Below are positions 1-64,000 of a DNA stretch of 64,000 nucleotides, one piece after another. Every line of letters starts with the position of its first letter. Positions within the stretch are counted from its first letter, which is position 1. Under the pieces are notes generated by a model. That model was given only the letters and a program-made list of their open reading frames with translations. It was not told where the DNA came from and ran no database searches. Location of the stretch: positions 1-64,000 of the forward strand of contig SHAK01000004.1 of assembly GCA_004213515.1 (NCBI GenBank), in the 5' to 3' direction. Origin of the DNA: Limisphaerales bacterium. GTDB taxonomy: Bacteria; Verrucomicrobiota; Verrucomicrobiia; Limisphaerales; UBA1096. Both the position numbers and the translations under genes were made by a program.

Positions 1-48
1 GGCCACAGCTTTCTTGGCTACAGCTTTCTTGGCTACAGCTTTCTTGGC
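1..48. repeat. 15-bp tandem direct repeat, three copies to the window edge
   Basis: Units start at 1, 16 and 31 (ggctacagctttctt, with one mismatch in the first copy). A partial unit follows. On the - strand each unit encodes AVAKK, so this is a coding minisatellite inside the Lys/Ala-rich protein. More copies may lie outside the window. Copy number in such coding repeats can vary between strains. Confidence 0.9.
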
Positions 49-117
49 TGGTAACTTTTTCACCACTTTTTTAGCGGTAATATTTGTTTTTTTGACGATT
101 TTTTTCTTTGAAGCCAC
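1..117 (-). CDS. Lys/Ala-rich repeat protein, histone H1-like (partial, C-terminus outside window)
   Basis: This reading frame on the - strand opens at GTG (115-117) and runs off the left edge, giving 39 residues. It starts VASKKKIVKK and turns into a KKAVA pentad repeat, encoded by the 15-bp direct repeat at 1-48. An in-frame TGA lies two codons upstream of the GTG, so the start cannot be much further out. Lys-rich AKKA-type tails are typical of histone H1-like or HU-extended DNA-binding proteins, so nucleoid binding is a reasonable guess. No globular domain is visible in the part present. A + strand frame across the same bases encodes only a hydrophobic mirror of the repeat and is not a gene. 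Confidence 0.6.
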   Translation of the reverse strand, partial: MASKKKIVKKTNITAKKVVKKLPAKKAVAKKAVAKKAVA

Positions 118-312
118 AAGTCAAAAAATAGGTTTTTATTTAAATATACTCGAATTCTTAGGCTTTGTACCACACAGAAGCCAAAACGAGGCGCGGAAAT
201 TTACCAAAGAGTATGCTTAATTCCATAAAAAAATTCCGGTTTTTCATTATTTTTATTTAAAGAAAATAATTTTTTAAACTATTTCTTACTAGATTCAACG
301 TAAAGCCGTGAC

Positions 313-330
313 CCAATTTGGCTAAATTGG
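313..330. repeat. Small inverted repeat upstream of the FGE-like gene
   Basis: CCAATTT (313-319) and AAATTGG (324-330) form a perfect 7-bp stem with a 4-base loop, GGCT. It lies about 40 bases upstream of the ATG at 373, in the 255-base divergent gap between the Lys/Ala-rich gene and the FGE-like gene. It could be an operator or a leader hairpin. It has no strong T-tract, so it is a poor terminator candidate. The rest of the gap is AT-rich with nothing else recognisable. Confidence 0.25.
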
Positions 331-372
331 TAGTTTTGTTTATCTGCTGATTTAAATTAGCGAACCTATTTT

Positions 373-1461
373 ATGAATGATTTCGTTGCAAACGCTGCCC
401 GGTCTGTCTTTACCGTTCTCATTGGATTACTAATATTTCTGATTGGATGCTCAGAAAATACCCACAAAAAGGCTCTTCAATCAGAAAAACCGGATTTTGA
501 AAAACAAAATAAATCTAAGAAAAAAAACTTCAAACCAGTCAACATGGTTTGGATTCCTGGAGGTACATTTAATATGGGCTCTAAACATGGAAAGCCTGAT
601 GAACTACCAGTACATAAAGTTACATTAGATGGATTCTGGATCAACAAGACTGAAGTCACTAACGAACAATTCGCTGAATTTGTAAACGCTACCAAATATT
701 TAACTCTTGCCGAACAAAAACCAAATCCCTTGGATTTCCCTGGTGTACCTGAAGGAAAATTGGTTCCTGGTGCTGTTGTCTTTGAACCCCCACCAGGAAA
801 TCCACCTCTAAATAACCATAGAATCTGGTGGACATGGAAAGTAGGAGCTAGCTGGAAACACCCCAATGGACCAAATGACTCCATAAAAGGCAAAGATGAT
901 CATCCAGTAGTTAATGTGTGCTGGTTTGATGCAATAGAATATTCAAAATGGTTAACTAAAAAAACTGGAGTCAAACATAGGCTTCCAACAGAAGCTGAAT
1001 GGGAATATGCAGCTCGAGGAGGATCGAATGAAAAAAAGTATATTTGGGGAAATGAGCTAAAACCTGATGGCCAATGCATTGCTAATTTTTGGCAAGGACG
1101 TTTTCCAAATCAAAATACTACTGAAGATGGCTATCGAATGTCATCGCCTGTGGGACAATTCGCATCAAATGGATATGGACTATATGATATGGCTGGAAAC
1201 GTATGGGAATGGTGCGAAGATTGGTACAAAAATGACTATTACGAAAAAAGCCCTAAAAAAAATCCTAAGGGTCCAAATACCAGCTTTGATCCTGCAGAAC
1301 CAAATTTAGCAAAGCGAATCACTCGCGGTGGATCATTTCTTTGCAGCGAGCTATATTGCACTGGATATCGTCCCTCTGCTCGAATGAAAACGAGCCCTGA
1401 TACGGGGCTAAGTCATACAGGGTTTCGCCTAGTTGCTGAGGGTTCTCCTCCAAATAAATAA
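373..1461 (+). CDS. Formylglycine-generating-enzyme (SUMF1/FGE-sulfatase domain) lipoprotein
   Basis: The protein has 362 residues. The N-terminus has a hydrophobic segment ending in LIGC, a lipobox with Cys26, so it is probably exported and lipid-anchored. The rest is an FGE-sulfatase domain: WIPGGTFNMGS near residue 60, LPTEAEWEYAARGG near 204, and GLYDMAGNVWEWCEDW near 269. At the C-terminus GGSFLCSELYC supplies Cys324 and Cys329. Their five-residue spacing matches the catalytic pair of true FGE (Cys336 and Cys341 in human SUMF1), which many FGE-fold relatives lack. FGE converts the Cys of a CxPxR motif in sulfatases into formylglycine, and a CGPSR sulfatase lies at 25983. An envelope location would be unusual for FGE. 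The gene is convergent with ftsZ. Confidence 0.85.
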   Translation: MNDFVANAARSVFTVLIGLLIFLIGCSENTHKKALQSEKPDFEKQNKSKKKNFKPVNMVWIPGGTFNMGSKHGKPDELPVHKVTLDGFWINKTEVTNEQFAEFVNATKYLTLAEQKPNPLDFPGVPEGKLVPGAVVFEPPPGNPPLNNHRIWWTWKVGASWKHPNGPNDSIKGKDDHPVVNVCWFDAIEYSKWLTKKTGVKHRLPTEAEWEYAARGGSNEKKYIWGNELKPDGQCIANFWQGRFPNQNTTEDGYRMSSPVGQFASNGYGLYDMAGNVWEWCEDWYKNDYYEKSPKKNPKGPNTSFDPAEPNLAKRITRGGSFLCSELYCTGYRPSARMKTSPDTGLSHTGFRLVAEGSPPNK

Positions 1462-1486
1462 TAATCTTCGATTAATCTTAAGGCAG

Positions 1487-2815
1487 TTAGTTGAGCAAAA
1501 TTCCACGTCTAATATAAGTAGGCTGATCTAGGTCTTCTCCCTTATGAACTGTTGGTTCACTTTTTTCAAAGCGGCCTTTAGAAATTATCTCTAAAGGCAA
1601 CATTTCTTGCTTAATCCCTTTTCTCTTTTTGCGATTTGGCTCCTGGTTTGCAGCTGCCTCTAACAAGCTTTCCTTCATTTCTGGTGAAATAGTTTCCAAA
1701 GCTGGAGCTGGAGGCGCAAACGCAAATCCACCTCGATTTGCGCTTTTTGATTTAACACCTAAATTCACGTAACTATTATCTCCAGATGGCATGAAATTTT
1801 CAGGGCCACTCAAATTGTGTGCTTCATTCGGTGTAAAATCTTTCGATTCATTTGTTTCCATTAAAGAAGATATAGTTTTGCTCTTTTGAACAATAACCAA
1901 AGTTACTTGCAATAAACTGTTCTTACTAGAGTCCGTGGCACCAACTATTAAATCAACAGCTGAAGCGCACAAACTAATGGATTCAATAACTTTATTTATT
2001 TCAGCTAAGGATAAATTATCATTTCCTGAAAAATGAACCAACAAAGTTGTCGCTTCCCTGAATGCCTTTCCATTCAAGGAAGAAGGATGGGCCAATATTT
2101 TCTCCATGATATCAGAAGCAAAATCTACCCTATCACTCTCAACGCATAATATAGAACCAAGACTATTCTTCTCTTTCATTGAAGACTTAAGATCACCAAA
2201 GGATACGTTCAACAAGCCTGGTTCAATCAACATCCGGCACAATCCTAAAACCGATTCACAAAGGTAGCGATTAGCTGTTTCAAGCGCCATATTCAAAGTA
2301 GTTTCACCTCCTGACATATGCATGACTTCTTCATTTGAAAAATGAAAAACAACGTCTGAAGATTGCTTAAGATCACGAATACCGCCGGCAGCCTTATTAC
2401 AACGTCTGGATCCTTCACAATTAAAAGGAGTGGCAGCTACACCTACTACTAAGGCACCAGCTTCTTTAGCTAAACGGGCAACAAATGATGCTGCTTCAGT
2501 TCCTGTTCCTCCTCCCATACCAGCAATAACGAAAACAAGATCTACCTCTGAAACTAATTTTGCTAAATAATCCCGATCTGACTCAATCGCAGCTCTAGCA
2601 AATGCTATATCTCCACCAGCACCTAAACCGCATGGTATTGATTTACCTAACAATAGAGTCTTGGATTGATGACAACGAGACAGACTTCTGTTGTCAGTAT
2701 CTAAGGAGTATGATTCGACACCATTAAGACCAATCATTGCCAATGTCTCCACCAATTTCACCCCAGTCTCACCAAGACCAATGAAACGAATAACTGGAAG
2801 ATCGTACTCTTTCAT
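1487..2815 (-). CDS. ftsZ: Cell division protein FtsZ (divergent)
   Basis: The protein has 442 residues and is a tubulin-family GTPase that forms the cytokinetic ring. It sits last in the dcw cluster, 13 bases after ftsA. The tubulin signature reads GGGTGTE at 101-107, where nearly all FtsZ have GGGTGTG. The T7 synergy loop reads NVSFGD at 203-208. The consensus is NVDFAD, so the position of E. coli Asp209 is Ser205, while Asn203 and Asp208 remain. After a linker of roughly 100 residues the tail ends in DLDQPTYIRRG. That is a good match to the conserved FtsA/ZipA-binding peptide DxPxxLR, so it is used in the divisome. The changed catalytic loop suggests altered GTP hydrolysis (inference). Confidence 0.93.
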   Translation of the reverse strand: MKEYDLPVIRFIGLGETGVKLVETLAMIGLNGVESYSLDTDNRSLSRCHQSKTLLLGKSIPCGLGAGGDIAFARAAIESDRDYLAKLVSEVDLVFVIAGMGGGTGTEAASFVARLAKEAGALVVGVAATPFNCEGSRRCNKAAGGIRDLKQSSDVVFHFSNEEVMHMSGGETTLNMALETANRYLCESVLGLCRMLIEPGLLNVSFGDLKSSMKEKNSLGSILCVESDRVDFASDIMEKILAHPSSLNGKAFREATTLLVHFSGNDNLSLAEINKVIESISLCASAVDLIVGATDSSKNSLLQVTLVIVQKSKTISSLMETNESKDFTPNEAHNLSGPENFMPSGDNSYVNLGVKSKSANRGGFAFAPPAPALETISPEMKESLLEAAANQEPNRKKRKGIKQEMLPLEIISKGRFEKSEPTVHKGEDLDQPTYIRRGILLN

Positions 2816-2828
2816 GAAATTATAATTA

Positions 2829-4052
2829 TCATTTTCTTACGCCAAATAATGAAACAAACTGTTTGCGTAATGCGCGACCAAAACCTCCTTGATTTGGTAT
2901 AGTTTGAGTCTGGAAAGCACCAAATTTAATTAATCCAATCGAAGTAGAGAACTCAGGCTCATCAAGAGCATTTTTAATTCCGCTAACAGTGCTCGACCGG
3001 CCAATTGCTGCGGGTAACTTGAATACTTCACCAGCTAACTTTGTAATATAAGGTGTCCGTGCACCACCTCCACACAAAACAACTCCAGCTCGCAAATAAT
3101 CAATATATCCCGCCTGTTTAATATCGTTTTCTATCAATTCGAAGATCTCTCGTAAGCGCATCGACATAATCATTTGAAGATGGTTTAAATTAATTTTTTT
3201 TCCAGGAATAATATTGTCAGTTGATAAATCAATAATAGGATCATTTAATTCCGCATCTATAACCGCGGAACCATTATCGACTTTGAGTTGTTCAGCACGA
3301 CCAAGTGGCACTTTTAAACCATAGGCCAAATCATTAGAAACATGATCTCCACCAACTGCCAAAACCCCAGTATGCTTAATCACTCCACCAGAATAAATTG
3401 TATATTCAGTAGAACCAGCACCTAGGTCAATTACAAGAGTACCTAGTTCTTTTTGCTCCGTACTTAGAGTCGCTAAAGCAGATGCTAAACCATTAAATGC
3501 AATATTCTCTACCTGAAGGTGCAGTCCATTTACCAAACGAATTGGATTTTGCAATCGATTGTAACGCCCACTAACGACATGGACATCAACCTCCATTTTC
3601 ACTCCTAACATCCCTTCCGGGTTAAGGATGCCATCCTGGCCATCAACACTAAAATGCTGTCGAATAACATGAACAACCGAATGGTCACTTGGTAAATTGA
3701 CTGCTTTAGCATTTTTTATTACATCCTGGACATCTGCATCATTAATTTCTCGATCGGCCGATACTACCGGATGCACTCCTGTATTATTAAAACCTCGCAT
3801 ATGACTTCCCGTAACACCAAGAAAAACAGACTGAATCTCTACGTCTGCCATATGCTCCGCCTCGACTATCGCATTTCGCACATCCTCCTCAACAACTGAA
3901 GCGTCTACAATTTCTCCTTTCCGTACTCCACGAGATTTAGACTGCCCTAATCCAATAATATTTGCTACTTGATTGCCACTAACTTCACCTACAACTGCGC
4001 AAACTTTGGATGTTCCTATTTCGAGTCCAACTATAATTTGTGAATCACTCAT
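2829..4052 (-). CDS. ftsA: Cell division protein FtsA
   Basis: The protein has 407 residues and is an actin-fold ATPase that tethers FtsZ to the membrane. The phosphate-1 loop GLEIGTSKV is at 9-17 and phosphate-2 is LVIDLGAGSTEY near 206. The adenosine motif LCGGGARTP is near 326. The 1C subdomain is present between residues 80 and 160. The C-terminal 18 residues (GRALRKQFVSLFG and on) form an amphipathic helix, as expected for the membrane-targeting sequence. The gene lies between ftsQ (8 bases upstream) and ftsZ, the usual order. Confidence 0.96.
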   Translation of the reverse strand: MSDSQIIVGLEIGTSKVCAVVGEVSGNQVANIIGLGQSKSRGVRKGEIVDASVVEEDVRNAIVEAEHMADVEIQSVFLGVTGSHMRGFNNTGVHPVVSADREINDADVQDVIKNAKAVNLPSDHSVVHVIRQHFSVDGQDGILNPEGMLGVKMEVDVHVVSGRYNRLQNPIRLVNGLHLQVENIAFNGLASALATLSTEQKELGTLVIDLGAGSTEYTIYSGGVIKHTGVLAVGGDHVSNDLAYGLKVPLGRAEQLKVDNGSAVIDAELNDPIIDLSTDNIIPGKKINLNHLQMIMSMRLREIFELIENDIKQAGYIDYLRAGVVLCGGGARTPYITKLAGEVFKLPAAIGRSSTVSGIKNALDEPEFSTSIGLIKFGAFQTQTIPNQGGFGRALRKQFVSLFGVRK

Positions 4053-4060
4053 ACCACAGT

Positions 4061-5020
4061 TTACTTGCCTGCCATTTTTTGGCTCTGTCGAATTTCATTC
4101 GCAATATTAAGTGAAAGCATCCAACGAACTGGCACATTATTAGTCACAGAAAGATCCATTGTTTCAATGGCTAGACCATATTTTTGACCGTGTGCTCGAA
4201 TTGTAGCCCAACGATTGAACTGTTGCTGCAGTCTATTGGGAGATAAATCAATCTGTCCCCCATTGCCCGTAGTCACTCGTACAATTTGAGGTTGAGATAA
4301 ATCAACTACGCGCAAATCAATCTCGCCCGCCATAGCTGATTTCTGATACTCTCGAATCACAGCTAGTGCAGACTTAAGTTTCGGCAAGTTCGCCATTCGA
4401 CCTGGAGCAAGGGTGCGAAGAGTCTTAAGATCAATACCAGCAATCACTGGAAGGGCCCACTCGGACTGATGCTTTGGAAAAACAACTGACTGACCTACTA
4501 TTGGTGGCATCACAAAACCAGATTCGTCCACCTGCAACCTAATACAATCAAATTGTTCTTTATGATCCCTGCCTCTCTGCCAAATCCAAATTTGCGCCAT
4601 CGGTACTCGCTCAGTTACTCTAACTTGAAGTGTATCAGGTAGAAACCGCTCGACAGAAGCCATTTTGATACGCGGAGTTAATTCAATGTTTCGCTTAATT
4701 CTTAGCAAATCGAGCGAAAGTAAATTATCGCCCATCTTAACTCCTCCCCAGTCCTTAAGTTGAGACTCACTAATGATTCCGTCAGTTCTATAGTCAATAT
4801 CGGATACGGCAAAAGATTCATTTTCATAAACAAGCCGGTTCAACGCTAAATTACCTCCTAACCAGATAGTTGTAAGAACAACCATCATGGTAACTGCAAA
4901 AATCGTGAAAGAGCGCAAGAAACGGAGTCGTTTACTACGAATCTGCTTTGATTTCACAGTGACTGAAAGCACATTATTCTGACCCGTCTTTTTATTCTTC
5001 TTTCTAGTTCTCAGTGCCAT
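4061..5020 (-). CDS. ftsQ: Cell division protein FtsQ/DivIB
   Basis: The protein has 319 residues. A basic cytoplasmic tail (residues 1-36, many K and R) precedes one membrane segment (about 36-58). A POTRA domain follows (about 70-140: DYRTDGIISE, LLSLDL, VERFLPDTLQVRVTER) and then the FtsQ beta domain. FtsQ bridges the early divisome to FtsL and FtsI in the periplasm. Sequence similarity in this family is low, so the call rests on this architecture and on the position between ddl (1 base) and ftsA (8 bases). Confidence 0.9.
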   Translation of the reverse strand: MALRTRKKNKKTGQNNVLSVTVKSKQIRSKRLRFLRSFTIFAVTMMVVLTTIWLGGNLALNRLVYENESFAVSDIDYRTDGIISESQLKDWGGVKMGDNLLSLDLLRIKRNIELTPRIKMASVERFLPDTLQVRVTERVPMAQIWIWQRGRDHKEQFDCIRLQVDESGFVMPPIVGQSVVFPKHQSEWALPVIAGIDLKTLRTLAPGRMANLPKLKSALAVIREYQKSAMAGEIDLRVVDLSQPQIVRVTTGNGGQIDLSPNRLQQQFNRWATIRAHGQKYGLAIETMDLSVTNNVPVRWMLSLNIANEIRQSQKMAGK

Positions 5021-5021
5021 T

Positions 5022-5951
5022 TCAAATCGATTCTGTTTGTGTTAACTGATTTACTGGCTTCAACGCTAATTCTACAAGCCGTTGACAAAGCTCAAAAAAA
5101 TTCAATCCAGCCTCTTTCGCTGCTCTAGGAAGCAAACTAGTAGAAGTCATGCCCGGTAAAGTATTAACCTCTAACAATACCGGTTCACCATCATCACGCA
5201 CTATGAAATCTACACGGGCACAATCACCACCACCCAAAGCCATTAATGACGATTCTGCAGCTGTCTTAATTCGACGTGTCAACGATTCATTGAATTGTGC
5301 AGGGCAAACATAATCTGTAGCACCAGCTGTGTACTTGTTAGTATAATCATAATCACCCTGCTTCGGTATGATTTCAACTATTGGTAAAGACTCACCACCT
5401 AAGATTCCAACAGTAATTTCACGACCAACTACTTTTTCTTCTACCATCACAGGTCCACCATACTTCATAGCATTACGCAGAGCGTTTGGCCAAGCACATG
5501 CAGTTTCGACAAATTCAAGACCTATACTTGATCCTTGCATCGTCGGCTTTAACACCAAAGGCAAACTTAGACCAATTGGAAGTTTAGAATCAGCATCTTT
5601 AATTACTTTATCCTTAGCAGTAATCAATCCATGTTTTTCACATATTCGCTTAGTATTAATTTTATTAAATGCCAAACGACTCACTTCAGCACTACAGCCT
5701 GTGTATGGCACTCCTAAATGATCTAATTCATTCTGCACTATACCATCCTCACCGAAAGTACCATGCAACGCTAAAAACACTAAATCTATATCGGATGATA
5801 ATTCAAATTTTCCATCAACTGGATCTAATTCAACTACTTGATACCCTAAATAACGAAGTGCCTCCGCTACAGCAGCACCAGATCTTAACGAGACATCACG
5901 TTCACAAGATGAACCGCCTAACATAACACAGATTTTAAGAGCATCACTCAT
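5022..5951 (-). CDS. ddl: D-alanine--D-alanine ligase
   Basis: This is an ATP-grasp enzyme that makes the D-Ala-D-Ala dipeptide for peptidoglycan precursors. Family motifs are present: GGSSCERDVSLRSG near the N-terminus with the catalytic Glu, VLKPTMQGSSIGLEFV in the ATP-binding region, DYDYTNKYTAG with the catalytic Tyr, and EVNTLPGMTSTSLLP at the Mg site. I chose the ATG at 5951 (MSDALKICVML). It overlaps the end of murB by 8 bases and gives 309 residues, while an upstream start at 5969 would add six residues with no family match. It lies between murB and ftsQ. Confidence 0.95.
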   Translation of the reverse strand: MSDALKICVMLGGSSCERDVSLRSGAAVAEALRYLGYQVVELDPVDGKFELSSDIDLVFLALHGTFGEDGIVQNELDHLGVPYTGCSAEVSRLAFNKINTKRICEKHGLITAKDKVIKDADSKLPIGLSLPLVLKPTMQGSSIGLEFVETACAWPNALRNAMKYGGPVMVEEKVVGREITVGILGGESLPIVEIIPKQGDYDYTNKYTAGATDYVCPAQFNESLTRRIKTAAESSLMALGGGDCARVDFIVRDDGEPVLLEVNTLPGMTSTSLLPRAAKEAGLNFFELCQRLVELALKPVNQLTQTESI

Positions 5952-6903
5952 TATTTTCCACTCTCCCAATAATTTGAACTTCTGTTTTAAGATCGACTCC
6001 TCGTTTTTCGTAAGCCCTTTGCCTAATACGCTCGATTAATTTAAGAAAATCCCCTGGGGTAGCACCTCCTTTATTAACAATAAAATTACCGTGCTCTTCA
6101 GATACCATTGCACCACCTTCAGTAGTTCCTTTGAATCCAAGCTCATCAATCAATTGCCCCGCTGAAATCGAATCAGGATTTTTGAATATGCAGCCAGCAC
6201 TACGAGCCTTAGGTTGGGCCTTCCACCGCTTTTGACTATAGGATGCCATTTTTTCGGCTATAGTCTCATGACTAGCGGGTTGTCCAAATAAAACAGCCTC
6301 AAGAGCAATATTGTTTTGCAAGAAAGAACAACTTCGATAGGAAAAATCGACATCCTTCTTTTCGATCTCAAACATATTACCGTGCATGTCCATATAATTA
6401 ATAGTTTCAGTAATATCAAACATTTCACGCCCCCAAGCACCAGCATTCATTCGTAGCCCCCCCCCAATAGCCCCCGGAATACCTTCGAGGAATTCCATTC
6501 CAGATAAACAATTAGATTTAGCTTCAATAGCAACTTTCTTCATACGAGCACCAGCACCACATCGAATGCGATTCCCTTTAGTTGTCTTTATAGCTGTAAA
6601 ATGCTTATTACTTAGTCTAACTGTCAGACCGCGCACTCCACTTTCGACTACTAAAAAATTCGAACCTAATCCTAAAATTGTAACCGGTAAATCATACTCA
6701 TTGCATACCTTTATAAGAGCAGAAAGATCTTGATGGGTATTAGGTTCGACAAACAGATCTGCTCTACCCCCCGTTCGAAGTGTAGTAAGATCTCCTATCG
6801 CAAAATTTTTTAAAACTGTGGTTCCATCTTCAACCACACTTTCCATAATTGATTTAAAATCATCGAGACTTACCTTAGCTGGGTTTGCTGATGTAAAACT
6901 CAT
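5944..6903 (-). CDS. murB: UDP-N-acetylenolpyruvoylglucosamine reductase MurB
   Basis: The protein has 319 residues. It is the FAD enzyme that reduces enolpyruvyl-UDP-GlcNAc to UDP-MurNAc with NADPH. FAD-binding motifs are TTLRTGGRADLFVEP near residue 40 and GLGSNFLV near 78. GIPGAIGGGLRMNAGAWG (about 140) and FSYRSCSF follow. The proton-donor motif reads SAGCIFKNP, that is Cys where E. coli MurB has Ser, a variant known in other bacterial lineages. This is a type II MurB of normal size with no fused MurC domain. It overlaps murG by four bases (ATGA). Confidence 0.96.
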   Translation of the reverse strand: MSFTSANPAKVSLDDFKSIMESVVEDGTTVLKNFAIGDLTTLRTGGRADLFVEPNTHQDLSALIKVCNEYDLPVTILGLGSNFLVVESGVRGLTVRLSNKHFTAIKTTKGNRIRCGAGARMKKVAIEAKSNCLSGMEFLEGIPGAIGGGLRMNAGAWGREMFDITETINYMDMHGNMFEIEKKDVDFSYRSCSFLQNNIALEAVLFGQPASHETIAEKMASYSQKRWKAQPKARSAGCIFKNPDSISAGQLIDELGFKGTTEGGAMVSEEHGNFIVNKGGATPGDFLKLIERIRQRAYEKRGVDLKTEVQIIGRVENNE

Positions 6904-8054
6904 ACCTCGATCTCCTTTAAATCATGCTCAGCGACAAGGAATGCATCCTCTTCAGAGTATTCCCAGCTACACATTTTATAAATTCGTTTCACAACATTTT
7001 CTGTAGCGCTTTCTGCCTTCCAGTGTTTGATCGATTCTCCCATTTCCTTCAATTTCAATGGTTGACTAAACAACTCTTTCAATTGCTGAGTCAATAAACT
7101 AGGCGTTAATTGTTTCTGATGAAAACATCGAGCCGCTTTCATTTCTACAAAGGTTCGAGCATTCAATCTCTGATGATTGTCAACTGCAGAAGGATACGGA
7201 ACTAAGATTGCCGGTAATTCCATTGCTGAAAATTCAGCAAGAGAGGAAGCGCCAGCTCGGCTAATCACTAAGTCCGCAGCTCCAAGTGCATATTCCATCT
7301 CTGTTAAAAAAGGTCGAACTAAAGCCCGCAATCCAAGTGAATCATATACTGACTTAATTGGCTCTAAACTTGTAGTACCAGTTAGATGAATAAACTGAAT
7401 TTTTGGAAGCGATTTGGCTAAATAAGGCAAAGAATCAAGTATAGCCTTATTAATTGCCTCCGCACCCTGACTTCCTCCCATAATTAATAGAACGGGCAAA
7501 TCATTATCTAATCCAAGGACAGTTCGAGCATCAGACTTAGGCATAGGCTCCATTGTTGCACGGACCGGTAGTCCAGTGGCACGGACATTCGTTCCTTTCG
7601 TTCCCAGTAATGAATTGGGGAATTGTACAAATACTTCATCCGCAATCGAAGATAACATTTTAACAGCTCTACCTGGCACAGCATTAGCTTCATGCAAAAA
7701 AATCTTCGCCCCCATCGTTTTACCAACAATAACTGGAGGTAGACTAGTGAACCCTCCCATCGCCAGAACCACCATGGGCCTTTTTTTCAAAAACAATTTT
7801 CTGCAGAACTTAGCCGATTGAAAAAATCTATAACCAAACTTCAAAGGATTACGGTCTAAGCCGATCATTGATAATGACTCAACTTCCATGCCATAAGCAG
7901 ATTTCACCGCACACTGATCAACTTCTTTAGGGCTTACTAACAACATGACCTCACAGCCACGGGCAACTAGCTCATCACCTACCGCAATTCCTGGAAACAA
8001 ATGGCCTCCCGTTCCGCCACAAGCAATAGCAACTCGTTTAGGCAAAGGATCCAT
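6900..8054 (-). CDS. murG: UDP-GlcNAc:lipid I N-acetylglucosaminyltransferase MurG
   Basis: MurG converts lipid I to lipid II on the inner face of the membrane. It is a GT-B enzyme with the N-terminal GGTGGHLFPGIA loop. The C-terminal domain has MGGSQGAEAIN and SRAGASSLAEFSAMELPAILVPYP, the UDP-GlcNAc site. I chose the ATG at 8054, five bases after the ftsW stop (384 residues). The longer frame from 8063 would need a TTG. The gene is followed by murB. The usual neighbour murC is missing. Confidence 0.95.
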   Translation of the reverse strand: MDPLPKRVAIACGGTGGHLFPGIAVGDELVARGCEVMLLVSPKEVDQCAVKSAYGMEVESLSMIGLDRNPLKFGYRFFQSAKFCRKLFLKKRPMVVLAMGGFTSLPPVIVGKTMGAKIFLHEANAVPGRAVKMLSSIADEVFVQFPNSLLGTKGTNVRATGLPVRATMEPMPKSDARTVLGLDNDLPVLLIMGGSQGAEAINKAILDSLPYLAKSLPKIQFIHLTGTTSLEPIKSVYDSLGLRALVRPFLTEMEYALGAADLVISRAGASSLAEFSAMELPAILVPYPSAVDNHQRLNARTFVEMKAARCFHQKQLTPSLLTQQLKELFSQPLKLKEMGESIKHWKAESATENVVKRIYKMCSWEYSEEDAFLVAEHDLKEIEV

Positions 8055-8059
8055 AATAA

Positions 8060-9193
8060 TCAACCAGCGCTAAATGGAGAAATCACTCTTGAATCACCAA
8101 ATCTTTTAGATCTGACTGGTTTTTCACTTCGAGAAAAACGAGCTATACTTAAAAGAACACCGACACAAAAAAGCATAACTACTAGGTTTGTTCCACCGCG
8201 ACTTATGAATGGCAAAGGTAATCCCTTATTAGGCAAAGTACTAGTAACTACTCCAATATTAATAAATGCCTGAAATCCGATCAGCAATGTCAAACCAGAC
8301 CCAAGCAGAAATCCAAAAACATCACTCGACTTTAGTGATATAAAAGCACCACAGATAACAAAAAGCGCAAATCCCACAACAACTGCCATTGTCGCAATTA
8401 ATCCTAATTCCTCGCCAATTACTGAAAAAATAAAATCTGTCTGGTGCTCTGGCACAAAACCGAGTTTTTGCCTTCCATTACCCAAACCCAATCCTGTAGT
8501 CCCCCCTGAACCTAAAGCAATCAAAGATTGCCAAGCCTGATAACCTACACCCTGTTTGGTTCCTTCAGGGTCTAACCAGCTCATAATACGATTAAGACGA
8601 ACGGTATTTTGGGAAAGCAAATATCCTGCTATGGGTATAATTATAATCGCAGGTAATGCCATGTGGCGAATTTTGGTGCCTGCTAAAAAAAGCATTAAAC
8701 CGCAAACCGCTGCCATCAAAGCCACACTCCCCCAATCTGGTTCTATAAAAATTAATCCTAAAAATATGCCTATAACCAAACCGGGCAGAAGTAAACCATA
8801 CTCTAAAGAATGAATTTTGCGTCCTTTCTTCTCACAGTAGTGAGCTAAGGCTATAATCAAGGCAATCTTGGCAAATTCTGATGGCTGAAATGTTGTGCCA
8901 GGCAATTGCAACCAACGACTAGCTCCATTTTTATTTATACCAATCCCAGGAATCAAGACTAACACCAATAAAACAAAAGCCAAAATTAACATCGGCAGTG
9001 AGATCTTTTTTAACAACTGATAATCTAACTGCGCTGCAACAGCACAAATCACTAAACCAATTAAACACCACAAAAGCTGCCCCCCCATAAAAGAGCCTTC
9101 ACGATGAACCATCATTGAACTGTAAAGCATTACCAAGCCCAGGGCTAAAAACGCTGAAACGACAAACACTAAAGTGGTCGAAACATACTTCAT
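8060..9193 (-). CDS. ftsW: Septal peptidoglycan polymerase FtsW (SEDS family)
   Basis: The protein has 377 residues with about ten predicted membrane segments. SEDS hallmarks are present: GASRWLQLPGTTFQPSEFAK, FIEPDWGSVALM, the long extracytoplasmic loop with GTKQGVGYQAWQSLIALGSGG, PEHQTDFIFSVIGEELG, and LPFISRGGTNLV near the end. The Asp and Glu positions of the catalytic region are kept. Position in the dcw cluster, next to the septal transpeptidase gene ftsI, favours FtsW over RodA. It touches murG downstream and follows the LysM gene. Confidence 0.95.
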   Translation of the reverse strand: MKYVSTTLVFVVSAFLALGLVMLYSSMMVHREGSFMGGQLLWCLIGLVICAVAAQLDYQLLKKISLPMLILAFVLLVLVLIPGIGINKNGASRWLQLPGTTFQPSEFAKIALIIALAHYCEKKGRKIHSLEYGLLLPGLVIGIFLGLIFIEPDWGSVALMAAVCGLMLFLAGTKIRHMALPAIIIIPIAGYLLSQNTVRLNRIMSWLDPEGTKQGVGYQAWQSLIALGSGGTTGLGLGNGRQKLGFVPEHQTDFIFSVIGEELGLIATMAVVVGFALFVICGAFISLKSSDVFGFLLGSGLTLLIGFQAFINIGVVTSTLPNKGLPLPFISRGGTNLVVMLFCVGVLLSIARFSRSEKPVRSKRFGDSRVISPFSAG

Positions 9194-9207
9194 TCAAGAT
9201 ATCTCGT

Positions 9208-9966
9208 TTATTCCGAAATTGTTTTTGGAATTATCAACTTTTGCCCAGGACGGATATTAGATGTTTTAAGATTATTTTCATCCCGAATCACCTTAACCGT
9301 TGTTTTGTGATTTTTCGCAATTGTATAAAGGTTATCTCCCGCCTTAACCTCATATGTAATTATACCTTCAAGCAAATCAGGCTCAGCCTTCTGAAGCAAT
9401 GGGGCAGGAATAACCAAAACTTGGCCTATAGCTATTCTATTTGGATCAACTGCCGGGTTAGCGGCTTTCAGTGCTGCAATTGTCACAGAATGCTTACGAG
9501 CGATAGTTGTATAATTATCACCCTTTAAAACTATATATTCTGACTGATCAGATTTAATCGGCACTTCGGTAGAATCTAGAGTTGGCACTGGAACCAAGGG
9601 AACCACCTCAGAAACAAATTGATCACTGCCATTCGGGCTTTGCGTTGTTTTAACAGATGGAACAGGTAAAGGAGGCCCAGAATCCAAACTATTTGTAAGT
9701 TCTGCTATTGGGGGAGAATCCACTATATTTACATTATTTGACTGAGGCACAGCAACATCAACTATGGGTGGTAAATTAGGAATAGAGTTAGTCTTACCGA
9801 CTAAGGGAGGAATAGAATTTTCCTGACGGCAGCCAGAAAACAACAATCCTCCTAGAAAAATAACATGTGCCGCCATGATGATCAGGACCATCTGTAAGCC
9901 GGAACGATTCCTAGAATTTTTTTCAAGCAATGAACTTTTAGGTTGAAGGGGGTTTTGTCTAGACAT
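9208..9966 (-). CDS. Membrane-anchored protein with two LysM domains
   Basis: The protein has 252 residues. A basic N-terminus is followed by a hydrophobic segment (about 25-45) ending in LFSGC, so it is a lipoprotein or a single-pass anchor. A Pro/Ser-rich linker leads to two LysM domains, about residues 144-190 (YIVLKGDNYTTIARKH) and 205-250 (YEVKAGDNLYTIAKNH). LysM binds GlcNAc in peptidoglycan. The gene is inserted between murD and ftsW, which are direct neighbours in E. coli, so a role at the division site is likely (inference from context). No catalytic domain is present. The 93 bases between it and murD hold nothing recognisable. Confidence 0.85.
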   Translation of the reverse strand: MSRQNPLQPKSSLLEKNSRNRSGLQMVLIIMAAHVIFLGGLLFSGCRQENSIPPLVGKTNSIPNLPPIVDVAVPQSNNVNIVDSPPIAELTNSLDSGPPLPVPSVKTTQSPNGSDQFVSEVVPLVPVPTLDSTEVPIKSDQSEYIVLKGDNYTTIARKHSVTIAALKAANPAVDPNRIAIGQVLVIPAPLLQKAEPDLLEGIITYEVKAGDNLYTIAKNHKTTVKVIRDENNLKTSNIRPGQKLIIPKTISE

Positions 9967-10059
9967 GATTAATCAATACTCCTTTGATGTATTTTAAAAT
10001 TGACGCAATTGAAAAAGCGCAAAAGGGAAACACTATATCTTGTGGTTGAAGAAGGTACC

Positions 10060-11502
10060 TCATCGCGACATGACGTTTGATATTTCTGAGGCTGAAAAGG
10101 CCTTACCGGTTGATCTTTCAGAACTTTTGCAACCAGCCAAACGCTCGACAATTTGCCGAAACATCTCACCACGATGTTGATAGCCATTAAAACTACTGGA
10201 ATCCTCACTCGCTGGCGAGAGTAAAATTACGTCTCCATCTTCAGCTATTTCAGATGCCTGCATCACTCCATCTTCCAGCGATTCGATTAAGCGACAAGGC
10301 GTAAAGAGGCTCCATGCAGCCCTTATTCTTTCTCGAGTTTCCCCCATTAAATAAGCCCCTTTGACACGCTGAGACAATAATGGCCCGACATCGTGAAACG
10401 GACTTTTTTTATCTCTTCCTCCAGCAATTAGCCAAATATTAGGATCTCCCAGAAAAGGGACTGACGAAAGAGTTTTTTGCATTGCAGCAAAATTCGTTGA
10501 TCTCGAGTCATTTATAAACCGAACCCCATTAATTTCTGCAACAGTTTCGTATCTATGAGGTAATGGAGTTTGATTTTTAAGGACCGGAACAGATTGCTCT
10601 AATGGTATTTTGAGAACACGGCCAACTGCCAACGCAGCCATAATAATTTCTGCGTTATGAGCACCTTCCAAAAGGCATTCGTTAAAATCAAGTAAAGGAC
10701 CCTCCCATCCCGGAACTCTACTAACAATTAAGCCCCTGTTGAGATAAATATCTGCTCTACGATTACTAGAGCTAAATGTTACAATCTTAGATGGTATTTT
10801 AATACCTAAAGAACGAATTTGAGCTAAGGCCTCACTCTGAACAATCGCCCAATCAAATGATTGCTGGTTAGAAAACATTCGAGATTTTGCATTAATATAT
10901 TTAACCATTCCTCCATAGTGATCTTGATGATCAGGATCAATATTCATCAAAACACCTACGGTGGGTTGAAAAAATTGTGTCAATTCAAGCTGAAAAGAAT
11001 TAACCGCCAAAGTTAAATAATCAAAATCCTTAGAATATGAAACAGAATCACAAACAGGACAATCAACTTTTCCAGCCAATTCTGTTTCACGTTGAGAAGC
11101 AATTAGCAATTGCTCTATTAATTTCGCAGCTGATGTTTTTCCATTAGTTCCAGTAACTGCAATGTTTAGACATCTTAGTTGCTGATAACCTAATTCCAGT
11201 TCACCGATCACCGGAATATTAATCTTTTTTAAAGCGGATAACCATTTAGATTCTCGCACCCCTCCTACACTTACAACGCTTAAATCTAACTCAGACAATA
11301 ACTTTACATTCGGTCTATCCAAACCCAAATGTACTTCCACACCTAGTTTCACTAAAAGATCAGTTTCTTTTTTTAAAAATTCAGAATTATCCGAATCAAC
11401 AGCAACAACACTTGCTCCACTATTCCTAAGTAAACGACAGGCAGACCTTCCTCTTGCTCCGAGGCCAATCAATAAAACTCTTTTCCCTTCTAAGTTAAAC
11501 AT
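10060..11502 (-). CDS. murD: UDP-N-acetylmuramoyl-L-alanine:D-glutamate ligase MurD
   Basis: The protein has 480 residues. It adds D-Glu to UDP-MurNAc-L-Ala. The N-terminal Rossmann domain starts VLLIGLGARGRSA. The ATP loop is AVTGTNGKTSAAKL near residue 113. NIDPDHQDHYG and FINDSRSTNFAAM are the usual Mur-ligase central and C-terminal motifs. The ATG at 11502 overlaps the mraY stop by one base. The C-terminus has a tail of about 30 residues beyond the usual end. Confidence 0.95.
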   Translation of the reverse strand: MFNLEGKRVLLIGLGARGRSACRLLRNSGASVVAVDSDNSEFLKKETDLLVKLGVEVHLGLDRPNVKLLSELDLSVVSVGGVRESKWLSALKKINIPVIGELELGYQQLRCLNIAVTGTNGKTSAAKLIEQLLIASQRETELAGKVDCPVCDSVSYSKDFDYLTLAVNSFQLELTQFFQPTVGVLMNIDPDHQDHYGGMVKYINAKSRMFSNQQSFDWAIVQSEALAQIRSLGIKIPSKIVTFSSSNRRADIYLNRGLIVSRVPGWEGPLLDFNECLLEGAHNAEIIMAALAVGRVLKIPLEQSVPVLKNQTPLPHRYETVAEINGVRFINDSRSTNFAAMQKTLSSVPFLGDPNIWLIAGGRDKKSPFHDVGPLLSQRVKGAYLMGETRERIRAAWSLFTPCRLIESLEDGVMQASEIAEDGDVILLSPASEDSSSFNGYQHRGEMFRQIVERLAGCKSSERSTGKAFSASEISNVMSR

Positions 11503-12659
11503 TAGCGTAATTTTAGAGTACTTAATGCAAATACAGCAAATAAGATTCCTAGTATATAAAATCGGGCTACTACTTGTGATTCATGCCAACCCTTCTTCTC
11601 AAAATGATGATGAAGTGGAGCCATTAAAAAAATTCTTTTACCCTCTCCGTATTTCCTTCGCGTATACTTAAACCAACCTGTTTGGACTATAACAGAAATC
11701 GCTTCTATCACAAAAACTCCTCCCGCAATAACTAAAACGAATGGCTGGTGAATTAATACTGCAACAACACCTAAAGAACCTCCTAGAGCAAGCGAACCTG
11801 TATCCCCCATAAAAACTTGAGCTGGATGGCAATTAAACCAAAGAAAACCAAGTCCGGAACCAATCATTGCAGCACAAAAGACTGTCAATTCACCAGCCCC
11901 TTCTACATAAGGAACCCTTAAATATTCTGCTATAACTACATTTCCTGCAATATACGTTAAAATAATGAAAACAAATGCAACAATTAAAGTACAACCAATT
12001 GCAAGACCGTCTAGTCCATCGGTCAAATTTACCGCATTTGAACTACCAACAATTGCTAAAATTGTAATTAATATTCCAACTAATCCAGCACCTTTAAAAG
12101 TAATTCCTTCGCTATAAAACGGAATCATAAGCTTACTTATCAAATGACTCATTGACTGATGATTCCAAAGATAAAAACCAATAAAAACTCCTAATCCTAG
12201 TTGGATTAATAATTTAGCTCTTGATTTTAAGCCGGCCATGTCTTGCTTGGAAACTTTGATCCAGTCATCGTAAAAACCTAAAGTCGCTAGGACAATTACC
12301 GACATCAGTGTAAGGGCTAGAAACTCATTCCAACGAGCCCAGAGCAGCACAGTTAAATCAAGTGCAATTACAATCATTATACCCCCCATGGAAGGAGTAC
12401 CTTTTTTACTTAAAATGCGAGCATTTAAACCACCTGCTACCTCCGCCTTGTCTTCATATTCCTGACTAAACTTTAACCGTTTCAAAAGGTTAATAATTTT
12501 TGGCCCAAGCAACCAACAAATCAGCAAAGCCGTTATTGAAGCCCCGGCAGCTCTAAATGTTATGTACTGAAATACTCGAAGAAAGGAGAGCCAGTCTCCC
12601 CATTCTGAATAGCCATTATCGACTAAGCTTTGAGGTAGTTGACTTAAGTAATAAAACAT
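11502..12659 (-). CDS. mraY: Phospho-N-acetylmuramoyl-pentapeptide transferase MraY
   Basis: The protein has 385 residues and ten membrane segments. It moves phospho-MurNAc-pentapeptide to undecaprenyl phosphate, giving lipid I. Active-site motifs are GFYDDWIK, NAVNLTDGLDGLA, VFMGDTGSLALGG and APLHHHFEKKGWHE (the HHH motif). KKGTPSMGG is near residue 85. The size is slightly above E. coli MraY (360) because of a longer N-terminus. It lies 13 bases after murF. Confidence 0.97.
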   Translation of the reverse strand: MFYYLSQLPQSLVDNGYSEWGDWLSFLRVFQYITFRAAGASITALLICWLLGPKIINLLKRLKFSQEYEDKAEVAGGLNARILSKKGTPSMGGIMIVIALDLTVLLWARWNEFLALTLMSVIVLATLGFYDDWIKVSKQDMAGLKSRAKLLIQLGLGVFIGFYLWNHQSMSHLISKLMIPFYSEGITFKGAGLVGILITILAIVGSSNAVNLTDGLDGLAIGCTLIVAFVFIILTYIAGNVVIAEYLRVPYVEGAGELTVFCAAMIGSGLGFLWFNCHPAQVFMGDTGSLALGGSLGVVAVLIHQPFVLVIAGGVFVIEAISVIVQTGWFKYTRRKYGEGKRIFLMAPLHHHFEKKGWHESQVVARFYILGILFAVFALSTLKLR

Positions 12660-12672
12660 TTTCTTACTATAT

Positions 12673-14055
12673 TCAAAGTGCTCGACTAATCTCTTTCATT
12701 ACTTGTTCAAGTCTTGATGAACGACTTCCCTTAATAAGCACTAGATCTCCAGGTTTGAGTTTAGATGCCAAGGCTTTGCCAGCTAGTATTGGATCTTCGA
12801 ATTCTGCTACATTTGCCAATCCATTATTTTGCGCTGCACGAACCATAACATTAGCCCAATTTCCAACTGCAATTAAGCCGTTCAGGCCGAGCTTGGCCGC
12901 CAGTAAACCTGCTTCGATATGAGCATTTTCGCTAGCTTCTCCAAGCTCGGCCATATCACCGAGAACAGCAATGACCTTGCCTTTAACCGGAAACGTCTTG
13001 AGCGTTTCCAAAGCCGCCTGAAGGGAGTCAGGGTTAGAGTTGTAGGCATCGTTGATTACTGAGACACCACCATGTGTCTGCAGCTCCATTCTCATAGACG
13101 CTGCCCGACAATCTTCTAGGCCATGAAGCAGTTCCTCCTGGCTCAAGCCCATCTCAACTGCAACCGCAATAGCAAGAGCAGCATTTTGGGCATTATGACG
13201 TCCTAATAGATTGACACGATAAACCCCGTTCCAATCTCCCTTCGGCGAAATTAATTCAAAAATAGTCTCATTATTGCTTGTATCTATCCTTGATATAATC
13301 CAGTCAGATTGACTTGATTCTCCAACAGTAATAATTTTAGAACAACACCGTTCACGCAACTTTTCCAAACCTTCAATATCACCATTAACAAATAAACAAC
13401 CATCTTCTGGTAATGATTCAGCCAAGAAACCTTCTTCAAGAAGAACCCCCTCTAATCCTCCAAAAAATTCCAAATGCTCTCTACCAATACTAGTTATCAC
13501 ACCAAACCTTGGACGGGCTATCGAAAGCAGTGATTCCATCTCTCCTGGATGATTAGTGCCAATCTCTACAATCGCAACTTGATGATCTCCACGAAGGCGA
13601 AGAAGAGTCAACGGAACACCTATTTGATTATTGAAACTTGCTTCACTGCTAAGTGTTCTGAAACGTCTTGAAAGTATTTTTGCAAGAATTTCCTTTGTAG
13701 TGGTTTTCCCATTTGACCCCCCAACAGCTATTAAAGGAACATCAAAGTCGCGACGATAATAAGATGCTAATAAACCCAATGCTTTACGTGTTTCTAACAC
13801 CTCAACTTTAGCACCAACAACTTCTCTATTTACTTTAGAATCATTGACTAATGCGGCTACAGCTCCTTGGTCGAAAGCATGTTTAGTATAGTCGTGACCG
13901 TTAAACTTCTCTCCTTCTATAGCTACAAATAGATCACCAGGTTTAGCCAACCGAGAATCAATGCAAACTCGGTGAACAAATGTTTTATAATTTCCAGATA
14001 CAAGTCTCCCTTGGCAGCCTTCTTCGACAAATTCAAGCGTTCGAGGATCCATCAT
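12673..14055 (-). CDS. murF: UDP-N-acetylmuramoyl-tripeptide:D-Ala-D-Ala ligase MurF
   Basis: The protein has 460 residues. It adds D-Ala-D-Ala (the product of Ddl, encoded nearby) to the UDP-MurNAc tripeptide. Motifs are CIDSRLAKPGDLFVAIEGEKFNGH in the N-terminal substrate domain, GGSNGKTTTKE as P-loop, EIGTNHPGEM, and VINDAYNSNPDSLQAAL. Its start overlaps the end of ftsI by four bases. In most dcw clusters murE stands between ftsI and murF. Here it does not. Confidence 0.96.
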   Translation of the reverse strand: MMDPRTLEFVEEGCQGRLVSGNYKTFVHRVCIDSRLAKPGDLFVAIEGEKFNGHDYTKHAFDQGAVAALVNDSKVNREVVGAKVEVLETRKALGLLASYYRRDFDVPLIAVGGSNGKTTTKEILAKILSRRFRTLSSEASFNNQIGVPLTLLRLRGDHQVAIVEIGTNHPGEMESLLSIARPRFGVITSIGREHLEFFGGLEGVLLEEGFLAESLPEDGCLFVNGDIEGLEKLRERCCSKIITVGESSQSDWIISRIDTSNNETIFELISPKGDWNGVYRVNLLGRHNAQNAALAIAVAVEMGLSQEELLHGLEDCRAASMRMELQTHGGVSVINDAYNSNPDSLQAALETLKTFPVKGKVIAVLGDMAELGEASENAHIEAGLLAAKLGLNGLIAVGNWANVMVRAAQNNGLANVAEFEDPILAGKALASKLKPGDLVLIKGSRSSRLEQVMKEISRAL

Positions 14056-15941
14056 CTTAACACTAAATTCTCCTTTAAATTTATCGAATTTTTTTGTAGC
14101 CCTGATGTCTCAACACCAAGATAATTAGCAGATTTTTCAGCAATCTCTTTGAACGCAGGCCCTGCAACAAGTCCACCATAGTAACCATTTTGTGGTTCAT
14201 CTACAAATACTCCAATACATAATTCCGGCTTTCGAGCAGGAAGAAAACCTATAAAAGATGAATAATATTTCCCCGGGTCATAACCACGCCTTACCTTAGA
14301 TACTTTTTGAGCTGTACCCGTCTTTCCTGCAACAACATAGTCTTCAAGCCAAGCCTGTTTAGCCGTACCATTTGGAGACACTACAGTAATTAAAGCTTCA
14401 ACCATTTGCTTAGCAGCCTCGTCTCGAATTGCTTCACGAACGACTGAATTTGGATAGTCAACTACCACATTCCCATCACGATCTGTTAATTTGTCGACAA
14501 GCATGGGTCTCATTAGGCTACCTCCATTTGCTACAGCGCTCATTGCCAATACCAGCTGAATAGGAGTAGCTGCAATTTCATGTCCCATGGGAACTCGTGA
14601 AATTGAAAGCTTATTCCATTTTCCTATCGGATGAAGGATTCCAGCGACTTCACCTGGAAGTGATACTCCTGTTTTCACACCAAATCCAAGCTGTGAGATA
14701 TAACGGTGTAATCGATGCGCTCCAAGCCTCATCGCAACTTTAGCAGTACCAATATTTGAAGATTTAGTTATAATCTCTTCAACAGATAATTCACTATAAG
14801 CATGATGATCATTTAACACTTTTCCCGCAAAATAAAATTTACCATTTTCACAGTTAAAACGATCAGATAATCTGACTACTCTTTCATTAAGAGCCCCAGA
14901 TACCGCAACAATTTTAAAAGTTGATCCAGGCTCAAACATATCTGTAACAACACGATTTCGACGATTGGCAGCCGTAGAATCACCCGGTTTGTTAGGATCA
15001 AAAGTAGGACGGTTAGATAAAGCTAGGATTTCTCCTGTCTTAGGTCTCATTACTACAACACACGCACTCACAGGAGTATGCTTTAAACAAAGCTTTTCTA
15101 GTGCTTTTTCAGCAATATATTGTATGTTCGCATCGATAGTGAGAACTATATTCATACCATCTCTTGGTTTGATATCATACTCTCGAAAAGCTACCACTTC
15201 ACGTCGGCCTCTATCAGTCTCGGTTTCACGCCAACCGCGGACACCCTCTAATACAGAGTCTAAAGCCATTTCAATTCCATGCTTTCCTTCAAGCCCCTCA
15301 ACCGGAACTTTCGAACTTCCAGAATCACGGACACCCACAAATCCAAGAACATGGGCTCCCAAATTTCCACTCGGATAAACACGCAGCTGTGAATCAACTT
15401 TCTCTGTAAAAATAGAGCGATATTTGAGATTATAGTAATTAAGGCGTTTCTTACGAGGTAGCGACTTTATATCAAATCCAAATTCCAATTGAGCTAAAGC
15501 ATTAGTTATCTTTTGCCAGTCTTCCAATAAGACCTTACGCTTAAGGATAACGTGCCGATCATCGCGTTCATTTCCTAAAGAATCCAAATACACTCTTCGC
15601 TCCATTCGCTCAGCCAGCTTAGTCACATCTATACCAAGAATTGGAGCAATAGTACGGGCTACCAAAAGTTGATTAGTCCCGATTAATGAAGGATCCGCAC
15701 AAACCGTTTTGGCTATACGACTTGTCGCCAAAACAGTACCTCGTGTATCCAATATATTTCCGCGCCGAGATGCATGAATTACTTTACGGCTGGTATTATC
15801 TTCCGCATGCGCTGCATGTTTTTCATGCTGAAAAACTTGAATATCAACCAATCTCACCCCTAGTCCCACATAAGCAGCAGTTATTAGTGAAACTAAAAAT
15901 ATCACTCTTCCTCGGTGAGTATTGGATATTATATTTACCAC
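14052..15941 (-). CDS. ftsI: Septal class B penicillin-binding protein FtsI (PBP3)
   Basis: The protein has 629 residues. One membrane segment (about 12-32) is followed by the class B dimerisation domain, with ASRRGNILDTRG at 57-68. The transpeptidase domain has SxxK as STFK (340-343), SxN as SSN (394-396) and KTG (540-542), so all catalytic motifs are intact. There is no PASTA domain. FtsI cross-links septal peptidoglycan with FtsW. The start is GTG at 15941 with no clear Shine-Dalgarno sequence. The ftsL-like gene ends 19 bases upstream. Confidence 0.95.
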   Translation of the reverse strand: MVNIISNTHRGRVIFLVSLITAAYVGLGVRLVDIQVFQHEKHAAHAEDNTSRKVIHASRRGNILDTRGTVLATSRIAKTVCADPSLIGTNQLLVARTIAPILGIDVTKLAERMERRVYLDSLGNERDDRHVILKRKVLLEDWQKITNALAQLEFGFDIKSLPRKKRLNYYNLKYRSIFTEKVDSQLRVYPSGNLGAHVLGFVGVRDSGSSKVPVEGLEGKHGIEMALDSVLEGVRGWRETETDRGRREVVAFREYDIKPRDGMNIVLTIDANIQYIAEKALEKLCLKHTPVSACVVVMRPKTGEILALSNRPTFDPNKPGDSTAANRRNRVVTDMFEPGSTFKIVAVSGALNERVVRLSDRFNCENGKFYFAGKVLNDHHAYSELSVEEIITKSSNIGTAKVAMRLGAHRLHRYISQLGFGVKTGVSLPGEVAGILHPIGKWNKLSISRVPMGHEIAATPIQLVLAMSAVANGGSLMRPMLVDKLTDRDGNVVVDYPNSVVREAIRDEAAKQMVEALITVVSPNGTAKQAWLEDYVVAGKTGTAQKVSKVRRGYDPGKYYSSFIGFLPARKPELCIGVFVDEPQNGYYGGLVAGPAFKEIAEKSANYLGVETSGLQKNSINLKENLVLR

Positions 15942-15960
15942 AATTAGTTAATTAACAGCT

Positions 15961-16368
15961 TCATTTTCCTCTCCTTTGACTGCCCCAAATTGGCGTCTGC
16001 TTTACCGTACGGTATTCCCCAACTTCGCTTCGCTCCAGCTCCTTGACTTCTGGAGTTAAATCCGAAAGTTTCAATACTTGTTCAGGTGTAGGCATCATTA
16101 AACCAAGCCCAAGCTTATTAACTCTTTCATAAAGTTTCTGAGTCGAGCGCATCTCTGCTCGCATCTGAGACCAACGCTCATTCTCGCCTTTTAATAGCTC
16201 AAGTCGCACTTCCTTTTTATTTAGTAAAATACCAATTTGGTGGATCTGTGACTTTTGCCAGACATAGCCCATTGCTAGACCTCCTAATACAACACAAAAA
16301 GATAATGCTTTAACCCATGATCCAATACTTAATTGGGCTTCTTTACGCTTACGGTTCCTAGCTGCCAT
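15961..16368 (-). CDS. ftsL: FtsL-like small bitopic division protein
   Basis: The protein has 135 residues. It has a basic cytoplasmic tail (KRKEAQ), one membrane segment at about 18-38 and a heptad-like helical stretch at about 45-85, followed by a polar tail. FtsL proteins have little sequence conservation, so the call rests on size, topology and location between rsmH (5 bases upstream) and ftsI. It would form a coiled coil with FtsB and FtsQ in the periplasm. The C-terminal extension of about 40 residues is longer than in E. coli FtsL. Confidence 0.75.
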   Translation of the reverse strand: MAARNRKRKEAQLSIGSWVKALSFCVVLGGLAMGYVWQKSQIHQIGILLNKKEVRLELLKGENERWSQMRAEMRSTQKLYERVNKLGLGLMMPTPEQVLKLSDLTPEVKELERSEVGEYRTVKQTPIWGSQRRGK

Positions 16369-16373
16369 GAGTC

Positions 16374-17303
16374 TTAAATTTTTTCTATAACACGTAACTG
16401 AGCACTTCGGCTTCTGTAATTCTTCTTTATCTCAAGCTCGGTTGGTTTAATCGCCTTACGCCTTATCTCTTTAGCCAAAGGTTTTCGAGGCTCTCGCCAC
16501 TCAGGTAAATCAATTTCACCTCTCAAAGTATAAGGACTGGCCAAACGTCGATTAAACTGCTTAACCAGACGATCCTCACCAGAATGAAAAGTTATCACCG
16601 CCAAACGACCACCCGGCTTTAAGACTGACCAACAAGACTCAAGCCCAAGTTCTATCTGGATTAGTTCATCATTCACAGCCATCCGAAGCGCCTGAAAAAC
16701 AGCTGTTGCAGGATGAGTCCTAGCACCTCTCCTTGGACAGGCGAGCTCCACAACTTGAGCTAACTGTTCAGTAGTTTCTAGTCGCTGCATTTCTCGCTGC
16801 TCAACAATTGAGCGAGCAATACGATGCGACCTTCTTTCTCCTCCCAATTTCCAAAAAATTTCAGCTAATTCATTTTGATCTAATTCGTTAACTAACTTTT
16901 CCGCAGTAATTGGCTGACGTCGATCCATACGCATGTCAAGTGGACCATTTGATTGAAAACTGAAACCCCGAACCCCCTCTTGGAGCTGAGGCGAACTCAC
17001 ACCTAAATCCAATAAAACTCCATCGCATTTTCGATTTTTCAGATGATTGGCTATGCTTGAAAACGCTTCGTGATGCAATTCCAAACGAGGACCATAATGA
17101 GCTAATCGCTTGGCCGAAGCCTTTAATGCCCAATCGTCTCGATCGAATGCCACCAAACACCCGTCGGGCGAACAAGCTTTTAGAATTGCCTCCGCATGCC
17201 CACCTCCCCCAACCGTTCCATCCACGTACAAACCACCAGCTACAGGCTGAAGCGCTGCCAAAACTTCTTCCAACAAGACGGGTTCGTGAATAAAACTGAT
17301 CAC
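16374..17303 (-). CDS. rsmH: 16S rRNA (cytosine(1402)-N(4))-methyltransferase RsmH
   Basis: The protein has 309 residues. It is a SAM-dependent methyltransferase (MraW) acting on C1402 of 16S rRNA. It starts with the family sequence HEPVLLEEVL, then VDGTVGGGGHAEAIL (SAM loop). DGVLLDLGVSSPQL, GPLDMRMD and the C-terminal FHSGEDRLVKQF follow. The only usable start is GTG at 17303, because an in-frame TGA lies two codons upstream. A GAAAGG sequence abuts the GTG, unusually close for a Shine-Dalgarno. The gene is third in the dcw cluster. Confidence 0.96.
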   Translation of the reverse strand: MISFIHEPVLLEEVLAALQPVAGGLYVDGTVGGGGHAEAILKACSPDGCLVAFDRDDWALKASAKRLAHYGPRLELHHEAFSSIANHLKNRKCDGVLLDLGVSSPQLQEGVRGFSFQSNGPLDMRMDRRQPITAEKLVNELDQNELAEIFWKLGGERRSHRIARSIVEQREMQRLETTEQLAQVVELACPRRGARTHPATAVFQALRMAVNDELIQIELGLESCWSVLKPGGRLAVITFHSGEDRLVKQFNRRLASPYTLRGEIDLPEWREPRKPLAKEIRRKAIKPTELEIKKNYRSRSAQLRVIEKI

Positions 17304-17339
17304 CTTTCATTATGAATACCAAGCACTTTAATCATGCTT

Positions 17340-17954
17340 TTATTTTTCTACGCAATCGGAGTAAAGCCAAGCAACCTTTCCATTGACGACAACGTCTGTC
17401 TTATAATCTTTAGCCAACTCAATCGCATCTTGGAATTCCTTATCATTAGCACCCTCTAGCTTCTCAGTACGACCTGCCGCTGCTTTAGGCACAACACTAT
17501 TACTAGATCTAGAAATTCTTCCAACTAATCGAATAAACTGATCAAGCATATTAAACCTATTCCGTAACCTCCTAAAAAATGAGGTGCGTTGCGGTTCCTC
17601 AGAAATAAGACTCGGTTTTAAAGCAATATCTGAACCCAAAAGATCATTACGAACCACATTTAATCGTGTCGGTGTGATTCGGCTTTGCACCTTCATATGA
17701 TCACATGGTTGAGGCTTGGACTCTTCGTGGTTTAAATCAAGGTGATTAGATGGTAGTTGCGAAGAACGATCGACTTCAGACGGATCAATAAAGCCAAATT
17801 CGCTCTGTCCATCATTTATCTGATCAGAATCAGTAAAATGTATCGGCTTTGAGCTAGTAAGACCGCCATCATTATGGCCAATTCTCCTTGAAGATTTCCT
17901 TTCCCATGGAGATTCAAGTGCGCCACCAACGGACAAGTATTGCATAAGGTTCAT
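17340..17954 (-). CDS. Unknown protein between mraZ and rsmH
   Basis: The protein has 204 residues and I do not recognise it. It is polar and probably disordered for most of its length, with many S, D, N and Q residues. A basic helix-like stretch is at about 125-150 (FFRRLRNRFNMLDQFIRLVG). The last 35 residues look folded (AIELAKDYKTDVVVNGKVAWLYSD). There is no signal peptide or membrane segment. It overlaps the mraZ stop by four bases and lies 36 bases before rsmH, so it is co-transcribed with the division genes. A cytoplasmic role linked to division or to MraZ is possible but unproven. Confidence 0.7.
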   Translation of the reverse strand: MNLMQYLSVGGALESPWERKSSRRIGHNDGGLTSSKPIHFTDSDQINDGQSEFGFIDPSEVDRSSQLPSNHLDLNHEESKPQPCDHMKVQSRITPTRLNVVRNDLLGSDIALKPSLISEEPQRTSFFRRLRNRFNMLDQFIRLVGRISRSSNSVVPKAAAGRTEKLEGANDKEFQDAIELAKDYKTDVVVNGKVAWLYSDCVEK

Positions 17955-18445
17955 AGGTTTAAATTTTTGATTGCAGCTGCCGCCAAAGCCTCGCTGCCTT
18001 GATTTGCATTTTCAAAACGATCAGAAGACCAAATCTCAAACTTGTTTAATCGGCCGACCAAAACAGCCTCATGATTAATGCCTGCAACTTTTGCTAACTC
18101 CTCTGGCAAACAAAGGCGCCCTACTTTATCAAGCTTCGAATGCGCTGAACTTCCTCCAATCACTCTCTCAACAACGGCCGCTTCTTCGTCTGAAAGCGAC
18201 ATCTCATTCAATCTCTCCAACAAAACATTCCAACGAGCGGGAGGAAGCACTAACAAATACTGCTGCTGTCCAATGGGCCACGGGAGTATGGTTAACTCTG
18301 ATTTTCCCGATTTCGGACGCCATTTTGAAGGAACCATGACACGCCTAGAACCGTCAATCCCATGACGAAAACGTCCGGTAAAAACAATATTTGACTGATC
18401 CAAGGTGGCTGACATTTCAATGCAAAAGGCAATAAACACTGCCAT
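17951..18445 (-). CDS. mraZ: Transcriptional regulator MraZ
   Basis: The protein has 164 residues and two SpoVT-AbrB-type halves: FTGRFRHGIDGSRRVMVPSKWR (about 22-43) and HSKLDKVGRLCLPEELAKVAG (about 107-127). These DNA-binding repeats are the MraZ hallmark. MraZ is the first gene of dcw clusters and in E. coli represses its own operon by binding TGGGN repeats at 10-base spacing. Four such elements lie directly upstream (18450-18485). I keep the ATG at 18445; an internal ATG at 18415 has no better ribosome site. The gene is divergent from queA. Confidence 0.94.
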   Translation of the reverse strand: MAVFIAFCIEMSATLDQSNIVFTGRFRHGIDGSRRVMVPSKWRPKSGKSELTILPWPIGQQQYLLVLPPARWNVLLERLNEMSLSDEEAAVVERVIGGSSAHSKLDKVGRLCLPEELAKVAGINHEAVLVGRLNKFEIWSSDRFENANQGSEALAAAAIKNLNL

Positions 18446-18485
18446 TGCGTCCCTATCTTTCCCGTTTCTTACCTTTCTCTACCCA
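18446..18485 (-). promoter_or_regulatory. Putative MraZ operator: four elements with 10-bp period
   Basis: Read on the - strand, four elements follow each other at exactly 10-base steps: TGGGTA (18485-18480), AAGGTA (18475-18470), ACGGGA (18465-18460) and TAGGGA (18455-18450). The invariant core is GG[T/G]A, and the first copy is a full TGGGN box. E. coli MraZ binds TGGGN repeats with the same 10-base period. The array ends a few bases before the mraZ ATG and overlaps its ribosome-binding region, so binding could block both transcription and translation start. I did not find a clear -35/-10 pair next to it. Confidence 0.55.
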
Positions 18486-18680
18486 AAAGGTCAATATGAA
18501 ATTTGGTATTATTTTATTTTTTCAGCATTTTAAAATGAATTAAACCTATTCTTTTCATATAAACGCTCATCTTTAACGATACAGCTTTTGTCAGATTATT
18601 TTAATCTGACGGTTCTATTGGCCCCATTTAAAGACAAACCAAAGAATCGCTCTTACCTTAAAAAAGAGTTAAATAAAGCC

Positions 18681-19754
18681 GTGCGAACTAGTGATTTCGA
18701 TTATAAACTGCCCTCTGAGCTAATAGCTCAGCAGCCGACTGAACAAAGAGACGCCTGTCGACTTTTAGTTGTGGAACGCTCAGCCAAACGTTTTATTCAC
18801 CAAAAGTTTAAAGATATTATTAACTATCTTAACCCTGGAGACCTACTAGTAGTAAATAATTCTCGCGTTATTCCAGCTAGATTAAGAGGGCAGAAAGAAG
18901 GTAGCGGAGCCCGGGTTGAAATATTACTGACTAATCAAATCACCTCTAGTCAGTGGTGGTGTATGCTTAAGCCAGGTAAACGAATTCATATTGGAACTCG
19001 GATTCAACTACATGACCTTAATGGCAATCCTACCGATCATTGGATTACTATTATGAAAAAAAGTAATACTGGAAAATATCTCCTTCAGTGGCCTACAACA
19101 TTAGATGTATTTAAAATATTATCAAAAATCGGCGAAACTCCACTCCCTCCTTATATCGAACGCAAGCCGATGAATAATTATAATGATCGCGAACTTTATC
19201 AAACCGTATACGCTAAAAATGAAGGCTCTGTTGCCGCACCTACTGCAGGGCTACACTTTACAAACGCATTTCTTAATGAATTAAAGGATAAAGAAATCAG
19301 TATAGCCGAAGTCACTCTACACGTCGGTCCAGGTACATTTCAGCCAGTAGAATGTGATATTATTAATAATCATGTAATGCATGATGAATGGTTTGAAATA
19401 TCAACTGAGACTACAGATGCAATTCAGCGAACTAAAAAAAGAGGCAACCGTATTATCGCTGTCGGAACAACAAGCATGCGAGTCCTCGAGTCTGTTGTGA
19501 ATAAGAATAATCTTATCAAGCCACAACAAAACCATACTAATATTTTTATCTATCCTCCCTATAATTTTCGTATTGTAGATGCATTACTTACAAACTTCCA
19601 TCTACCAAAATCAACATTGTTAATGCTGATTAGCGCCTTCGCAGATCCAGGCGAAGTCGCAGGACGAGACTTGATTTTACAAGCATATACAGAAGCAATC
19701 GAAAAGCGATATCGTTTCTTCAGTTATGGAGACGCAATGTTTTTACACTTATGA
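18681..19754 (+). CDS. queA: S-adenosylmethionine:tRNA ribosyltransferase-isomerase QueA
   Basis: QueA makes epoxyqueuosine in tRNA from preQ1 and SAM. I chose the GTG at 18681, since VRTSDFDYKLPSELIAQQP is exactly how the family begins and this gives 357 residues, the usual size. A longer frame from a TTG at 18588 adds 31 unmatched residues. Family motifs are NSRVIPARLRG, EGSVAAPTAGLHFT, VTLHVGPGTFQPV, GTTSMRVLES and LLTNFHLPKSTLLML. The gene is divergent from mraZ and overlaps the next gene by four bases (ATGA). Confidence 0.94.
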   Translation: MRTSDFDYKLPSELIAQQPTEQRDACRLLVVERSAKRFIHQKFKDIINYLNPGDLLVVNNSRVIPARLRGQKEGSGARVEILLTNQITSSQWWCMLKPGKRIHIGTRIQLHDLNGNPTDHWITIMKKSNTGKYLLQWPTTLDVFKILSKIGETPLPPYIERKPMNNYNDRELYQTVYAKNEGSVAAPTAGLHFTNAFLNELKDKEISIAEVTLHVGPGTFQPVECDIINNHVMHDEWFEISTETTDAIQRTKKRGNRIIAVGTTSMRVLESVVNKNNLIKPQQNHTNIFIYPPYNFRIVDALLTNFHLPKSTLLMLISAFADPGEVAGRDLILQAYTEAIEKRYRFFSYGDAMFLHL

Positions 19755-20452
19755 AAAGAGAACGACCATTTGTCTTAATTAATATGGCAATGTCTGCTGA
19801 CGGTAAAATTGCATCAGCAAATAGACAATTAATCTCTATTGGAACTAAGCGGGATCAAGACCACTTACTTAAACTACGCACTACTGTAGATACTGTAATG
19901 TGCGGAGCAAGAACTATTGAGTCTGGAGATATTATTATGGATGCAGGCGGAAAAAAATACGAACAGCTGAGGATTTCCAATGGATTACAGAAGCAGAATA
20001 CAAGAGTTTTAGTCAGCGGCTCCGGAACAATAAACCCTACTTCTAAAATTTTTCATAACCGAAATTCTCCAATAATAATTTTTGTTTCTAAAAAAGCTAC
20101 GACTAAAAATATAGAAAAGTTAAAAAAAGTAGCTGATAAAGTAATAGTCTATGGAAATAAAACAGTTTCACTAGGTCGAGCACTTAAATATCTATATCAA
20201 AGATATAACTCTAAACGACTACTTTGCGAAGGTGGAGGAGAATTGAATTTCGCATTAATTCGTCAAGGTTTAGTGGATGAATTACATCTCACTATTTGCC
20301 CTCGCCTTTTGGGTGGACGCAACTCTCCAACAATTGCAGATGGAATCGGATTCTCGCAATTGATTAAATCTACAAGGCTTCAACTAACCGCTCAGAAGCT
20401 CATTGACGACGAATTATTTACAACTTGGAAAATTAGGCCAAAATCTGATTAA
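19751..20452 (+). CDS. RibD C-terminal-domain reductase (dihydrofolate-reductase fold)
   Basis: The protein has 233 residues and consists of one RibD_C domain. Motifs are [11 protein letters not shown] at the N-terminus, [13 protein letters not shown] near residue 52, [10 protein letters not shown] near 158 and [17 protein letters not shown]. In riboflavin synthesis this fold reduces the ribosylamino-pyrimidine with NADPH. There is no deaminase domain, so this is a stand-alone reductase. It could serve riboflavin or a pterin-like substrate. It is translationally coupled to queA and overlaps the convergent DUF1501 gene by 20 bases. Confidence 0.85.
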
Positions 20453-21875
20453 CAACATTGGCCCCTTGAACCCCGGTTAGACGCTGGTCTAAACCCTGAT
20501 AACGGTAAGTAAATCTCTCATGATCAATTCCCAAGCATTGCAAAACTGTAGCGTTCAGGTCGTTGATATGCACAGGATCTCTTACAATATTATAACTAAA
20601 ATCATCAGTCTCTCCATGCACATGACCTTTTCGAATACCTCCACCAGCCATCCACATAGTGAAACAACGGCCGTGATGGTCTCGCCCATGATTGTCTTTT
20701 GTTAACTTACCTTGTGAATAAATTGTTCGCCCAAATTCACCTCCACATATAACAATAGTATCATCAAGCATACCGCGCTGCTTAAGGTCACGGACAAGAG
20801 CTGCAACAGGTTGGTCGACATCTTCACATTGACGACGTATGTCTCGAGGACAATTACCATGCTGATCCCAACCTCTATGAAATAATTGCACAAAAGGAAC
20901 ACCACTCTCTAGCATACGACGTGCAAGAACACAGTTGTAAGCAAATTTACCTGGAGTCTTAGACTCCTTTCCATACAAGTCAAAAACATGATCTGGTTCG
21001 GACTTTAAATCCGTTAAATCTGGAACACTGGCCTGCATTCGAAATGCCATCTCATATTGAGCAATTCTAGTCTGAATTTCAGAATCTTGAGTCTGTTTAA
21101 ACTTATCAAGATTTATTGTATTGATACTATCTAAAATAGCACGACGAGAGTCTCTATTAATACCTGGAGGATTGTTTAAATATAGAACCGGCTCACCAGA
21201 ACTCCGAAATTTTACGCCCTGATGCTTGGATGGCAAAAATCCGCTACCCCATAACCGAGAATAAAGTGCCTGACTACCTCCTCTTCCCTTTGAAATCATT
21301 ACGATATAACCTGGTAAATTATCACTGGGACTCCCCAATCCATAGTTTAACCAGGCCCCCATACTTGGATGACCTAACTGCTGTGTTCCCGTATTAATAT
21401 AAGTAATGGCGGGATCGTGATTAATAGCCTCAGTATTAACACTTCGAATTAAAGTCATTTCATCAGCAATTGAAGCAATATTAGGCAAAATCTCACTATA
21501 GTACCCCCCACTTTGTCCATGCTGCTTGAATTCAAACATTGGAGCAACACACGGGAAAGACTTCTGACCGGAAGTCATCCCAGTGATTCGTTGACCATTA
21601 CGAATAGAATCCGGCAACTCAATTCCATGGATTTTTTTCATGGCCGGCTTATAGTCATACATATCGATGTGCGATGGCCCACCTGAAAAGAACAAATATA
21701 TGACCCTCTTGGCCTTAGGTTTAAAATGCGTCTCAGTTAAAGACCCTCGGCTAGCAGCATTTAACATTTCCGGTTGTGTCAGCGAAGCTAAACCTAACGC
21801 CCCCATTCCACGGGCGCCAATATTTAAAAACTTTCGCCGATCCAACAAATGATCAGAATTGAGTAAAGGAATCAT
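20433..21875 (-). CDS. DUF1501 family protein
   Basis: The protein has 480 residues. It begins with [21 protein letters not shown], which looks like a Tat-type export signal (RR followed by a hydrophobic stretch). The DUF1501 domain follows: [42 protein letters not shown], and [12 protein letters not shown] near the end. The fold is related to sulfatases and alkaline phosphatases, and its biochemical role is unknown. It lies 7 bases after the PSD1-type gene. That pair is very common in Planctomycetes and Verrucomicrobia, and the two are probably an exported functional unit. Confidence 0.9.
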
Positions 21876-21882
21876 ATTATTT

Positions 21883-24846
21883 TCACTCTTTGGTTAAAAC
21901 TTCATCAAGATTAAGTATAGCACTTGCTACAGTTGTCCAAGCTGCATGCTTAGCTAAATCAACCGACATATCTCGTTTTACTTCACCAAATTTTAGTAAA
22001 TCCTCAGCTCGTTTTTTATCACCTCTGAATTCTTTAAGCTGACTATCATAAAGATTCCGAAATGTACGTTTCCGCAAGTCATCTGCTGGTCGAGAGGTTG
22101 CAAGCAAAAATGCATAATCTATCTGCGAATCAAAATCCTCTCCACCTTGATTTAAAATCCGCTGTGCAAAAACTCGAGCAGCCTCAACAAATTGCACATC
22201 ATTCATAGTTACCAAGGCTTGCATTGGAGTATTAGTGCGAGGCCTCTGAATTACACATTTTTCACGGGTCGGAGCATCAAATGCAACCATACTAGGCATT
22301 GGAGCAGACCGTTTCCAATATGTATACATCGAACGACGATATAGCTTTTGACCTTCATCCCGTTTGTAAAATAATCCTCCGTTAAGAGCTACCTCATTCC
22401 AAATACGAGGGGGCTGATATGGCTTCACACTTGGCCCACCTAATTTATTATTTAATATACCACTTACCGAAAGGGCGTTGTCTCTAATAAATTCACCCTG
22501 TAGTCGAAAACGTGGAGCACGGGAAAGATATATATTCTCAGGATCCTTCTCGATTTTATCAAGTTTCGAAGCAGAAGTTTGCCGATAAGTTGCTGACATC
22601 AAAATTTGTTTTAAAATCCGTTTAACGTTCCATCCACTATCAGCAAAGTCACGGGACAAATAATCCAACAATCTAGGATGACTTGGCAACGCACCTCGAG
22701 TACCAAAATCAGCAACCGTGCTTACTAATCCAGAACCAAAAAGATTTGCCCAATACCGATTAACAGTCACACGCGAAGTCAAAGGGTGATCATCATCCAT
22801 AATCCACTTGGCTAAACTTAAACGTTTTTTTGGAGCCTCTTTCGGAAGACCAGGCAATGCTGCAGGAACATTTGGGAAAATCTCTTCATCCTTGTTAGGG
22901 GATGCATAATGACCACGATTTAACACATAGGTTTTTCTTGGTTTTGCTAAATCGCCCATAGTCATAACACTTACAATGGATTTATCGAAGTCCCCCGCTG
23001 ATTTCTCTGCGACTTTAATTTTTGCATCTAATTCTTTCCCTAAAGGCCAAACAGATTTTTTATAATATTCCTGGAGCTTAGTTACATGGTCAGCTTTCAA
23101 TATATCTTGTCGAAGATTGTTAATCACTAATTCAGGCAAACTGGATCCACCAAGCTTAAAGTAAAATCCACCCTGCCCCCCATTGTTAATAATCTTTATT
23201 AAGAGATGGTTTTCACCCTTTACAAGATTTAATACACCCTTCTCCTGATCAGCTGCAGGGGCTCTACTAACATTGTTTGCTAATGATTGTTTGTTATTCA
23301 AAAAAACCTTTATGGCATCATCGCTGCCAAATGATGCATTCACCTTCTGATTAGATGGAGAATTTAAGGTTCGGTAAAAATAAGAAGCACTTTTTTCAGG
23401 TAGTTCAATAGTATGAACCTTACCATCCTCATACTTGCGGCTCTCCCATTTTTTACCAGCATACTCCTTATCTAAATCCACAACTTTCTCTGGACCATAG
23501 TCTTTCTTGAACGCCTCATTACTATCTTTTGCAGTAAAGCTTCCGAGGAAGTACCAACCACCTAATTCTGGAGGTTCTGGTAATTCAGAAGCACGATTAT
23601 CAGCAATCCACTCGTCCATTTCTTTTAAAGAAGGCTGTTTTTTTGATTTCTCCAACTTCAAACGCTTAACATTATTTCTAAGATTCTGAAGCTCCTTGCT
23701 TTGCATCATATTAGGCACCTTGATCAATGGGGCTGAGTTACCATTTCGAGTCTGCATTCCTTTATCAGAGTTTTTATTAAAGTAGGCATAAAACTGGTAA
23801 TACTCTTTCTGCGATATTGGGTCGTATTTGTGATCATGGCATTGGGCGCATTCCATTGTTAACCCAAGCCAAACATTAGAAGTTGTTTTAACCCGATCAA
23901 CATTATACTCGACACGATACTCCTCATCAATGGCTCCACCTTCATCAGTTGTTCCATGATTACGATTAAATCCGGACGCCACTTTCTGCTCAATGCTGGC
24001 ATTCTCAATTTGATCCCCCGCTAATTGCTCTATAGTAAATTTATCGAAGCGCTTATTGTCATTATATGACTTGATAGTCCAATCCCGCCAAGGCCACATA
24101 AACCGAACTCCATCATCATGAAATACGCTAGAATCTCCATATCTAGCAGCATCCATCCAAGCTAAGGTCATCCTCTCTCCGTATCGCTCACTAGCTAATA
24201 AAGAATCTATTAGTTTCTCATATGCATTCGGCTCCGAGTCGTTTACGAAACGTTCTACCTCCCTAGGAGATGGAGGCAAGCCAGTGAGATCAAAGCAAAC
24301 TCTACGAATTAATGTACGACGATCAGCTTCCCTCGATGGTTCTAATCCCTGCTGTTCCATTTTTGCAAGTGTGAAGATATCGATTGAGTTTTTGGGCCAG
24401 TCGCTGCGCCGAACCTCAGGCAATTGGGGTGTCTTTGGAGTTACAAACGCCCAGTGATCCTCCCATTTGGCTCCCTGTGAAATCCATCTCTTAATCAACG
24501 CAATTTCTTCCTGTGACATCTCCTTCTTACTTTCGGGAGGTGGCATTAGTTCGTCCTTATCATGTGTAGTAATACGCTGAAAAAGAAGACTCTCCTCCGG
24601 CTTACCTGGGACGACTATACGACTTGCTATATCACCACTTAACAATCCATCCTGTGTGTGCAATTGCAAGTCAGCCTTACGGTGTTCCTCATCTGGCCCA
24701 TGACAATGCACACAGTAGTTAGATAATATAGGACGCACATCTAAACTAAAACTAACCTCATTAGGTTCATCAGCTAGGACCTCAAGCGCTGTAACAAAAA
24801 AGACCCAAGCTAACAAAAATTTAAAATTTAATATAAAAAACCGCAT
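21883..24846 (-). CDS. Planctomycete-type cytochrome c / DUF1549 / DUF1553 protein
   Basis: The protein has 987 residues. A signal peptide (about 1-25) is followed by a C-type haem motif, NYCVHCHGP, with Cys45, Cys48 and His49 (PSCyt1 domain). DUF1549 (PSCyt2) spans about 130-340 and includes [19 protein letters not shown], a second CxxCH. A middle insertion (about 430-590) looks like a carbohydrate-binding-type beta domain ([26 protein letters not shown]). DUF1553 (PSD1) fills the C-terminus, with [16 protein letters not shown] near residue 865. It probably acts in the envelope as a redox protein of polysaccharide degradation. Its partner is the DUF1501 gene directly downstream. Confidence 0.92.
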
Positions 24847-24966
24847 AAAATCCTAAAAATAAAGTTGATTTAGTTAATATTCTCCACAAAAAGTATCCTT
24901 CAATAGATATAAAATCAAGTTGCTCTGTGAATGAAAAAAAAAATGCAATTCCTGTTAATCGAATTG

Positions 24967-25773
24967 TCATTCTAATTGTTTTTTTATTTCATCGAAAATA
25001 GATTCATCCATTTCAATTAGATTTGAATTATCAGGAAAAACTCCTGAATTAACATCATTAATATACTCCTGAAATGCATCTACACGCTCTTTTTGCAGTC
25101 TCTTTCTTTCAGATTGAAAATCCCGATAAGCCTTTGCGTGGCGTGGCAGTCTCTCCTCATAATCACCAAGTATGTCGCAGGAAAACAGGAACTGCGTGTC
25201 ACAACCTGTACCGGAGCCAAGAGACATAAGAATCATTTTAGTCTTCTCGCTAAGAAATCTTGCTAATTGGTGTGGTACAACCTCAATCTCTGCAGCATAG
25301 GCCCCAGCATCTTCAAGCTTTTTCATTTGATTATAAAGACACCTAGCTTCATCACTTGTCTTACCAATCGCACGGTAATTAGTCCACGTCACATGACGAG
25401 GAACCAAGCCAATGTGCCCCACCACAGGAATTCTCTCATTAGCCATATTCTCTATTATCTTTAAACTACAAGAACAGTAAACTGAACTAGCTCCAAGTTC
25501 CATAGCATTAAAAGCAATTCTAATTGCCTCATCACTAGAAGCTAAACCGTGAGGGGTAGCACAAGATATAAAACTTTCCGGAGCTGCCTCTACTATTTGC
25601 GGAAATCTTGCTTGAGCCTCTAACGAATCAAAACTACAACTCATTAAATCTACTCCAGCTTCTTCTGCTGCAGCCGCCTCTTCTGGTGACTTAACATGAA
25701 TATGCGTCAGACAACGCTTCCCTTTGAGCTTTTGCAAATCATAGATAGTATACTTTTTTCTAAGTCGTAACAT
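24967..25773 (-). CDS. PanB-like (ketopantoate hydroxymethyltransferase family) enzyme
   Basis: The protein has 268 residues and a TIM-barrel fold of the PanB / PEP-mutase superfamily. It matches PanB in order: TIYDLQKLKGKR at the N-terminus, EEAGVDLM then FDSLE (compare GDSLG), VVGHIGLVPRH, and AEIEVVPHQLA with the catalytic Glu. SLGSGTGCDTQFL is where PanB has GIGAG..DGQ. The second Mg-binding Asp of PanB (VADMPF) is not evident here (SCATPHG). It is therefore a diverged member, and pantothenate synthesis is only one possibility. A gap of 119 bases separates it from the PSD1-type gene, with nothing recognisable in it. Confidence 0.65.
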   Translation of the reverse strand: MLRLRKKYTIYDLQKLKGKRCLTHIHVKSPEEAAAAEEAGVDLMSCSFDSLEAQARFPQIVEAAPESFISCATPHGLASSDEAIRIAFNAMELGASSVYCSCSLKIIENMANERIPVVGHIGLVPRHVTWTNYRAIGKTSDEARCLYNQMKKLEDAGAYAAEIEVVPHQLARFLSEKTKMILMSLGSGTGCDTQFLFSCDILGDYEERLPRHAKAYRDFQSERKRLQKERVDAFQEYINDVNSGVFPDNSNLIEMDESIFDEIKKQLE

Positions 25774-25982
25774 ATTCTTAAATTTTTAAAGATCCCCAAT
25801 TACTAAGCAACCTAAATAAATAAGTCTACAGACTTAAATGAGTTTGCAACCGAGGCTGTTTTCTTGAACAACTCTTTCATTCGGCTAACTTTCACAACTA
25901 GGACTAAAAAAATTGAAAACCGATCACCTTAGACAATATAATTTTTTTATTTGAGTATTAGTTAATATATAAAATACAACTT

Positions 25983-27536
25983 ATGAAATATGGATATACT
26001 TATCTGGCTTTTTTAATCGGCATAACATTACAAGCAACCGAACGACCAAACATTTTGTTTCTTTTCTCAGATGACCATGCAATCAAAACAATTTCAGCAT
26101 ATGGTGGCCCATTAGCTAAAGTGGCACCCACACCAAACATAGATCGCCTAGCAAATGAAGGTGCTTTGTTTCTAAACTCGTTTTGCGCAAATTCTATCTG
26201 CGGACCATCGCGGGCTACAATTCTCACTGGAAAACATAGCCATATAAATGGCTTCATGCGAAATGGGAATCGATTCAACCCTGACCAATGGACAGTAGCC
26301 AAAGCTTTACAAGCCAGTGGATATCACACATCAGTAATTGGAAAATGGCACCTTAATACCAACCCTCAAGGCTTTGATCATTGGGAAATACTTCCTGGTC
26401 AAGGAAGTTACTACAATCCTGTGTTTATTCAAATGGATGGTAAACGAAAGCGCTTCGAAGGCTATGCAACAGACATTACAACCGATAAAGCAATCGCTTG
26501 GCTTGAAAAACGTAAGAAGGAAGCTAATCAAAAACCTTTTTTTCTCATGTGCCAACATAAGGCACCGCATCGAACCTTTGCACCCGCTCTTCGTCATTTA
26601 GGGGCTTATGAAAACGTTGAAATACCTGAGCCAAAAACCTTATTTGATAATTATGAAAATCGAAGTTCTACATTAGCAAAAAACGAAATGGAGATTGATA
26701 GACACTTCGACTGGGCCTATGACGTAAAAATAAGAAAAGATGAGCGAGGAGGGGTAAAACTCCCAAAACCAGACCGCTATGGAACGCCAGAATACAGTCG
26801 AATGAATCCAATGCAAAAAACGAAATGGAATTCCTATTTTAGCCCACTAAACCAAGAATTTCTCCGGAATTTTTCCAGAGGTAAAATGACAAACCAAGAT
26901 GTAGTTCGTTGGAAATACCAACGCTACATGCGTAATTACCTGAGCACCGTTAAAGCAGTAGACGAGAATGTAGGCCGTATGCTTGAATATATTGACAAAA
27001 ACAATCTTACAAAAAACACAATTGTTATCTACTCCTCTGATCAAGGTTTCTTCCTTGGTGAACACGGATGGTACGATAAGAGGTGGATGTTTGAAGAATC
27101 CTTTCGTATGCCTTTTATCATTAGGTGGCCAGATACTATCAAGCCCGGATCAAAGCCTGTTGCACTAATCCAAAATATCGATTATGCCCCAACCTTCTTA
27201 GATATCGCAAAAATAAATATCCCAAAAGAAGTACAAGGGAGATCTCTTATTAATCTTTTTCAAGGCAAAGATAAAAGTTGGCGTCAATCGCTTTACTACT
27301 CTTACTACGAATTAGGTGAACACGCAGTCCCTCAGCACTTTGGAGTCCGCACAGCCCGTCACAAACTGATGTACTTTCCAACTAACAATGAATGGAATCT
27401 ATTCGACCTTCAAAAAGATCCATATGAACTTAAAAGCGTTCACTCTGAGCCTGTTTACGAAAAAAAACTTGATGATTTAAAAAAAGAATTCTATCGCCTG
27501 AGAAAACATTTCAATGCACCCGATTTTAGCGAATAA
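25983..27536 (+). CDS. Sulfatase (arylsulfatase family S1), exported
   Basis: The protein has 517 residues. A short signal peptide ends near TLQATE. The sulfatase core starts RPNILFLFSDDHA, with metal-binding Asp30 and Asp31. The signature is SICGPSRATILTGK: Cys73 of C-G-P-S-R is the residue converted to formylglycine. IGKWHL (Lys and His of the active site), YSSDQGFFLGEHGWYDKRWMFEESFRMP and the C-terminal WNLFDLQKDPYEL are typical of the S1 family. It should remove sulfate esters from polysaccharides. The maturation enzyme may be the FGE-like protein at 373, but the genes are not linked. The 208-base gap upstream is very AT-rich without a clear promoter. Confidence 0.93.
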   Translation: MKYGYTYLAFLIGITLQATERPNILFLFSDDHAIKTISAYGGPLAKVAPTPNIDRLANEGALFLNSFCANSICGPSRATILTGKHSHINGFMRNGNRFNPDQWTVAKALQASGYHTSVIGKWHLNTNPQGFDHWEILPGQGSYYNPVFIQMDGKRKRFEGYATDITTDKAIAWLEKRKKEANQKPFFLMCQHKAPHRTFAPALRHLGAYENVEIPEPKTLFDNYENRSSTLAKNEMEIDRHFDWAYDVKIRKDERGGVKLPKPDRYGTPEYSRMNPMQKTKWNSYFSPLNQEFLRNFSRGKMTNQDVVRWKYQRYMRNYLSTVKAVDENVGRMLEYIDKNNLTKNTIVIYSSDQGFFLGEHGWYDKRWMFEESFRMPFIIRWPDTIKPGSKPVALIQNIDYAPTFLDIAKINIPKEVQGRSLINLFQGKDKSWRQSLYYSYYELGEHAVPQHFGVRTARHKLMYFPTNNEWNLFDLQKDPYELKSVHSEPVYEKKLDDLKKEFYRLRKHFNAPDFSE

Positions 27537-27587
27537 GCAGACTCAAACTAACGAAATATAATCTCTTTTAATTGCTCGGACTAGAAG

Positions 27588-28457
27588 TCAAGACTCCGGC
27601 TGAATGCGCTCAGTGCGTTCAAAATCTGTTGAAAGGCTCTCCATTTTGAACTGATATGTTTTCCAAGCGATACGAGCATTAAATTTGGCATTCACTTTTC
27701 CATCAACCCAATTGTCCTTACCCAACCGTTTTTGAGTGGCATCAATATTGATAGTTTTAATAGAACCTGCAATACCTCCCAGAAAGTTTACAGGTTTAGC
27801 CAATCTAGCTCTAATCTGTGAAATCTGAAACTCCTCTTTATCAATCCATACCTTGGTTTTCAGTTGATCCAAAATACGGTTCACAGTTCGACTTTTGTAT
27901 TTATTTTTTTTATTAGGTTTAAGCCCAATAACAAAAGCATCTCGATCATTAACTTTCTCAACACCCTCTAGAATGGGAATAAACTTATTCTCGAATAGAT
28001 CTATATTTCTTGTAAAGAGACTTTCATTACGCTTTTTAACATCACCTTTTTTTCGTTTATTAAGGTAACGCCGCTGACGTTCCTGATGCTTTCTATATTC
28101 ACGATATCTCTCCTCGCGTGTAGCTGAACGGCCATTTACTTTGCGTAATTGCTGATCACGATCATCAGTAAATGCAAGATAGGTTTTACTGTTTTTCTCA
28201 ATAATATTCCCCTTGGTATCAAGTTCATCAAAAGATGCTTTCCTGTAAAACTTGAAGACAGCTTCCCCTTGCCCATTCCTCTTAGAAGCTTCCCGAGCCA
28301 GCTCAATAATTTCATCAGCTGTTAGTTCGCTAGGAAGCTTAATATTAACCGGAGGAAGTGAACTAGATTGATCTAAAGCATGAACAGTCTGGCTGGCGAT
28401 AGCTAAAATCAAAGCTTTACCAAATCCTTTAAGAAATCTAGAGAATATCGAATACAT
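27588..28457 (-). CDS. Exported protein of unknown function, possibly LolA/LppX-like fold
   Basis: The protein has 289 residues. The signal peptide is about 1-27 (ALILAIASQTVHA). The mature part begins with a helical segment (LTADEIIELAREASKR). A charged region about 100-140 is rich in R, K and E (REERYREYRKHQERQRRYLNKRKK). A beta-rich second half includes FVIGLKPNKK, KVWIDKEEFQISQIRA and FNARIAWKTYQF. This pattern resembles outer-membrane-lipoprotein-sorting (LolA-type) proteins, but the match is weak. It lies 3 bases after the intradiol dioxygenase gene, so the two are co-transcribed. Confidence 0.7.
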   Translation of the reverse strand: MYSIFSRFLKGFGKALILAIASQTVHALDQSSSLPPVNIKLPSELTADEIIELAREASKRNGQGEAVFKFYRKASFDELDTKGNIIEKNSKTYLAFTDDRDQQLRKVNGRSATREERYREYRKHQERQRRYLNKRKKGDVKKRNESLFTRNIDLFENKFIPILEGVEKVNDRDAFVIGLKPNKKNKYKSRTVNRILDQLKTKVWIDKEEFQISQIRARLAKPVNFLGGIAGSIKTINIDATQKRLGKDNWVDGKVNAKFNARIAWKTYQFKMESLSTDFERTERIQPES

Positions 28458-28460
28458 AAT

Positions 28461-29156
28461 TTAGACCACAGTATTAATCACAATGTCGAATAGCCCAACG
28501 GTAGAACTATTCTCAATCCCTTTTTTCTGTCCAAACTGATCTCCAATATACTTAACCAATTTAGAGTCCAATCCTATAGCCAAATTGAAATCAACAGTAA
28601 CATTTTTACGATTTTTTTCAGGAATATTATTGTAAATACCATCCTTAATATTAAGTGGATCACCTGAAAAATAAAGCTGAGTGGTAAGGTCTTCAAACCC
28701 ACGCCTATAAACCTTGAAATGAATATGAGGCGGGCGCTGCCAATCATCCCGAACTCCATAAGCGGCCGGCTTGATCGTTTTAAAAACATAACGTCCATTT
28801 TTATCCGTTACGCTACGCCCAAAGAATTGAAAATTTATATCTCGATCAGCTTGGCGAGGATCACCGGCATGATTATAGATACCTTTATTGTCGGTCTGCC
28901 ATATTTCAACAACAGCCCGCTCTACTGGCTTCCCTTGTTTATCTGAAACCTTGCCATGAACATAAATCGTTTTACCAATTGGTTTTTTTTTAGAACCCAT
29001 AACCTTGGTAAGATTATTGTCCATATCTGGATAAAACGGGCCTTCAATTTGAGCCGGAGTTATAGACTTGGAAGTTTCCACCTCATTAGCTGCAGCTGAA
29101 CCAACAACAAGAAAAGAGCCTACAAGCGCATCTCGTCGTGTATATTTCTTCTTCAT
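28461..29156 (-). CDS. Exported intradiol ring-cleavage dioxygenase
   Basis: The protein has 231 residues. The N-terminus KKYTRRDALVGSFLVVGSAAA looks like a Tat signal. The rest matches the protocatechuate 3,4-dioxygenase type: EGPFYP near residue 38, VEIWQTDNKGIYNHAGDP near 83, and AAYGVRDDWQRPPHIHFKV near 131. The four Fe(III) ligands are present as Tyr94, Tyr133, His144 and His146. Such enzymes open catechol rings between the hydroxyl groups. An envelope location suggests action on extracellular aromatics, such as lignin- or polyphenol-derived catechols, rather than the cytoplasmic beta-ketoadipate pathway. No other genes of that pathway are nearby. Confidence 0.88.
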   Translation of the reverse strand: MKKKYTRRDALVGSFLVVGSAAANEVETSKSITPAQIEGPFYPDMDNNLTKVMGSKKKPIGKTIYVHGKVSDKQGKPVERAVVEIWQTDNKGIYNHAGDPRQADRDINFQFFGRSVTDKNGRYVFKTIKPAAYGVRDDWQRPPHIHFKVYRRGFEDLTTQLYFSGDPLNIKDGIYNNIPEKNRKNVTVDFNLAIGLDSKLVKYIGDQFGQKKGIENSSTVGLFDIVINTVV

Positions 29157-29195
29157 TGGAAACCCTTCATATAACGCTACACTTATTCAAATTAG

Positions 29196-29555
29196 TTACG
29201 ATCCTTCACCTTGATGATTGAATCCTATATCCCGATTGAAAGGACTCGGGAAATCATAACCTTTGACATCAGGAAAATGCATTACTGTAGCAATCGCACC
29301 CCAAGGGATCATGGCAGAAGCATTAACCTCCTGCATTGATTCAGGAACCCAGATACCTGCATCCTGCCCAACTCGTGAAGGCAGTTCAAAATCAGGAAAC
29401 TGAACCCAAATCCCAGTTTCATCATAACCCAGAACTTTTGTAAAAAATTTCTCCTGTGAAATACCAATCGGCTCGAGAATCTCAGGATTTTTTAAAACAA
29501 CCAGGACCACATCATTAATGGTACGGGCGATAGTCATCATTAATTTATCACTCAT
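29196..29555 (-). CDS. Small protein of unknown function
   Basis: I do not recognise this protein. The start at ATG 29555 gives 119 residues. It has AGG about nine bases upstream, better than the longer frame from 29600. It begins with a helical segment (MTIARTINDVVLVVLKNPEILEPIG) and continues with an aromatic and acidic part (ETGIWVQFPDFELP, MIPWGAIATVMHFPDVKG). No signal peptide or membrane segment is clear. It lies 39 bases upstream of the dioxygenase gene on the same strand, so it may be the first gene of that three-gene group. Confidence 0.65.
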   Translation of the reverse strand: MSDKLMMTIARTINDVVLVVLKNPEILEPIGISQEKFFTKVLGYDETGIWVQFPDFELPSRVGQDAGIWVPESMQEVNASAMIPWGAIATVMHFPDVKGYDFPSPFNRDIGFNHQGEGS

Positions 29556-29689
29556 ATATTTACCTGCTAGAAATCTAACTAGCCCTTTATTTTCTCGCAA
29601 TGCAAACCTTGAAAAAAAGCAGATATCTTTAATGAAATTATTTTCGACTAGCCTTCAAATAAATTATTGTTAAATATGCACCTGATCTT

Positions 29690-29836
29690 ATGAAGCATGT
29701 AAGCTGGACAAATCCTCGACAGTTCCTTTCTAAGGCATGGATCATTATAGATTTTATGGGGCTTAAGCAAAAAGAATTTATTTTAAACATACTGGACGCA
29801 TACGAAAGCTCACAGATATTGGCCGCCGAGTTTTAA
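29690..29836 (+). CDS. Short ORF upstream of and in frame with the UbiA-like gene (doubtful)
   Basis: This frame of 48 codons opens with ATG (29690) and ends with TAA (29834-29836). The product begins MKHVSWTNPRQFLSKAWIII and has a helical, gene-like composition (KEFILNILDAYESS). It is in the same frame as the UbiA-like gene that follows, with no canonical start codon between them. It could be a real small gene, a leader peptide, or the 5' part of a gene broken by the TAA. I see no strong ribosome-binding site before it. Confidence 0.3.
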   Translation: MKHVSWTNPRQFLSKAWIIIDFMGLKQKEFILNILDAYESSQILAAEF

Positions 29837-30016
29837 AAGAAACAGTTATCTAATTCATACAAGACACCAAGCTCTATTCAAGAAATTGCCAACAACTCCC
29901 GAACCCCATGGTGGCTTTGGCCAAACCTTTTAAATCTTGATTCACCGATTCTTGCATTAATATGGCAAGAACAATTTGCTCGGATCGCAAGCATAAATCT
30001 TACATTAGGCGATAGA
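29837..30016 (+). other. Coding-like 5' extension of the UbiA-like gene without a start codon
   Basis: The frame of the gene at 30017 stays open back to the TAA at 29834. The translated extension contains TPWWLWPNLLNLDSPILALIW, followed by QEQFARIASINLTLGD. This is a plausible membrane N-terminus that leads straight into the annotated part and resembles the start of UbiA-like proteins as I recall them from Verrucomicrobia. No ATG, GTG or TTG occurs in frame here. Translation could start at an ATT (29876 or 29885), or the gene could be damaged. Confidence 0.5.
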
Positions 30017-30727
30017 ATGCTTTTGTTTTTTTGCACTTGGTTAGTGTACTGCGCTGACCGGTTACTTGACGCTTTGAATTCCGAGATAAAAACAGAAACA
30101 GGACGCCATAAAATCCATCAAAAAGGACAAAAAATATGGCTAGGAATTTCAGCTTTCTTTTTAGTCATATCATTAATCTTAGCTATTAATTGCCTTAACA
30201 GTCTAGCATGGATTGCAGGCGTTGTAGTATTCTCACTAACTGCCCTTCACTTTGTCGCAACACATTGGCTTCCCGTTTTTCGGATTCCAATTTGGCCTAA
30301 GGAGTGGCATGTTGGAGTTGTATTTTCCATGGGCTGCTCTATTCAGGTATGGTCTTTAGGACCTGATGCTTGGATAAATTTAATTCTACCAGCATTTAGC
30401 TTTGGAGCATTATGCGCAATGAGCTGCTCACATATTACAGTTTGGGAAGCACTAACTGATGATCGTAATAATTCAGATTCATTACTTAACACGCGGTCTA
30501 GTTTTGCACACCGTCTTTCATGGTTTGATATTGGCCTTGGCTTACTATGTCTTTTATTTGCAGTAGTATTTGAACAAACCGAAGCTCAGCAAGCGTTTAT
30601 AGCGATAGCAATAAGCGCCTTTGCACTCGGTTGGTTTCATGATAGGCGCAACCAATTTAGCACCAATCTACTCCGTATAATTGCTGATATTGGTCTTTAT
30701 ACTCCAATCTTATTTTTTCTTCTTTAG
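30017..30727 (+). CDS. UbiA-like integral membrane protein (5' end uncertain)
   Basis: From the first ATG the frame has 236 codons and about seven membrane segments. CTWLVYCADRLLDAL at the start contains a DRxxD motif like the prenyl-diphosphate site of UbiA prenyltransferases. A second Asp-rich motif is weaker (ITVWEALTDDRNN near residue 140). Late segments include FHDRRNQFSTNLLRIIADIGLYTP. The enzyme type is uncertain: it may be a UbiA-family transferase or a relative that has lost activity. Coding sequence clearly continues upstream of this ATG, see 29837-30016. It stands alone on the + strand. Confidence 0.65.
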   Translation: MLLFFCTWLVYCADRLLDALNSEIKTETGRHKIHQKGQKIWLGISAFFLVISLILAINCLNSLAWIAGVVVFSLTALHFVATHWLPVFRIPIWPKEWHVGVVFSMGCSIQVWSLGPDAWINLILPAFSFGALCAMSCSHITVWEALTDDRNNSDSLLNTRSSFAHRLSWFDIGLGLLCLLFAVVFEQTEAQQAFIAIAISAFALGWFHDRRNQFSTNLLRIIADIGLYTPILFFLL

Positions 30728-30802
30728 CTCTCGACTGCGCATAATATCTTAGATTCATATATCGAACATAAAAAGAGTTATAGCATAAGATACTAATTAA
30801 AA

Positions 30803-31411
30803 ATGAAACTATACAAAACACTTCTTATCGCAGCTATCTTCGCCCTTTGCGGGCAATTACTCGCTGAAGAAAAGCTCAACGCCGTCCCGGAAAGCGAACA
30901 TCCATATAAGAGCGCTTTTGACACCTTTTATAATTATATAAGAATATTAAATGAAAACGAGTTAACGGAGAAAAACATAAGAAAACTTTTTAACGAAAAC
31001 TTTTGTTTTAAAGGAAATCCAAATCTAGTCCTATCTACACATGAAGACATAACAAAATTTTATCATTCGATTAGAAATAAGACTTACCCTACTATTTGCC
31101 ATCCACATAAATTCACCGCATTAAAACTTCACAAGCTCTCCTATCTTCCATTGACTGAAAATTCTGTCAAAATCGCTTTGTTAGATGTTTTCATTACAAC
31201 ACCAAATAACACACCCAGAAAAAAAATGTCATTTATATATTCATTAGTTTTTAACGAAAAAAACGATAGTTGGCTTTTGAATAGCATCGAAGAACTTCGA
31301 GTAAAGAACTATCCAAAATGGAATAAGGTCAAAATTAGAAATGAATTTAAATACTCCTTAAAAATTCCAATTAACAAATTAAAACCTTTGCTAGCTTCTG
31401 AAATCAAATGA
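30803..31411 (+). CDS. Exported protein of unknown function
   Basis: The protein has 202 residues. The signal peptide is about 1-21 (TLLIAAIFALCGQLLA, then EEK). The mature part could be an NTF2-like/SnoaL-like domain: helices AFDTFYNYIRILNENEL and NIRKLFNENF, then strands VKIALLDVFITTP, SFIYSLVFNEKNDSWLLNSIEELR. The match is only structural in character. It is strongly AT-biased and rich in Lys and Asn. It lies 75 bases after the UbiA-like gene and probably has its own promoter. Confidence 0.7.
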   Translation: MKLYKTLLIAAIFALCGQLLAEEKLNAVPESEHPYKSAFDTFYNYIRILNENELTEKNIRKLFNENFCFKGNPNLVLSTHEDITKFYHSIRNKTYPTICHPHKFTALKLHKLSYLPLTENSVKIALLDVFITTPNNTPRKKMSFIYSLVFNEKNDSWLLNSIEELRVKNYPKWNKVKIRNEFKYSLKIPINKLKPLLASEIK

Positions 31412-31536
31412 ATGACAACGAGAACATCAGAGGCTCCGGACAGTCACCTGATTTCTGACAAAGTGAATTATTAAGACAAGAAAAGAAAATAATGGTTTAA
31501 CTCAGTGTTTTTGATATTTTGTTGCTTTAAGCGATT

Positions 31537-32820
31537 ATGAAATATCATTCCTCTACTACAATCCTACTATTCATTTCACTAGCGACATCACTTGTTGCAA
31601 CTGACAAACCATTTATTACTACTCAATCACCCATCACTCTTCTTAGTGCTAATGATGGTGAGACAGATGTTACATGGAGAAAAACGCCTGAGGGACTCAA
31701 CGATCGAGCAGTTAAAACTCAAGACTCGATAACTGTAGTTCACTTGGGACCAGATCATCCTCCAATCACGAAGACCGTTTATGGAACAGTTCCATCAACT
31801 ATTCTTGGCACTCCAACTATGGCAATGTCTTCTAACGGACGCTTTGGTATTATTGCTAATCACGGTTGGAGAGGACGCACTCAATATGCCAATTTAATTT
31901 ATCCAGCTGGTGAATCTGTCACAAACAAAGACATCACACCCAGTGATCTTTCCGAGCAGAAACTCATTCCTCAATTATCAAACATGCTAAGTTTAATAGA
32001 CTTAACAGCACCAGATTTAAAGGTAGTACATAGGGTTTTACTAGAGGATAATCCGGTACATGTATTGCCCCACCCTGACAAAAAACATTTTGTAGTTGGC
32101 GCTAGTGAAAATTTTTATATTTATAAAATTGAAAACGAAAAGCTAATTCAAGTTAGCAAGAGTCCACAATCAAATGGGTTGCCGTGTTTTTGGATAAATC
32201 CAAAAGGTGATCGCATTCTTACGACTCAAGGTGACACTAAGAATACTTCGCCATGCACTATGCATTGGTATTCTTTAGAAAGCAATCAAGTGAAACACTT
32301 GAGTGAAGTTGGAATAAACGACGGAGTTGATACAAAGTTTATGGACAGAACCTACATACTAAGAATTAGTTTGGACGGTAAGTTTGCATTGGTTTGCCAA
32401 GACTCATCTGTCTTCAGTCCAGAGCTTTCCGATATTCCAGTAGTTGATCTTACTTTAGATAAGCCAGCAGTAACGAGTGTTATTAAACAAGTTGGCCCAG
32501 GAATAGAAAGCTTTGCTTTCCATCCTAATGGAAAAATGGCAGTAGCAACATGTCTTGGTGTTTATAAGAATAGCATTGCAGTTCTTGATATTGCATCTAA
32601 GCCAGCAAGACTTCTTTATCATCTTGATGCCGGAGGAATTGGCCAAGGTATCGAATTCACTCCAGAAGGAGACAAATTATTTGTTGGTTCAACTACAGCA
32701 AGTCGAATCGAAGTATATGATGTGATTGGCGAATATGAGCTTCAAAAGAATAAAAAATTTATAAAGATAGGTTACGGTCATTGCAGTTTAACAATGGGGC
32801 CAAGATATAAAGGTAAATGA
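31537..32820 (+). CDS. Exported beta-propeller protein (YncE/lactonase-like)
   Basis: The protein has 427 residues. A signal peptide (about 1-21) is followed by repeated beta-propeller blades: MAMSSNGRFGIIANHGWRG, VLPHPDKKHFVVGASENF, LRISLDGKFALVCQDSS, FAFHPNGKMAVATC and IEFTPEGDKLFVGSTTAS. The xPDGKxxxV type of blade is typical of YVTN/lactonase-like seven-blade propellers. No catalytic residues can be assigned, so binding or scaffolding is as likely as an enzyme role. Its stop overlaps the start of the ankyrin lipoprotein by four bases (ATGA), so the two are made together. Confidence 0.78.
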   Translation: MKYHSSTTILLFISLATSLVATDKPFITTQSPITLLSANDGETDVTWRKTPEGLNDRAVKTQDSITVVHLGPDHPPITKTVYGTVPSTILGTPTMAMSSNGRFGIIANHGWRGRTQYANLIYPAGESVTNKDITPSDLSEQKLIPQLSNMLSLIDLTAPDLKVVHRVLLEDNPVHVLPHPDKKHFVVGASENFYIYKIENEKLIQVSKSPQSNGLPCFWINPKGDRILTTQGDTKNTSPCTMHWYSLESNQVKHLSEVGINDGVDTKFMDRTYILRISLDGKFALVCQDSSVFSPELSDIPVVDLTLDKPAVTSVIKQVGPGIESFAFHPNGKMAVATCLGVYKNSIAVLDIASKPARLLYHLDAGGIGQGIEFTPEGDKLFVGSTTASRIEVYDVIGEYELQKNKKFIKIGYGHCSLTMGPRYKGK

Positions 32821-33593
32821 AATACATACTCACAACAATCGCAGCAGTGCTTTTGGTGGGGTGTGATACACACGTAGATTCAGTTTTCCTAGGTCGCACC
32901 GAATCTAAATTTCTTGCTCATGTAAATAGTGGAGATATTAAAGATGTAAAAAAGTATTTAGATAAAGGTGTAAACGTAAATCTACAGGATGAACCAGGAA
33001 TGACTCCTTTACACCATGCTGTAAACGGCAATTGGAATGGAACTAATTTAGAAACAATTGAATTGCTAATTAGTAGAGGTGCAAATGTCAATGCAATCGA
33101 TGACACGCATCATACTCCTTTGCATATGTGTAACAATAAAGAGATTGCTGAGCTGCTTATTGATAGCGGTGCAAATGTGAATGCTAAGACTGAGAGAACA
33201 GGAGAGACTGTTTTGTTTAAAGCAACACACGGAGCTTCTCAGGGTGCAAGTAAGAGTTATCAAAGGTATCTAGGATTGACTAAAATACTGATATCTAAAG
33301 GAGCGGATGTGAATATAAAGCTTAGATCAGGAAGTATGATTAACGATGATAAACCGTATCATGATAAATCGGGAGATACAGTTTTGCATCAGGTGGTAAG
33401 AAGTTATTCAGAAAAACATGCTTCGGAAGTAGCTGAATTACTTTTTACTAATGGTGCAAATATCAATGAAAGAAATATTCGTGGAAATACACCTTTTGAT
33501 GAAGCGCTTTTAAATAAACGAAATAAAACTGCAGAATTTCTCCGCAAGCACGGAGCTAAGACGGGTGAAGAATTGAAAGCTGAAGGAAAGTAG
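32817..33593 (+). CDS. Ankyrin-repeat lipoprotein
   Basis: The protein has 258 residues. The signal peptide ends in LLVGC with lipobox Cys16. About five ankyrin repeats follow: the first at about 38-65 (KYLDKGVNVNLQDEPGMTPLHHA), then ISRGANVNAIDDTHHTPLHM, IDSGANVNAKTERTGETVLF, ISKGADVNIKLRSG and LFTNGANINERNIRGNTPFDEAL. Ankyrin repeats bind proteins, so this is probably an envelope-anchored partner of another secreted protein. The obvious candidate is the beta-propeller encoded by the overlapping upstream gene (inference). Confidence 0.88.
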   Translation: MKYILTTIAAVLLVGCDTHVDSVFLGRTESKFLAHVNSGDIKDVKKYLDKGVNVNLQDEPGMTPLHHAVNGNWNGTNLETIELLISRGANVNAIDDTHHTPLHMCNNKEIAELLIDSGANVNAKTERTGETVLFKATHGASQGASKSYQRYLGLTKILISKGADVNIKLRSGSMINDDKPYHDKSGDTVLHQVVRSYSEKHASEVAELLFTNGANINERNIRGNTPFDEALLNKRNKTAEFLRKHGAKTGEELKAEGK

Positions 33594-33734
33594 AATTCCT
33601 TTTGTATAAAACTCACTCCTGAGCAAATCGATCTCTAGCACCTCTCACCGTAAAACATCTGCACCCACTTCCCCCCTTGGGTACTATTATTGCATAGAAA
33701 ATCGTTTATTAAATAGCTCCAAGGAATTGGTAGA

Positions 33735-33765
33735 AAATAATTTAGAGGCGTATTCCCCCTCTAAA
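33735..33765 (-). terminator. Likely Rho-independent terminator of tRNA-Leu
   Basis: On the - strand the sequence just after the tRNA 3' end forms an 8-bp stem: TTTAGAGG (33765-33758) with CCTCTAAA (33748-33741) and a 9-base loop. TTATTTTC follows. The stem is AT-rich and only moderately stable. The position a few bases after the CCA end fits a tRNA terminator. Confidence 0.5.
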
Positions 33766-33768
33766 AGA

Positions 33769-33855
33769 TGGTGCCCGCGGCAAGAGTTGAACTTGCACCC
33801 CATTAATGGGACATGAATCTGAATCATGCGCGTCTACCAATTCCGCCACGCGGGC
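33769..33855 (-). tRNA. tRNA-Leu (anticodon CAG)
   Basis: An 87-base class II tRNA. The acceptor stem GCCCGCG (33855-33849) pairs with CGCGGGC (33779-33773), followed by discriminator A and an encoded CCA (33771-33769). The anticodon stem CATGA/TCATG closes a 7-base loop TTCAGAT with anticodon CAG, which reads CUG. The long variable arm is a hairpin (CCCATTAATGGG), as in all tRNA-Leu. The T arm is GCAAG/CTTGC with TTCAACT loop. It is a single tRNA, not part of a cluster. The 175 bases on either side up to the next genes hold no other gene I can see. Confidence 0.96.
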
Positions 33856-34031
33856 AATCAGAAAATCTAAATAAAATGGGGCTGGATTCCTAGTAACACC
33901 TCTTCTTTTTTGCAAGCTCGAATTCTTTTTGTAGCTTGAATAGCAATAATCAACGGCTTGACCTCAGCGCCCAGCTCTCTCAAAATCAACCGCTAATTTT
34001 TTAGTTACAATTTAGAAATAAGCAAAAATAT

Positions 34032-35057
34032 ATGAGTGCACCAAAATTACATAATGCAATGTGGCCCGGGCTCGTAGGCAAAGGCACAGATGAAGGACAA
34101 GAACCTCCAATCAGTCTTGAACGAATGCTAGAACTTACGGCAGCAGCTGAGGTTAATGGACAAAAGTTTGATGGTATTGATTACTTTTTATTCCTCCCAC
34201 ACACTGACCCTCAAGCTAGCGATGATGAATTAAAAAATATTGCCGATCTAATTGCCGGCAAAGGTTTTGATATTGGTTCACTGGTTGCTCCTGTATGGCC
34301 TGGTACAATCGGTGACTCTGCAATGGGAGATGCAGAACAAAGAGGTAAATTTCTGGATGCCGTAAAAATGGCATGCCGTATTGGAAAGATTTTTAACGAA
34401 CATGGTGCTCGCAAGTATGGAGTTATCCGCATTGACTCTGCCGAGTTTGGCATCGAGAAATGGCGAGAAGATTCCAAAGGCAATACCAGCATTATAATTG
34501 AAACATTCAAGGAGGCAGCAAAAATTGCTTCAGACCACGGCGAACGATTAGCGGCTGAAGGTGAAATCTGCTGGGCTGGCATGCACAGCTGGAAAGACAT
34601 ACTCGACGTGCTTGAAGGTGTCGGCATGCCAAATGCGCTTGGGTTTCAAGCTGATCTAGCCCACACATACCTTTACACACTTGGCTACAACGCACCGGAG
34701 CATGCCCTTGTGAAAGAAGGATACACAGACGATCAATTTTGGCCTGCCTATGAGAAAATGACCGATGCTCTACGTCCTTGGACTATTGACTTCCATGTTG
34801 CCCAAAACGATGGGCAAGTCCATGGCGCAGGAAGCCATGATAAGACAGGGAAACACTGCACTGCCGATGATCCAAATGGTAAATTGGACATCACTAAATG
34901 TGCTGGTTATTGGCTAAAAGACGCTCAAACTCGTGGAATTAAACATATCTGCTGGGACGGATGTATGTTTCCTAACTCAACCCTTGAAGATCCTGATACT
35001 TGGAATACGATACTAAAAGCAATGATTGAAGTGCGAGAAGCCCACGGCTGGAATTAA
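34032..35057 (+). CDS. Sugar phosphate isomerase/epimerase family TIM-barrel protein
   Basis: The protein has 341 residues and a xylose-isomerase-like TIM barrel. Strand-end motifs with likely metal ligands are AAEGEICW (Glu), [10 protein letters not shown] (Asp) and [10 protein letters not shown] (His). [26 protein letters not shown] forms the N-terminal part. There is no signal peptide. It lies 12 bases before a Gfo/Idh/MocA oxidoreductase, a classic pairing in sugar or inositol catabolism where one enzyme oxidises and the other isomerises the keto-sugar. The substrate cannot be named from sequence. It appears more GC-rich than its left-hand neighbours. Confidence 0.85.
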
Positions 35058-35069
35058 TTTTTAATCATC

Positions 35070-36212
35070 ATGAGTGAGAAAAAAAATCTTAATATTGGTT
35101 TAATCGGTTATGGTTTTATGGGGCGAACCCATTCGAACGGATACAAACGAGTCAGTGATTTTTTCCCTGACCTACAGCATCGTCCAGTTCTCAAAGCAGT
35201 ATGTGGTCGTACAGAAGATCGAACAAAGGCATTTGCGGAACAGTGGGGCTATGAAAACTTTGAAACCGACTGGAGAGAATTAATAAAACGGGAAGATATT
35301 GATGCAATCGACATCTGCACGCCGAATGATCAGCATGCTGAAGTTGCAATAGCTGCCGCTGAGGCTGGTAAAATGGTCTTATGTGAAAAGCCACTTGCCC
35401 GCACAGCTGAAGAAAGCCTGCCAATGGTCGATGCCGTAGAAAAAGCAGGTGTAGCCAATACAGTTTGGTATAATTATCGACGAGTACCTGCTGTAACCCT
35501 AGCAAAACAAATCATTGAATCCGGAAAGCTCGGTCAAATATTTCATTACCGCGCCAACTTTCTTCAAGATTGGACGATAAGTGCTGACTTACCACAAGGA
35601 GGCGAAGGCCTATGGCGATTAGATGCAGCCGCAGCCGGCAGTGGCGTAACTGGAGATTTGCTTGCTCACTGTATAGACACAGCTCTTTGGCTCAACGGCA
35701 GCATTAATGACGTTTCTGCTGTAACTGAAACTTTTATTAAAGAACGCGTTCATCAGGCAACTGGGGAGAAACAGGAAGTAACGATTGATGATGCGTGCAT
35801 TTTTCACTGCCACTTCTCAAATGGCTCTCTTGGACTTTTTGAGTCAACACGATATGCAAGAGGACATAAGGCATTGTACACTCTTGAGATAAACGGAGCC
35901 AATGCATCCATTCGATGGGATTTACATGATTTAAATCGTCTAGAATTCTTTGATCACAGTGATGAGTCTAACACACGCGGTTGGAGAAGCATTCATATTA
36001 CTGATGGTGACATGCCTTATATGGATAAATGGTGGGTTCCAGGCCTTTGCATAGGTTATGAACACACATTTGTTCATCAAGTCGCTGATTTCCTTAAAAG
36101 CCTTGATGAAAACGCTCCTTGTAATCCTACCTTCCGAGATGCCCTAGATACAGCAAAGGTATGTGATGCTGTACTCGCTTCCGCGAAAGAGCGAGCATGG
36201 AAAAACGTCTAA
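35070..36212 (+). CDS. Gfo/Idh/MocA family NAD(P)-dependent oxidoreductase
   Basis: The protein has 380 residues. The Rossmann motif is [18 protein letters not shown] at the N-terminus. [12 protein letters not shown] near residue 104 contains the EKP signature, whose Lys is catalytic. [17 protein letters not shown] (about 192) gives the second-domain His and Asp. Enzymes of this family oxidise sugar or inositol hydroxyls. It follows the TIM-barrel isomerase gene by 12 bases and the unit ends in a strong terminator 20 bases after the stop. Confidence 0.92.
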
Positions 36213-36231
36213 ATAATTAGAAGAAATCACA

Positions 36232-36267
36232 ATAACGCCCTCTACAAAGAGGGCGTTATCTTTTTTT
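36232..36267 (+). terminator. Rho-independent terminator after the isomerase/oxidoreductase pair
   Basis: A perfect 12-bp stem, ATAACGCCCTCT (36232-36243) with AGAGGGCGTTAT (36248-36259), has a 4-base loop ACAA. A run of seven T follows at 36261-36267. It lies 20 bases after the oxidoreductase stop and separates this unit from the convergent addA-like gene. Confidence 0.92.
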
Positions 36268-36288
36268 AACCAGCGAAAAAAAAGACTA

Positions 36289-39200
36289 TTACTCCACTTC
36301 TAACACTTCACGAGAATAGGTGAAAAATAATTTACACCTAATAACCGATTCATCCAGCCCTGTCAGTTTCGCTAATGCTTTCCGATAGCTTTGTAACTGG
36401 AATATATGCAGCTTCACACCAGCACCTCCTATCTTATCACTTTTAAAATCAATTATTTCTGCGTTATCCGAAAACAAATGCACACGATCAAATACTCCTG
36501 AAACCATCTCTCCATCAATAACCACATCAAACGCTCGCTCTCGCCATAACTGCACCAAATCAATTGGTTTTATGAAATTTTTCACAAAGCTTTTATCTTC
36601 CAAACATTTTTCAACTTCAGCAAAAGCATCAGGATAATCTGCCTTAAATAATTGTAACTTTGTTAAACTGAACTCATCAAACCATTCAATACTTTCAAAA
36701 ACTTTATGAACCGCTTGACCATGATCTAATGCCTTAATTGCCACATCATCTAATAAAAGATCTGGCTTTTTATGATCTTCACTGTGTGATGATGGGGAAT
36801 GCTTGGACGTGTACTCATATTTCCTTTTAATTTTCACCAACTTAATCTTCGAACTGTCTTTGTGAGAAGGTATACTTTTTGGTTTAATCCAATTAAAACT
36901 ACCTCGACTAAAAAGCACTTTAGCCTCAGATTTACATTTACCAAAAAATTGTATTTCTCCCTTATCCTTAGCTAGGGTATCGTTCAACAATCTAGGATAA
37001 TTAAGAGAATCCCCTCCTTTTTTCAACTCGTTAGTAATGACGTATAATCCGTGACTTGCCCGGGTCAAAGCGACGTAGAATTGACAAAGTTTCTCGAAGC
37101 AACCATCGGAACGACTTTCATTTGATGCCTGTTTTAATCGCACGTCAGCACCACAAATATCCGAGTTAGGCATCGCCATTATCCAATCAATTTCTCCATC
37201 AGGAAGTTTTCGAGTGTACAAAGCTTCACGACGCGACTCGTCTAATCGTTTTCCTTCTAGATCCGGTAAAATTGTTGTATCGAATGTTAATCCCTTAGCC
37301 TTATGAACAGTCATAACTTGAACAACATTACCTTCAACTGCATCGGTGAATTCTTGCTCAGGGATAAATCGAGTAAACTCATCTATATCACGAAGTCCTG
37401 TTTCGTCAAACTGTCGTGCCATATCTAAAAACTGGGCTGCCCTCCAACGGCTAAATTCGTCGAGTTCGTCAAAGATTTTACTTATCCACTCTTCTACAAC
37501 TTCCGAAAAGCCACACTCATAAACTCTATTCTGGATAGACCTTAAAAAAACCTGTCTTTCATTGGAGTCTTCGGGAAGATGTTTTCGAATAGGTGTAAGT
37601 AAAATATGCCCAAGACTAAAACCATCACCTGGATGAGCTGCTGCACGAAATAGGGATAACAAAGCTGAACCCAGCGGATTATCAGCTCCAGGACGGATTG
37701 TGGATTCACCTACAACTGGCACCTCAGGTATCTCACCCCTGAGAAAATTCACAATATTACGAACAACCTCATTTTTTTGAACAATCACTGCACAGCTCAA
37801 ACCATTTTCAATGGGTCTAATTTCTCTTATCAAATCAGCAACCAGCATGAAACGGTCAGTATCATTTTCGACAGTCAAATAAAGAGCCTGCCCAGTATCT
37901 TTCAGCCTTGCTGATATGTGCTTTTTCCATATTCGGCTCCATCGCTCAACAGCCATGCCGTACTCGTCATAAGCATTCAAGACCAAAGGATCTCCGAAAA
38001 CAGCATTCACAAGATCCAAAACCTCCGAACAGGATCGCCATGACTTTTCAAGTGACTGCACTTGAAATTCATCACCATCACCAGCTTGGTATCGAGTTTC
38101 TAAATAATCAAATAATGTAGGGTCTCCACCTCTCCATTGGTAAATTGACTGTTTCGGATCACCTACACAAAAAAAAGTGCGCTGCCCTTCTGGATCTTGC
38201 ATGACTTCATCTATTAAGCCCTCAAAGACTCGCCACTGCACTCTACTCGTATCTTGGAATTCATCTAATAACCAGTGATCAAATTGGGCATCTAAGCGAT
38301 AATCAATTTCTAGCCTATTTGGCCCTCTTCCCCCAAAAATTGGAGAATTATTTTTTGGCGAAAGAAGCATTGGAAAATCTGAAAAGGTTAACCTCCCTGC
38401 CCTTCTAATCTGGTCATCATAATGCTCTTCAAACATACCCAATAAATTATGAATCCCCTTTGTTTGAAGAAGCTTATTTTCTAATTCACATGCAATACAA
38501 TGACGCATCATACGCGCTAATTGACATTCAAATAAATCACTAACAGTATAAGATTTATTACTATGTATGAACTCCCATTCTCCGCCTCCCATAATGGATA
38601 AATCCTTCAGCACCTGACTAAACAAAACAGTTGGTTTACTTGAATGGTATAGGCTTTTACCTGGCGCCCATGTCTTTAAGTGATCAAATATTTTCGACCA
38701 TCCATTGTAAATTTGTTTTGTAAAATTATCTTGCAGCTCAAGTTCACTTTCAAGCACCTCAACCATTTTAAATAATTCATCTCTCTGTTTAATCCAAGGA
38801 TTACCTTCAGGCCAAATACGAAAAGGATCTCCCCAATACTTTCCTGAAGACTCACGCATAAACAACTCATGGCAATCATCTAAATGCCGAGCAAATGCCA
38901 AAACAAAATCACGTTTATCTTTTCCTGCAGAAGCCAGACGATGCGACTCAATCATTGCCGCACGAGCACTTCTGTCTACTTGCCGACTGTCAAACATCCA
39001 CTCAAGCACATTCGAACGCGCTCTCCTCCTCTCAAGGTCGTTCATTATTTCAAATTCGCCACTTAGCCCAAACTCGAAAGGAAAAAGGCCGAGCATTCGA
39101 TGAAAGAAACTATCGATGGTCCCAAGTGAAAGCTGAGGCATACTCTCAATCAGTCTGCGTAAAGCACTTGCAAAGTCAGATTGGCTGAGAGTAGTCGAAG

Positions 39201-39441
39201 CATTTTCACTAGATGAAATATCTTTAATCAATAATTCAGCCTCTTCATTACTGATAACTGCATTTGACAACTTCGTCAAAATCCCTTCAAAAAACTCACC
39301 TGCCGCCTTCTTAGTAAAAGTTAAGGCGATTACCTTTTCAGGGGGCACCCCATTCACCAATAGTTGAATAAACCGATTAGTTAGCTGAAAGGTTTTTCCA
39401 GAACCAGCGGAAGCCCTAATAAGCGTATTTACAATTTTCAT
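36289..39441 (-). CDS. AddA-like helicase-nuclease (UvrD/RecB family)
   Basis: The protein has 1050 residues. It is a superfamily 1A helicase: ASAGSGKT (10-17, Walker A), LTFTKKAAGEF (motif Ia), DEFQDTSRVQW (motif II), VGDPKQSIYQWRGGD (motif III), MTVHKAKGLTFD (motif V) and FYVALTRASHGLYV (motif VI). The C-terminus has a RecB-type nuclease: GVFDRV, AEIIDFKSDK and LQSYRKAL near residue 1025 carry the D-(D/E)xK residues. It processes double-strand breaks for RecA loading with the AddB-like partner, whose gene overlaps by four bases upstream. AddA is the best name, though RecB-like exonuclease V is possible. Confidence 0.9.
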   Translation of the reverse strand: MKIVNTLIRASAGSGKTFQLTNRFIQLLVNGVPPEKVIALTFTKKAAGEFFEGILTKLSNAVISNEEAELLIKDISSSENASTTLSQSDFASALRRLIESMPQLSLGTIDSFFHRMLGLFPFEFGLSGEFEIMNDLERRRARSNVLEWMFDSRQVDRSARAAMIESHRLASAGKDKRDFVLAFARHLDDCHELFMRESSGKYWGDPFRIWPEGNPWIKQRDELFKMVEVLESELELQDNFTKQIYNGWSKIFDHLKTWAPGKSLYHSSKPTVLFSQVLKDLSIMGGGEWEFIHSNKSYTVSDLFECQLARMMRHCIACELENKLLQTKGIHNLLGMFEEHYDDQIRRAGRLTFSDFPMLLSPKNNSPIFGGRGPNRLEIDYRLDAQFDHWLLDEFQDTSRVQWRVFEGLIDEVMQDPEGQRTFFCVGDPKQSIYQWRGGDPTLFDYLETRYQAGDGDEFQVQSLEKSWRSCSEVLDLVNAVFGDPLVLNAYDEYGMAVERWSRIWKKHISARLKDTGQALYLTVENDTDRFMLVADLIREIRPIENGLSCAVIVQKNEVVRNIVNFLRGEIPEVPVVGESTIRPGADNPLGSALLSLFRAAAHPGDGFSLGHILLTPIRKHLPEDSNERQVFLRSIQNRVYECGFSEVVEEWISKIFDELDEFSRWRAAQFLDMARQFDETGLRDIDEFTRFIPEQEFTDAVEGNVVQVMTVHKAKGLTFDTTILPDLEGKRLDESRREALYTRKLPDGEIDWIMAMPNSDICGADVRLKQASNESRSDGCFEKLCQFYVALTRASHGLYVITNELKKGGDSLNYPRLLNDTLAKDKGEIQFFGKCKSEAKVLFSRGSFNWIKPKSIPSHKDSSKIKLVKIKRKYEYTSKHSPSSHSEDHKKPDLLLDDVAIKALDHGQAVHKVFESIEWFDEFSLTKLQLFKADYPDAFAEVEKCLEDKSFVKNFIKPIDLVQLWRERAFDVVIDGEMVSGVFDRVHLFSDNAEIIDFKSDKIGGAGVKLHIFQLQSYRKALAKLTGLDESVIRCKLFFTYSREVLEVE

Positions 39442-42260
39442 TGGGCAACTCTGATCTCTGGCTCCATCGCAGTTCTTTTATCTTCACCGAATAATATTGA
39501 TTCGTAATCCTCATATTCCGGTTTTGGATTCGGTGGCCAGAACCGACCAGCCTTAACGTCTTCAACCAAACCTTCCGCACAATTCTGTGCAGCCAATAAC
39601 AAATGACTATCACAGGTACCAAGTAATTTAATACCAATATCACTTCCTACTTCGGGAATATTAAAAAAACCTAGTGAAATTGAATGATATTTTTGTTTAA
39701 GGGCTAATGCATACAATGGAAGTTGCAACCCAATCCAACGGTATGACTTGGTTTCAATATCGAATCTTGCGTAATCGCTTACCAAATCCTCATGCTTTTC
39801 CTTATTAAACAATTTCCAATGCTTCTTGATAGGATCATTCGAAGTATTAGATGTCTTGTAGTCGAGTACTCGAACCTCTCCAGTTTTTTTATTTTTTTCG
39901 ATTCGGTCTATCCGACCTCGAATAATTATACCATTTATCGAAAGTTCAAATGATTCCTCAGTTCCTATAATCTCCCAACCTTGATTCATCTCATCTGCTT
40001 GAATCTTAGCAACTACACTAAGTCGTTTAAGTGCTATCTCACTTTGAACTAATAATGGTAATGTTATTTGTTCACCGAATTTATGCCTTATCTGTTCCTT
40101 TAGGACCTTTGCAAAATAATGATGAATAAGTTCAGGATCTTGGACTTCATTCATTTTCTTTTCCGCACCATAAGCATCAAGCACATCGTGAATTAGATTA
40201 CCGAACCCACGCGGATCTAACTCTTTTTGATCAATGTCCAAAGTCTGCATCCGCATCACATGTTTCAAGAAAAACCGATATGGACATGAAAGATAATCAC
40301 CCATAGATGTAACACTTAAATTCTTTAAAGGGACTTCAACAGCACAAGACAACTTCCAAGGAACACTCCATGCCGGAGCTTGTTTAAGAGGAGCCAACTG
40401 GGAAAACAAATGATTTACTCGCCCTGGTAATTCGGCATCATCACAACGAAATAGCAATCTAGAAGGTTTTAGAGGATCTCCATTACAACGCTGACGTCCC
40501 AAAAAGAAATCCACCCTCCCTTGTTTTTCTCGTATCGATAATAACAATTCTAATAACCAAACATCTCTAGAAAAACGTTCCTCATTCGAGCGTAAACCAA
40601 GTTGTTTACGCAATCTTTCTGGCAAAAACTTGTCACCAAAAGTTGACTCCGGCAATACGCCTTCATTTGCACCTGCTATAAGTAAATGAGGGGCATCTTC
40701 CCAAGCTAATTCAAGCCATCCTTGTAAATCGATTGTCGAAGATGAACGTCTTTCGACCATCGACTCACAACCAATCGAATCCAGCAAAAGGGTTAACTCG
40801 ATCACAGGGTTACTTTTTTCATTCTTTGGTATTGCCCCATCAAGCTTAACTAGACGCTCTTTGAGTAATATAAACATCTCTCTCCAAAGAGAATCTTTAG
40901 CATTACCTTTGCGAAACTCTCGCCCTTTAAACGATGCCTTTAGAAACTCCAAAAGCTTTACGGAGAAGCGGCCTCTGCCAAATGCCTGAAGTTGATCCTG
41001 AAGAAGTCGCAGTGCAGAACGAGCCATAATTCGTCTACTAATATTTTCTGATTCTTTTCCTTTAACGAAATCAAGTTTAGTTACAGCAATTAAACTTGAT
41101 GGTATATGCCTAAACCTCAGCTCATCCAAACCTTCGAGTAATTGAGTAGGCTCAATAAGTTTATCCTTTCCAGCCAGCCATGCCCAACAATCAGGCATTC
41201 TAAGAAAAATATCAGAGTTAGTGAAAGTTGGATTTTGCATCACCACTAAAAGTGATTTCAAAAACGCATACAAAGAAGAATGCTTTAAAGCCTCACCTGT
41301 TGGATTAAAATTACGGATACTTGTCTGAGACAGTTCATGCTTAAGGTGAGAAATTACCCTCGCATCAGCAATCCCAACTGAAGCAGTATCATAAACTTCC
41401 GAACCATATCGTTTGAGTAAATCCGTAATTTCTTTTGCTTGCGCCTTCTCATCCAAAACAGGATGAAGCTGTTCAGTATTTAGAGTTAATTTACGATTAA
41501 TCCATTCGTCTGGAATAGGCCTACCCCAGCCATCGAACAATTCCTTTTCACCAGTCGGCCCAAAAACAACCAACTCTACAGTGATTCCTTTGTTTACTAT
41601 TTTTTCAAGTGCAGTTTGCAATAATGGTGTCAGGTCGGTCACTCCCATGAGGAATATTTGTTTCACATTGCTCGGTAACTCGGGAGAAACAGCTAAGTCA
41701 CGTTTAGCATCATGCAAATCCATCAGACCTACATGCTGCATTGATTTCCGATAAGCCGACTCCAATTTAACAAGTTCCTGCCATCGTCCCTTCTCTTGAC
41801 AACAGTCCATATTCGACACAGCGGCACAATCCAAATCAGCATCTACTAGTTTCCCTCGCAAATCGTGGAGTGAGCGAGCCATTAATCGGTGCCAATTGAA
41901 GTCAACTTTAGATGAAATTCTTGGGAATAAAGCAGGGAAATTCTTTAAATCCTGAGCCTGCAGTACATGCATCCAGTGCCAAATACAGACGAATTCATCA
42001 GTAAGTTTTTGAGCGCCATCACTTGATAGCAAAATAGATGGAGTTGCCATTCGAGGTGAAAGCAATCCACCACCGCGCTTACCCATAGTAACTGCTAAGG
42101 ACTCAAGCAAGCGCCGCCCAGACTGTTGAGTCGGCAGTAATATAAGTGTGTCGCTTAAATCAAGGGATCTTTTTGATGAAAGAGAAATTAACCATTCCGT
42201 AGACAAAGACAACAAAGGACTATCCCAATCGAGATAATGTTTTTTTGGCAACTCACCCAT
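39438..42260 (-). CDS. AddB-like PD-(D/E)XK nuclease/helicase subunit
   Basis: The protein has 940 residues from ATG 42260. The N-terminal half is an inactivated helicase fold (LILLPTQQSGRRLLES at about 37). The central signature LIAGANEGVLPESTFGDKFLPERLRKQLGL is typical of AddB. The C-terminal nuclease has YLSCPYRFFLKHV, FGNLIHDVLD, IRGRIDRIE, VLDYKTSN and LQLPLYAL. In B. subtilis AddB one Cys before the nuclease and three at its end hold a 4Fe-4S cluster. Here the first Cys is present, but the end reads PEYEDYESILF, with no Cys. It pairs with the addA-like gene. Confidence 0.85.
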   Translation of the reverse strand: MGELPKKHYLDWDSPLLSLSTEWLISLSSKRSLDLSDTLILLPTQQSGRRLLESLAVTMGKRGGGLLSPRMATPSILLSSDGAQKLTDEFVCIWHWMHVLQAQDLKNFPALFPRISSKVDFNWHRLMARSLHDLRGKLVDADLDCAAVSNMDCCQEKGRWQELVKLESAYRKSMQHVGLMDLHDAKRDLAVSPELPSNVKQIFLMGVTDLTPLLQTALEKIVNKGITVELVVFGPTGEKELFDGWGRPIPDEWINRKLTLNTEQLHPVLDEKAQAKEITDLLKRYGSEVYDTASVGIADARVISHLKHELSQTSIRNFNPTGEALKHSSLYAFLKSLLVVMQNPTFTNSDIFLRMPDCWAWLAGKDKLIEPTQLLEGLDELRFRHIPSSLIAVTKLDFVKGKESENISRRIMARSALRLLQDQLQAFGRGRFSVKLLEFLKASFKGREFRKGNAKDSLWREMFILLKERLVKLDGAIPKNEKSNPVIELTLLLDSIGCESMVERRSSSTIDLQGWLELAWEDAPHLLIAGANEGVLPESTFGDKFLPERLRKQLGLRSNEERFSRDVWLLELLLSIREKQGRVDFFLGRQRCNGDPLKPSRLLFRCDDAELPGRVNHLFSQLAPLKQAPAWSVPWKLSCAVEVPLKNLSVTSMGDYLSCPYRFFLKHVMRMQTLDIDQKELDPRGFGNLIHDVLDAYGAEKKMNEVQDPELIHHYFAKVLKEQIRHKFGEQITLPLLVQSEIALKRLSVVAKIQADEMNQGWEIIGTEESFELSINGIIIRGRIDRIEKNKKTGEVRVLDYKTSNTSNDPIKKHWKLFNKEKHEDLVSDYARFDIETKSYRWIGLQLPLYALALKQKYHSISLGFFNIPEVGSDIGIKLLGTCDSHLLLAAQNCAEGLVEDVKAGRFWPPNPKPEYEDYESILFGEDKRTAMEPEIRVAQ

Positions 42261-42359
42261 CAATCAATCAATACTTGTCATCTAGGCATGACGAACAAAC
42301 TACATCAACTGCTCCAGAACAAAAAAGTCCCACAAAACCCACCATTTTACTAACAAGAA

Positions 42360-42734
42360 TTATTTTAATCCTACTTGACCAGTCTTTGAATTATATAGGT
42401 ATCGCTTGCCTTTCGGAGGAGCTGGCAATTTAGCGTAGTAACCCTCTTTTACTAATTCAACTAGAGACTTAGGATAATGACCTTCTACAGCTTTAAATTG
42501 ATTAATAGCATTCTGTATATTGGCCAAATTTATCTTTTTCTCTGATATATTCTTAGCTCTACCAAGGGCTCCAACATAATTTACTGGTGCTAAAAGAGGA
42601 TTATCATCCTTAGAAGCCGTTTCCGCCGATTTAGACTTTTTATTCTCTTTAGCACTATTATCAGTTTTCGGGGATTCCCCACAAGCAACTAGGGTCAAAG
42701 AAAAAGCCAAAGCATAGATCCAATTTGTTTTCAT
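42360..42734 (-). CDS. Lipoprotein with a type II secretion pseudopilin-like C-terminus
   Basis: I chose ATG 42734 (MKTNWIYALAFSLTLVAC), which gives a 124-residue lipoprotein with lipobox Cys18. A longer frame to 42848 would run back into the FG-GAP gene. A charged, disordered linker (KENKKSKSAETASKDD) leads to a C-terminal domain with IQNAINQFKAVEGHYPKSLVELVKEGY and then PPKGKRYLYNSKTGQV. This resembles the C-terminal part of GspG-type pseudopilins without the prepilin methylation site. It is probably a periplasmic or outer-membrane protein of unknown role. The 99 bases between it and addB hold nothing clear. Confidence 0.75.
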   Translation of the reverse strand: MKTNWIYALAFSLTLVACGESPKTDNSAKENKKSKSAETASKDDNPLLAPVNYVGALGRAKNISEKKINLANIQNAINQFKAVEGHYPKSLVELVKEGYYAKLPAPPKGKRYLYNSKTGQVGLK

Positions 42735-42768
42735 ATAAAAAAGAAAGTCAGTCGCTAGATTAGATTTG

Positions 42769-44082
42769 TCAATCGGCTTTATAGGGAATGGGCCGAGCTT
42801 TGAGCCACTCTTTTCGAGAAACTTTTTTTGGGTTTTGCAAGTGAACAAAAGCTCCTTTTTTGTTGCCTACTACGATGTCAGGCCAGTCGTCACCATTAAT
42901 GTCCTTTGCCATCACTTGAGTGCCTATTCCAGAATCGGCATCCACTAGATGAGGTATCCAGTCCACTGAATTATTTTTATCTCGCTGTAACTCAAACCAA
43001 TAAAGCACAGCTGGAGCATTTGGCTCAGCATCACCATTTGGACCATGAGCCCAAAATCGTTTACCAGTAACTATATCCATTAATCCATCACGGTTCATAT
43101 CCACCAAGTCAATTGCATGTAATTGACTAAATTTAACACCATATCTGTTTTCATTAGGCTTAGCATTCATGAACGTGTGGGGTACAAAATGAATTCTTCC
43201 TTCTTTCTTCTGATGTTCGTACCAACATAAACCATATCCATGCGCTGCAATTGAAGTAATAACATCATTATCACCATCCCCATCTACATCATAGGCATAC
43301 ATATGAGCTCCACCACCTGGTGAAAATTTGAAAGGATGAAACTTCCACTGAGAATCACTTTCAAGCGACTCCGGTTGTTCCCACCATCCGTTCATGTCCA
43401 TAATATCCTTACGATTATCACCATTGATATCACCCACCCCCATGCCATGAGTAAAACGTTGCCACTTACCCTTGGCTGTAACCCTGTGTATTTTCCATTT
43501 TTTCTCTGGCTCCTTCCAGTTAGGTTCGGCATAAATAAAATAACCCTCTGAATTGCAAACAATTTCCGGCTTACCGTCTCCGGTAATATCCGTGAAGTGC
43601 GGCGACTCGTTATCTGTAACCATAATAGAAATATGTTTTTTCCAAAGTCCCGATTTACCCTTTGGATTTTCATACCAAGGTGATTCTTTTCCAGGAAAAC
43701 CCATAACCAACACATCATCCCAGCCATCACTGTTTAGGTCATATACATAACAAAGGAAATTCTTCGAGTAGCCATTTTTACCACTAATGGCTCCAGGGAA
43801 TCCTGGCACTTTAATCAACTCTCCAGCTTTATCTTTCATCTCAAATGACTCTACAGCCGGATAGATTTCGTGCTTTGCCTCAAAAGCTGGGCCTGCATAC
43901 CAATATGGGCCAACTACTAAATCACCGTGCCCATCTCGATTAAAATCGCCCACAGCACCCCCTTCAGCCCAGAAATGTTTGTTAGCGTGAATTTTTGTCC
44001 ATGAGTGAACATAGTAATCCTTCGCTTCAACAAAAAATTTAGAAAAAACCAAGCCAAAGATAACAAAAAGAATTCGGCGCAT
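42769..44082 (-). CDS. Exported FG-GAP/VCBS repeat protein
   Basis: I chose ATG 44082 (MRRILFVIFGLVFSKFFVEA), since it begins with a signal peptide. The frame continues upstream to 44178 without family likeness. An AAGGAAGG sequence lies about 20 bases upstream. The mature protein (about 437 residues in total) has many FG-GAP/VCBS elements with Ca-binding DxNxDG loops: AVGDFNRDGHGDLVVG, VYDLNSDGWDDVLVMG, ITGDGKPEIVCN, GDINGDNRKDIMDM, VDGDGDNDVITS, DMNRDGLMDIVTG and DINGDDWPDIVVG. It should form an integrin-like beta-propeller at the cell surface. No enzyme domain is present. Confidence 0.85.
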   Translation of the reverse strand: MRRILFVIFGLVFSKFFVEAKDYYVHSWTKIHANKHFWAEGGAVGDFNRDGHGDLVVGPYWYAGPAFEAKHEIYPAVESFEMKDKAGELIKVPGFPGAISGKNGYSKNFLCYVYDLNSDGWDDVLVMGFPGKESPWYENPKGKSGLWKKHISIMVTDNESPHFTDITGDGKPEIVCNSEGYFIYAEPNWKEPEKKWKIHRVTAKGKWQRFTHGMGVGDINGDNRKDIMDMNGWWEQPESLESDSQWKFHPFKFSPGGGAHMYAYDVDGDGDNDVITSIAAHGYGLCWYEHQKKEGRIHFVPHTFMNAKPNENRYGVKFSQLHAIDLVDMNRDGLMDIVTGKRFWAHGPNGDAEPNAPAVLYWFELQRDKNNSVDWIPHLVDADSGIGTQVMAKDINGDDWPDIVVGNKKGAFVHLQNPKKVSRKEWLKARPIPYKAD

Positions 44083-44176
44083 GCAGTATCTTTGACATTT
44101 CCTTCCTAAGGGGTCAAGTGACTGAAACTCACATCTCACTCGCCGCGACGTCATAAGTAGATTAAACTGTCTTGGC

Positions 44177-45490
44177 ATGATAGGACGTTACAGTCGCCCC
44201 GAGATGAGGGACATTTGGACAGAACAGCGGAAACTAGAAATCTGGCTGGATATTGAGTTACTTGCTGCAGAGGCACTTTGCGATGAAGGACTTGTTCCAA
44301 AAAAGCATCTAAAGCAAATGAAAAGCAATGCGAATTTTTCTATCAAACGATGCCGAGAACTTGAAAAAACACTGAATCACGACGTAATTGCATTCACCAC
44401 TAATGTCTCAGAAAATATTGGCAAACCGGCAAGTCGTTGGCTTCATTTTGGTCTAACCAGCAGTGACATCATTGATACTGCTTTTGCAGTACAAATGAAT
44501 GAATCACTAAAGGTTCTTATCGCCGATGTAAAAAAACTCCGCAAAGTTATTGGTACCAAAGCTCGCAAACACATATTTACTCCTATGATCGGCCGAAGTC
44601 ATGGTATCCATGCTGAGCCAACTACATTCGGACTTAAAATGGCATTAATGTTCGACGAATTTGGTCGAGCTTTGGAAAGACTTGAAACACTTCGACCACG
44701 TGTCGCAATTGGCAAGCTTTCCGGCGCTGTTGGAACTAGTGCGCATCTTTCACCAAAAATTGAAGCTTATGTCTGTAGAAAGCTCGGACTGAAACCAGCC
44801 CCAATCGCAACTCAGGTAGTTCAAAGAGATATTCATGCCGAATTCATGACAACCATCGCAATCATAGGTGCAAGCATCGAACGCTGGGCAACTGAATTTC
44901 GTCACCTTCAGCGTACAGAAGTTCTGGAAGCAGAGGAGTTCTTCTCTAAAGGCCAAAAAGGATCCAGCGCAATGCCTCACAAGCGGAATCCAATTACTGG
45001 GGAACGCCTAACTGGCCTTGCACGAGTACTACGCGGTAATTCTATTGCTGCTCTTGAAAACGTTGCCCTATGGCATGAACGCGATATTAGTCACAGCTCT
45101 GTAGAGCGAGTTATTTTCCCAGATTCATGTACACTGCTTAATTACATGATACACAAGCTTACAGAGCTAACCAAAGGATTGCTTGTTTATCCAAAAAACA
45201 TGGCAAAAAATATGAACCAATCTCTTGGCATGTGGAACTCGCAATCAGTATTACTAGCACTTATTCGAAAAGGGGTGACTCGTGAAGAATCATACTCATT
45301 AGTCCAAAGGAATGCCATGGAGACATGGAAAACCAAGCATAACGGCCGTGAAGATGCAGACTTTCTTAAACAACTACTTTCCGATCCTGAAGTTGAAAAA
45401 CATTTCAAAAAAGGCGAGTTAGAGTCTATCTGTTCTACTGATTTCCATTACAAAAACATAAAGACACGTTTCAAAAAACTCGGTTTGTGA
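44177..45490 (+). CDS. purB: Adenylosuccinate lyase
   Basis: The protein has 437 residues. It catalyses two steps of purine synthesis, releasing fumarate from SAICAR and from adenylosuccinate. It begins MIGRYSRPEMRDIWTEQRK as usual for the family. HDVIAFTTNV, FGLTSSDIIDTA and GRSHGIHAEPTTFGLK (catalytic His) follow. The signature loop is GSSAMPHKRNPI near residue 265. It is divergent from the FG-GAP gene and starts a three-gene operon, overlapping the SDR gene by four bases (GTGA). Confidence 0.97.
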   Translation: MIGRYSRPEMRDIWTEQRKLEIWLDIELLAAEALCDEGLVPKKHLKQMKSNANFSIKRCRELEKTLNHDVIAFTTNVSENIGKPASRWLHFGLTSSDIIDTAFAVQMNESLKVLIADVKKLRKVIGTKARKHIFTPMIGRSHGIHAEPTTFGLKMALMFDEFGRALERLETLRPRVAIGKLSGAVGTSAHLSPKIEAYVCRKLGLKPAPIATQVVQRDIHAEFMTTIAIIGASIERWATEFRHLQRTEVLEAEEFFSKGQKGSSAMPHKRNPITGERLTGLARVLRGNSIAALENVALWHERDISHSSVERVIFPDSCTLLNYMIHKLTELTKGLLVYPKNMAKNMNQSLGMWNSQSVLLALIRKGVTREESYSLVQRNAMETWKTKHNGREDADFLKQLLSDPEVEKHFKKGELESICSTDFHYKNIKTRFKKLGL

Positions 45491-46278
45491 ATCAATTACT
45501 AAGTAATAAAACTTTTGTGATTATTGGCGGAACAACCGGCATTGGTTTGTCCGCTGCTAAATCGTTCATAACAGAAGGGGCAAATATTATTGTTGTAGGA
45601 ATAGATTCGAAAAGCGTTGATCAAGCAATATCTAAACTTGGACAATCAGCCGAAGGTTTCGCTGGAGACGCAACTCAGTCTAAAACAGCTATTAAGGCAA
45701 TCGATTTAGCTTTAAAGAAGTTTGGTGATTTTAACGGGATGTATCACGTTGCCGGAGGAAGTGGTCGTGAAATGGGAGATGGAGCGTTACATGAGGTTAC
45801 AGATGAGGGATGGTTAAAAACAATCGAGCTTAATCTCTCTTCAGTTTTCTACTCTAACCGTGCTGCGCTGAAAACATTTACAACCCTTGGTCAATCAGGA
45901 ACAATTTTGAATATGACCTCTATTTTGGGCCTGTCTCCATCGTCAAAACATTTTGCAACTCATGCATACGCGACAGCAAAATCGGGTATTATTGGCCTTA
46001 CAAAATCAACAGCTGCCTACTATGCATCAAGAAATATTCGGATTAATGCTTTAGCTCCGTCCCTTATCGACACCCCTATGTCCAAAAGAGCAAAAGCTAA
46101 TGATGAAATTATGGACTTCATAAAAAGCAAACAACCTTTAGACGGAGGTAGAATTGGATTGCCATCAGATTTAAATGGCGCAGCTGTATTTCTTATGTCA
46201 GATGCAGCAAAATTTATAACTGGTCAAGTCTTGGCCATAGACGGAGGTTGGTCATTGAGCGAGGGGAGTTTTAAATGA
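45487..46278 (+). CDS. Short-chain dehydrogenase/reductase (SDR)
   Basis: The protein has 263 residues. The start is GTG, overlapping the purB stop. The classical SDR pattern is complete: IIGGTTGIGLSAAK (12-25) for NAD(P), catalytic Ser145, Tyr161 and Lys165 (YATAK), and the C-terminal GQVLAIDGGWS. The substrate is unknown. Coupling to the ROK sugar kinase downstream by an ATGA overlap suggests a sugar or polyol (inference). Confidence 0.92.
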   Translation: MNQLLSNKTFVIIGGTTGIGLSAAKSFITEGANIIVVGIDSKSVDQAISKLGQSAEGFAGDATQSKTAIKAIDLALKKFGDFNGMYHVAGGSGREMGDGALHEVTDEGWLKTIELNLSSVFYSNRAALKTFTTLGQSGTILNMTSILGLSPSSKHFATHAYATAKSGIIGLTKSTAAYYASRNIRINALAPSLIDTPMSKRAKANDEIMDFIKSKQPLDGGRIGLPSDLNGAAVFLMSDAAKFITGQVLAIDGGWSLSEGSFK

Positions 46279-47174
46279 GTTATACTATTGGAATCGATTT
46301 GGGAGGTTCACATGTCAAGGCGGTTGTTGTATCCCCTCAAGGCGAAACACTGGCCAAGCACAATTTACCCTTCGATCCCTCAATTAAAATGGATTGGGGC
46401 CGCTGCATAAAGCAAACCATAGAAGAAACTGAAGCAAAACAGGATTCACCAGCTGACAATGTCGGATTATCCGCCCCCGGACTAGCCTCCTTAGATGGTA
46501 GTTGCATCATTCATATGCCTGACAGACTAGAGGGACTAGTCAATCTAAACTGGCAAGATTATCTAAGCCTTGATAAACCTGTTCCAGTAGTTAATGACGG
46601 TCATTCTGCCTTACTTGGAGAGGCTTGGCTTGGTGCCGCAAAAGGTTTCAAAAATGTCATCCTTCTTACACTTGGCACGGGAGTAGGAGGAGCTGCTCTA
46701 GTAGAAGGAAAACTCTTAAGAGGTCGCACTGGTAAAGGGGGGCATTTTGGTCATACAAGTCTCGGATCTGGACTGCCAATTGATATTTGCAATTGCCCTA
46801 ATAGCCTCGAATTGGCGATCGGCAATTGTTCTGTCCCAAAGCGCTCCAATAATCGTTTTTCTCATACTGGAGAAATGATAGCTGCCATCGAAAAAGGCGA
46901 TAAAGAAGCAGAAAAAATTTGGCTTAAATCCATTGAAGATCTGGCCACAGCAATATGCTCTTTTTCGAATATTCTTGATCCTGAAGCAATTATTATTGGA
47001 GGAGGGATCGCCAATGCTGGTAACCAACTATTTAATCCCCTTCGTGACTTTTTAGATCCTATCTTATGGAAAACAGACGACTACGAGCTTAAATTAATTC
47101 CAGCGGAACTAGGAGATTTAGCTGGCGCCTATGGAGCTGCAGCCTATGCCAATGACATCTTAGATTCGGAGTAA
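46275..47174 (+). CDS. ROK family sugar kinase
   Basis: The protein has 299 residues. GIDLGGSHVKAVVV is the N-terminal phosphate loop and LTLGTGVGGAALVEG (about 136) the second one. The zinc region reads GHFGHTSLGSGLP then CNCPNSLE. In typical ROK proteins it is CxCGxxGCLE, so the third Cys is replaced by Ser after a two-residue deletion. The C-terminal ATP motif is IIIGGGIANAG. There is no helix-turn-helix, so it is a kinase and not a repressor. The stop overlaps the convergent HAD gene by 15 bases. Confidence 0.88.
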   Translation: MSYTIGIDLGGSHVKAVVVSPQGETLAKHNLPFDPSIKMDWGRCIKQTIEETEAKQDSPADNVGLSAPGLASLDGSCIIHMPDRLEGLVNLNWQDYLSLDKPVPVVNDGHSALLGEAWLGAAKGFKNVILLTLGTGVGGAALVEGKLLRGRTGKGGHFGHTSLGSGLPIDICNCPNSLELAIGNCSVPKRSNNRFSHTGEMIAAIEKGDKEAEKIWLKSIEDLATAICSFSNILDPEAIIIGGGIANAGNQLFNPLRDFLDPILWKTDDYELKLIPAELGDLAGAYGAAAYANDILDSE

Positions 47175-47771
47175 TTTTTCTGCTTTTGCTACAGAAGTTA
47201 CTTCATCCTCCTGCAAAATCGTCTGCCAACCTAATCGGTTTCCAGTCTCGATATTTTCTGGACGATCATCGATATACAAAATTGATTCTCCGGTCTGCTT
47301 CGTTTTCTTTTCGACAACACGATAAATCGGTTCATCTGGTTTCATTCCTTTTTCTTCAAAAGATAAAACATAGAAATCAAAACTATCATAAAACGGAAAC
47401 TGTTTAGAAATATACTCAATTGCAATTTCATTTGTATTTGAAAAAACACATGTAGGAACACCTTCTGCCTTAACCCTATTAAAGAATTTCAGCATTATTT
47501 TCATGGGCGAAAAAATATCTGAAAAAAATTCTATAAACTCAGCACGATCACCTTGAAAACCAGCTCCTTCTTGAACATATTCAAAAAAATCCTCAGTAGT
47601 AAGTTTACCAGATTCATAATCATACTGAACTGATGAATTAATTAATTCGTGAACCTTATCAATTTCAGCATCACTTCTTTTAGCAAAACGACGAATTGCG
47701 ATATCATAGTCAAAATCTAACAATACTTTTCCAAGATCAAATACAACTACTTTAGGTAAATACTGACTCAC
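47160..47771 (-). CDS. HAD-superfamily hydrolase (YihX-like)
   Basis: The protein has 203 residues. HAD motif I is VVFDLGKVLLDFD, in the form DLGxVL typical of YihX and the epoxide-hydrolase N-terminal phosphatases. Motif II is CVFSNTNE, motif III has the Lys of KGMKPDEPIY, and motif IV is LYIDDRPEN. It is probably a sugar-phosphate or nucleotide phosphatase. The start is GTG at 47771 overlapping the recR stop by four bases, so it is the last gene of the dnaX operon. Confidence 0.87.
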   Translation of the reverse strand: MSQYLPKVVVFDLGKVLLDFDYDIAIRRFAKRSDAEIDKVHELINSSVQYDYESGKLTTEDFFEYVQEGAGFQGDRAEFIEFFSDIFSPMKIMLKFFNRVKAEGVPTCVFSNTNEIAIEYISKQFPFYDSFDFYVLSFEEKGMKPDEPIYRVVEKKTKQTGESILYIDDRPENIETGNRLGWQTILQEDEVTSVAKAEKLLRI

Positions 47772-48376
47772 TCAACCTCCAATTCTCTTCTTCCCTCTAA
47801 AGCTTGGCTTAGAGTTAATTCGTCAGCAAATTCCAAACCGGATCCTGCAGGAAGCCCATGGGCAATACGTGATACTTCAACGTTTTGATTGGATAAGCGT
47901 TTAGCCAGATAGTGACTAGTAGCATCCCCTTCCACGTCCGTACCAAGCGCAATAATCACTTCTTTAACTTCACCATTAATCAAACGCTTTTCCAACTCAT
48001 CCAAGCGCAATTCTTCAGGGCCAATTCCATTCATTGGTGAAACTTTTCCACCAAGAACATGGTATGTACCACGAAACGCACCTGACTTTTCAACATTCAA
48101 GATGTCTACTGCGCGCTCTACTACACAAATTAATCGCTTATCCCTCGATGGATTTGAACATATAGTACAAGGGCTCTTTTCAGCTAAACCACCGCATTCA
48201 TCACACTCAACAATCTGCTTTCTTGAACTTACTAAAACCGCCGCCAAACGATTGGAAACAATGCTATCGGCCTGAATCAAATGAAGAGCGAGTCTCTCGG
48301 CTGAACGCGGTCCAACTCCAGGTAGTCTATTCAATTCAACTACCAACGCTTCAATTGGTTTGGGAAGCGAAGCCAC
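47768..48376 (-). CDS. recR: Recombination protein RecR
   Basis: I chose GTG 48376 (VASLPKPIEALVVELNRLPGVG). This gives 202 residues, the usual RecR size, and lies 7 bases after the ybaB stop. The longer frame from 48484 lies inside ybaB. LPGVGPRSAERLALHL is the helix-hairpin-helix. CDECGGLAEKSPCTIC is the four-Cys zinc motif. The Toprim domain has ICVVERAVDILNVEKSG, YHVLGGKVSP and ALGTDVEGD. RecR works with RecO and RecF in loading RecA at gaps. Confidence 0.95.
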   Translation of the reverse strand: MASLPKPIEALVVELNRLPGVGPRSAERLALHLIQADSIVSNRLAAVLVSSRKQIVECDECGGLAEKSPCTICSNPSRDKRLICVVERAVDILNVEKSGAFRGTYHVLGGKVSPMNGIGPEELRLDELEKRLINGEVKEVIIALGTDVEGDATSHYLAKRLSNQNVEVSRIAHGLPAGSGLEFADELTLSQALEGRRELEVE

Positions 48377-48383
48377 AAAAATA

Positions 48384-48701
48384 CTAAAATCCAGGTAAGC
48401 CCATACCTCCAGCACCACCTGTGAGTTTCCCCATCTCAGATGCCTGAGTTTCTCTACCTTTTTCAAGAGCTTGGTTAACGGCACCTAGAACCATATCCTC
48501 AAGCATTGAAATATCGTCAGCATCAACAGCATCAGGGTCAATCTTAATAGACTTAACCGCACCATCACATGTAGCCGAGACTTTAACTGCTCCACCGCCA
48601 CTAGAAGCCTCAACAACTTTATCAGCCAATTGAGCTTGCGCCTCCTGCATCTGCTGCTGCATTTTTGCAGCTTGCTTCATTAATTTTCCTATACTAGCCA
48701 T
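48384..48701 (-). CDS. Nucleoid-associated protein YbaB/EbfC
   Basis: The protein has 105 residues. The YbaB pattern is complete: MASIGKLMKQAAKMQQQMQEA at the N-terminus, EASSGGGAVKVSATCDGAVKSIKIDPDAV in the centre, and a Gly/Met-rich end (GGAGGMGLPGF). It is a small dimer that binds DNA. The position between dnaX (12 bases) and recR (7 bases) is the conserved arrangement in bacteria. Confidence 0.95.
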   Translation of the reverse strand: MASIGKLMKQAAKMQQQMQEAQAQLADKVVEASSGGGAVKVSATCDGAVKSIKIDPDAVDADDISMLEDMVLGAVNQALEKGRETQASEMGKLTGGAGGMGLPGF

Positions 48702-48713
48702 ATAAATTTATTA

Positions 48714-50444
48714 TTACTTCCTTACCTCAACAATCCTACCCTTAAATAATTCCATAGCTTTTTGGATTAGTTCGTCATTTTTAAATTCTTCAGGATCAAT
48801 CTTTTCTGGTTGAGGTTCCCTTTTAACCTTTGGGACCTCATCAGGCTTTACCTGATTATTATCATTCGAAACATCCTCCGAATTAACCTTTGGCAAATCA
48901 CCAATTGGCTCAAGCTCAGGCTTCAATACTTTATCTTCTGGGGGTGGATTATCAACAAATCGAAACTGCACATCGTCATGACCAAGGGCCTTGATTTGCT
49001 TAACCAGCATATCATGGTTACGTTGATTATCAACGAGTGCTAAATGATCTGCACCTAAACCAATAACAAAAATACCTTTTTCAAAGGAAACTGGCTGTGA
49101 ACGCTGAAAATAAGTCTGCATAAACGGACTTGCCTTACTTGCAGCCGCCAATAATTGCTTCCATAGCTCATCCAAATCATTCGCATCTACTACATTTTGA
49201 TCAGGCTCAGGTTCTGGAGTTGATTGGATTACAGCAGTTGGCTGTCTATTTTTTTGATTAGAAACCGGTACTTCTGCAGAGGCTTTAACTGGCATTACAG
49301 GGTCTTCATTTCTAATACTTTTAAGTTTTCCAAGAATCTCATCAATGCCTATTGCAGCTTTAGCTTGTGCAGCCTTAAGCAGTGACACCTCTAGTAAAAT
49401 TTTTTTTGAAGTAGCTGTGCGTAATTTGCTTTCACAGTCAGTCAAAACGTCTAGCACTCTCGCCAAATCCTTTTCGTTCGCAAGATTGTCGCTACTTTTT
49501 AACGCATTAGCTTCAGATTCACTAATTTCAAGAATTCCTAAATCTCCCTTGGAGACAGAATAAACTAATCGATTTCGCACATGCCCCAGTAAGTCACCAA
49601 GTAAGCGCGCAAGATCTTTACCCTGCTCAGCTAATGCATTAAGTTCTGTTAAAATTCGCGTAGAGTCCACAGCAAGAATAGCATCCGCCAGTGCAAAAAG
49701 TTGTTCTTGAGCAGTTAATCCAAACATCGAAAGAACATCTGACTCGGTAATGTTGTCACCACAAAAGCTGATGAGCTGATCGAGAGCTGACTCAGCATCA
49801 CGCATACATCCTTCGGCACCTCGAGCAATCGCGTAAAGTGCTGATTCTTCAGCACTAACACTTTCATTGCCGCAAATAAATTTAAGATGATCCGCAATAA
49901 GGTTTACCGGAATACGCCTAAGGTCATAGCGCTGACATCGTGACATGATCGTTGGCAAAACCTTTTCAGGTTCAGTAGTAGCAAACATGAACTTCACATG
50001 CTCGGGAGGCTCCTCCAATGTCTTAAGCAAAGCATTGAAAGCCTCTTTTGTAAGCATGTGAACCTCATCAATAATATAAATTTTATATTTTGAAGAGGCC
50101 GGTGTGTACATGACTGTATCGCGTAATTCTCTAATTTCATCTATACCCCTGTTACTCGCACCATCAATCTCAAGTACATCAATCGAGCGCCCCTCAGCAA
50201 TTTCATTCGCCTTAACATCGTCATCAGGGTAATCAACTTTAGGTCCATCGGTACAATTAAGACATTTGGCAAAAATTCTAGCTAATGTCGTTTTACCAGT
50301 ACCACGAGGACCGCAAAACAAATATGCATGCGCAATCCGGTCACTACTTATGGCATTAGCAAGTGTCTGACTTACATGATCCTGACCAACAACATCACTA
50401 AATCGTTGTGGGCGGTATTTGCGCGCTATAACCTGATATGACAC
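48714..50444 (-). CDS. dnaX: DNA polymerase III subunit tau/gamma
   Basis: I chose GTG 50444 (VSYQVIARKYRPQRFSDVVG), the standard DnaX start, with an AAGG upstream; 576 residues. Walker A is GPRGTGKT (45-52), Walker B IIDEVHML, the SRC motif MSRCQRY, and sensor 2 follows. It is the ATPase of the clamp loader. Only one of the four zinc-module cysteines remains: after CLNC the expected C-x2-C-x2-C reads D, V and N (YPDDDVKANEI). An A AAA AAA heptamer at 49400-49407 is in the correct phase for -1 slippage and meets a TAA at 49375-49377. The C-terminal third is acidic and Pro-rich, as in tau. Confidence 0.95.
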   Translation of the reverse strand: MSYQVIARKYRPQRFSDVVGQDHVSQTLANAISSDRIAHAYLFCGPRGTGKTTLARIFAKCLNCTDGPKVDYPDDDVKANEIAEGRSIDVLEIDGASNRGIDEIRELRDTVMYTPASSKYKIYIIDEVHMLTKEAFNALLKTLEEPPEHVKFMFATTEPEKVLPTIMSRCQRYDLRRIPVNLIADHLKFICGNESVSAEESALYAIARGAEGCMRDAESALDQLISFCGDNITESDVLSMFGLTAQEQLFALADAILAVDSTRILTELNALAEQGKDLARLLGDLLGHVRNRLVYSVSKGDLGILEISESEANALKSSDNLANEKDLARVLDVLTDCESKLRTATSKKILLEVSLLKAAQAKAAIGIDEILGKLKSIRNEDPVMPVKASAEVPVSNQKNRQPTAVIQSTPEPEPDQNVVDANDLDELWKQLLAAASKASPFMQTYFQRSQPVSFEKGIFVIGLGADHLALVDNQRNHDMLVKQIKALGHDDVQFRFVDNPPPEDKVLKPELEPIGDLPKVNSEDVSNDNNQVKPDEVPKVKREPQPEKIDPEEFKNDELIQKAMELFKGRIVEVRK

Positions 50445-50562
50445 TGCAAAAACCTTACCTCTTATAAGCAAAACTGAAAAGCGCAATACACCAGACAAAG
50501 TCCGAACTTGTAAGACTCAATGATATCTGGACACTGTGTATGCGTTTCAAGCGCCAAAAAAG

Positions 50563-51390
50563 ATGACAAACAATATTGAAGCACGCTTAGCGGTATGTAG
50601 TTGGTCTCTACAACCTGAGACTCCAGAAGCATTGATCGCTCAATTAAAGGAAATAGGTCTTTCTCGTGTCCAATTGGCACTGGATCCCCTTAGAGACAAC
50701 CCTGATAATTGGGATAAAACCCCAGAGCTTTTTGCTGCTGCAGGAATTGAAATCGCCTCGGGTATGTTTGGAACTATTGGTGAGGATTACACTACACTAG
50801 AAACAATAAAAGAAACCGGAGGCGTTCTGCCTGACAAACATTGGGAATCAAACTGGGAAGGCATCCAAAAAATAGCTGAAATTGCCAATGAATTAAATCT
50901 CAAGTTGGTTACTTTTCACGCAGGCTTCTTGCCACATGAGGAATCAGATCCTAATTTCAAAAAATTGATGAGTCGCATTGAACAAATAGCAGACTTATTT
51001 TCCGAAAAAGATATAGATCTCGGTTTTGAAACTGGACAAGAAACTGCAGACACTCTGAAGTTGTTTCTCGATCAACTAAACAGACCAAGCGTAGGGGTGA
51101 ATTTCGATCCAGCAAATATGATACTTTATGCAAAAGGCGACCCCATTGAAGCTCTTAATACCCTTTCCCCATTCCTAAAACAATGCCATATTAAGGATGC
51201 TACAACTACAAAACAAAGTGGAACTTGGGGTGAAGAAGTCACTGTCGGAACAGGAGAAGTCGACTGGTTAGCTTTTTTCGAATCTCTTCAGGTATTAGGA
51301 TTTAAGGGGGATTGCTGTATTGAAAGAGAGGCTGGCGATCAACGAATTATCGATATAAAAACTGCAAGTGAATTCATAGTGAACCTTTAA
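50563..51390 (+). CDS. Sugar phosphate isomerase/epimerase family TIM-barrel protein
   Basis: The protein has 275 residues from ATG 50563 (a GTG at 50536 would add nine). It is a xylose-isomerase-like TIM barrel with metal-site motifs DIDLGFETGQE (Glu), VGVNFDPANM (Asp), KQCHIKDATT (His) and DCCIEREAGD (Glu). GEEVTVGTGEVDW is typical of the hexulose/inosose isomerase group. It is followed after three bases by a Gfo/Idh/MocA oxidoreductase. It is not closely similar to the TIM-barrel protein at 34032. It is divergent from dnaX. Confidence 0.9.
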   Translation: MTNNIEARLAVCSWSLQPETPEALIAQLKEIGLSRVQLALDPLRDNPDNWDKTPELFAAAGIEIASGMFGTIGEDYTTLETIKETGGVLPDKHWESNWEGIQKIAEIANELNLKLVTFHAGFLPHEESDPNFKKLMSRIEQIADLFSEKDIDLGFETGQETADTLKLFLDQLNRPSVGVNFDPANMILYAKGDPIEALNTLSPFLKQCHIKDATTTKQSGTWGEEVTVGTGEVDWLAFFESLQVLGFKGDCCIEREAGDQRIIDIKTASEFIVNL

Positions 51391-51393
51391 ATC

Positions 51394-52428
51394 ATGGATA
51401 AAGAAAATGTAAATATTGGTATTATCGGACTTGGATTTATGGCTGTAATGCATATCCGTGCCTACCGCCAAGTTAAAGGAGCTAATATTGCAGCGATATG
51501 CAATCCCAGTGGAAACCGTCTTAATGGGGATTTTAGCGATGTTTTTGGCAATTTAGACTCTGGAGACCCTGTTAAATTAGACATGTCTCAAGTCAAAGCT
51601 TTTCAAAGTTTTCAAGAGCTACTTAATGACAAGTCTATTGATGTAATAGATATTTGCTCTCCAACTCATACACATGTGCAACTTGCCAAAGCAGCTCTAG
51701 CCTCTGGTAAACATGTAATTTGCGAAAAACCGCTTGCTCGAACGCTCCAAGATGCAATAGAAATTGTATCAGCTTCTAAGAATGCCAAGGGAAAGTTCAT
51801 GACTGCTATGTGCCTTCGTTTTTGGCCTCAATGGTCATGGCTTAAAAAAGCTGTTGAAAGCAACAAATACGGTAAGGTGCTTGGTGCTCACTTCCAACGT
51901 ATCGCAGAGCCTCCGGCGTGGGGGCAAGGGTCCTACTTTGATGGCGAAATATCTGGAGGTGGATTGTTCGATCTTCATATCCATGACACTGATTTTGTCC
52001 AACATGTGTTCGGTAAACCTAAATCTGTTTTTTCTTCTGGCTTTAGTAAGGTTAGCGGTGCAATTGATCACGTGCTCACACAATATGAGGTTGAATGTGG
52101 AGCAAAGGTTAGCGCCGAAGGGAGTTGGGCTATGTCTCCTGGTTGGGGATTTAATATGTCATTTCGTGTGATTTTTGAAAAAGCTACAGCTGACTACGAT
52201 ATTGCTCGAGAAGACGAACCACTAAGGCTTTTTGAGGAAGGCCAAGAAAAGAAAGTAGTCGAGTGTGAAAATATCGACGGCTATGTTGGTGAAATGAATC
52301 ACTTAATCGAATGCATAAAGCTAAACCAACAGCCTAGTGTAACGGCAGAAGATGGTTTGATGGCAGTTGAAATATGTACAGCAGAAGAAGAATCAGCAAA
52401 AACTGGAAGAATTGTCACTGTTAGATAA
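51394..52428 (+). CDS. Gfo/Idh/MocA family NAD(P)-dependent oxidoreductase
   Basis: The protein has 344 residues. NIGIIGLGFMAVMHIRAY is the dinucleotide-binding loop, [12 protein letters not shown] (about 111) the EKP catalytic motif, and GGGLFDLHIHDTDFVQH (about 187) the second-domain metal/substrate motif. It follows the TIM-barrel isomerase by three bases, so both are one operon. Sequence differs clearly from the oxidoreductase at 35070, so this is a second, distinct pair and not a recent duplication. The likely role is oxidation of a sugar or cyclitol. Confidence 0.92.
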   Translation: MDKENVNIGIIGLGFMAVMHIRAYRQVKGANIAAICNPSGNRLNGDFSDVFGNLDSGDPVKLDMSQVKAFQSFQELLNDKSIDVIDICSPTHTHVQLAKAALASGKHVICEKPLARTLQDAIEIVSASKNAKGKFMTAMCLRFWPQWSWLKKAVESNKYGKVLGAHFQRIAEPPAWGQGSYFDGEISGGGLFDLHIHDTDFVQHVFGKPKSVFSSGFSKVSGAIDHVLTQYEVECGAKVSAEGSWAMSPGWGFNMSFRVIFEKATADYDIAREDEPLRLFEEGQEKKVVECENIDGYVGEMNHLIECIKLNQQPSVTAEDGLMAVEICTAEEESAKTGRIVTVR

Positions 52429-52475
52429 TTATTTTGATATTACGCATAAATTCCTAGTTTTTTAAAAAAAACCGC

Positions 52476-52503
52476 TTGTCAACTCAGATGCATGGTGTAG
52501 GGT
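52476..52503 (+). promoter_or_regulatory. Possible rpmE promoter with very short leader
   Basis: TTGTCA (52476-52481) and TAGGGT (52498-52503) form a -35/-10-like pair with a 16-base spacer. The rpmE ATG at 52519 is only 15 bases after the -10 element. The mRNA would therefore start about 5-10 bases before the ATG, and the stretch before the ATG is pyrimidine-rich (CCCCTTTTTT) with no Shine-Dalgarno. A leaderless or near-leaderless rpmE transcript is possible. The call rests on two hexamers only. Confidence 0.3.
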
Positions 52504-52518
52504 TCGCTCCCCTTTTTT

Positions 52519-52779
52519 ATGAAGGCAGATATTCAACCAGAATATGTAGAATCAGTTATTCGTTGCGCCTGCGGCAGCGAAATTAAAACTCGTTCCACTA
52601 GAACAAAGCTTCTCATTGGCATATGCAATGAGTGTCACCCGTTTTACACCGGCCAACAAAAATTCGTTGATACTGCTGGTCGCGTAGATAAATTCCAGCA
52701 GAGAATGGCTAAGACCAAGGCAGCACGAGATGCTGCTAAAGAAGCTTCTGGAAAAAAATCTAAAAAGACAACTAACTAG
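52519..52779 (+). CDS. rpmE: 50S ribosomal protein bL31
   Basis: The protein has 86 residues. The zinc-binding Cys set is present: Cys16 and Cys18 (RCACGS), Cys36 and Cys39 ([13 protein letters not shown]), so it is the C+ form of L31. [14 protein letters not shown] is the usual C-terminal core motif. A Lys/Ala-rich tail of about 20 residues ([11 protein letters not shown]) is added. No Shine-Dalgarno lies in front of the ATG. A strong terminator follows the stop. Confidence 0.95.
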
Positions 52780-52793
52780 GCTAATTTCATCAG

Positions 52794-52839
52794 AGCGCCC
52801 GCGGTTTATCACTGTTTTACCGCGGGCGTTCTTTTTTTT
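52794..52839 (+). terminator. Rho-independent terminator after rpmE
   Basis: A 12-base stem, AGCGCCCGCGGT (52794-52805) with ACCGCGGGCGTT (52819-52830, one G-T pair), has a 13-base loop. Eight T follow at 52832-52839. It sits between rpmE and prfA, whose ATG is only six bases after the T-run, so prfA must start from a promoter inside or upstream of this hairpin or by read-through. Confidence 0.9.
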
Positions 52840-52844
52840 ATACT

Positions 52845-53921
52845 ATGAACCTCTTACCACATATTGAACAGTTTCGTAAACGCCGAGACGAATTGGAAAG
52901 CGCACTTAGCTCTCCAGATGTGGCTAATAATAACAAAAACTTTTTAGATATGACTTTAGAATATTCTCGGATGAAAAATCTTGCGGAATTAGGTGAACGT
53001 TATCTTAAAGTCATAAGTAATATAAACGATAACAAGGAATTAGTTCAGATGGAACATTCTGAATCAGAGTTATCGGTTTTAGCAAAGGAGGACTTACAGA
53101 TTTTAGAAGAGGAGCATGTGAAACTGGAACTTGAATTGCAGTATGGCATAATTCCTCCAGACGCTTCAGATTCGCGAGACACAATTGTCGAAATTCGGGC
53201 TGGTGCTGGTGGTGCTGAATCTGCACTATTTTGCAGCGATCTTCATCGAATGTATATTCGCTATGCTGAAAGCCAAGGTTGGAAAGTTGAACAATTGGAT
53301 GCGAGTGTATCAGACCTTGGAGGATACAAAGAGGTCATCTTCGGGATAAAAGGGAAAAACGTATTCAAAAAATTAAAATTTGAAAGCGGTGTCCATCGTG
53401 TACAACGCGTTCCTGAAACTGAGACTCAAGGCCGTGTCCATACAAGCACCGTCACTGTTGCTGTTCTACCTGAAGCCGAAGAAGTCGATATTGAATTAAA
53501 ACCAGACGATCTCGAAATTAATGTTTGCCGTGCATCTGGGCCTGGTGGACAAGGTGTTAATACCACAGACTCAGCTGTTCAGATTCAACACAAACCAACT
53601 GGAATGATTGTTCGCTGTATGGATGGCCGTTCACAGCAAAAAAATAAAGAGCAGGCAATGAAAGTACTTAGGTCTAGATTACTTGAAATTAAGATTGCAG
53701 AAGAACATGAAAAATATGCAGCTGAACGTAAATCTCAAGTTGGAACAGGTGAACGCAACGAACGAATACGGACTTATAATTTTTCTCAAAATCGGGTAAC
53801 CGATCACAGAATAGACCTTACATTATACAATCTCCCTTCATTCATTGAAGGTGAAATTGAAGATATTGTCTCAGCACTGCTGGCGAATGACCTCAAAGAA
53901 CGACTCGCCGCACTTGAATAA
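52845..53921 (+). CDS. prfA: Peptide chain release factor 1
   Basis: The protein has 358 residues. The GGQ motif is at 234-236 within RASGPGGQGVNTTDSAVQ. The stop-codon recognition loop reads RVPETETQGRVHTS with PET at 190-192 in the place of the RF1 PxT tripeptide; RF2 would have SPF. RAGAGGAESALFCSDLHRMY (about 118) also fits RF1. It terminates translation at UAA and UAG. It lies directly after the rpmE terminator and is followed by a HAD gene after ten bases. Confidence 0.96.
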   Translation: MNLLPHIEQFRKRRDELESALSSPDVANNNKNFLDMTLEYSRMKNLAELGERYLKVISNINDNKELVQMEHSESELSVLAKEDLQILEEEHVKLELELQYGIIPPDASDSRDTIVEIRAGAGGAESALFCSDLHRMYIRYAESQGWKVEQLDASVSDLGGYKEVIFGIKGKNVFKKLKFESGVHRVQRVPETETQGRVHTSTVTVAVLPEAEEVDIELKPDDLEINVCRASGPGGQGVNTTDSAVQIQHKPTGMIVRCMDGRSQQKNKEQAMKVLRSRLLEIKIAEEHEKYAAERKSQVGTGERNERIRTYNFSQNRVTDHRIDLTLYNLPSFIEGEIEDIVSALLANDLKERLAALE

Positions 53922-53931
53922 AATTACAATT

Positions 53932-54507
53932 ATGGAACCAGAAGGATTAATTTTTGATTGCGATGGAACTCTCGTCGACACTATGCCAATTCACTTTAAG
54001 GCATGGAGTATAACAACAGAAAAATATGGGCTAATTTTTCCTGAAGACAGATTCTACGCTCTTGGAGGAGTTTCTCCTTTTGAAGTGCTTCGCATATTAT
54101 CATCAGAACAAGATAAAAAAATTGATTTTGAAGAAGTTACTCAAGAAAAAGAATCTCTTTATATGCAACTCATCAGCGAAGCAAAAGAGATTCCAGAAGT
54201 TATGGAAATTGTTCGGTCAAACTTTAAAAAAATACCCATGGGTGTGGCTTCCGGAGGGACCTCTGAAACTGTTATAGGAATACTTAATCACTGCAGTATA
54301 AAGCATTATTTCGACGTAATTGTGACAAGTGAAGATGTAGAAAACCCCAAACCTGCACCAGACACCTTTCTTGAAGCTGCAAGAAGAATGAATATTGCAC
54401 CAGAAAAATGCCGGGCGTATGAAGACGCTGACATGGGCATTAAAGCAATAATTGCTGCCAGAATGGAAGTGGTTGATATTCGTAAAATAATCACTAAAAA
54501 GTCATAA
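53932..54507 (+). CDS. HAD-superfamily phosphatase (beta-phosphoglucomutase-like)
   Basis: I chose ATG 53932 (MEPEGLIFDCDGTLVDT), since the longer frame from 53845 lies inside prfA. The 191 residues show HAD motif I DCDGTLVDT, motif II VASGG, motif III with the Lys of NPKPAPD, and motif IV AYEDADMGIKA. A helical cap (about 17-80) places it in the beta-phosphoglucomutase/phosphoglycolate-phosphatase group. The exact substrate is unknown. It stands between prfA and hisS. Confidence 0.9.
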   Translation: MEPEGLIFDCDGTLVDTMPIHFKAWSITTEKYGLIFPEDRFYALGGVSPFEVLRILSSEQDKKIDFEEVTQEKESLYMQLISEAKEIPEVMEIVRSNFKKIPMGVASGGTSETVIGILNHCSIKHYFDVIVTSEDVENPKPAPDTFLEAARRMNIAPEKCRAYEDADMGIKAIIAARMEVVDIRKIITKKS

Positions 54508-54534
54508 ACAGACTCATTCACTATAGGATCAATT

Positions 54535-55782
54535 ATGAAAGGACTTCCAGGATTTCGCGATTTTTACCCTGAACCAATTCCTACAACAGACTCATGGAGC
54601 CTTGATTTACGACAGTATATCTTTGAAACATGGAGAAGAACAGCAGAGCGATATGGATTTCGTGAGTACGATGGCCCGCCCATAGAAGAACTGGAACTAT
54701 ACACTCAAAAAAGTGGTGAAGAAATTGTCGGCCAATTATACAATTTTGAAGATAAGGGAGACCGAAAGGTTTCGCTTAGGCCGGAAATGACTCCAACGCT
54801 AGCCCGAATGGCAGCCTCACACACGCGCAATTACAAAAAACCCATCAAGTGGTTTTCTATTCCGCAACTTTTTCGATACGAACGCCAACAAAAAGGCCGA
54901 CTACGAGAACATTTTCAACTAAATGCTGACATAATCGGAGAAGAAGATGTATCTGCTGATGCCGAACTAATCTCTCTACTTATAGATACACTTCGAAATC
55001 TAAAACTTACGGAAGAAGATTTTTTTATTCGACTTAGTAGCCGTCAAGCTTGGCAAGACTTCTTTGAAAAAAACGGAGGCAAAGAGAATGATGCATACGA
55101 TTTTTATCAAGTTATAGATAAATTGGAACGTACAGATCAAAAAGCATCCAATGAAAAATTGAACAAAATTGGATTCTCATACGAGCAGGTCAACGAATTT
55201 ATTTCACAAGGTCAACCAACAGAAGAATTATCATCCATAATAGAAAACATTGAAGCCCGTGGTTTAGGTAATTTCATTAAAATAGACTACAGAATAATTC
55301 GAGGTTTAGCTTATTACACGGGCCCTGTCTACGAAGCTTTCGATAAATCTGGTAAATTCCGAGCAATCGCTGGTGGCGGTCGCTACGACCACTTGGTAAA
55401 ACTCATCTCCAAAGGTAAAACTAACTTACCAGCCCTTGGATTCGGTATGGGAGACGTTGTCCTCACAGAACTCCTCAAAGATCGAAATCTCATACCTAAA
55501 ATTCAGCATATCATTAGCGCTTATGTGCAAATTACTGATGAGACTATGCGCTATACTTCACTTGGTCTCATTCAGCGACTTCGCCAAGCTGGCATAGCTA
55601 CCGAATATCCATTAATAAATACCAAACCTGAAAAACAATTTAAGCGTGCTGTCGAACTAAGCGCTAAATGGATCATCGCAATCGAAAGTGATAATAAAGT
55701 AACAATTAAGAATCTCCGAACTCGTGAAGAACAGGTTTGCCTAGTCGAAGATGTTACTGACTTTTTAGAATTAAATAATTAA
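54535..55782 (+). CDS. hisS: Histidine--tRNA ligase
   Basis: The protein has 415 residues and is a class II synthetase. It starts KGLPGFRDFYPE. Motif 2 is FSIPQLFRYERQQKGRLREHFQLNADIIG. The histidine-specific motifs are RGLAYYTGPVYEAFD (HisA) and AGGGRYDHLV (HisB). Motif 3 is PALGFGMGD. The anticodon-binding domain fills the last 90 residues. It is the third gene of a + strand run with prfA and the HAD gene. Confidence 0.95.
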   Translation: MKGLPGFRDFYPEPIPTTDSWSLDLRQYIFETWRRTAERYGFREYDGPPIEELELYTQKSGEEIVGQLYNFEDKGDRKVSLRPEMTPTLARMAASHTRNYKKPIKWFSIPQLFRYERQQKGRLREHFQLNADIIGEEDVSADAELISLLIDTLRNLKLTEEDFFIRLSSRQAWQDFFEKNGGKENDAYDFYQVIDKLERTDQKASNEKLNKIGFSYEQVNEFISQGQPTEELSSIIENIEARGLGNFIKIDYRIIRGLAYYTGPVYEAFDKSGKFRAIAGGGRYDHLVKLISKGKTNLPALGFGMGDVVLTELLKDRNLIPKIQHIISAYVQITDETMRYTSLGLIQRLRQAGIATEYPLINTKPEKQFKRAVELSAKWIIAIESDNKVTIKNLRTREEQVCLVEDVTDFLELNN

Positions 55783-55831
55783 GCCTCTAATTTAATTCAT
55801 AAACTAAAAAATTGATTCAAGTTTGACAATA

Positions 55832-56275
55832 TTAAGAGTCTTCTCCTTGGTTTGGCCTAACTTGAGATTTACGGTCAGTAATTTTGGTTTTTGACGATTG
55901 GTATGGCAAAACAAAAGCTTCGTTGAAATCAAATCCATTAGCAAAATCTTCACGCGAATCATTTTCAGTCTTTGCTAGAAGATTATTTTCAACGAGATTA
56001 AAAACAATTTCTCCAAAATCCTCTGTCGCATTAATACCCCATTCATTGAACACCATCTTAGTCATAGGCCCATAATTATTGAGTGCGTACTTACGTAAAC
56101 CATCAGTTAGCTCCTGACCACTTATATGACGAGGTTCATCTCCACCCGCTTCTTTAGAGAGTTTTTGCTGAGTATAATCTAATGCCTCTCGTATGAAATG
56201 GTAAGCATCTTTATGGTATCTAATATCCTTATCAACTATTTGATCTAAAATATCATCATAATCAAAAGGTTGCAT
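55832..56275 (-). CDS. Minf_1886 family protein (Verrucomicrobia/Planctomycetes-restricted)
   Basis: I chose ATG 56275 (MQPFDYDDILDQIV), 147 residues; the longer frame needs a TTG. The family pattern is clear: DIRYHKDAYHFIREALDYTQQKL, HISGQELTDGLRKYALNNYGPM, and EWGINATEDFGEIVFNLVENNL. The C-terminal 30 residues are polar. Function is unknown. The family is known mainly from the Verrucomicrobia and Planctomycetes, so this gene supports the taxonomic call. It lies 76 bases after the leuS stop on the same strand. Confidence 0.88.
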   Translation of the reverse strand: MQPFDYDDILDQIVDKDIRYHKDAYHFIREALDYTQQKLSKEAGGDEPRHISGQELTDGLRKYALNNYGPMTKMVFNEWGINATEDFGEIVFNLVENNLLAKTENDSREDFANGFDFNEAFVLPYQSSKTKITDRKSQVRPNQGEDS

Positions 56276-56351
56276 ATCAATCTTTAAAAAAAACGGCAAA
56301 AAATATCATTCTCTTTTCTTTAAAATCTACATCACACTCAAAAAAAAGGAT

Positions 56352-59018
56352 TTAGATGGCGACAATGTTAATTAATTTCCCAGGAATAACGATCACCTTT
56401 TTTACTTTTTTTCCTTCAATATGTCGCTTCACATTTTCACTATTCATTGCAAGCTCCTCTATTTTAGAATTATCTATTTCAGCAGGAACTTGTAAACGAT
56501 CGCGAACTTTCCCATTTACCTGCACAACCATTTCAATTGATGTTTCGACAAGATACTTTTCATCAAAATTCGGCCAAGGATAATATGCAATAGAAGAACC
56601 GTTTTTATTATTGGCTTTAGAATATAGTTCTTCAGCAATATGAGGAGCAAACGGCGAAAGAAGCAGCAGAAAATCTTTTAGAACTGAAAGTGGGCGTAAA
56701 TCCCAAGTAGATACCTCATTAACAAAAACCATTAGTGCAGAAATAGCGGTATTAAATCGTAGATGCTCCATATCCTCAGTAACTTTCTTAATACAAGTAT
56801 GAAGCACCTTCATCTGCTCTTGGGTCGGATCAATATCAGCAACAGCATCACTAAATTTAATTTCAGAAAGTAATTCTAATCCTTTCTTGGGAGACAGAGT
56901 AAACTGCTGCTCAAATGTTTTCTCAGTTTGTTCGTCGATAAACATTCGCCAAACACGACCAAGAAATCGATATACACCTTCTACCCCTTTAGTATTCCAA
57001 GGTTTAACCATCTCCAATGGTCCCATAAACATTTCATACAATCGCAAAGCATCTGCACCAAATTCTTCCAGGATTTCATCAGGGTTGACTACATTACCTC
57101 GTGATTTAGACATTTTCTGTCCGTCCTCGCCTAAAATTAATCCTTGGTTAACCAATTTATAAAATGGTTCTGGGGAAGAAACATAGCCTAAATCAAACAA
57201 AGCCTTATGCCAAAAACGAGCATAGAGAAGGTGTAAAACCGCATGCTCGGTCCCTCCTACATATAAATCAACTCCCGGTGTAGCTTCCTTACTTGAAGTT
57301 CCCATCCAATATTTTTCAGCCGAATCCCCAACAAATCTTCCATCATTGGTCGCATCTAAATAGCGCAAATAATACCAGCAGCTACCCGCCCACTGAGGCA
57401 TAGTGTTGACTTCGCGCACTACTCCTTCCTCAACTTGACACCATTCCTGAGCTCTGGCTAAAGGGGGATCACCTGAACCTGTCGGTTTAAAGTCTGTCAA
57501 ATCAGGAGGTAAAACCGGCAAATCAGCCTCGTCTAAAGCAGCATGTCCCATTTCGTCCCATATAATAGGAAATGGCTCTCCCCAGTAACGCTGCCGACTA
57601 AACAACCAATCCCGCAACTTAAAATTGATAGTCCTAGAACCAAGCGATTTTTCCTCCAGCCAGTCTATAATTCGAACCTTAGCTTCCTTGGTAGAAAGGT
57701 CATCAAGAAAATCTGAATTAATAACAACGCCCTCTCCGGAAAAACCAAGCGATTCTTGCCCTTTTGGCGCTTTAACAACTACTTCGGTTGGCAATTCGAA
57801 TTTCTCAGCAAATTCCAGATCACGTAAATCATGAGCCGGCACAGCCATGATAGCTCCTGTTCCATATCCAGCCAAAACATAGTCTGCTGTCCAAATTGGT
57901 AACAATCTACCATTAACAGGGTTTAAGGCATAAGCACCTGTAAAAACACCACTTTTTTCTTTCGCTAAATCAGTTCGCTCAAGATCACTTTTTTTGGAGG
58001 ATTCAACCTGATAAGCTTGAACCTCAACAAGGTTTTCTTCCTTAACAATTGAATCAATCAAATCACTCTCTGGAGAAACAACAATATAAGTAGCCCCGAA
58101 TAATGTATCTGGGCGAGTAGTAAAAACCGTAATTTTAGTATTAGAATCCTTAACCTGAAAAGTCACCTCTGCCCCCTCGGAGCGGCCAATCCAATTACGT
58201 TGCATCTCCTTAAGAGAATCACTCCATTCGATACCATCAAGATCATCAAGAAGGCGCTGTGAATAAGCCGTAATACGCAACATCCATTGCCGCATAGGCT
58301 TACGAACTACCGGAAAACCACCTACCTCGCTAACTCCATCTTTAACTTCTTCATTGGCAAGAACCGTTCCAAGCTCAGGACACCAATTGACCGGAGCCTC
58401 GGAAACATAGGCCAAGCGGTGAGAATCAATCCAAGAACGTTTTTGTTCTTCTGTTGATATCTCCTTTGGACAAACTAAAGTCTCTATGGGCTCGGCTTTA
58501 GATGTCTCTAAATTAAACCATGAGTTGTATAGTTGTAAAAATATCCACTGAGTCCATCGAAAATATTTAGGGTCTGTAGTATCTATTTCACGACTCCAAT
58601 CATAACTAAATCCAAGTGATTGAATCTGTCTTTTGAAGTTGGCAACGTTAGTCTCAGTAGTAATTCGCGGATGTTGGCCAGTCTTTATAGCATACTGTTC
58701 AGCTGGCAATCCAAATGCATCCCAACCCATAGGGTGCAAAACGTTGAAGCCTCGCATACGTTTATATCGAGCCAAAATATCCGTTGCGGTATAACCTTCC
58801 GGATGTCCAACATGCAACCCTGCCCCGGAAGGATATGGGAACATATCAAGAATGTAATACTTTGGGATGCTTTCTGGAGCAGCAGTTTGGTGACGATCGC
58901 GAAAAGGATGTCCCGTTGGAGCGCTTTCACCTGGATTCCAAGAACGGAATATTTCTCCATTATGCCAGAGTTCCTGCCACTTTGGTTCGAATAATTGAAA
59001 AGGATATTGTCTTCGCAT
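56352..59018 (-). CDS. leuS: Leucine--tRNA ligase
   Basis: The protein has 888 residues from ATG 59018 ([18 protein letters not shown]); the 59030 start would be a TTG. It is a class I synthetase: [17 protein letters not shown] is the HIGH region, [14 protein letters not shown] the KMSKS loop. The editing domain has [19 protein letters not shown] and [15 protein letters not shown]. The anticodon domain and the C-terminal [12 protein letters not shown] domain follow. It lies 42 bases after ilvD, so both may share one transcript. Confidence 0.96.
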
Positions 59019-59060
59019 TCGTGCGATCAAAAAATTATATGTTTAGATTTAAAACAGTGA

Positions 59061-60797
59061 TCAGACATCAAGATTATAATCAGTTACTGCTCCTTGAGAT
59101 GCAGATGTAACCGCACTAGCATACTTCGCCAAAACTCCCTTAGAATAACGAGGCTTAGGCTTCCTCCAACTGCTTTTACGTTTAACTAAATCACCCTTAG
59201 CTACATGAAGAACCAATTGATTCTTATCTGCATCAATGGTAATCGAGTCACCATTTTTTACTAAAGCTAATGGACCACCCATGTAAGCCTCCGGGGTAAT
59301 ATGCCCGACAACAAAACCATGTGTACCACCTGAAAATCTACCGTCAGTAATTAAAGCAACATCATCTCCAAGACCAGCACCCATGATAGCTCCAGTTGGC
59401 CCGAGCATTTCTCTCATTCCAGGCCCCCCTTTAGGCCCCTCATAGCGAATCACTATAATATCCCCTTTTTTAATTTTCCCACTGAGAATGGCCTTCATCG
59501 CTTTCTCCTCAGAATTGTATGGCCTTGCAATACCTGTAAAACTCAACCCTTCTTTACCTGTAATTTTAGCCACACTTCCAGCTGGAGACAGATTTCCATA
59601 AAGAATACGAAGATGACTGTCCTTCTTGATAGGCTTACTTAATGGCTGAATGATCTTTTGACCTTTCCTGTAAGATTTAACTTTAGATAAATTTTGAGAC
59701 ATTGACTTGCCTGTAACAGTTAGACAGTCTCCATGAAGTAACCCTGCCTTGAGTAAGGTTTTCATCAACGGCTGAATCCCTCCCACAGCTACGAGTTCAC
59801 TCATTAAGTATTTACCGCTTGGCTTCAGGTCAGCCAAAACTGGCACCTTCTTACCTATACGAGAAAAGTCATCGAGAGATAGCTTAACATCTGCAGCATG
59901 AGCCATAGCTAGCAAATGCAAAACTGCATTCGTTGATCCCCCAAGTGCAATCACAACGGTAATGGCATTCTCGAACGCTTTCTTGGTCATAATATCACGG
60001 GGCTTTATTCCTTTTTTTAGTAGATTATAAACGGCTGCTCCTGCCTCGCGGCTGTCTCGTTTCTTTGCAGGACTAATTGCAGTCTGAGAACTACTTCCAG
60101 GAAGGCTCATTCCCATTGCTTCAATAGCACTAGCCATAGTATTTGCAGTATACATTCCTCCACAAGACCCGGGCCCAGGGATCGCGCAGGAAGTTATATC
60201 CTCTAAGCCCTTATCAGAAAGTTTGTTATTTGAATGAGCTCCCACTGCTTCAAATACTGAAACAATATCAAGCTTCTTTGAAGCCCCACTAACACATCCC
60301 GGCAGAATTGACCCTCCATACACAAAAACCGCAGGTCGATTCATTCTTGCAATAGCAATCATGCAACCTGGCATATTCTTGTCACAACCACCAATAGCCA
60401 CAAATCCATCCATACATTCGCAACCCACCACTGTTTCTATCGAGTCAGCAATAACTTCTCTAGAAACCATAGAATACTTCATACCCTCAGTACCCATTGA
60501 AATACCATCAGAAATAGTAATCGTATTGAATACAATTGCCTTACCACCGGCCTTGTTTGTCCCAACTTCAGCTTGCTTAGCAAGCTCATCAATATGCATG
60601 TTACACGGAGTTACATTACTCCATGTGGAAGCAACACCAATAATCGGCTTCTTGAAATCTCCAGGTTTAAAACCTGTAGGATAAAGCATCGCCCGACTAG
60701 GAGCCCTATCCGGACCATCCAACATAATTGCTGAATGTGGTCGCAGAGTGGGAATACTTTTCTTCTTATTAGGTTTTTTTTTCGAAGTTTTTTTCAT
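59061..60797 (-). CDS. ilvD: Dihydroxy-acid dehydratase
   Basis: I chose ATG 60797 ([14 protein letters not shown]), 578 residues; the frame upstream to 60953 is not family-like and would overlap the divergent peroxidase gene. IlvD makes the 2-oxo acids of valine and isoleucine. Motifs include [44 protein letters not shown] (Fe-S cysteines), [15 protein letters not shown] and the C-terminal [19 protein letters not shown]. The Lys-rich 14-residue N-terminal extension is unusual. leuS follows. Confidence 0.96.
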
Positions 60798-60906
60798 TGC
60801 AAATCGACGGGCGGACAGTCTCAACAAAAGCACGAACAAAAACAAGCCGGCATAATGCATTGCAAGTTGTTTGACAAATAAATCTTTTTTGAGAAATTTG
60901 TCGGGT

Positions 60907-61443
60907 ATGAAATTATTATTATCGCTCTTACTAACATTGACTGTCACTAGCAATGTTACTGCTGAAGAATCTACACTCGATATTCCCCTAAAAGATATCG
61001 ATGGAAAATCAACAAGTCTAAAAGCTCATAAAGGTAAAGTTATGCTTGTTGTAAATGTTGCTAGCCAATGCGGCTTAACAAGGCAATATAAACAACTTCA
61101 AGCCGTGCACTCTAAGTACGCAAAAAAAGGTTTCACTGTGCTGGGATTTCCATGCAACCAATTTGGCAGACAAGAACCTGGTTCAGAATTAGAAATAAAA
61201 AAATTCTGTAGCGACAACTACAATGTCACTTTCCCTCTTCACTCTAAGATTGAGGTTAACGGCGCAAACACACATCCACTGTACAAGAAAATCAAAAAAG
61301 AATCTGGCGGCTCGGATAAGATTTCCTGGAATTTTGAAAAGTTTCTACTTGATGGTAACGGTAAAGTTATTAAGCGCTTTTCTCCTAGAACCAAGCCTGA
61401 TGCCAAAGAGGTAACAGCTGCAATTGAAAAGGCTCTCAGTTAA
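60907..61443 (+). CDS. Exported glutathione-peroxidase family protein
   Basis: I chose ATG 60907, which opens with a signal peptide ([19 protein letters not shown]); 178 residues. The peroxidatic Cys55 lies in [13 protein letters not shown], and the catalytic partners Gln85 (GFPCNQFG) and Trp141 (SWNFEKFL) are present. The normal bacterial form has Cys and uses thioredoxin rather than glutathione. Export suggests protection of the envelope against lipid peroxides. It is divergent from ilvD (109 bases) and ends before a strong terminator. Confidence 0.93.
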
Positions 61444-61463
61444 TCTCATCTTTTTTCTCAATT

Positions 61464-61493
61464 AAAGCCCGGCATTCAGCCGGGCTTTTTTTT
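61464..61493 (+). terminator. Rho-independent terminator between peroxidase and transporter genes
   Basis: A perfect 10-bp stem, AAAGCCCGGC (61464-61473) with GCCGGGCTTT (61479-61488), has the 5-base loop ATTCA and runs into eight T (61486-61493). It lies 20 bases after the peroxidase stop. On the - strand there is only a short T-run (from AAA at 61464), so it mainly serves the + strand. Confidence 0.9.
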
Positions 61494-61507
61494 AAAAAAA
61501 TATCAAA

Positions 61508-63379
61508 TTAAAATCCCCATATTATTGGAACAAAAAACCAAACAAGAAATGCCATAATCAGAGTGAGTCCTAGTCCAGCTTTCACATAATCAGAAAATCG
61601 ATACTTCCCCGGGCCTGAAACCAAAATACAAGCTGGCTCAAAAGGAGCAACAAAAGATGAAGAAGCACCAAGCATGACTGCTATAGCATATGTCTGGCCA
61701 CTAACATTCAGTGTATCTGCCGTTTGCATTGCTACAGGTAAAACCACGAGTGCTGCTGCTGCATTAGACATTGTCTGTGTAAGAAACATAGTAAGTAGAA
61801 TAAAGCCGGCTAATACCATTCTTGGACTTTCAAAAGCACTTTGAATACCTCCTGCTAACCAATTAGCTGTTCCAGATTCGCGCATCGCAGCTCCAAAAGC
61901 TGTCATTCCTCCAATAACTATTAATACACGCCAATCGATTACCTCATATGCCTTTTGCATAGTTATACATCCAGTAGCTACAGTCATTGCCGCTGCACTT
62001 AAAAAACAAACTGGTAATGGGGCTAAATTGAAACCACCGGCCAAAACTGCAAAACCAAAAAAAATCAAAGCCATGAAACCTTTTCTTCTTCGGTCTGCAC
62101 TTGGAGCTTCATTTACCTCTAAGCTCACAAGATTTGTATCGTTCTCTAAAGCTTGCAAGCGATCTTTTGAACCTTGCACTAATAATAAATCTCCAGCTTG
62201 AAGTTTAATTACACCAAGTTTACGACCCAACACTTGCCCATGTCGATAGATTGCAAGCACCGCCAGTCCAAAGCGTTGCCTAAAATTCGCCTCCTTTAAT
62301 GAGTTCCGAATTAGTGTCGACTTGGGTGTAATTAACAATTCGGCAATTTTTGTTTCTTCGGTCTGCAGTGAGTCATCTTCTAATTTTGTTTCCGCCTTAA
62401 TCTCAATACCACTTGCGTCCTTTACGGCCATCAAGTCATCAATACGCCCAGATATCAATAAGACATCATTCTCTTCAAATTTTGAACGTGCATTAGGCAC
62501 AAAACTCTTTTTCTTACGAAGAATTTTTATAATTTGAAAATCCATCTGAGTCAGTGACGATTTATATACTAACTCACCAATAAGCTTCGACCCTGACATA
62601 ACAACAATTTCCGAGACATACTCCCGAATATTGAAATCCTCTGCCAAACTCTCGTCAGGGTAATCTGGCAATAACTTTCGTCCAATTAACATTAGATAAA
62701 CTATTCCAACCCCCATAATTAAAAGGCCGAGCGGGGTGATTTCAAAAAGACCAAGTGGTTTGTATATATTTAAATTATTAGTCTCAGCATGCAGAAAATA
62801 GTCCAATGAATCCAGTTCCCCATCACCATTTAGATCTTTCCCACCTTGAGCAATCCATTCAACCAAACCAGCTTCATGCTGTCTTTGAATCTCACCACTA
62901 ACTGCAACATTTGTCGAAGTGCCAATTAATGTACATGTGCCTCCAAGAATCGAAGCGAAACAAACAGGCATTAGTAATTTCGAAGGACTTGTTTTTAATT
63001 TACGAGCCACTGACATCGTAGGACCTATAAACAAAGAAGTGACTGCCGTGTTATTCATAAATCCGGAGAGGCCACTTACTACAGACATCGTGGTCAACAA
63101 CAGTTTATTTGTGCTTCCACCTGCAACGCGTAATAACCAAGTAGAAACAAGATCAAGCACACGCCCTTCCAATAATGCACCATTGATAACAAATATAGAC
63201 CCAAGAATAATTATGATCTGCGAACTAAAGCCAGCGAAAGCTTGTGCTGTATCAAGAATTCCGGTCAATACTAGTGCTAAAAGAAGAAAAATAGTCACAA
63301 GATCAACCGGTAACGCCCTAGTAGCAAAAAGGACTACCGCTAAAACAAGTAAACTTAGAACTATAAATATTGGATCCAT
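61508..63379 (-). CDS. SLC13/DASS family anion transporter with two RCK-C (TrkA-C) domains
   Basis: The protein has 623 residues. Membrane segments occupy about 1-160 and 445-623, with the repeat motifs FMNNTAVTSLFIGP and GTSTNVAV in the first half and QTMSNAAAALVVLPVA in the second. Between them two RCK-C domains lie at about 250-320 (KLIGELVYKSSLTQMDFQII) and 350-425 (TLIRNSLKEANFRQRFGLAV). An acidic insertion at 180-195 has DLNGDGELD, an EF-hand-like loop (Asp182, Asn184, Asp186, Glu188, Asp190). Such transporters take up sulfate or dicarboxylates with sodium. The substrate is not clear; sulfate would fit the local sulfatase. Confidence 0.9.
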   Translation of the reverse strand: MDPIFIVLSLLVLAVVLFATRALPVDLVTIFLLLALVLTGILDTAQAFAGFSSQIIIILGSIFVINGALLEGRVLDLVSTWLLRVAGGSTNKLLLTTMSVVSGLSGFMNNTAVTSLFIGPTMSVARKLKTSPSKLLMPVCFASILGGTCTLIGTSTNVAVSGEIQRQHEAGLVEWIAQGGKDLNGDGELDSLDYFLHAETNNLNIYKPLGLFEITPLGLLIMGVGIVYLMLIGRKLLPDYPDESLAEDFNIREYVSEIVVMSGSKLIGELVYKSSLTQMDFQIIKILRKKKSFVPNARSKFEENDVLLISGRIDDLMAVKDASGIEIKAETKLEDDSLQTEETKIAELLITPKSTLIRNSLKEANFRQRFGLAVLAIYRHGQVLGRKLGVIKLQAGDLLLVQGSKDRLQALENDTNLVSLEVNEAPSADRRRKGFMALIFFGFAVLAGGFNLAPLPVCFLSAAAMTVATGCITMQKAYEVIDWRVLIVIGGMTAFGAAMRESGTANWLAGGIQSAFESPRMVLAGFILLTMFLTQTMSNAAAALVVLPVAMQTADTLNVSGQTYAIAVMLGASSSFVAPFEPACILVSGPGKYRFSDYVKAGLGLTLIMAFLVWFFVPIIWGF

Positions 63380-63407
63380 TGGCTAATTACTTCATTTTGG
63401 ATTCACA

Positions 63408-63995
63408 TTACTCTTCCAGCATACTTGTTGGATCAATGCCAACTTTCTTACACCATTCTTGATATGCAATAGGTGAAATTTCTGAAGGCTTAATCTCACT
63501 CCGTCCACCCCAGAAAACATTAGTATAACTTACGGGAATTCCAACATTTTCAAGATGCTTGTCAATAGCAGCCTTATGCTCCATCACCAATTCTTTATTT
63601 GTGCCATGGGCAACACCCATAATATTTACATTATGAAAATCTGGACCACCCTCACGCCAATAGGCATGTGTCATGATATCGTGACGCCCCACCTCACTCC
63701 CAGCCTCGATCTCACGTCCTTCAGGTACCGCCCAGTGAAATAACGCGTTAAACTTTGTAACTCGTTTACCAGAAGAATGGAGCTTCACATGCTCTAAAAA
63801 TGTAGAAAAACGGCCAACAACGCGACGTTTGTCTAAATCCTTTGCAATTCGAAAAAATTCATCCAATGAAAGCCCTGTTTCAATAGCACGCGCAGCCCAT
63901 ATATTTTCAACAATTTCCTCCGGCTCAAACTCACGCTTTACGGCAGTCATCACATGCCATTCCTGCTCCGTTAAATCAACAATTGCTACCTTCAT
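63408..63995 (-). CDS. Siroheme-decarboxylase-like (AhbA/AhbB, NirDLGH) / AsnC-fold protein
   Basis: The protein has 195 residues and is complete, with ATG at 63995. It begins with a winged-helix-like part (LTEQEWHVMTAVKREFE). Then it has RRVVGRFSTFLEHVKLHSSG, NALFHWAVPEG, DIMTHAYWREGG and FHNVNIMGVAHG, which align in pattern with siroheme decarboxylases (NAMVVW, SHCYLR, YNLFTMIHG). A C-terminal extension (VSYTNVFWGGRSEIKP) is also present. These enzymes decarboxylate siroheme on the way to heme or heme d1, but diverged members may be regulators. Only one subunit gene is visible, and its upstream neighbours are outside the window. Confidence 0.6.
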   Translation of the reverse strand: MKVAIVDLTEQEWHVMTAVKREFEPEEIVENIWAARAIETGLSLDEFFRIAKDLDKRRVVGRFSTFLEHVKLHSSGKRVTKFNALFHWAVPEGREIEAGSEVGRHDIMTHAYWREGGPDFHNVNIMGVAHGTNKELVMEHKAAIDKHLENVGIPVSYTNVFWGGRSEIKPSEISPIAYQEWCKKVGIDPTSMLEE

Positions 63996-64000
63996 TGCCT

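Follow-up and report, generated by a model that had tools for sequence, protein, structure and literature searches.

The promoter of mraZ in a Limisphaerales bacterium raises the question of whether phased repeats lacking the GTG core of known MraZ boxes can form an MraZ operator and, if so, what changed in the regulator alongside them. MraZ regulates the division and cell-wall (dcw) cluster, of which mraZ is the first gene. The MraZ GTG box is common to very distant phyla; B. subtilis shares its conserved core with E. coli and mycoplasmas (PMC7761207), and the boxes of mycoplasma MraZ read AAAGTG[T/G] (PMC8475190). We addressed this question in a window of 64,000 nucleotides that contains the locus.

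Phased repeats upstream of mraZ

Four GG[T/G]A units follow one another at a spacing of exactly 10 bases on the minus strand 5' of mraZ (18485–18450): TGGGTA (box 1, 18480..18485), AAGGTA (box 2, 18470..18475), ACGGGA (box 3, 18460..18465), and TAGGGA (box 4, 18450..18455). The site of a fifth, degenerate unit (18441..18445, same strand) reads ATGGC. The four elements and their 10-base steps had been described in a first-pass annotation of the window, and their positions were confirmed. The pattern GGKA-N6, repeated four times, occurred once in the window and in 0/100 dinucleotide shuffles. Four units defined by GG alone at 10-bp steps are expected 0.57 times per window, which is unremarkable, so that the statistical weight lies with the GGKA unit and, above all, with conservation. 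The GG expectation fits a chance alignment of G-rich hexamers, but the probability of that explanation is practically nil given the shuffles, and the genus-wide conservation described below already refutes it.

Three phased GGKA units were found only upstream of mraZ in the 2.74 Mb of the window's assembly (~77% complete). Across the genus, GGKA ×3 sites outside mraZ did not exceed a reversed-pattern control, and we therefore claim no further regulon member. Separately, genome G024 contains an S-box-like array of several GGTAAA-type units (L159, G024:C63 9954–10036), many of them spaced by 10 bp, with no mraZ nearby; the genes on either side, by the look of their sequences, are presumably a regulator gene of the AsnC type and a YacG-like gene. 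Lying between other genes and without an mraZ match, this array was not counted as an MraZ target, and neither were further GGTAACCCAC repeats in G027.

Conservation, promoter, and translation start

The genus sample comprised 20 other genomes, 17 of which contained an mraZ match, yielding an alignment of 18 sequences with the window. The phased array, whose presence in related genomes had been put forward as a check, was recovered as a near-invariant block (TTGAC-N5-GGGG-N7-ACGGTA-N4-ACGGGA-N4-TTGGG) in the 17 further genomes. TTGAC and the boxes were nearly letter-identical across ~50 bases, whereas the region 5' of the A-rich stretch preceding TTGAC was hardly alignable; repeats are thus kept while the flank diverges, the reverse of the pattern (repeats lost between conserved flanks) named as speaking against the proposal. 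In the genus alignment, relatives mostly carry TGGGGA, CGGGGA, or CGGGGT as box 1 and ACGGTA as box 2, TTGGGA or TTGGGT as box 4, and ACGGG or AGGG as the degenerate unit; box 3 was placed by both the genus alignment and that of the Ser-type arrays introduced below. Phased GTG is absent from the genus, and the boxes lack the GTG core, although they are direct repeats at 10-bp steps in an mraZ promoter.

The conserved mraZ start in the genus is ATG 18415 (MSATxDQ), which is the likely translation start. ATG 18445, contained in the degenerate unit of the window, is missing from most relatives, where that unit stands in its place. The overlap with the ribosome-binding region claimed by the first-pass annotation was an artefact of this non-conserved ATG. 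With the start at 18415, the array lies ~35–70 bases 5' of the start codon, over the promoter and transcription start, and a location on the ribosome-binding site was rejected.

On the minus strand, the −35 element TTGACC (18494–18489) stands 17 bases before TAAGAA (18471–18466; TAGAGA in relatives), a putative −10 hexamer interleaved with box 2, whose TA provides its first two bases. TTGAC occurs in all 18 genus genomes and in most promoters of the order that precede a Lys-type mraZ (see below), at an equal distance to the array. A sigma-70 promoter consensus scan returned nothing above threshold, the −10 being a weak consensus match; spacing alone would place it at TAAGAA, and this position in turn would put the transcription start at about box 3. 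The leader matched no Rfam family. Judged from sequence, the array is an MraZ box array at the usual site, the −10/start-site region of the mraZ/dcw promoter. The conserved block might instead be a promoter with a phased pattern that reflects polymerase contacts or bending and contains no MraZ operator, as TTGAC and the −10 lie inside it and would require conservation regardless. This is highly improbable: conservation does not stop at the −10 but extends over boxes 3 and 4, still in steps of 10 bp, the array sits at the MraZ box site of Lys-type relatives and near that of E. coli, and the assembly holds no second copy.

A scan also identified a perfect palindrome with an 11-pair stem (TTGTCAGATTATTTTAATCTGACGG, 18588–18612) at the start of the queA frame as listed. 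It is missing from the aligned genus relatives, which renders a queA start at 18588 doubtful.

The MraZ protein and its dcw neighborhood

The gene behind the array (mraZ, 17951..18415, minus strand) encodes a protein of 154 aa with a Pfam MraZ match (6e-20). PF02381 scored 71.4 bits against a curated cut-off of 23 over two stretches corresponding to the two MraZ repeats, and both repeats carry a DxxxR motif (D21-GSR-R25 and D96-KVG-R100) that is invariant in the protein alignment. In E. coli and M. genitalium the first motif contains a Lys (DxKxR); this Lys gives way to Ser in the window and in all relatives that we term Ser-type: the canonical sequence DEKRRVQIP (DSKGRLSVP in E. coli) reads DGSRRVMVP here. 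This is variation inside the MraZ family rather than grounds for exclusion from it. A monomer model of the window protein reached a pLDDT of 90, and all 16 significant PDB matches were MraZ. Chains from the Mycoplasma genitalium MraZ–promoter complexes (PDB 9r4j and 9sz7, "4 box promoter") matched at Foldseek E-values of 1.6e-11 to 2e-7 (TM 0.70–0.76 by query length). The M. genitalium protein shares the four-box arrangement but only ~24% identity, uses another box core, and the solved complexes include no Ser-type MraZ.

The window mraZ heads a dcw cluster, being followed by rsmH, ftsL-like, and ftsI-like genes. Between mraZ and rsmH (mraW; 16374..17303, minus strand; Pfam Methyltransf_5, 8.5e-100), the next dcw gene, lies orf204 (17340..17954, minus strand), which overlaps the mraZ stop and encodes a protein without Pfam match. 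It occupies the same place in the genus at 39–55% identity, and none was detected in the other loci tried.

Canonical systems from E. coli, Burkholderia cenocepacia, and mycoplasma resemble this one: mraZ is the first dcw gene, its promoter bears about four direct repeats at 10-bp steps, and the MraZ fold and the expected autoregulation are shared. The number of boxes, highlighted by the first-pass annotation, is not noteworthy, as four were reported in B. cenocepacia (PMC7761207) and PDB 9sz7 is itself a 4-box complex. The window array lies nearer the −35 and is interleaved with the −10, whereas those of E. coli and B. cenocepacia were reported downstream of the −10 (PMC7761207). Four boxes and the 10-base spacing are ordinary; the new part is a re-specified core that co-varies with DxKxR.

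An altered box core

Upstream regions were compared across the order, the class, and E. coli K-12, and most carried a canonical GTGGG array at 10-base steps. Canonical arrays of the order stand in the same register relative to TTGAC as the array of the window lineage. Starting from box 1, the consensus of other members was GTGGGg.aaAGTGG.taAaAgTGGGgCGttGTGGGg, and that of the window lineage was TtGGGgAGaAAACGGTAgAgAACGGGAAA.tTtGGG, placing a core of A[C/A]GG[T/G]A in register where the others have GTGGG. In the window lineage, the canonical GTG is replaced by A[C/A]G, or by TTG at box 4, and an A stands two bases after GG. The Lys-type systems of the order (e.g. L026, L074, and L092) are identical to the window in promoter register and dcw context and differ in their GTGGG boxes and in the Lys of DxKxR.

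The altered bases are nearly fixed. At box 2, position −1 was C or A in 25/25 Ser-type arrays, compared with T in 64/74 and C in 0/74 Lys-type arrays, and position −2 was A in 25/25 Ser-type arrays and G in 52/74 Lys-type arrays. A matrix built on the genus only classified 6/7 Ser-type arrays of other families as Ser-like and 0/74 Lys-type arrays. We rejected the view that the GGTA unit is a decayed copy: none of the 25 aligned Ser-type arrays departs from GGTA at box 2, where the TA also supplies the first bases of the putative −10.

These positions also bear on whether the specificity of MraZ changed. GG(G) alone could matter, with the preceding bases having drifted without meaning: GG is present in nearly every Ser-type box and in most Lys-type boxes, and the E. 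coli MraZ motif is usually given as TGGGN. We consider such unaltered specificity rather improbable, as each type has its own, almost invariant pair of bases before GG, tandem mraZ copies of a single genome keep different cores, and GTG has also disappeared in a second lineage that lost the Lys (both described below).

Co-variation with the DxKxR motif

Across a set of 175 MraZ genes, at least two phased GTG were present upstream of 116/124 Lys-type, 2/35 Ser-type, and 1/10 Gln-type genes, against a background of 17% in shuffled sequences. Ser-MraZ forms a single clade (support 99/94), and the 35 Ser sequences were therefore not treated as independent tests: they represent one event in one clade in which other residues changed too. 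In family f6, a Gln clade is the probable sister of Ser-MraZ (support 87/84), and the loss of Lys may be shared between them. A separate Lys-to-Gln change is placed within a well-supported Lys clade in G049, the one genome of its family, where GTG is lost and the boxes read AAGG/AAGG/CCGG. On this phylogeny, at least two independent Lys losses accompany the loss of GTG. Exceptions comprise a Lys-to-Ala case that retains some GTG (L120), paralogues with a shortened motif that retain phased GTG (L075 and L258), and the 8/124 Lys-type genes without phased GTG. One contig (L045, PCCI01000038.1), filed under a Euryarchaeota MAG, holds a verrucomicrobial mraZ with match values equal to those of L046, and is probably mis-binned or mislabelled.

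Specificity may also have changed through residues other than the Lys-to-Ser site, such as the Gln-to-Met substitution in RRVM or the second MraZ repeat, which we regard as possible though unlikely. Ser-type proteins with this Met mostly have C or A before GG, several without it (L138, L207/L263, and L273) have T, and the Ser clade contains further fixed differences. However, the split between Lys and non-Lys accounts for the loss of GTG in both Ser and Gln lineages, and a Lys-type protein with Met (L082) retains GTGG boxes.

Tandem copies and paralogues

In G031, two mraZ genes in tandem, ~100 bases apart, head the dcw cluster. The first encodes DDKRR and carries a GTG array, and the second encodes DGSRR and carries an ACGG array; scored with the genus-only window-type matrix against the Lys-type matrix, the Lys copy received −58 bits and the Ser copy +22.8 bits. 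The Ser-type gene itself precedes rsmH in seven further genomes outside the genus (G028, G038, G058, G059, G063, G104, and G150), of which G104 has an additional MraZ-like gene elsewhere. A Lys-type mraZ precedes rsmH in G034, G069, G082, and G100. Elsewhere in these four genomes, outside the dcw cluster, a divergent MraZ paralogue (L165, L168, L163, and L169, respectively) neighbors a second FtsI-like gene and carries divergent phased repeats of its own.

Since the two copies stand in tandem in one genome, each preceded by an array of its own type, and the genus of the window has only the new pair at dcw, we lean towards a history in which a duplicated MraZ gained a new DNA-reading code, with Ser for Lys in DxKxR and ACGG for GTGGG boxes, that was orthogonal to the ancestral one, and then displaced the ancestral MraZ.

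Proposed mechanism and significance

We consider it probable that the array is an MraZ operator with a re-specified core, serving negative autoregulation of the dcw operon, and that MraZ changed alongside it; descent of this MraZ from a paralogue is the best reading. Comparative evidence gives good support to the first-pass proposal that MraZ regulates itself through a modified recognition sequence: the array is directly observed, as are its conservation, canonical register and promoter position, lineage-conserved altered core, dcw context, and co-variation with DxKxR; binding is predicted. MraZ subunits would occupy the boxes along one helix face, over the −10 and transcription start, and bound MraZ would keep RNA polymerase off, resulting in repression of the dcw operon rather than activation. 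Such a block of the promoter is what the systems of E. coli, B. cenocepacia, and M. genitalium (PMC7761207, PMC8475190) and the PDB promoter complexes would lead one to expect; the description of MraZ as an activator in mycoplasmas (as stated in PMC7761207) counts against repression. The change of the box core from GTGGG to A[C/A]GG[T/G]A would most likely be matched by Lys to Ser in DxKxR, accompanied by Gln to Met four residues on. As the simplest residue-to-base assignment, we propose that the first G of GTG is read by Lys, a contact that would disappear once Lys is lost.

MraZ is among the most widespread bacterial transcription regulators. A lineage in which box and DNA-binding motif changed jointly, a naturally occurring tandem pair, and another, independent loss of Lys provide a test case for the residue–base reading, and searches that rely on the GTG box will overlook MraZ targets in lineages of this kind.
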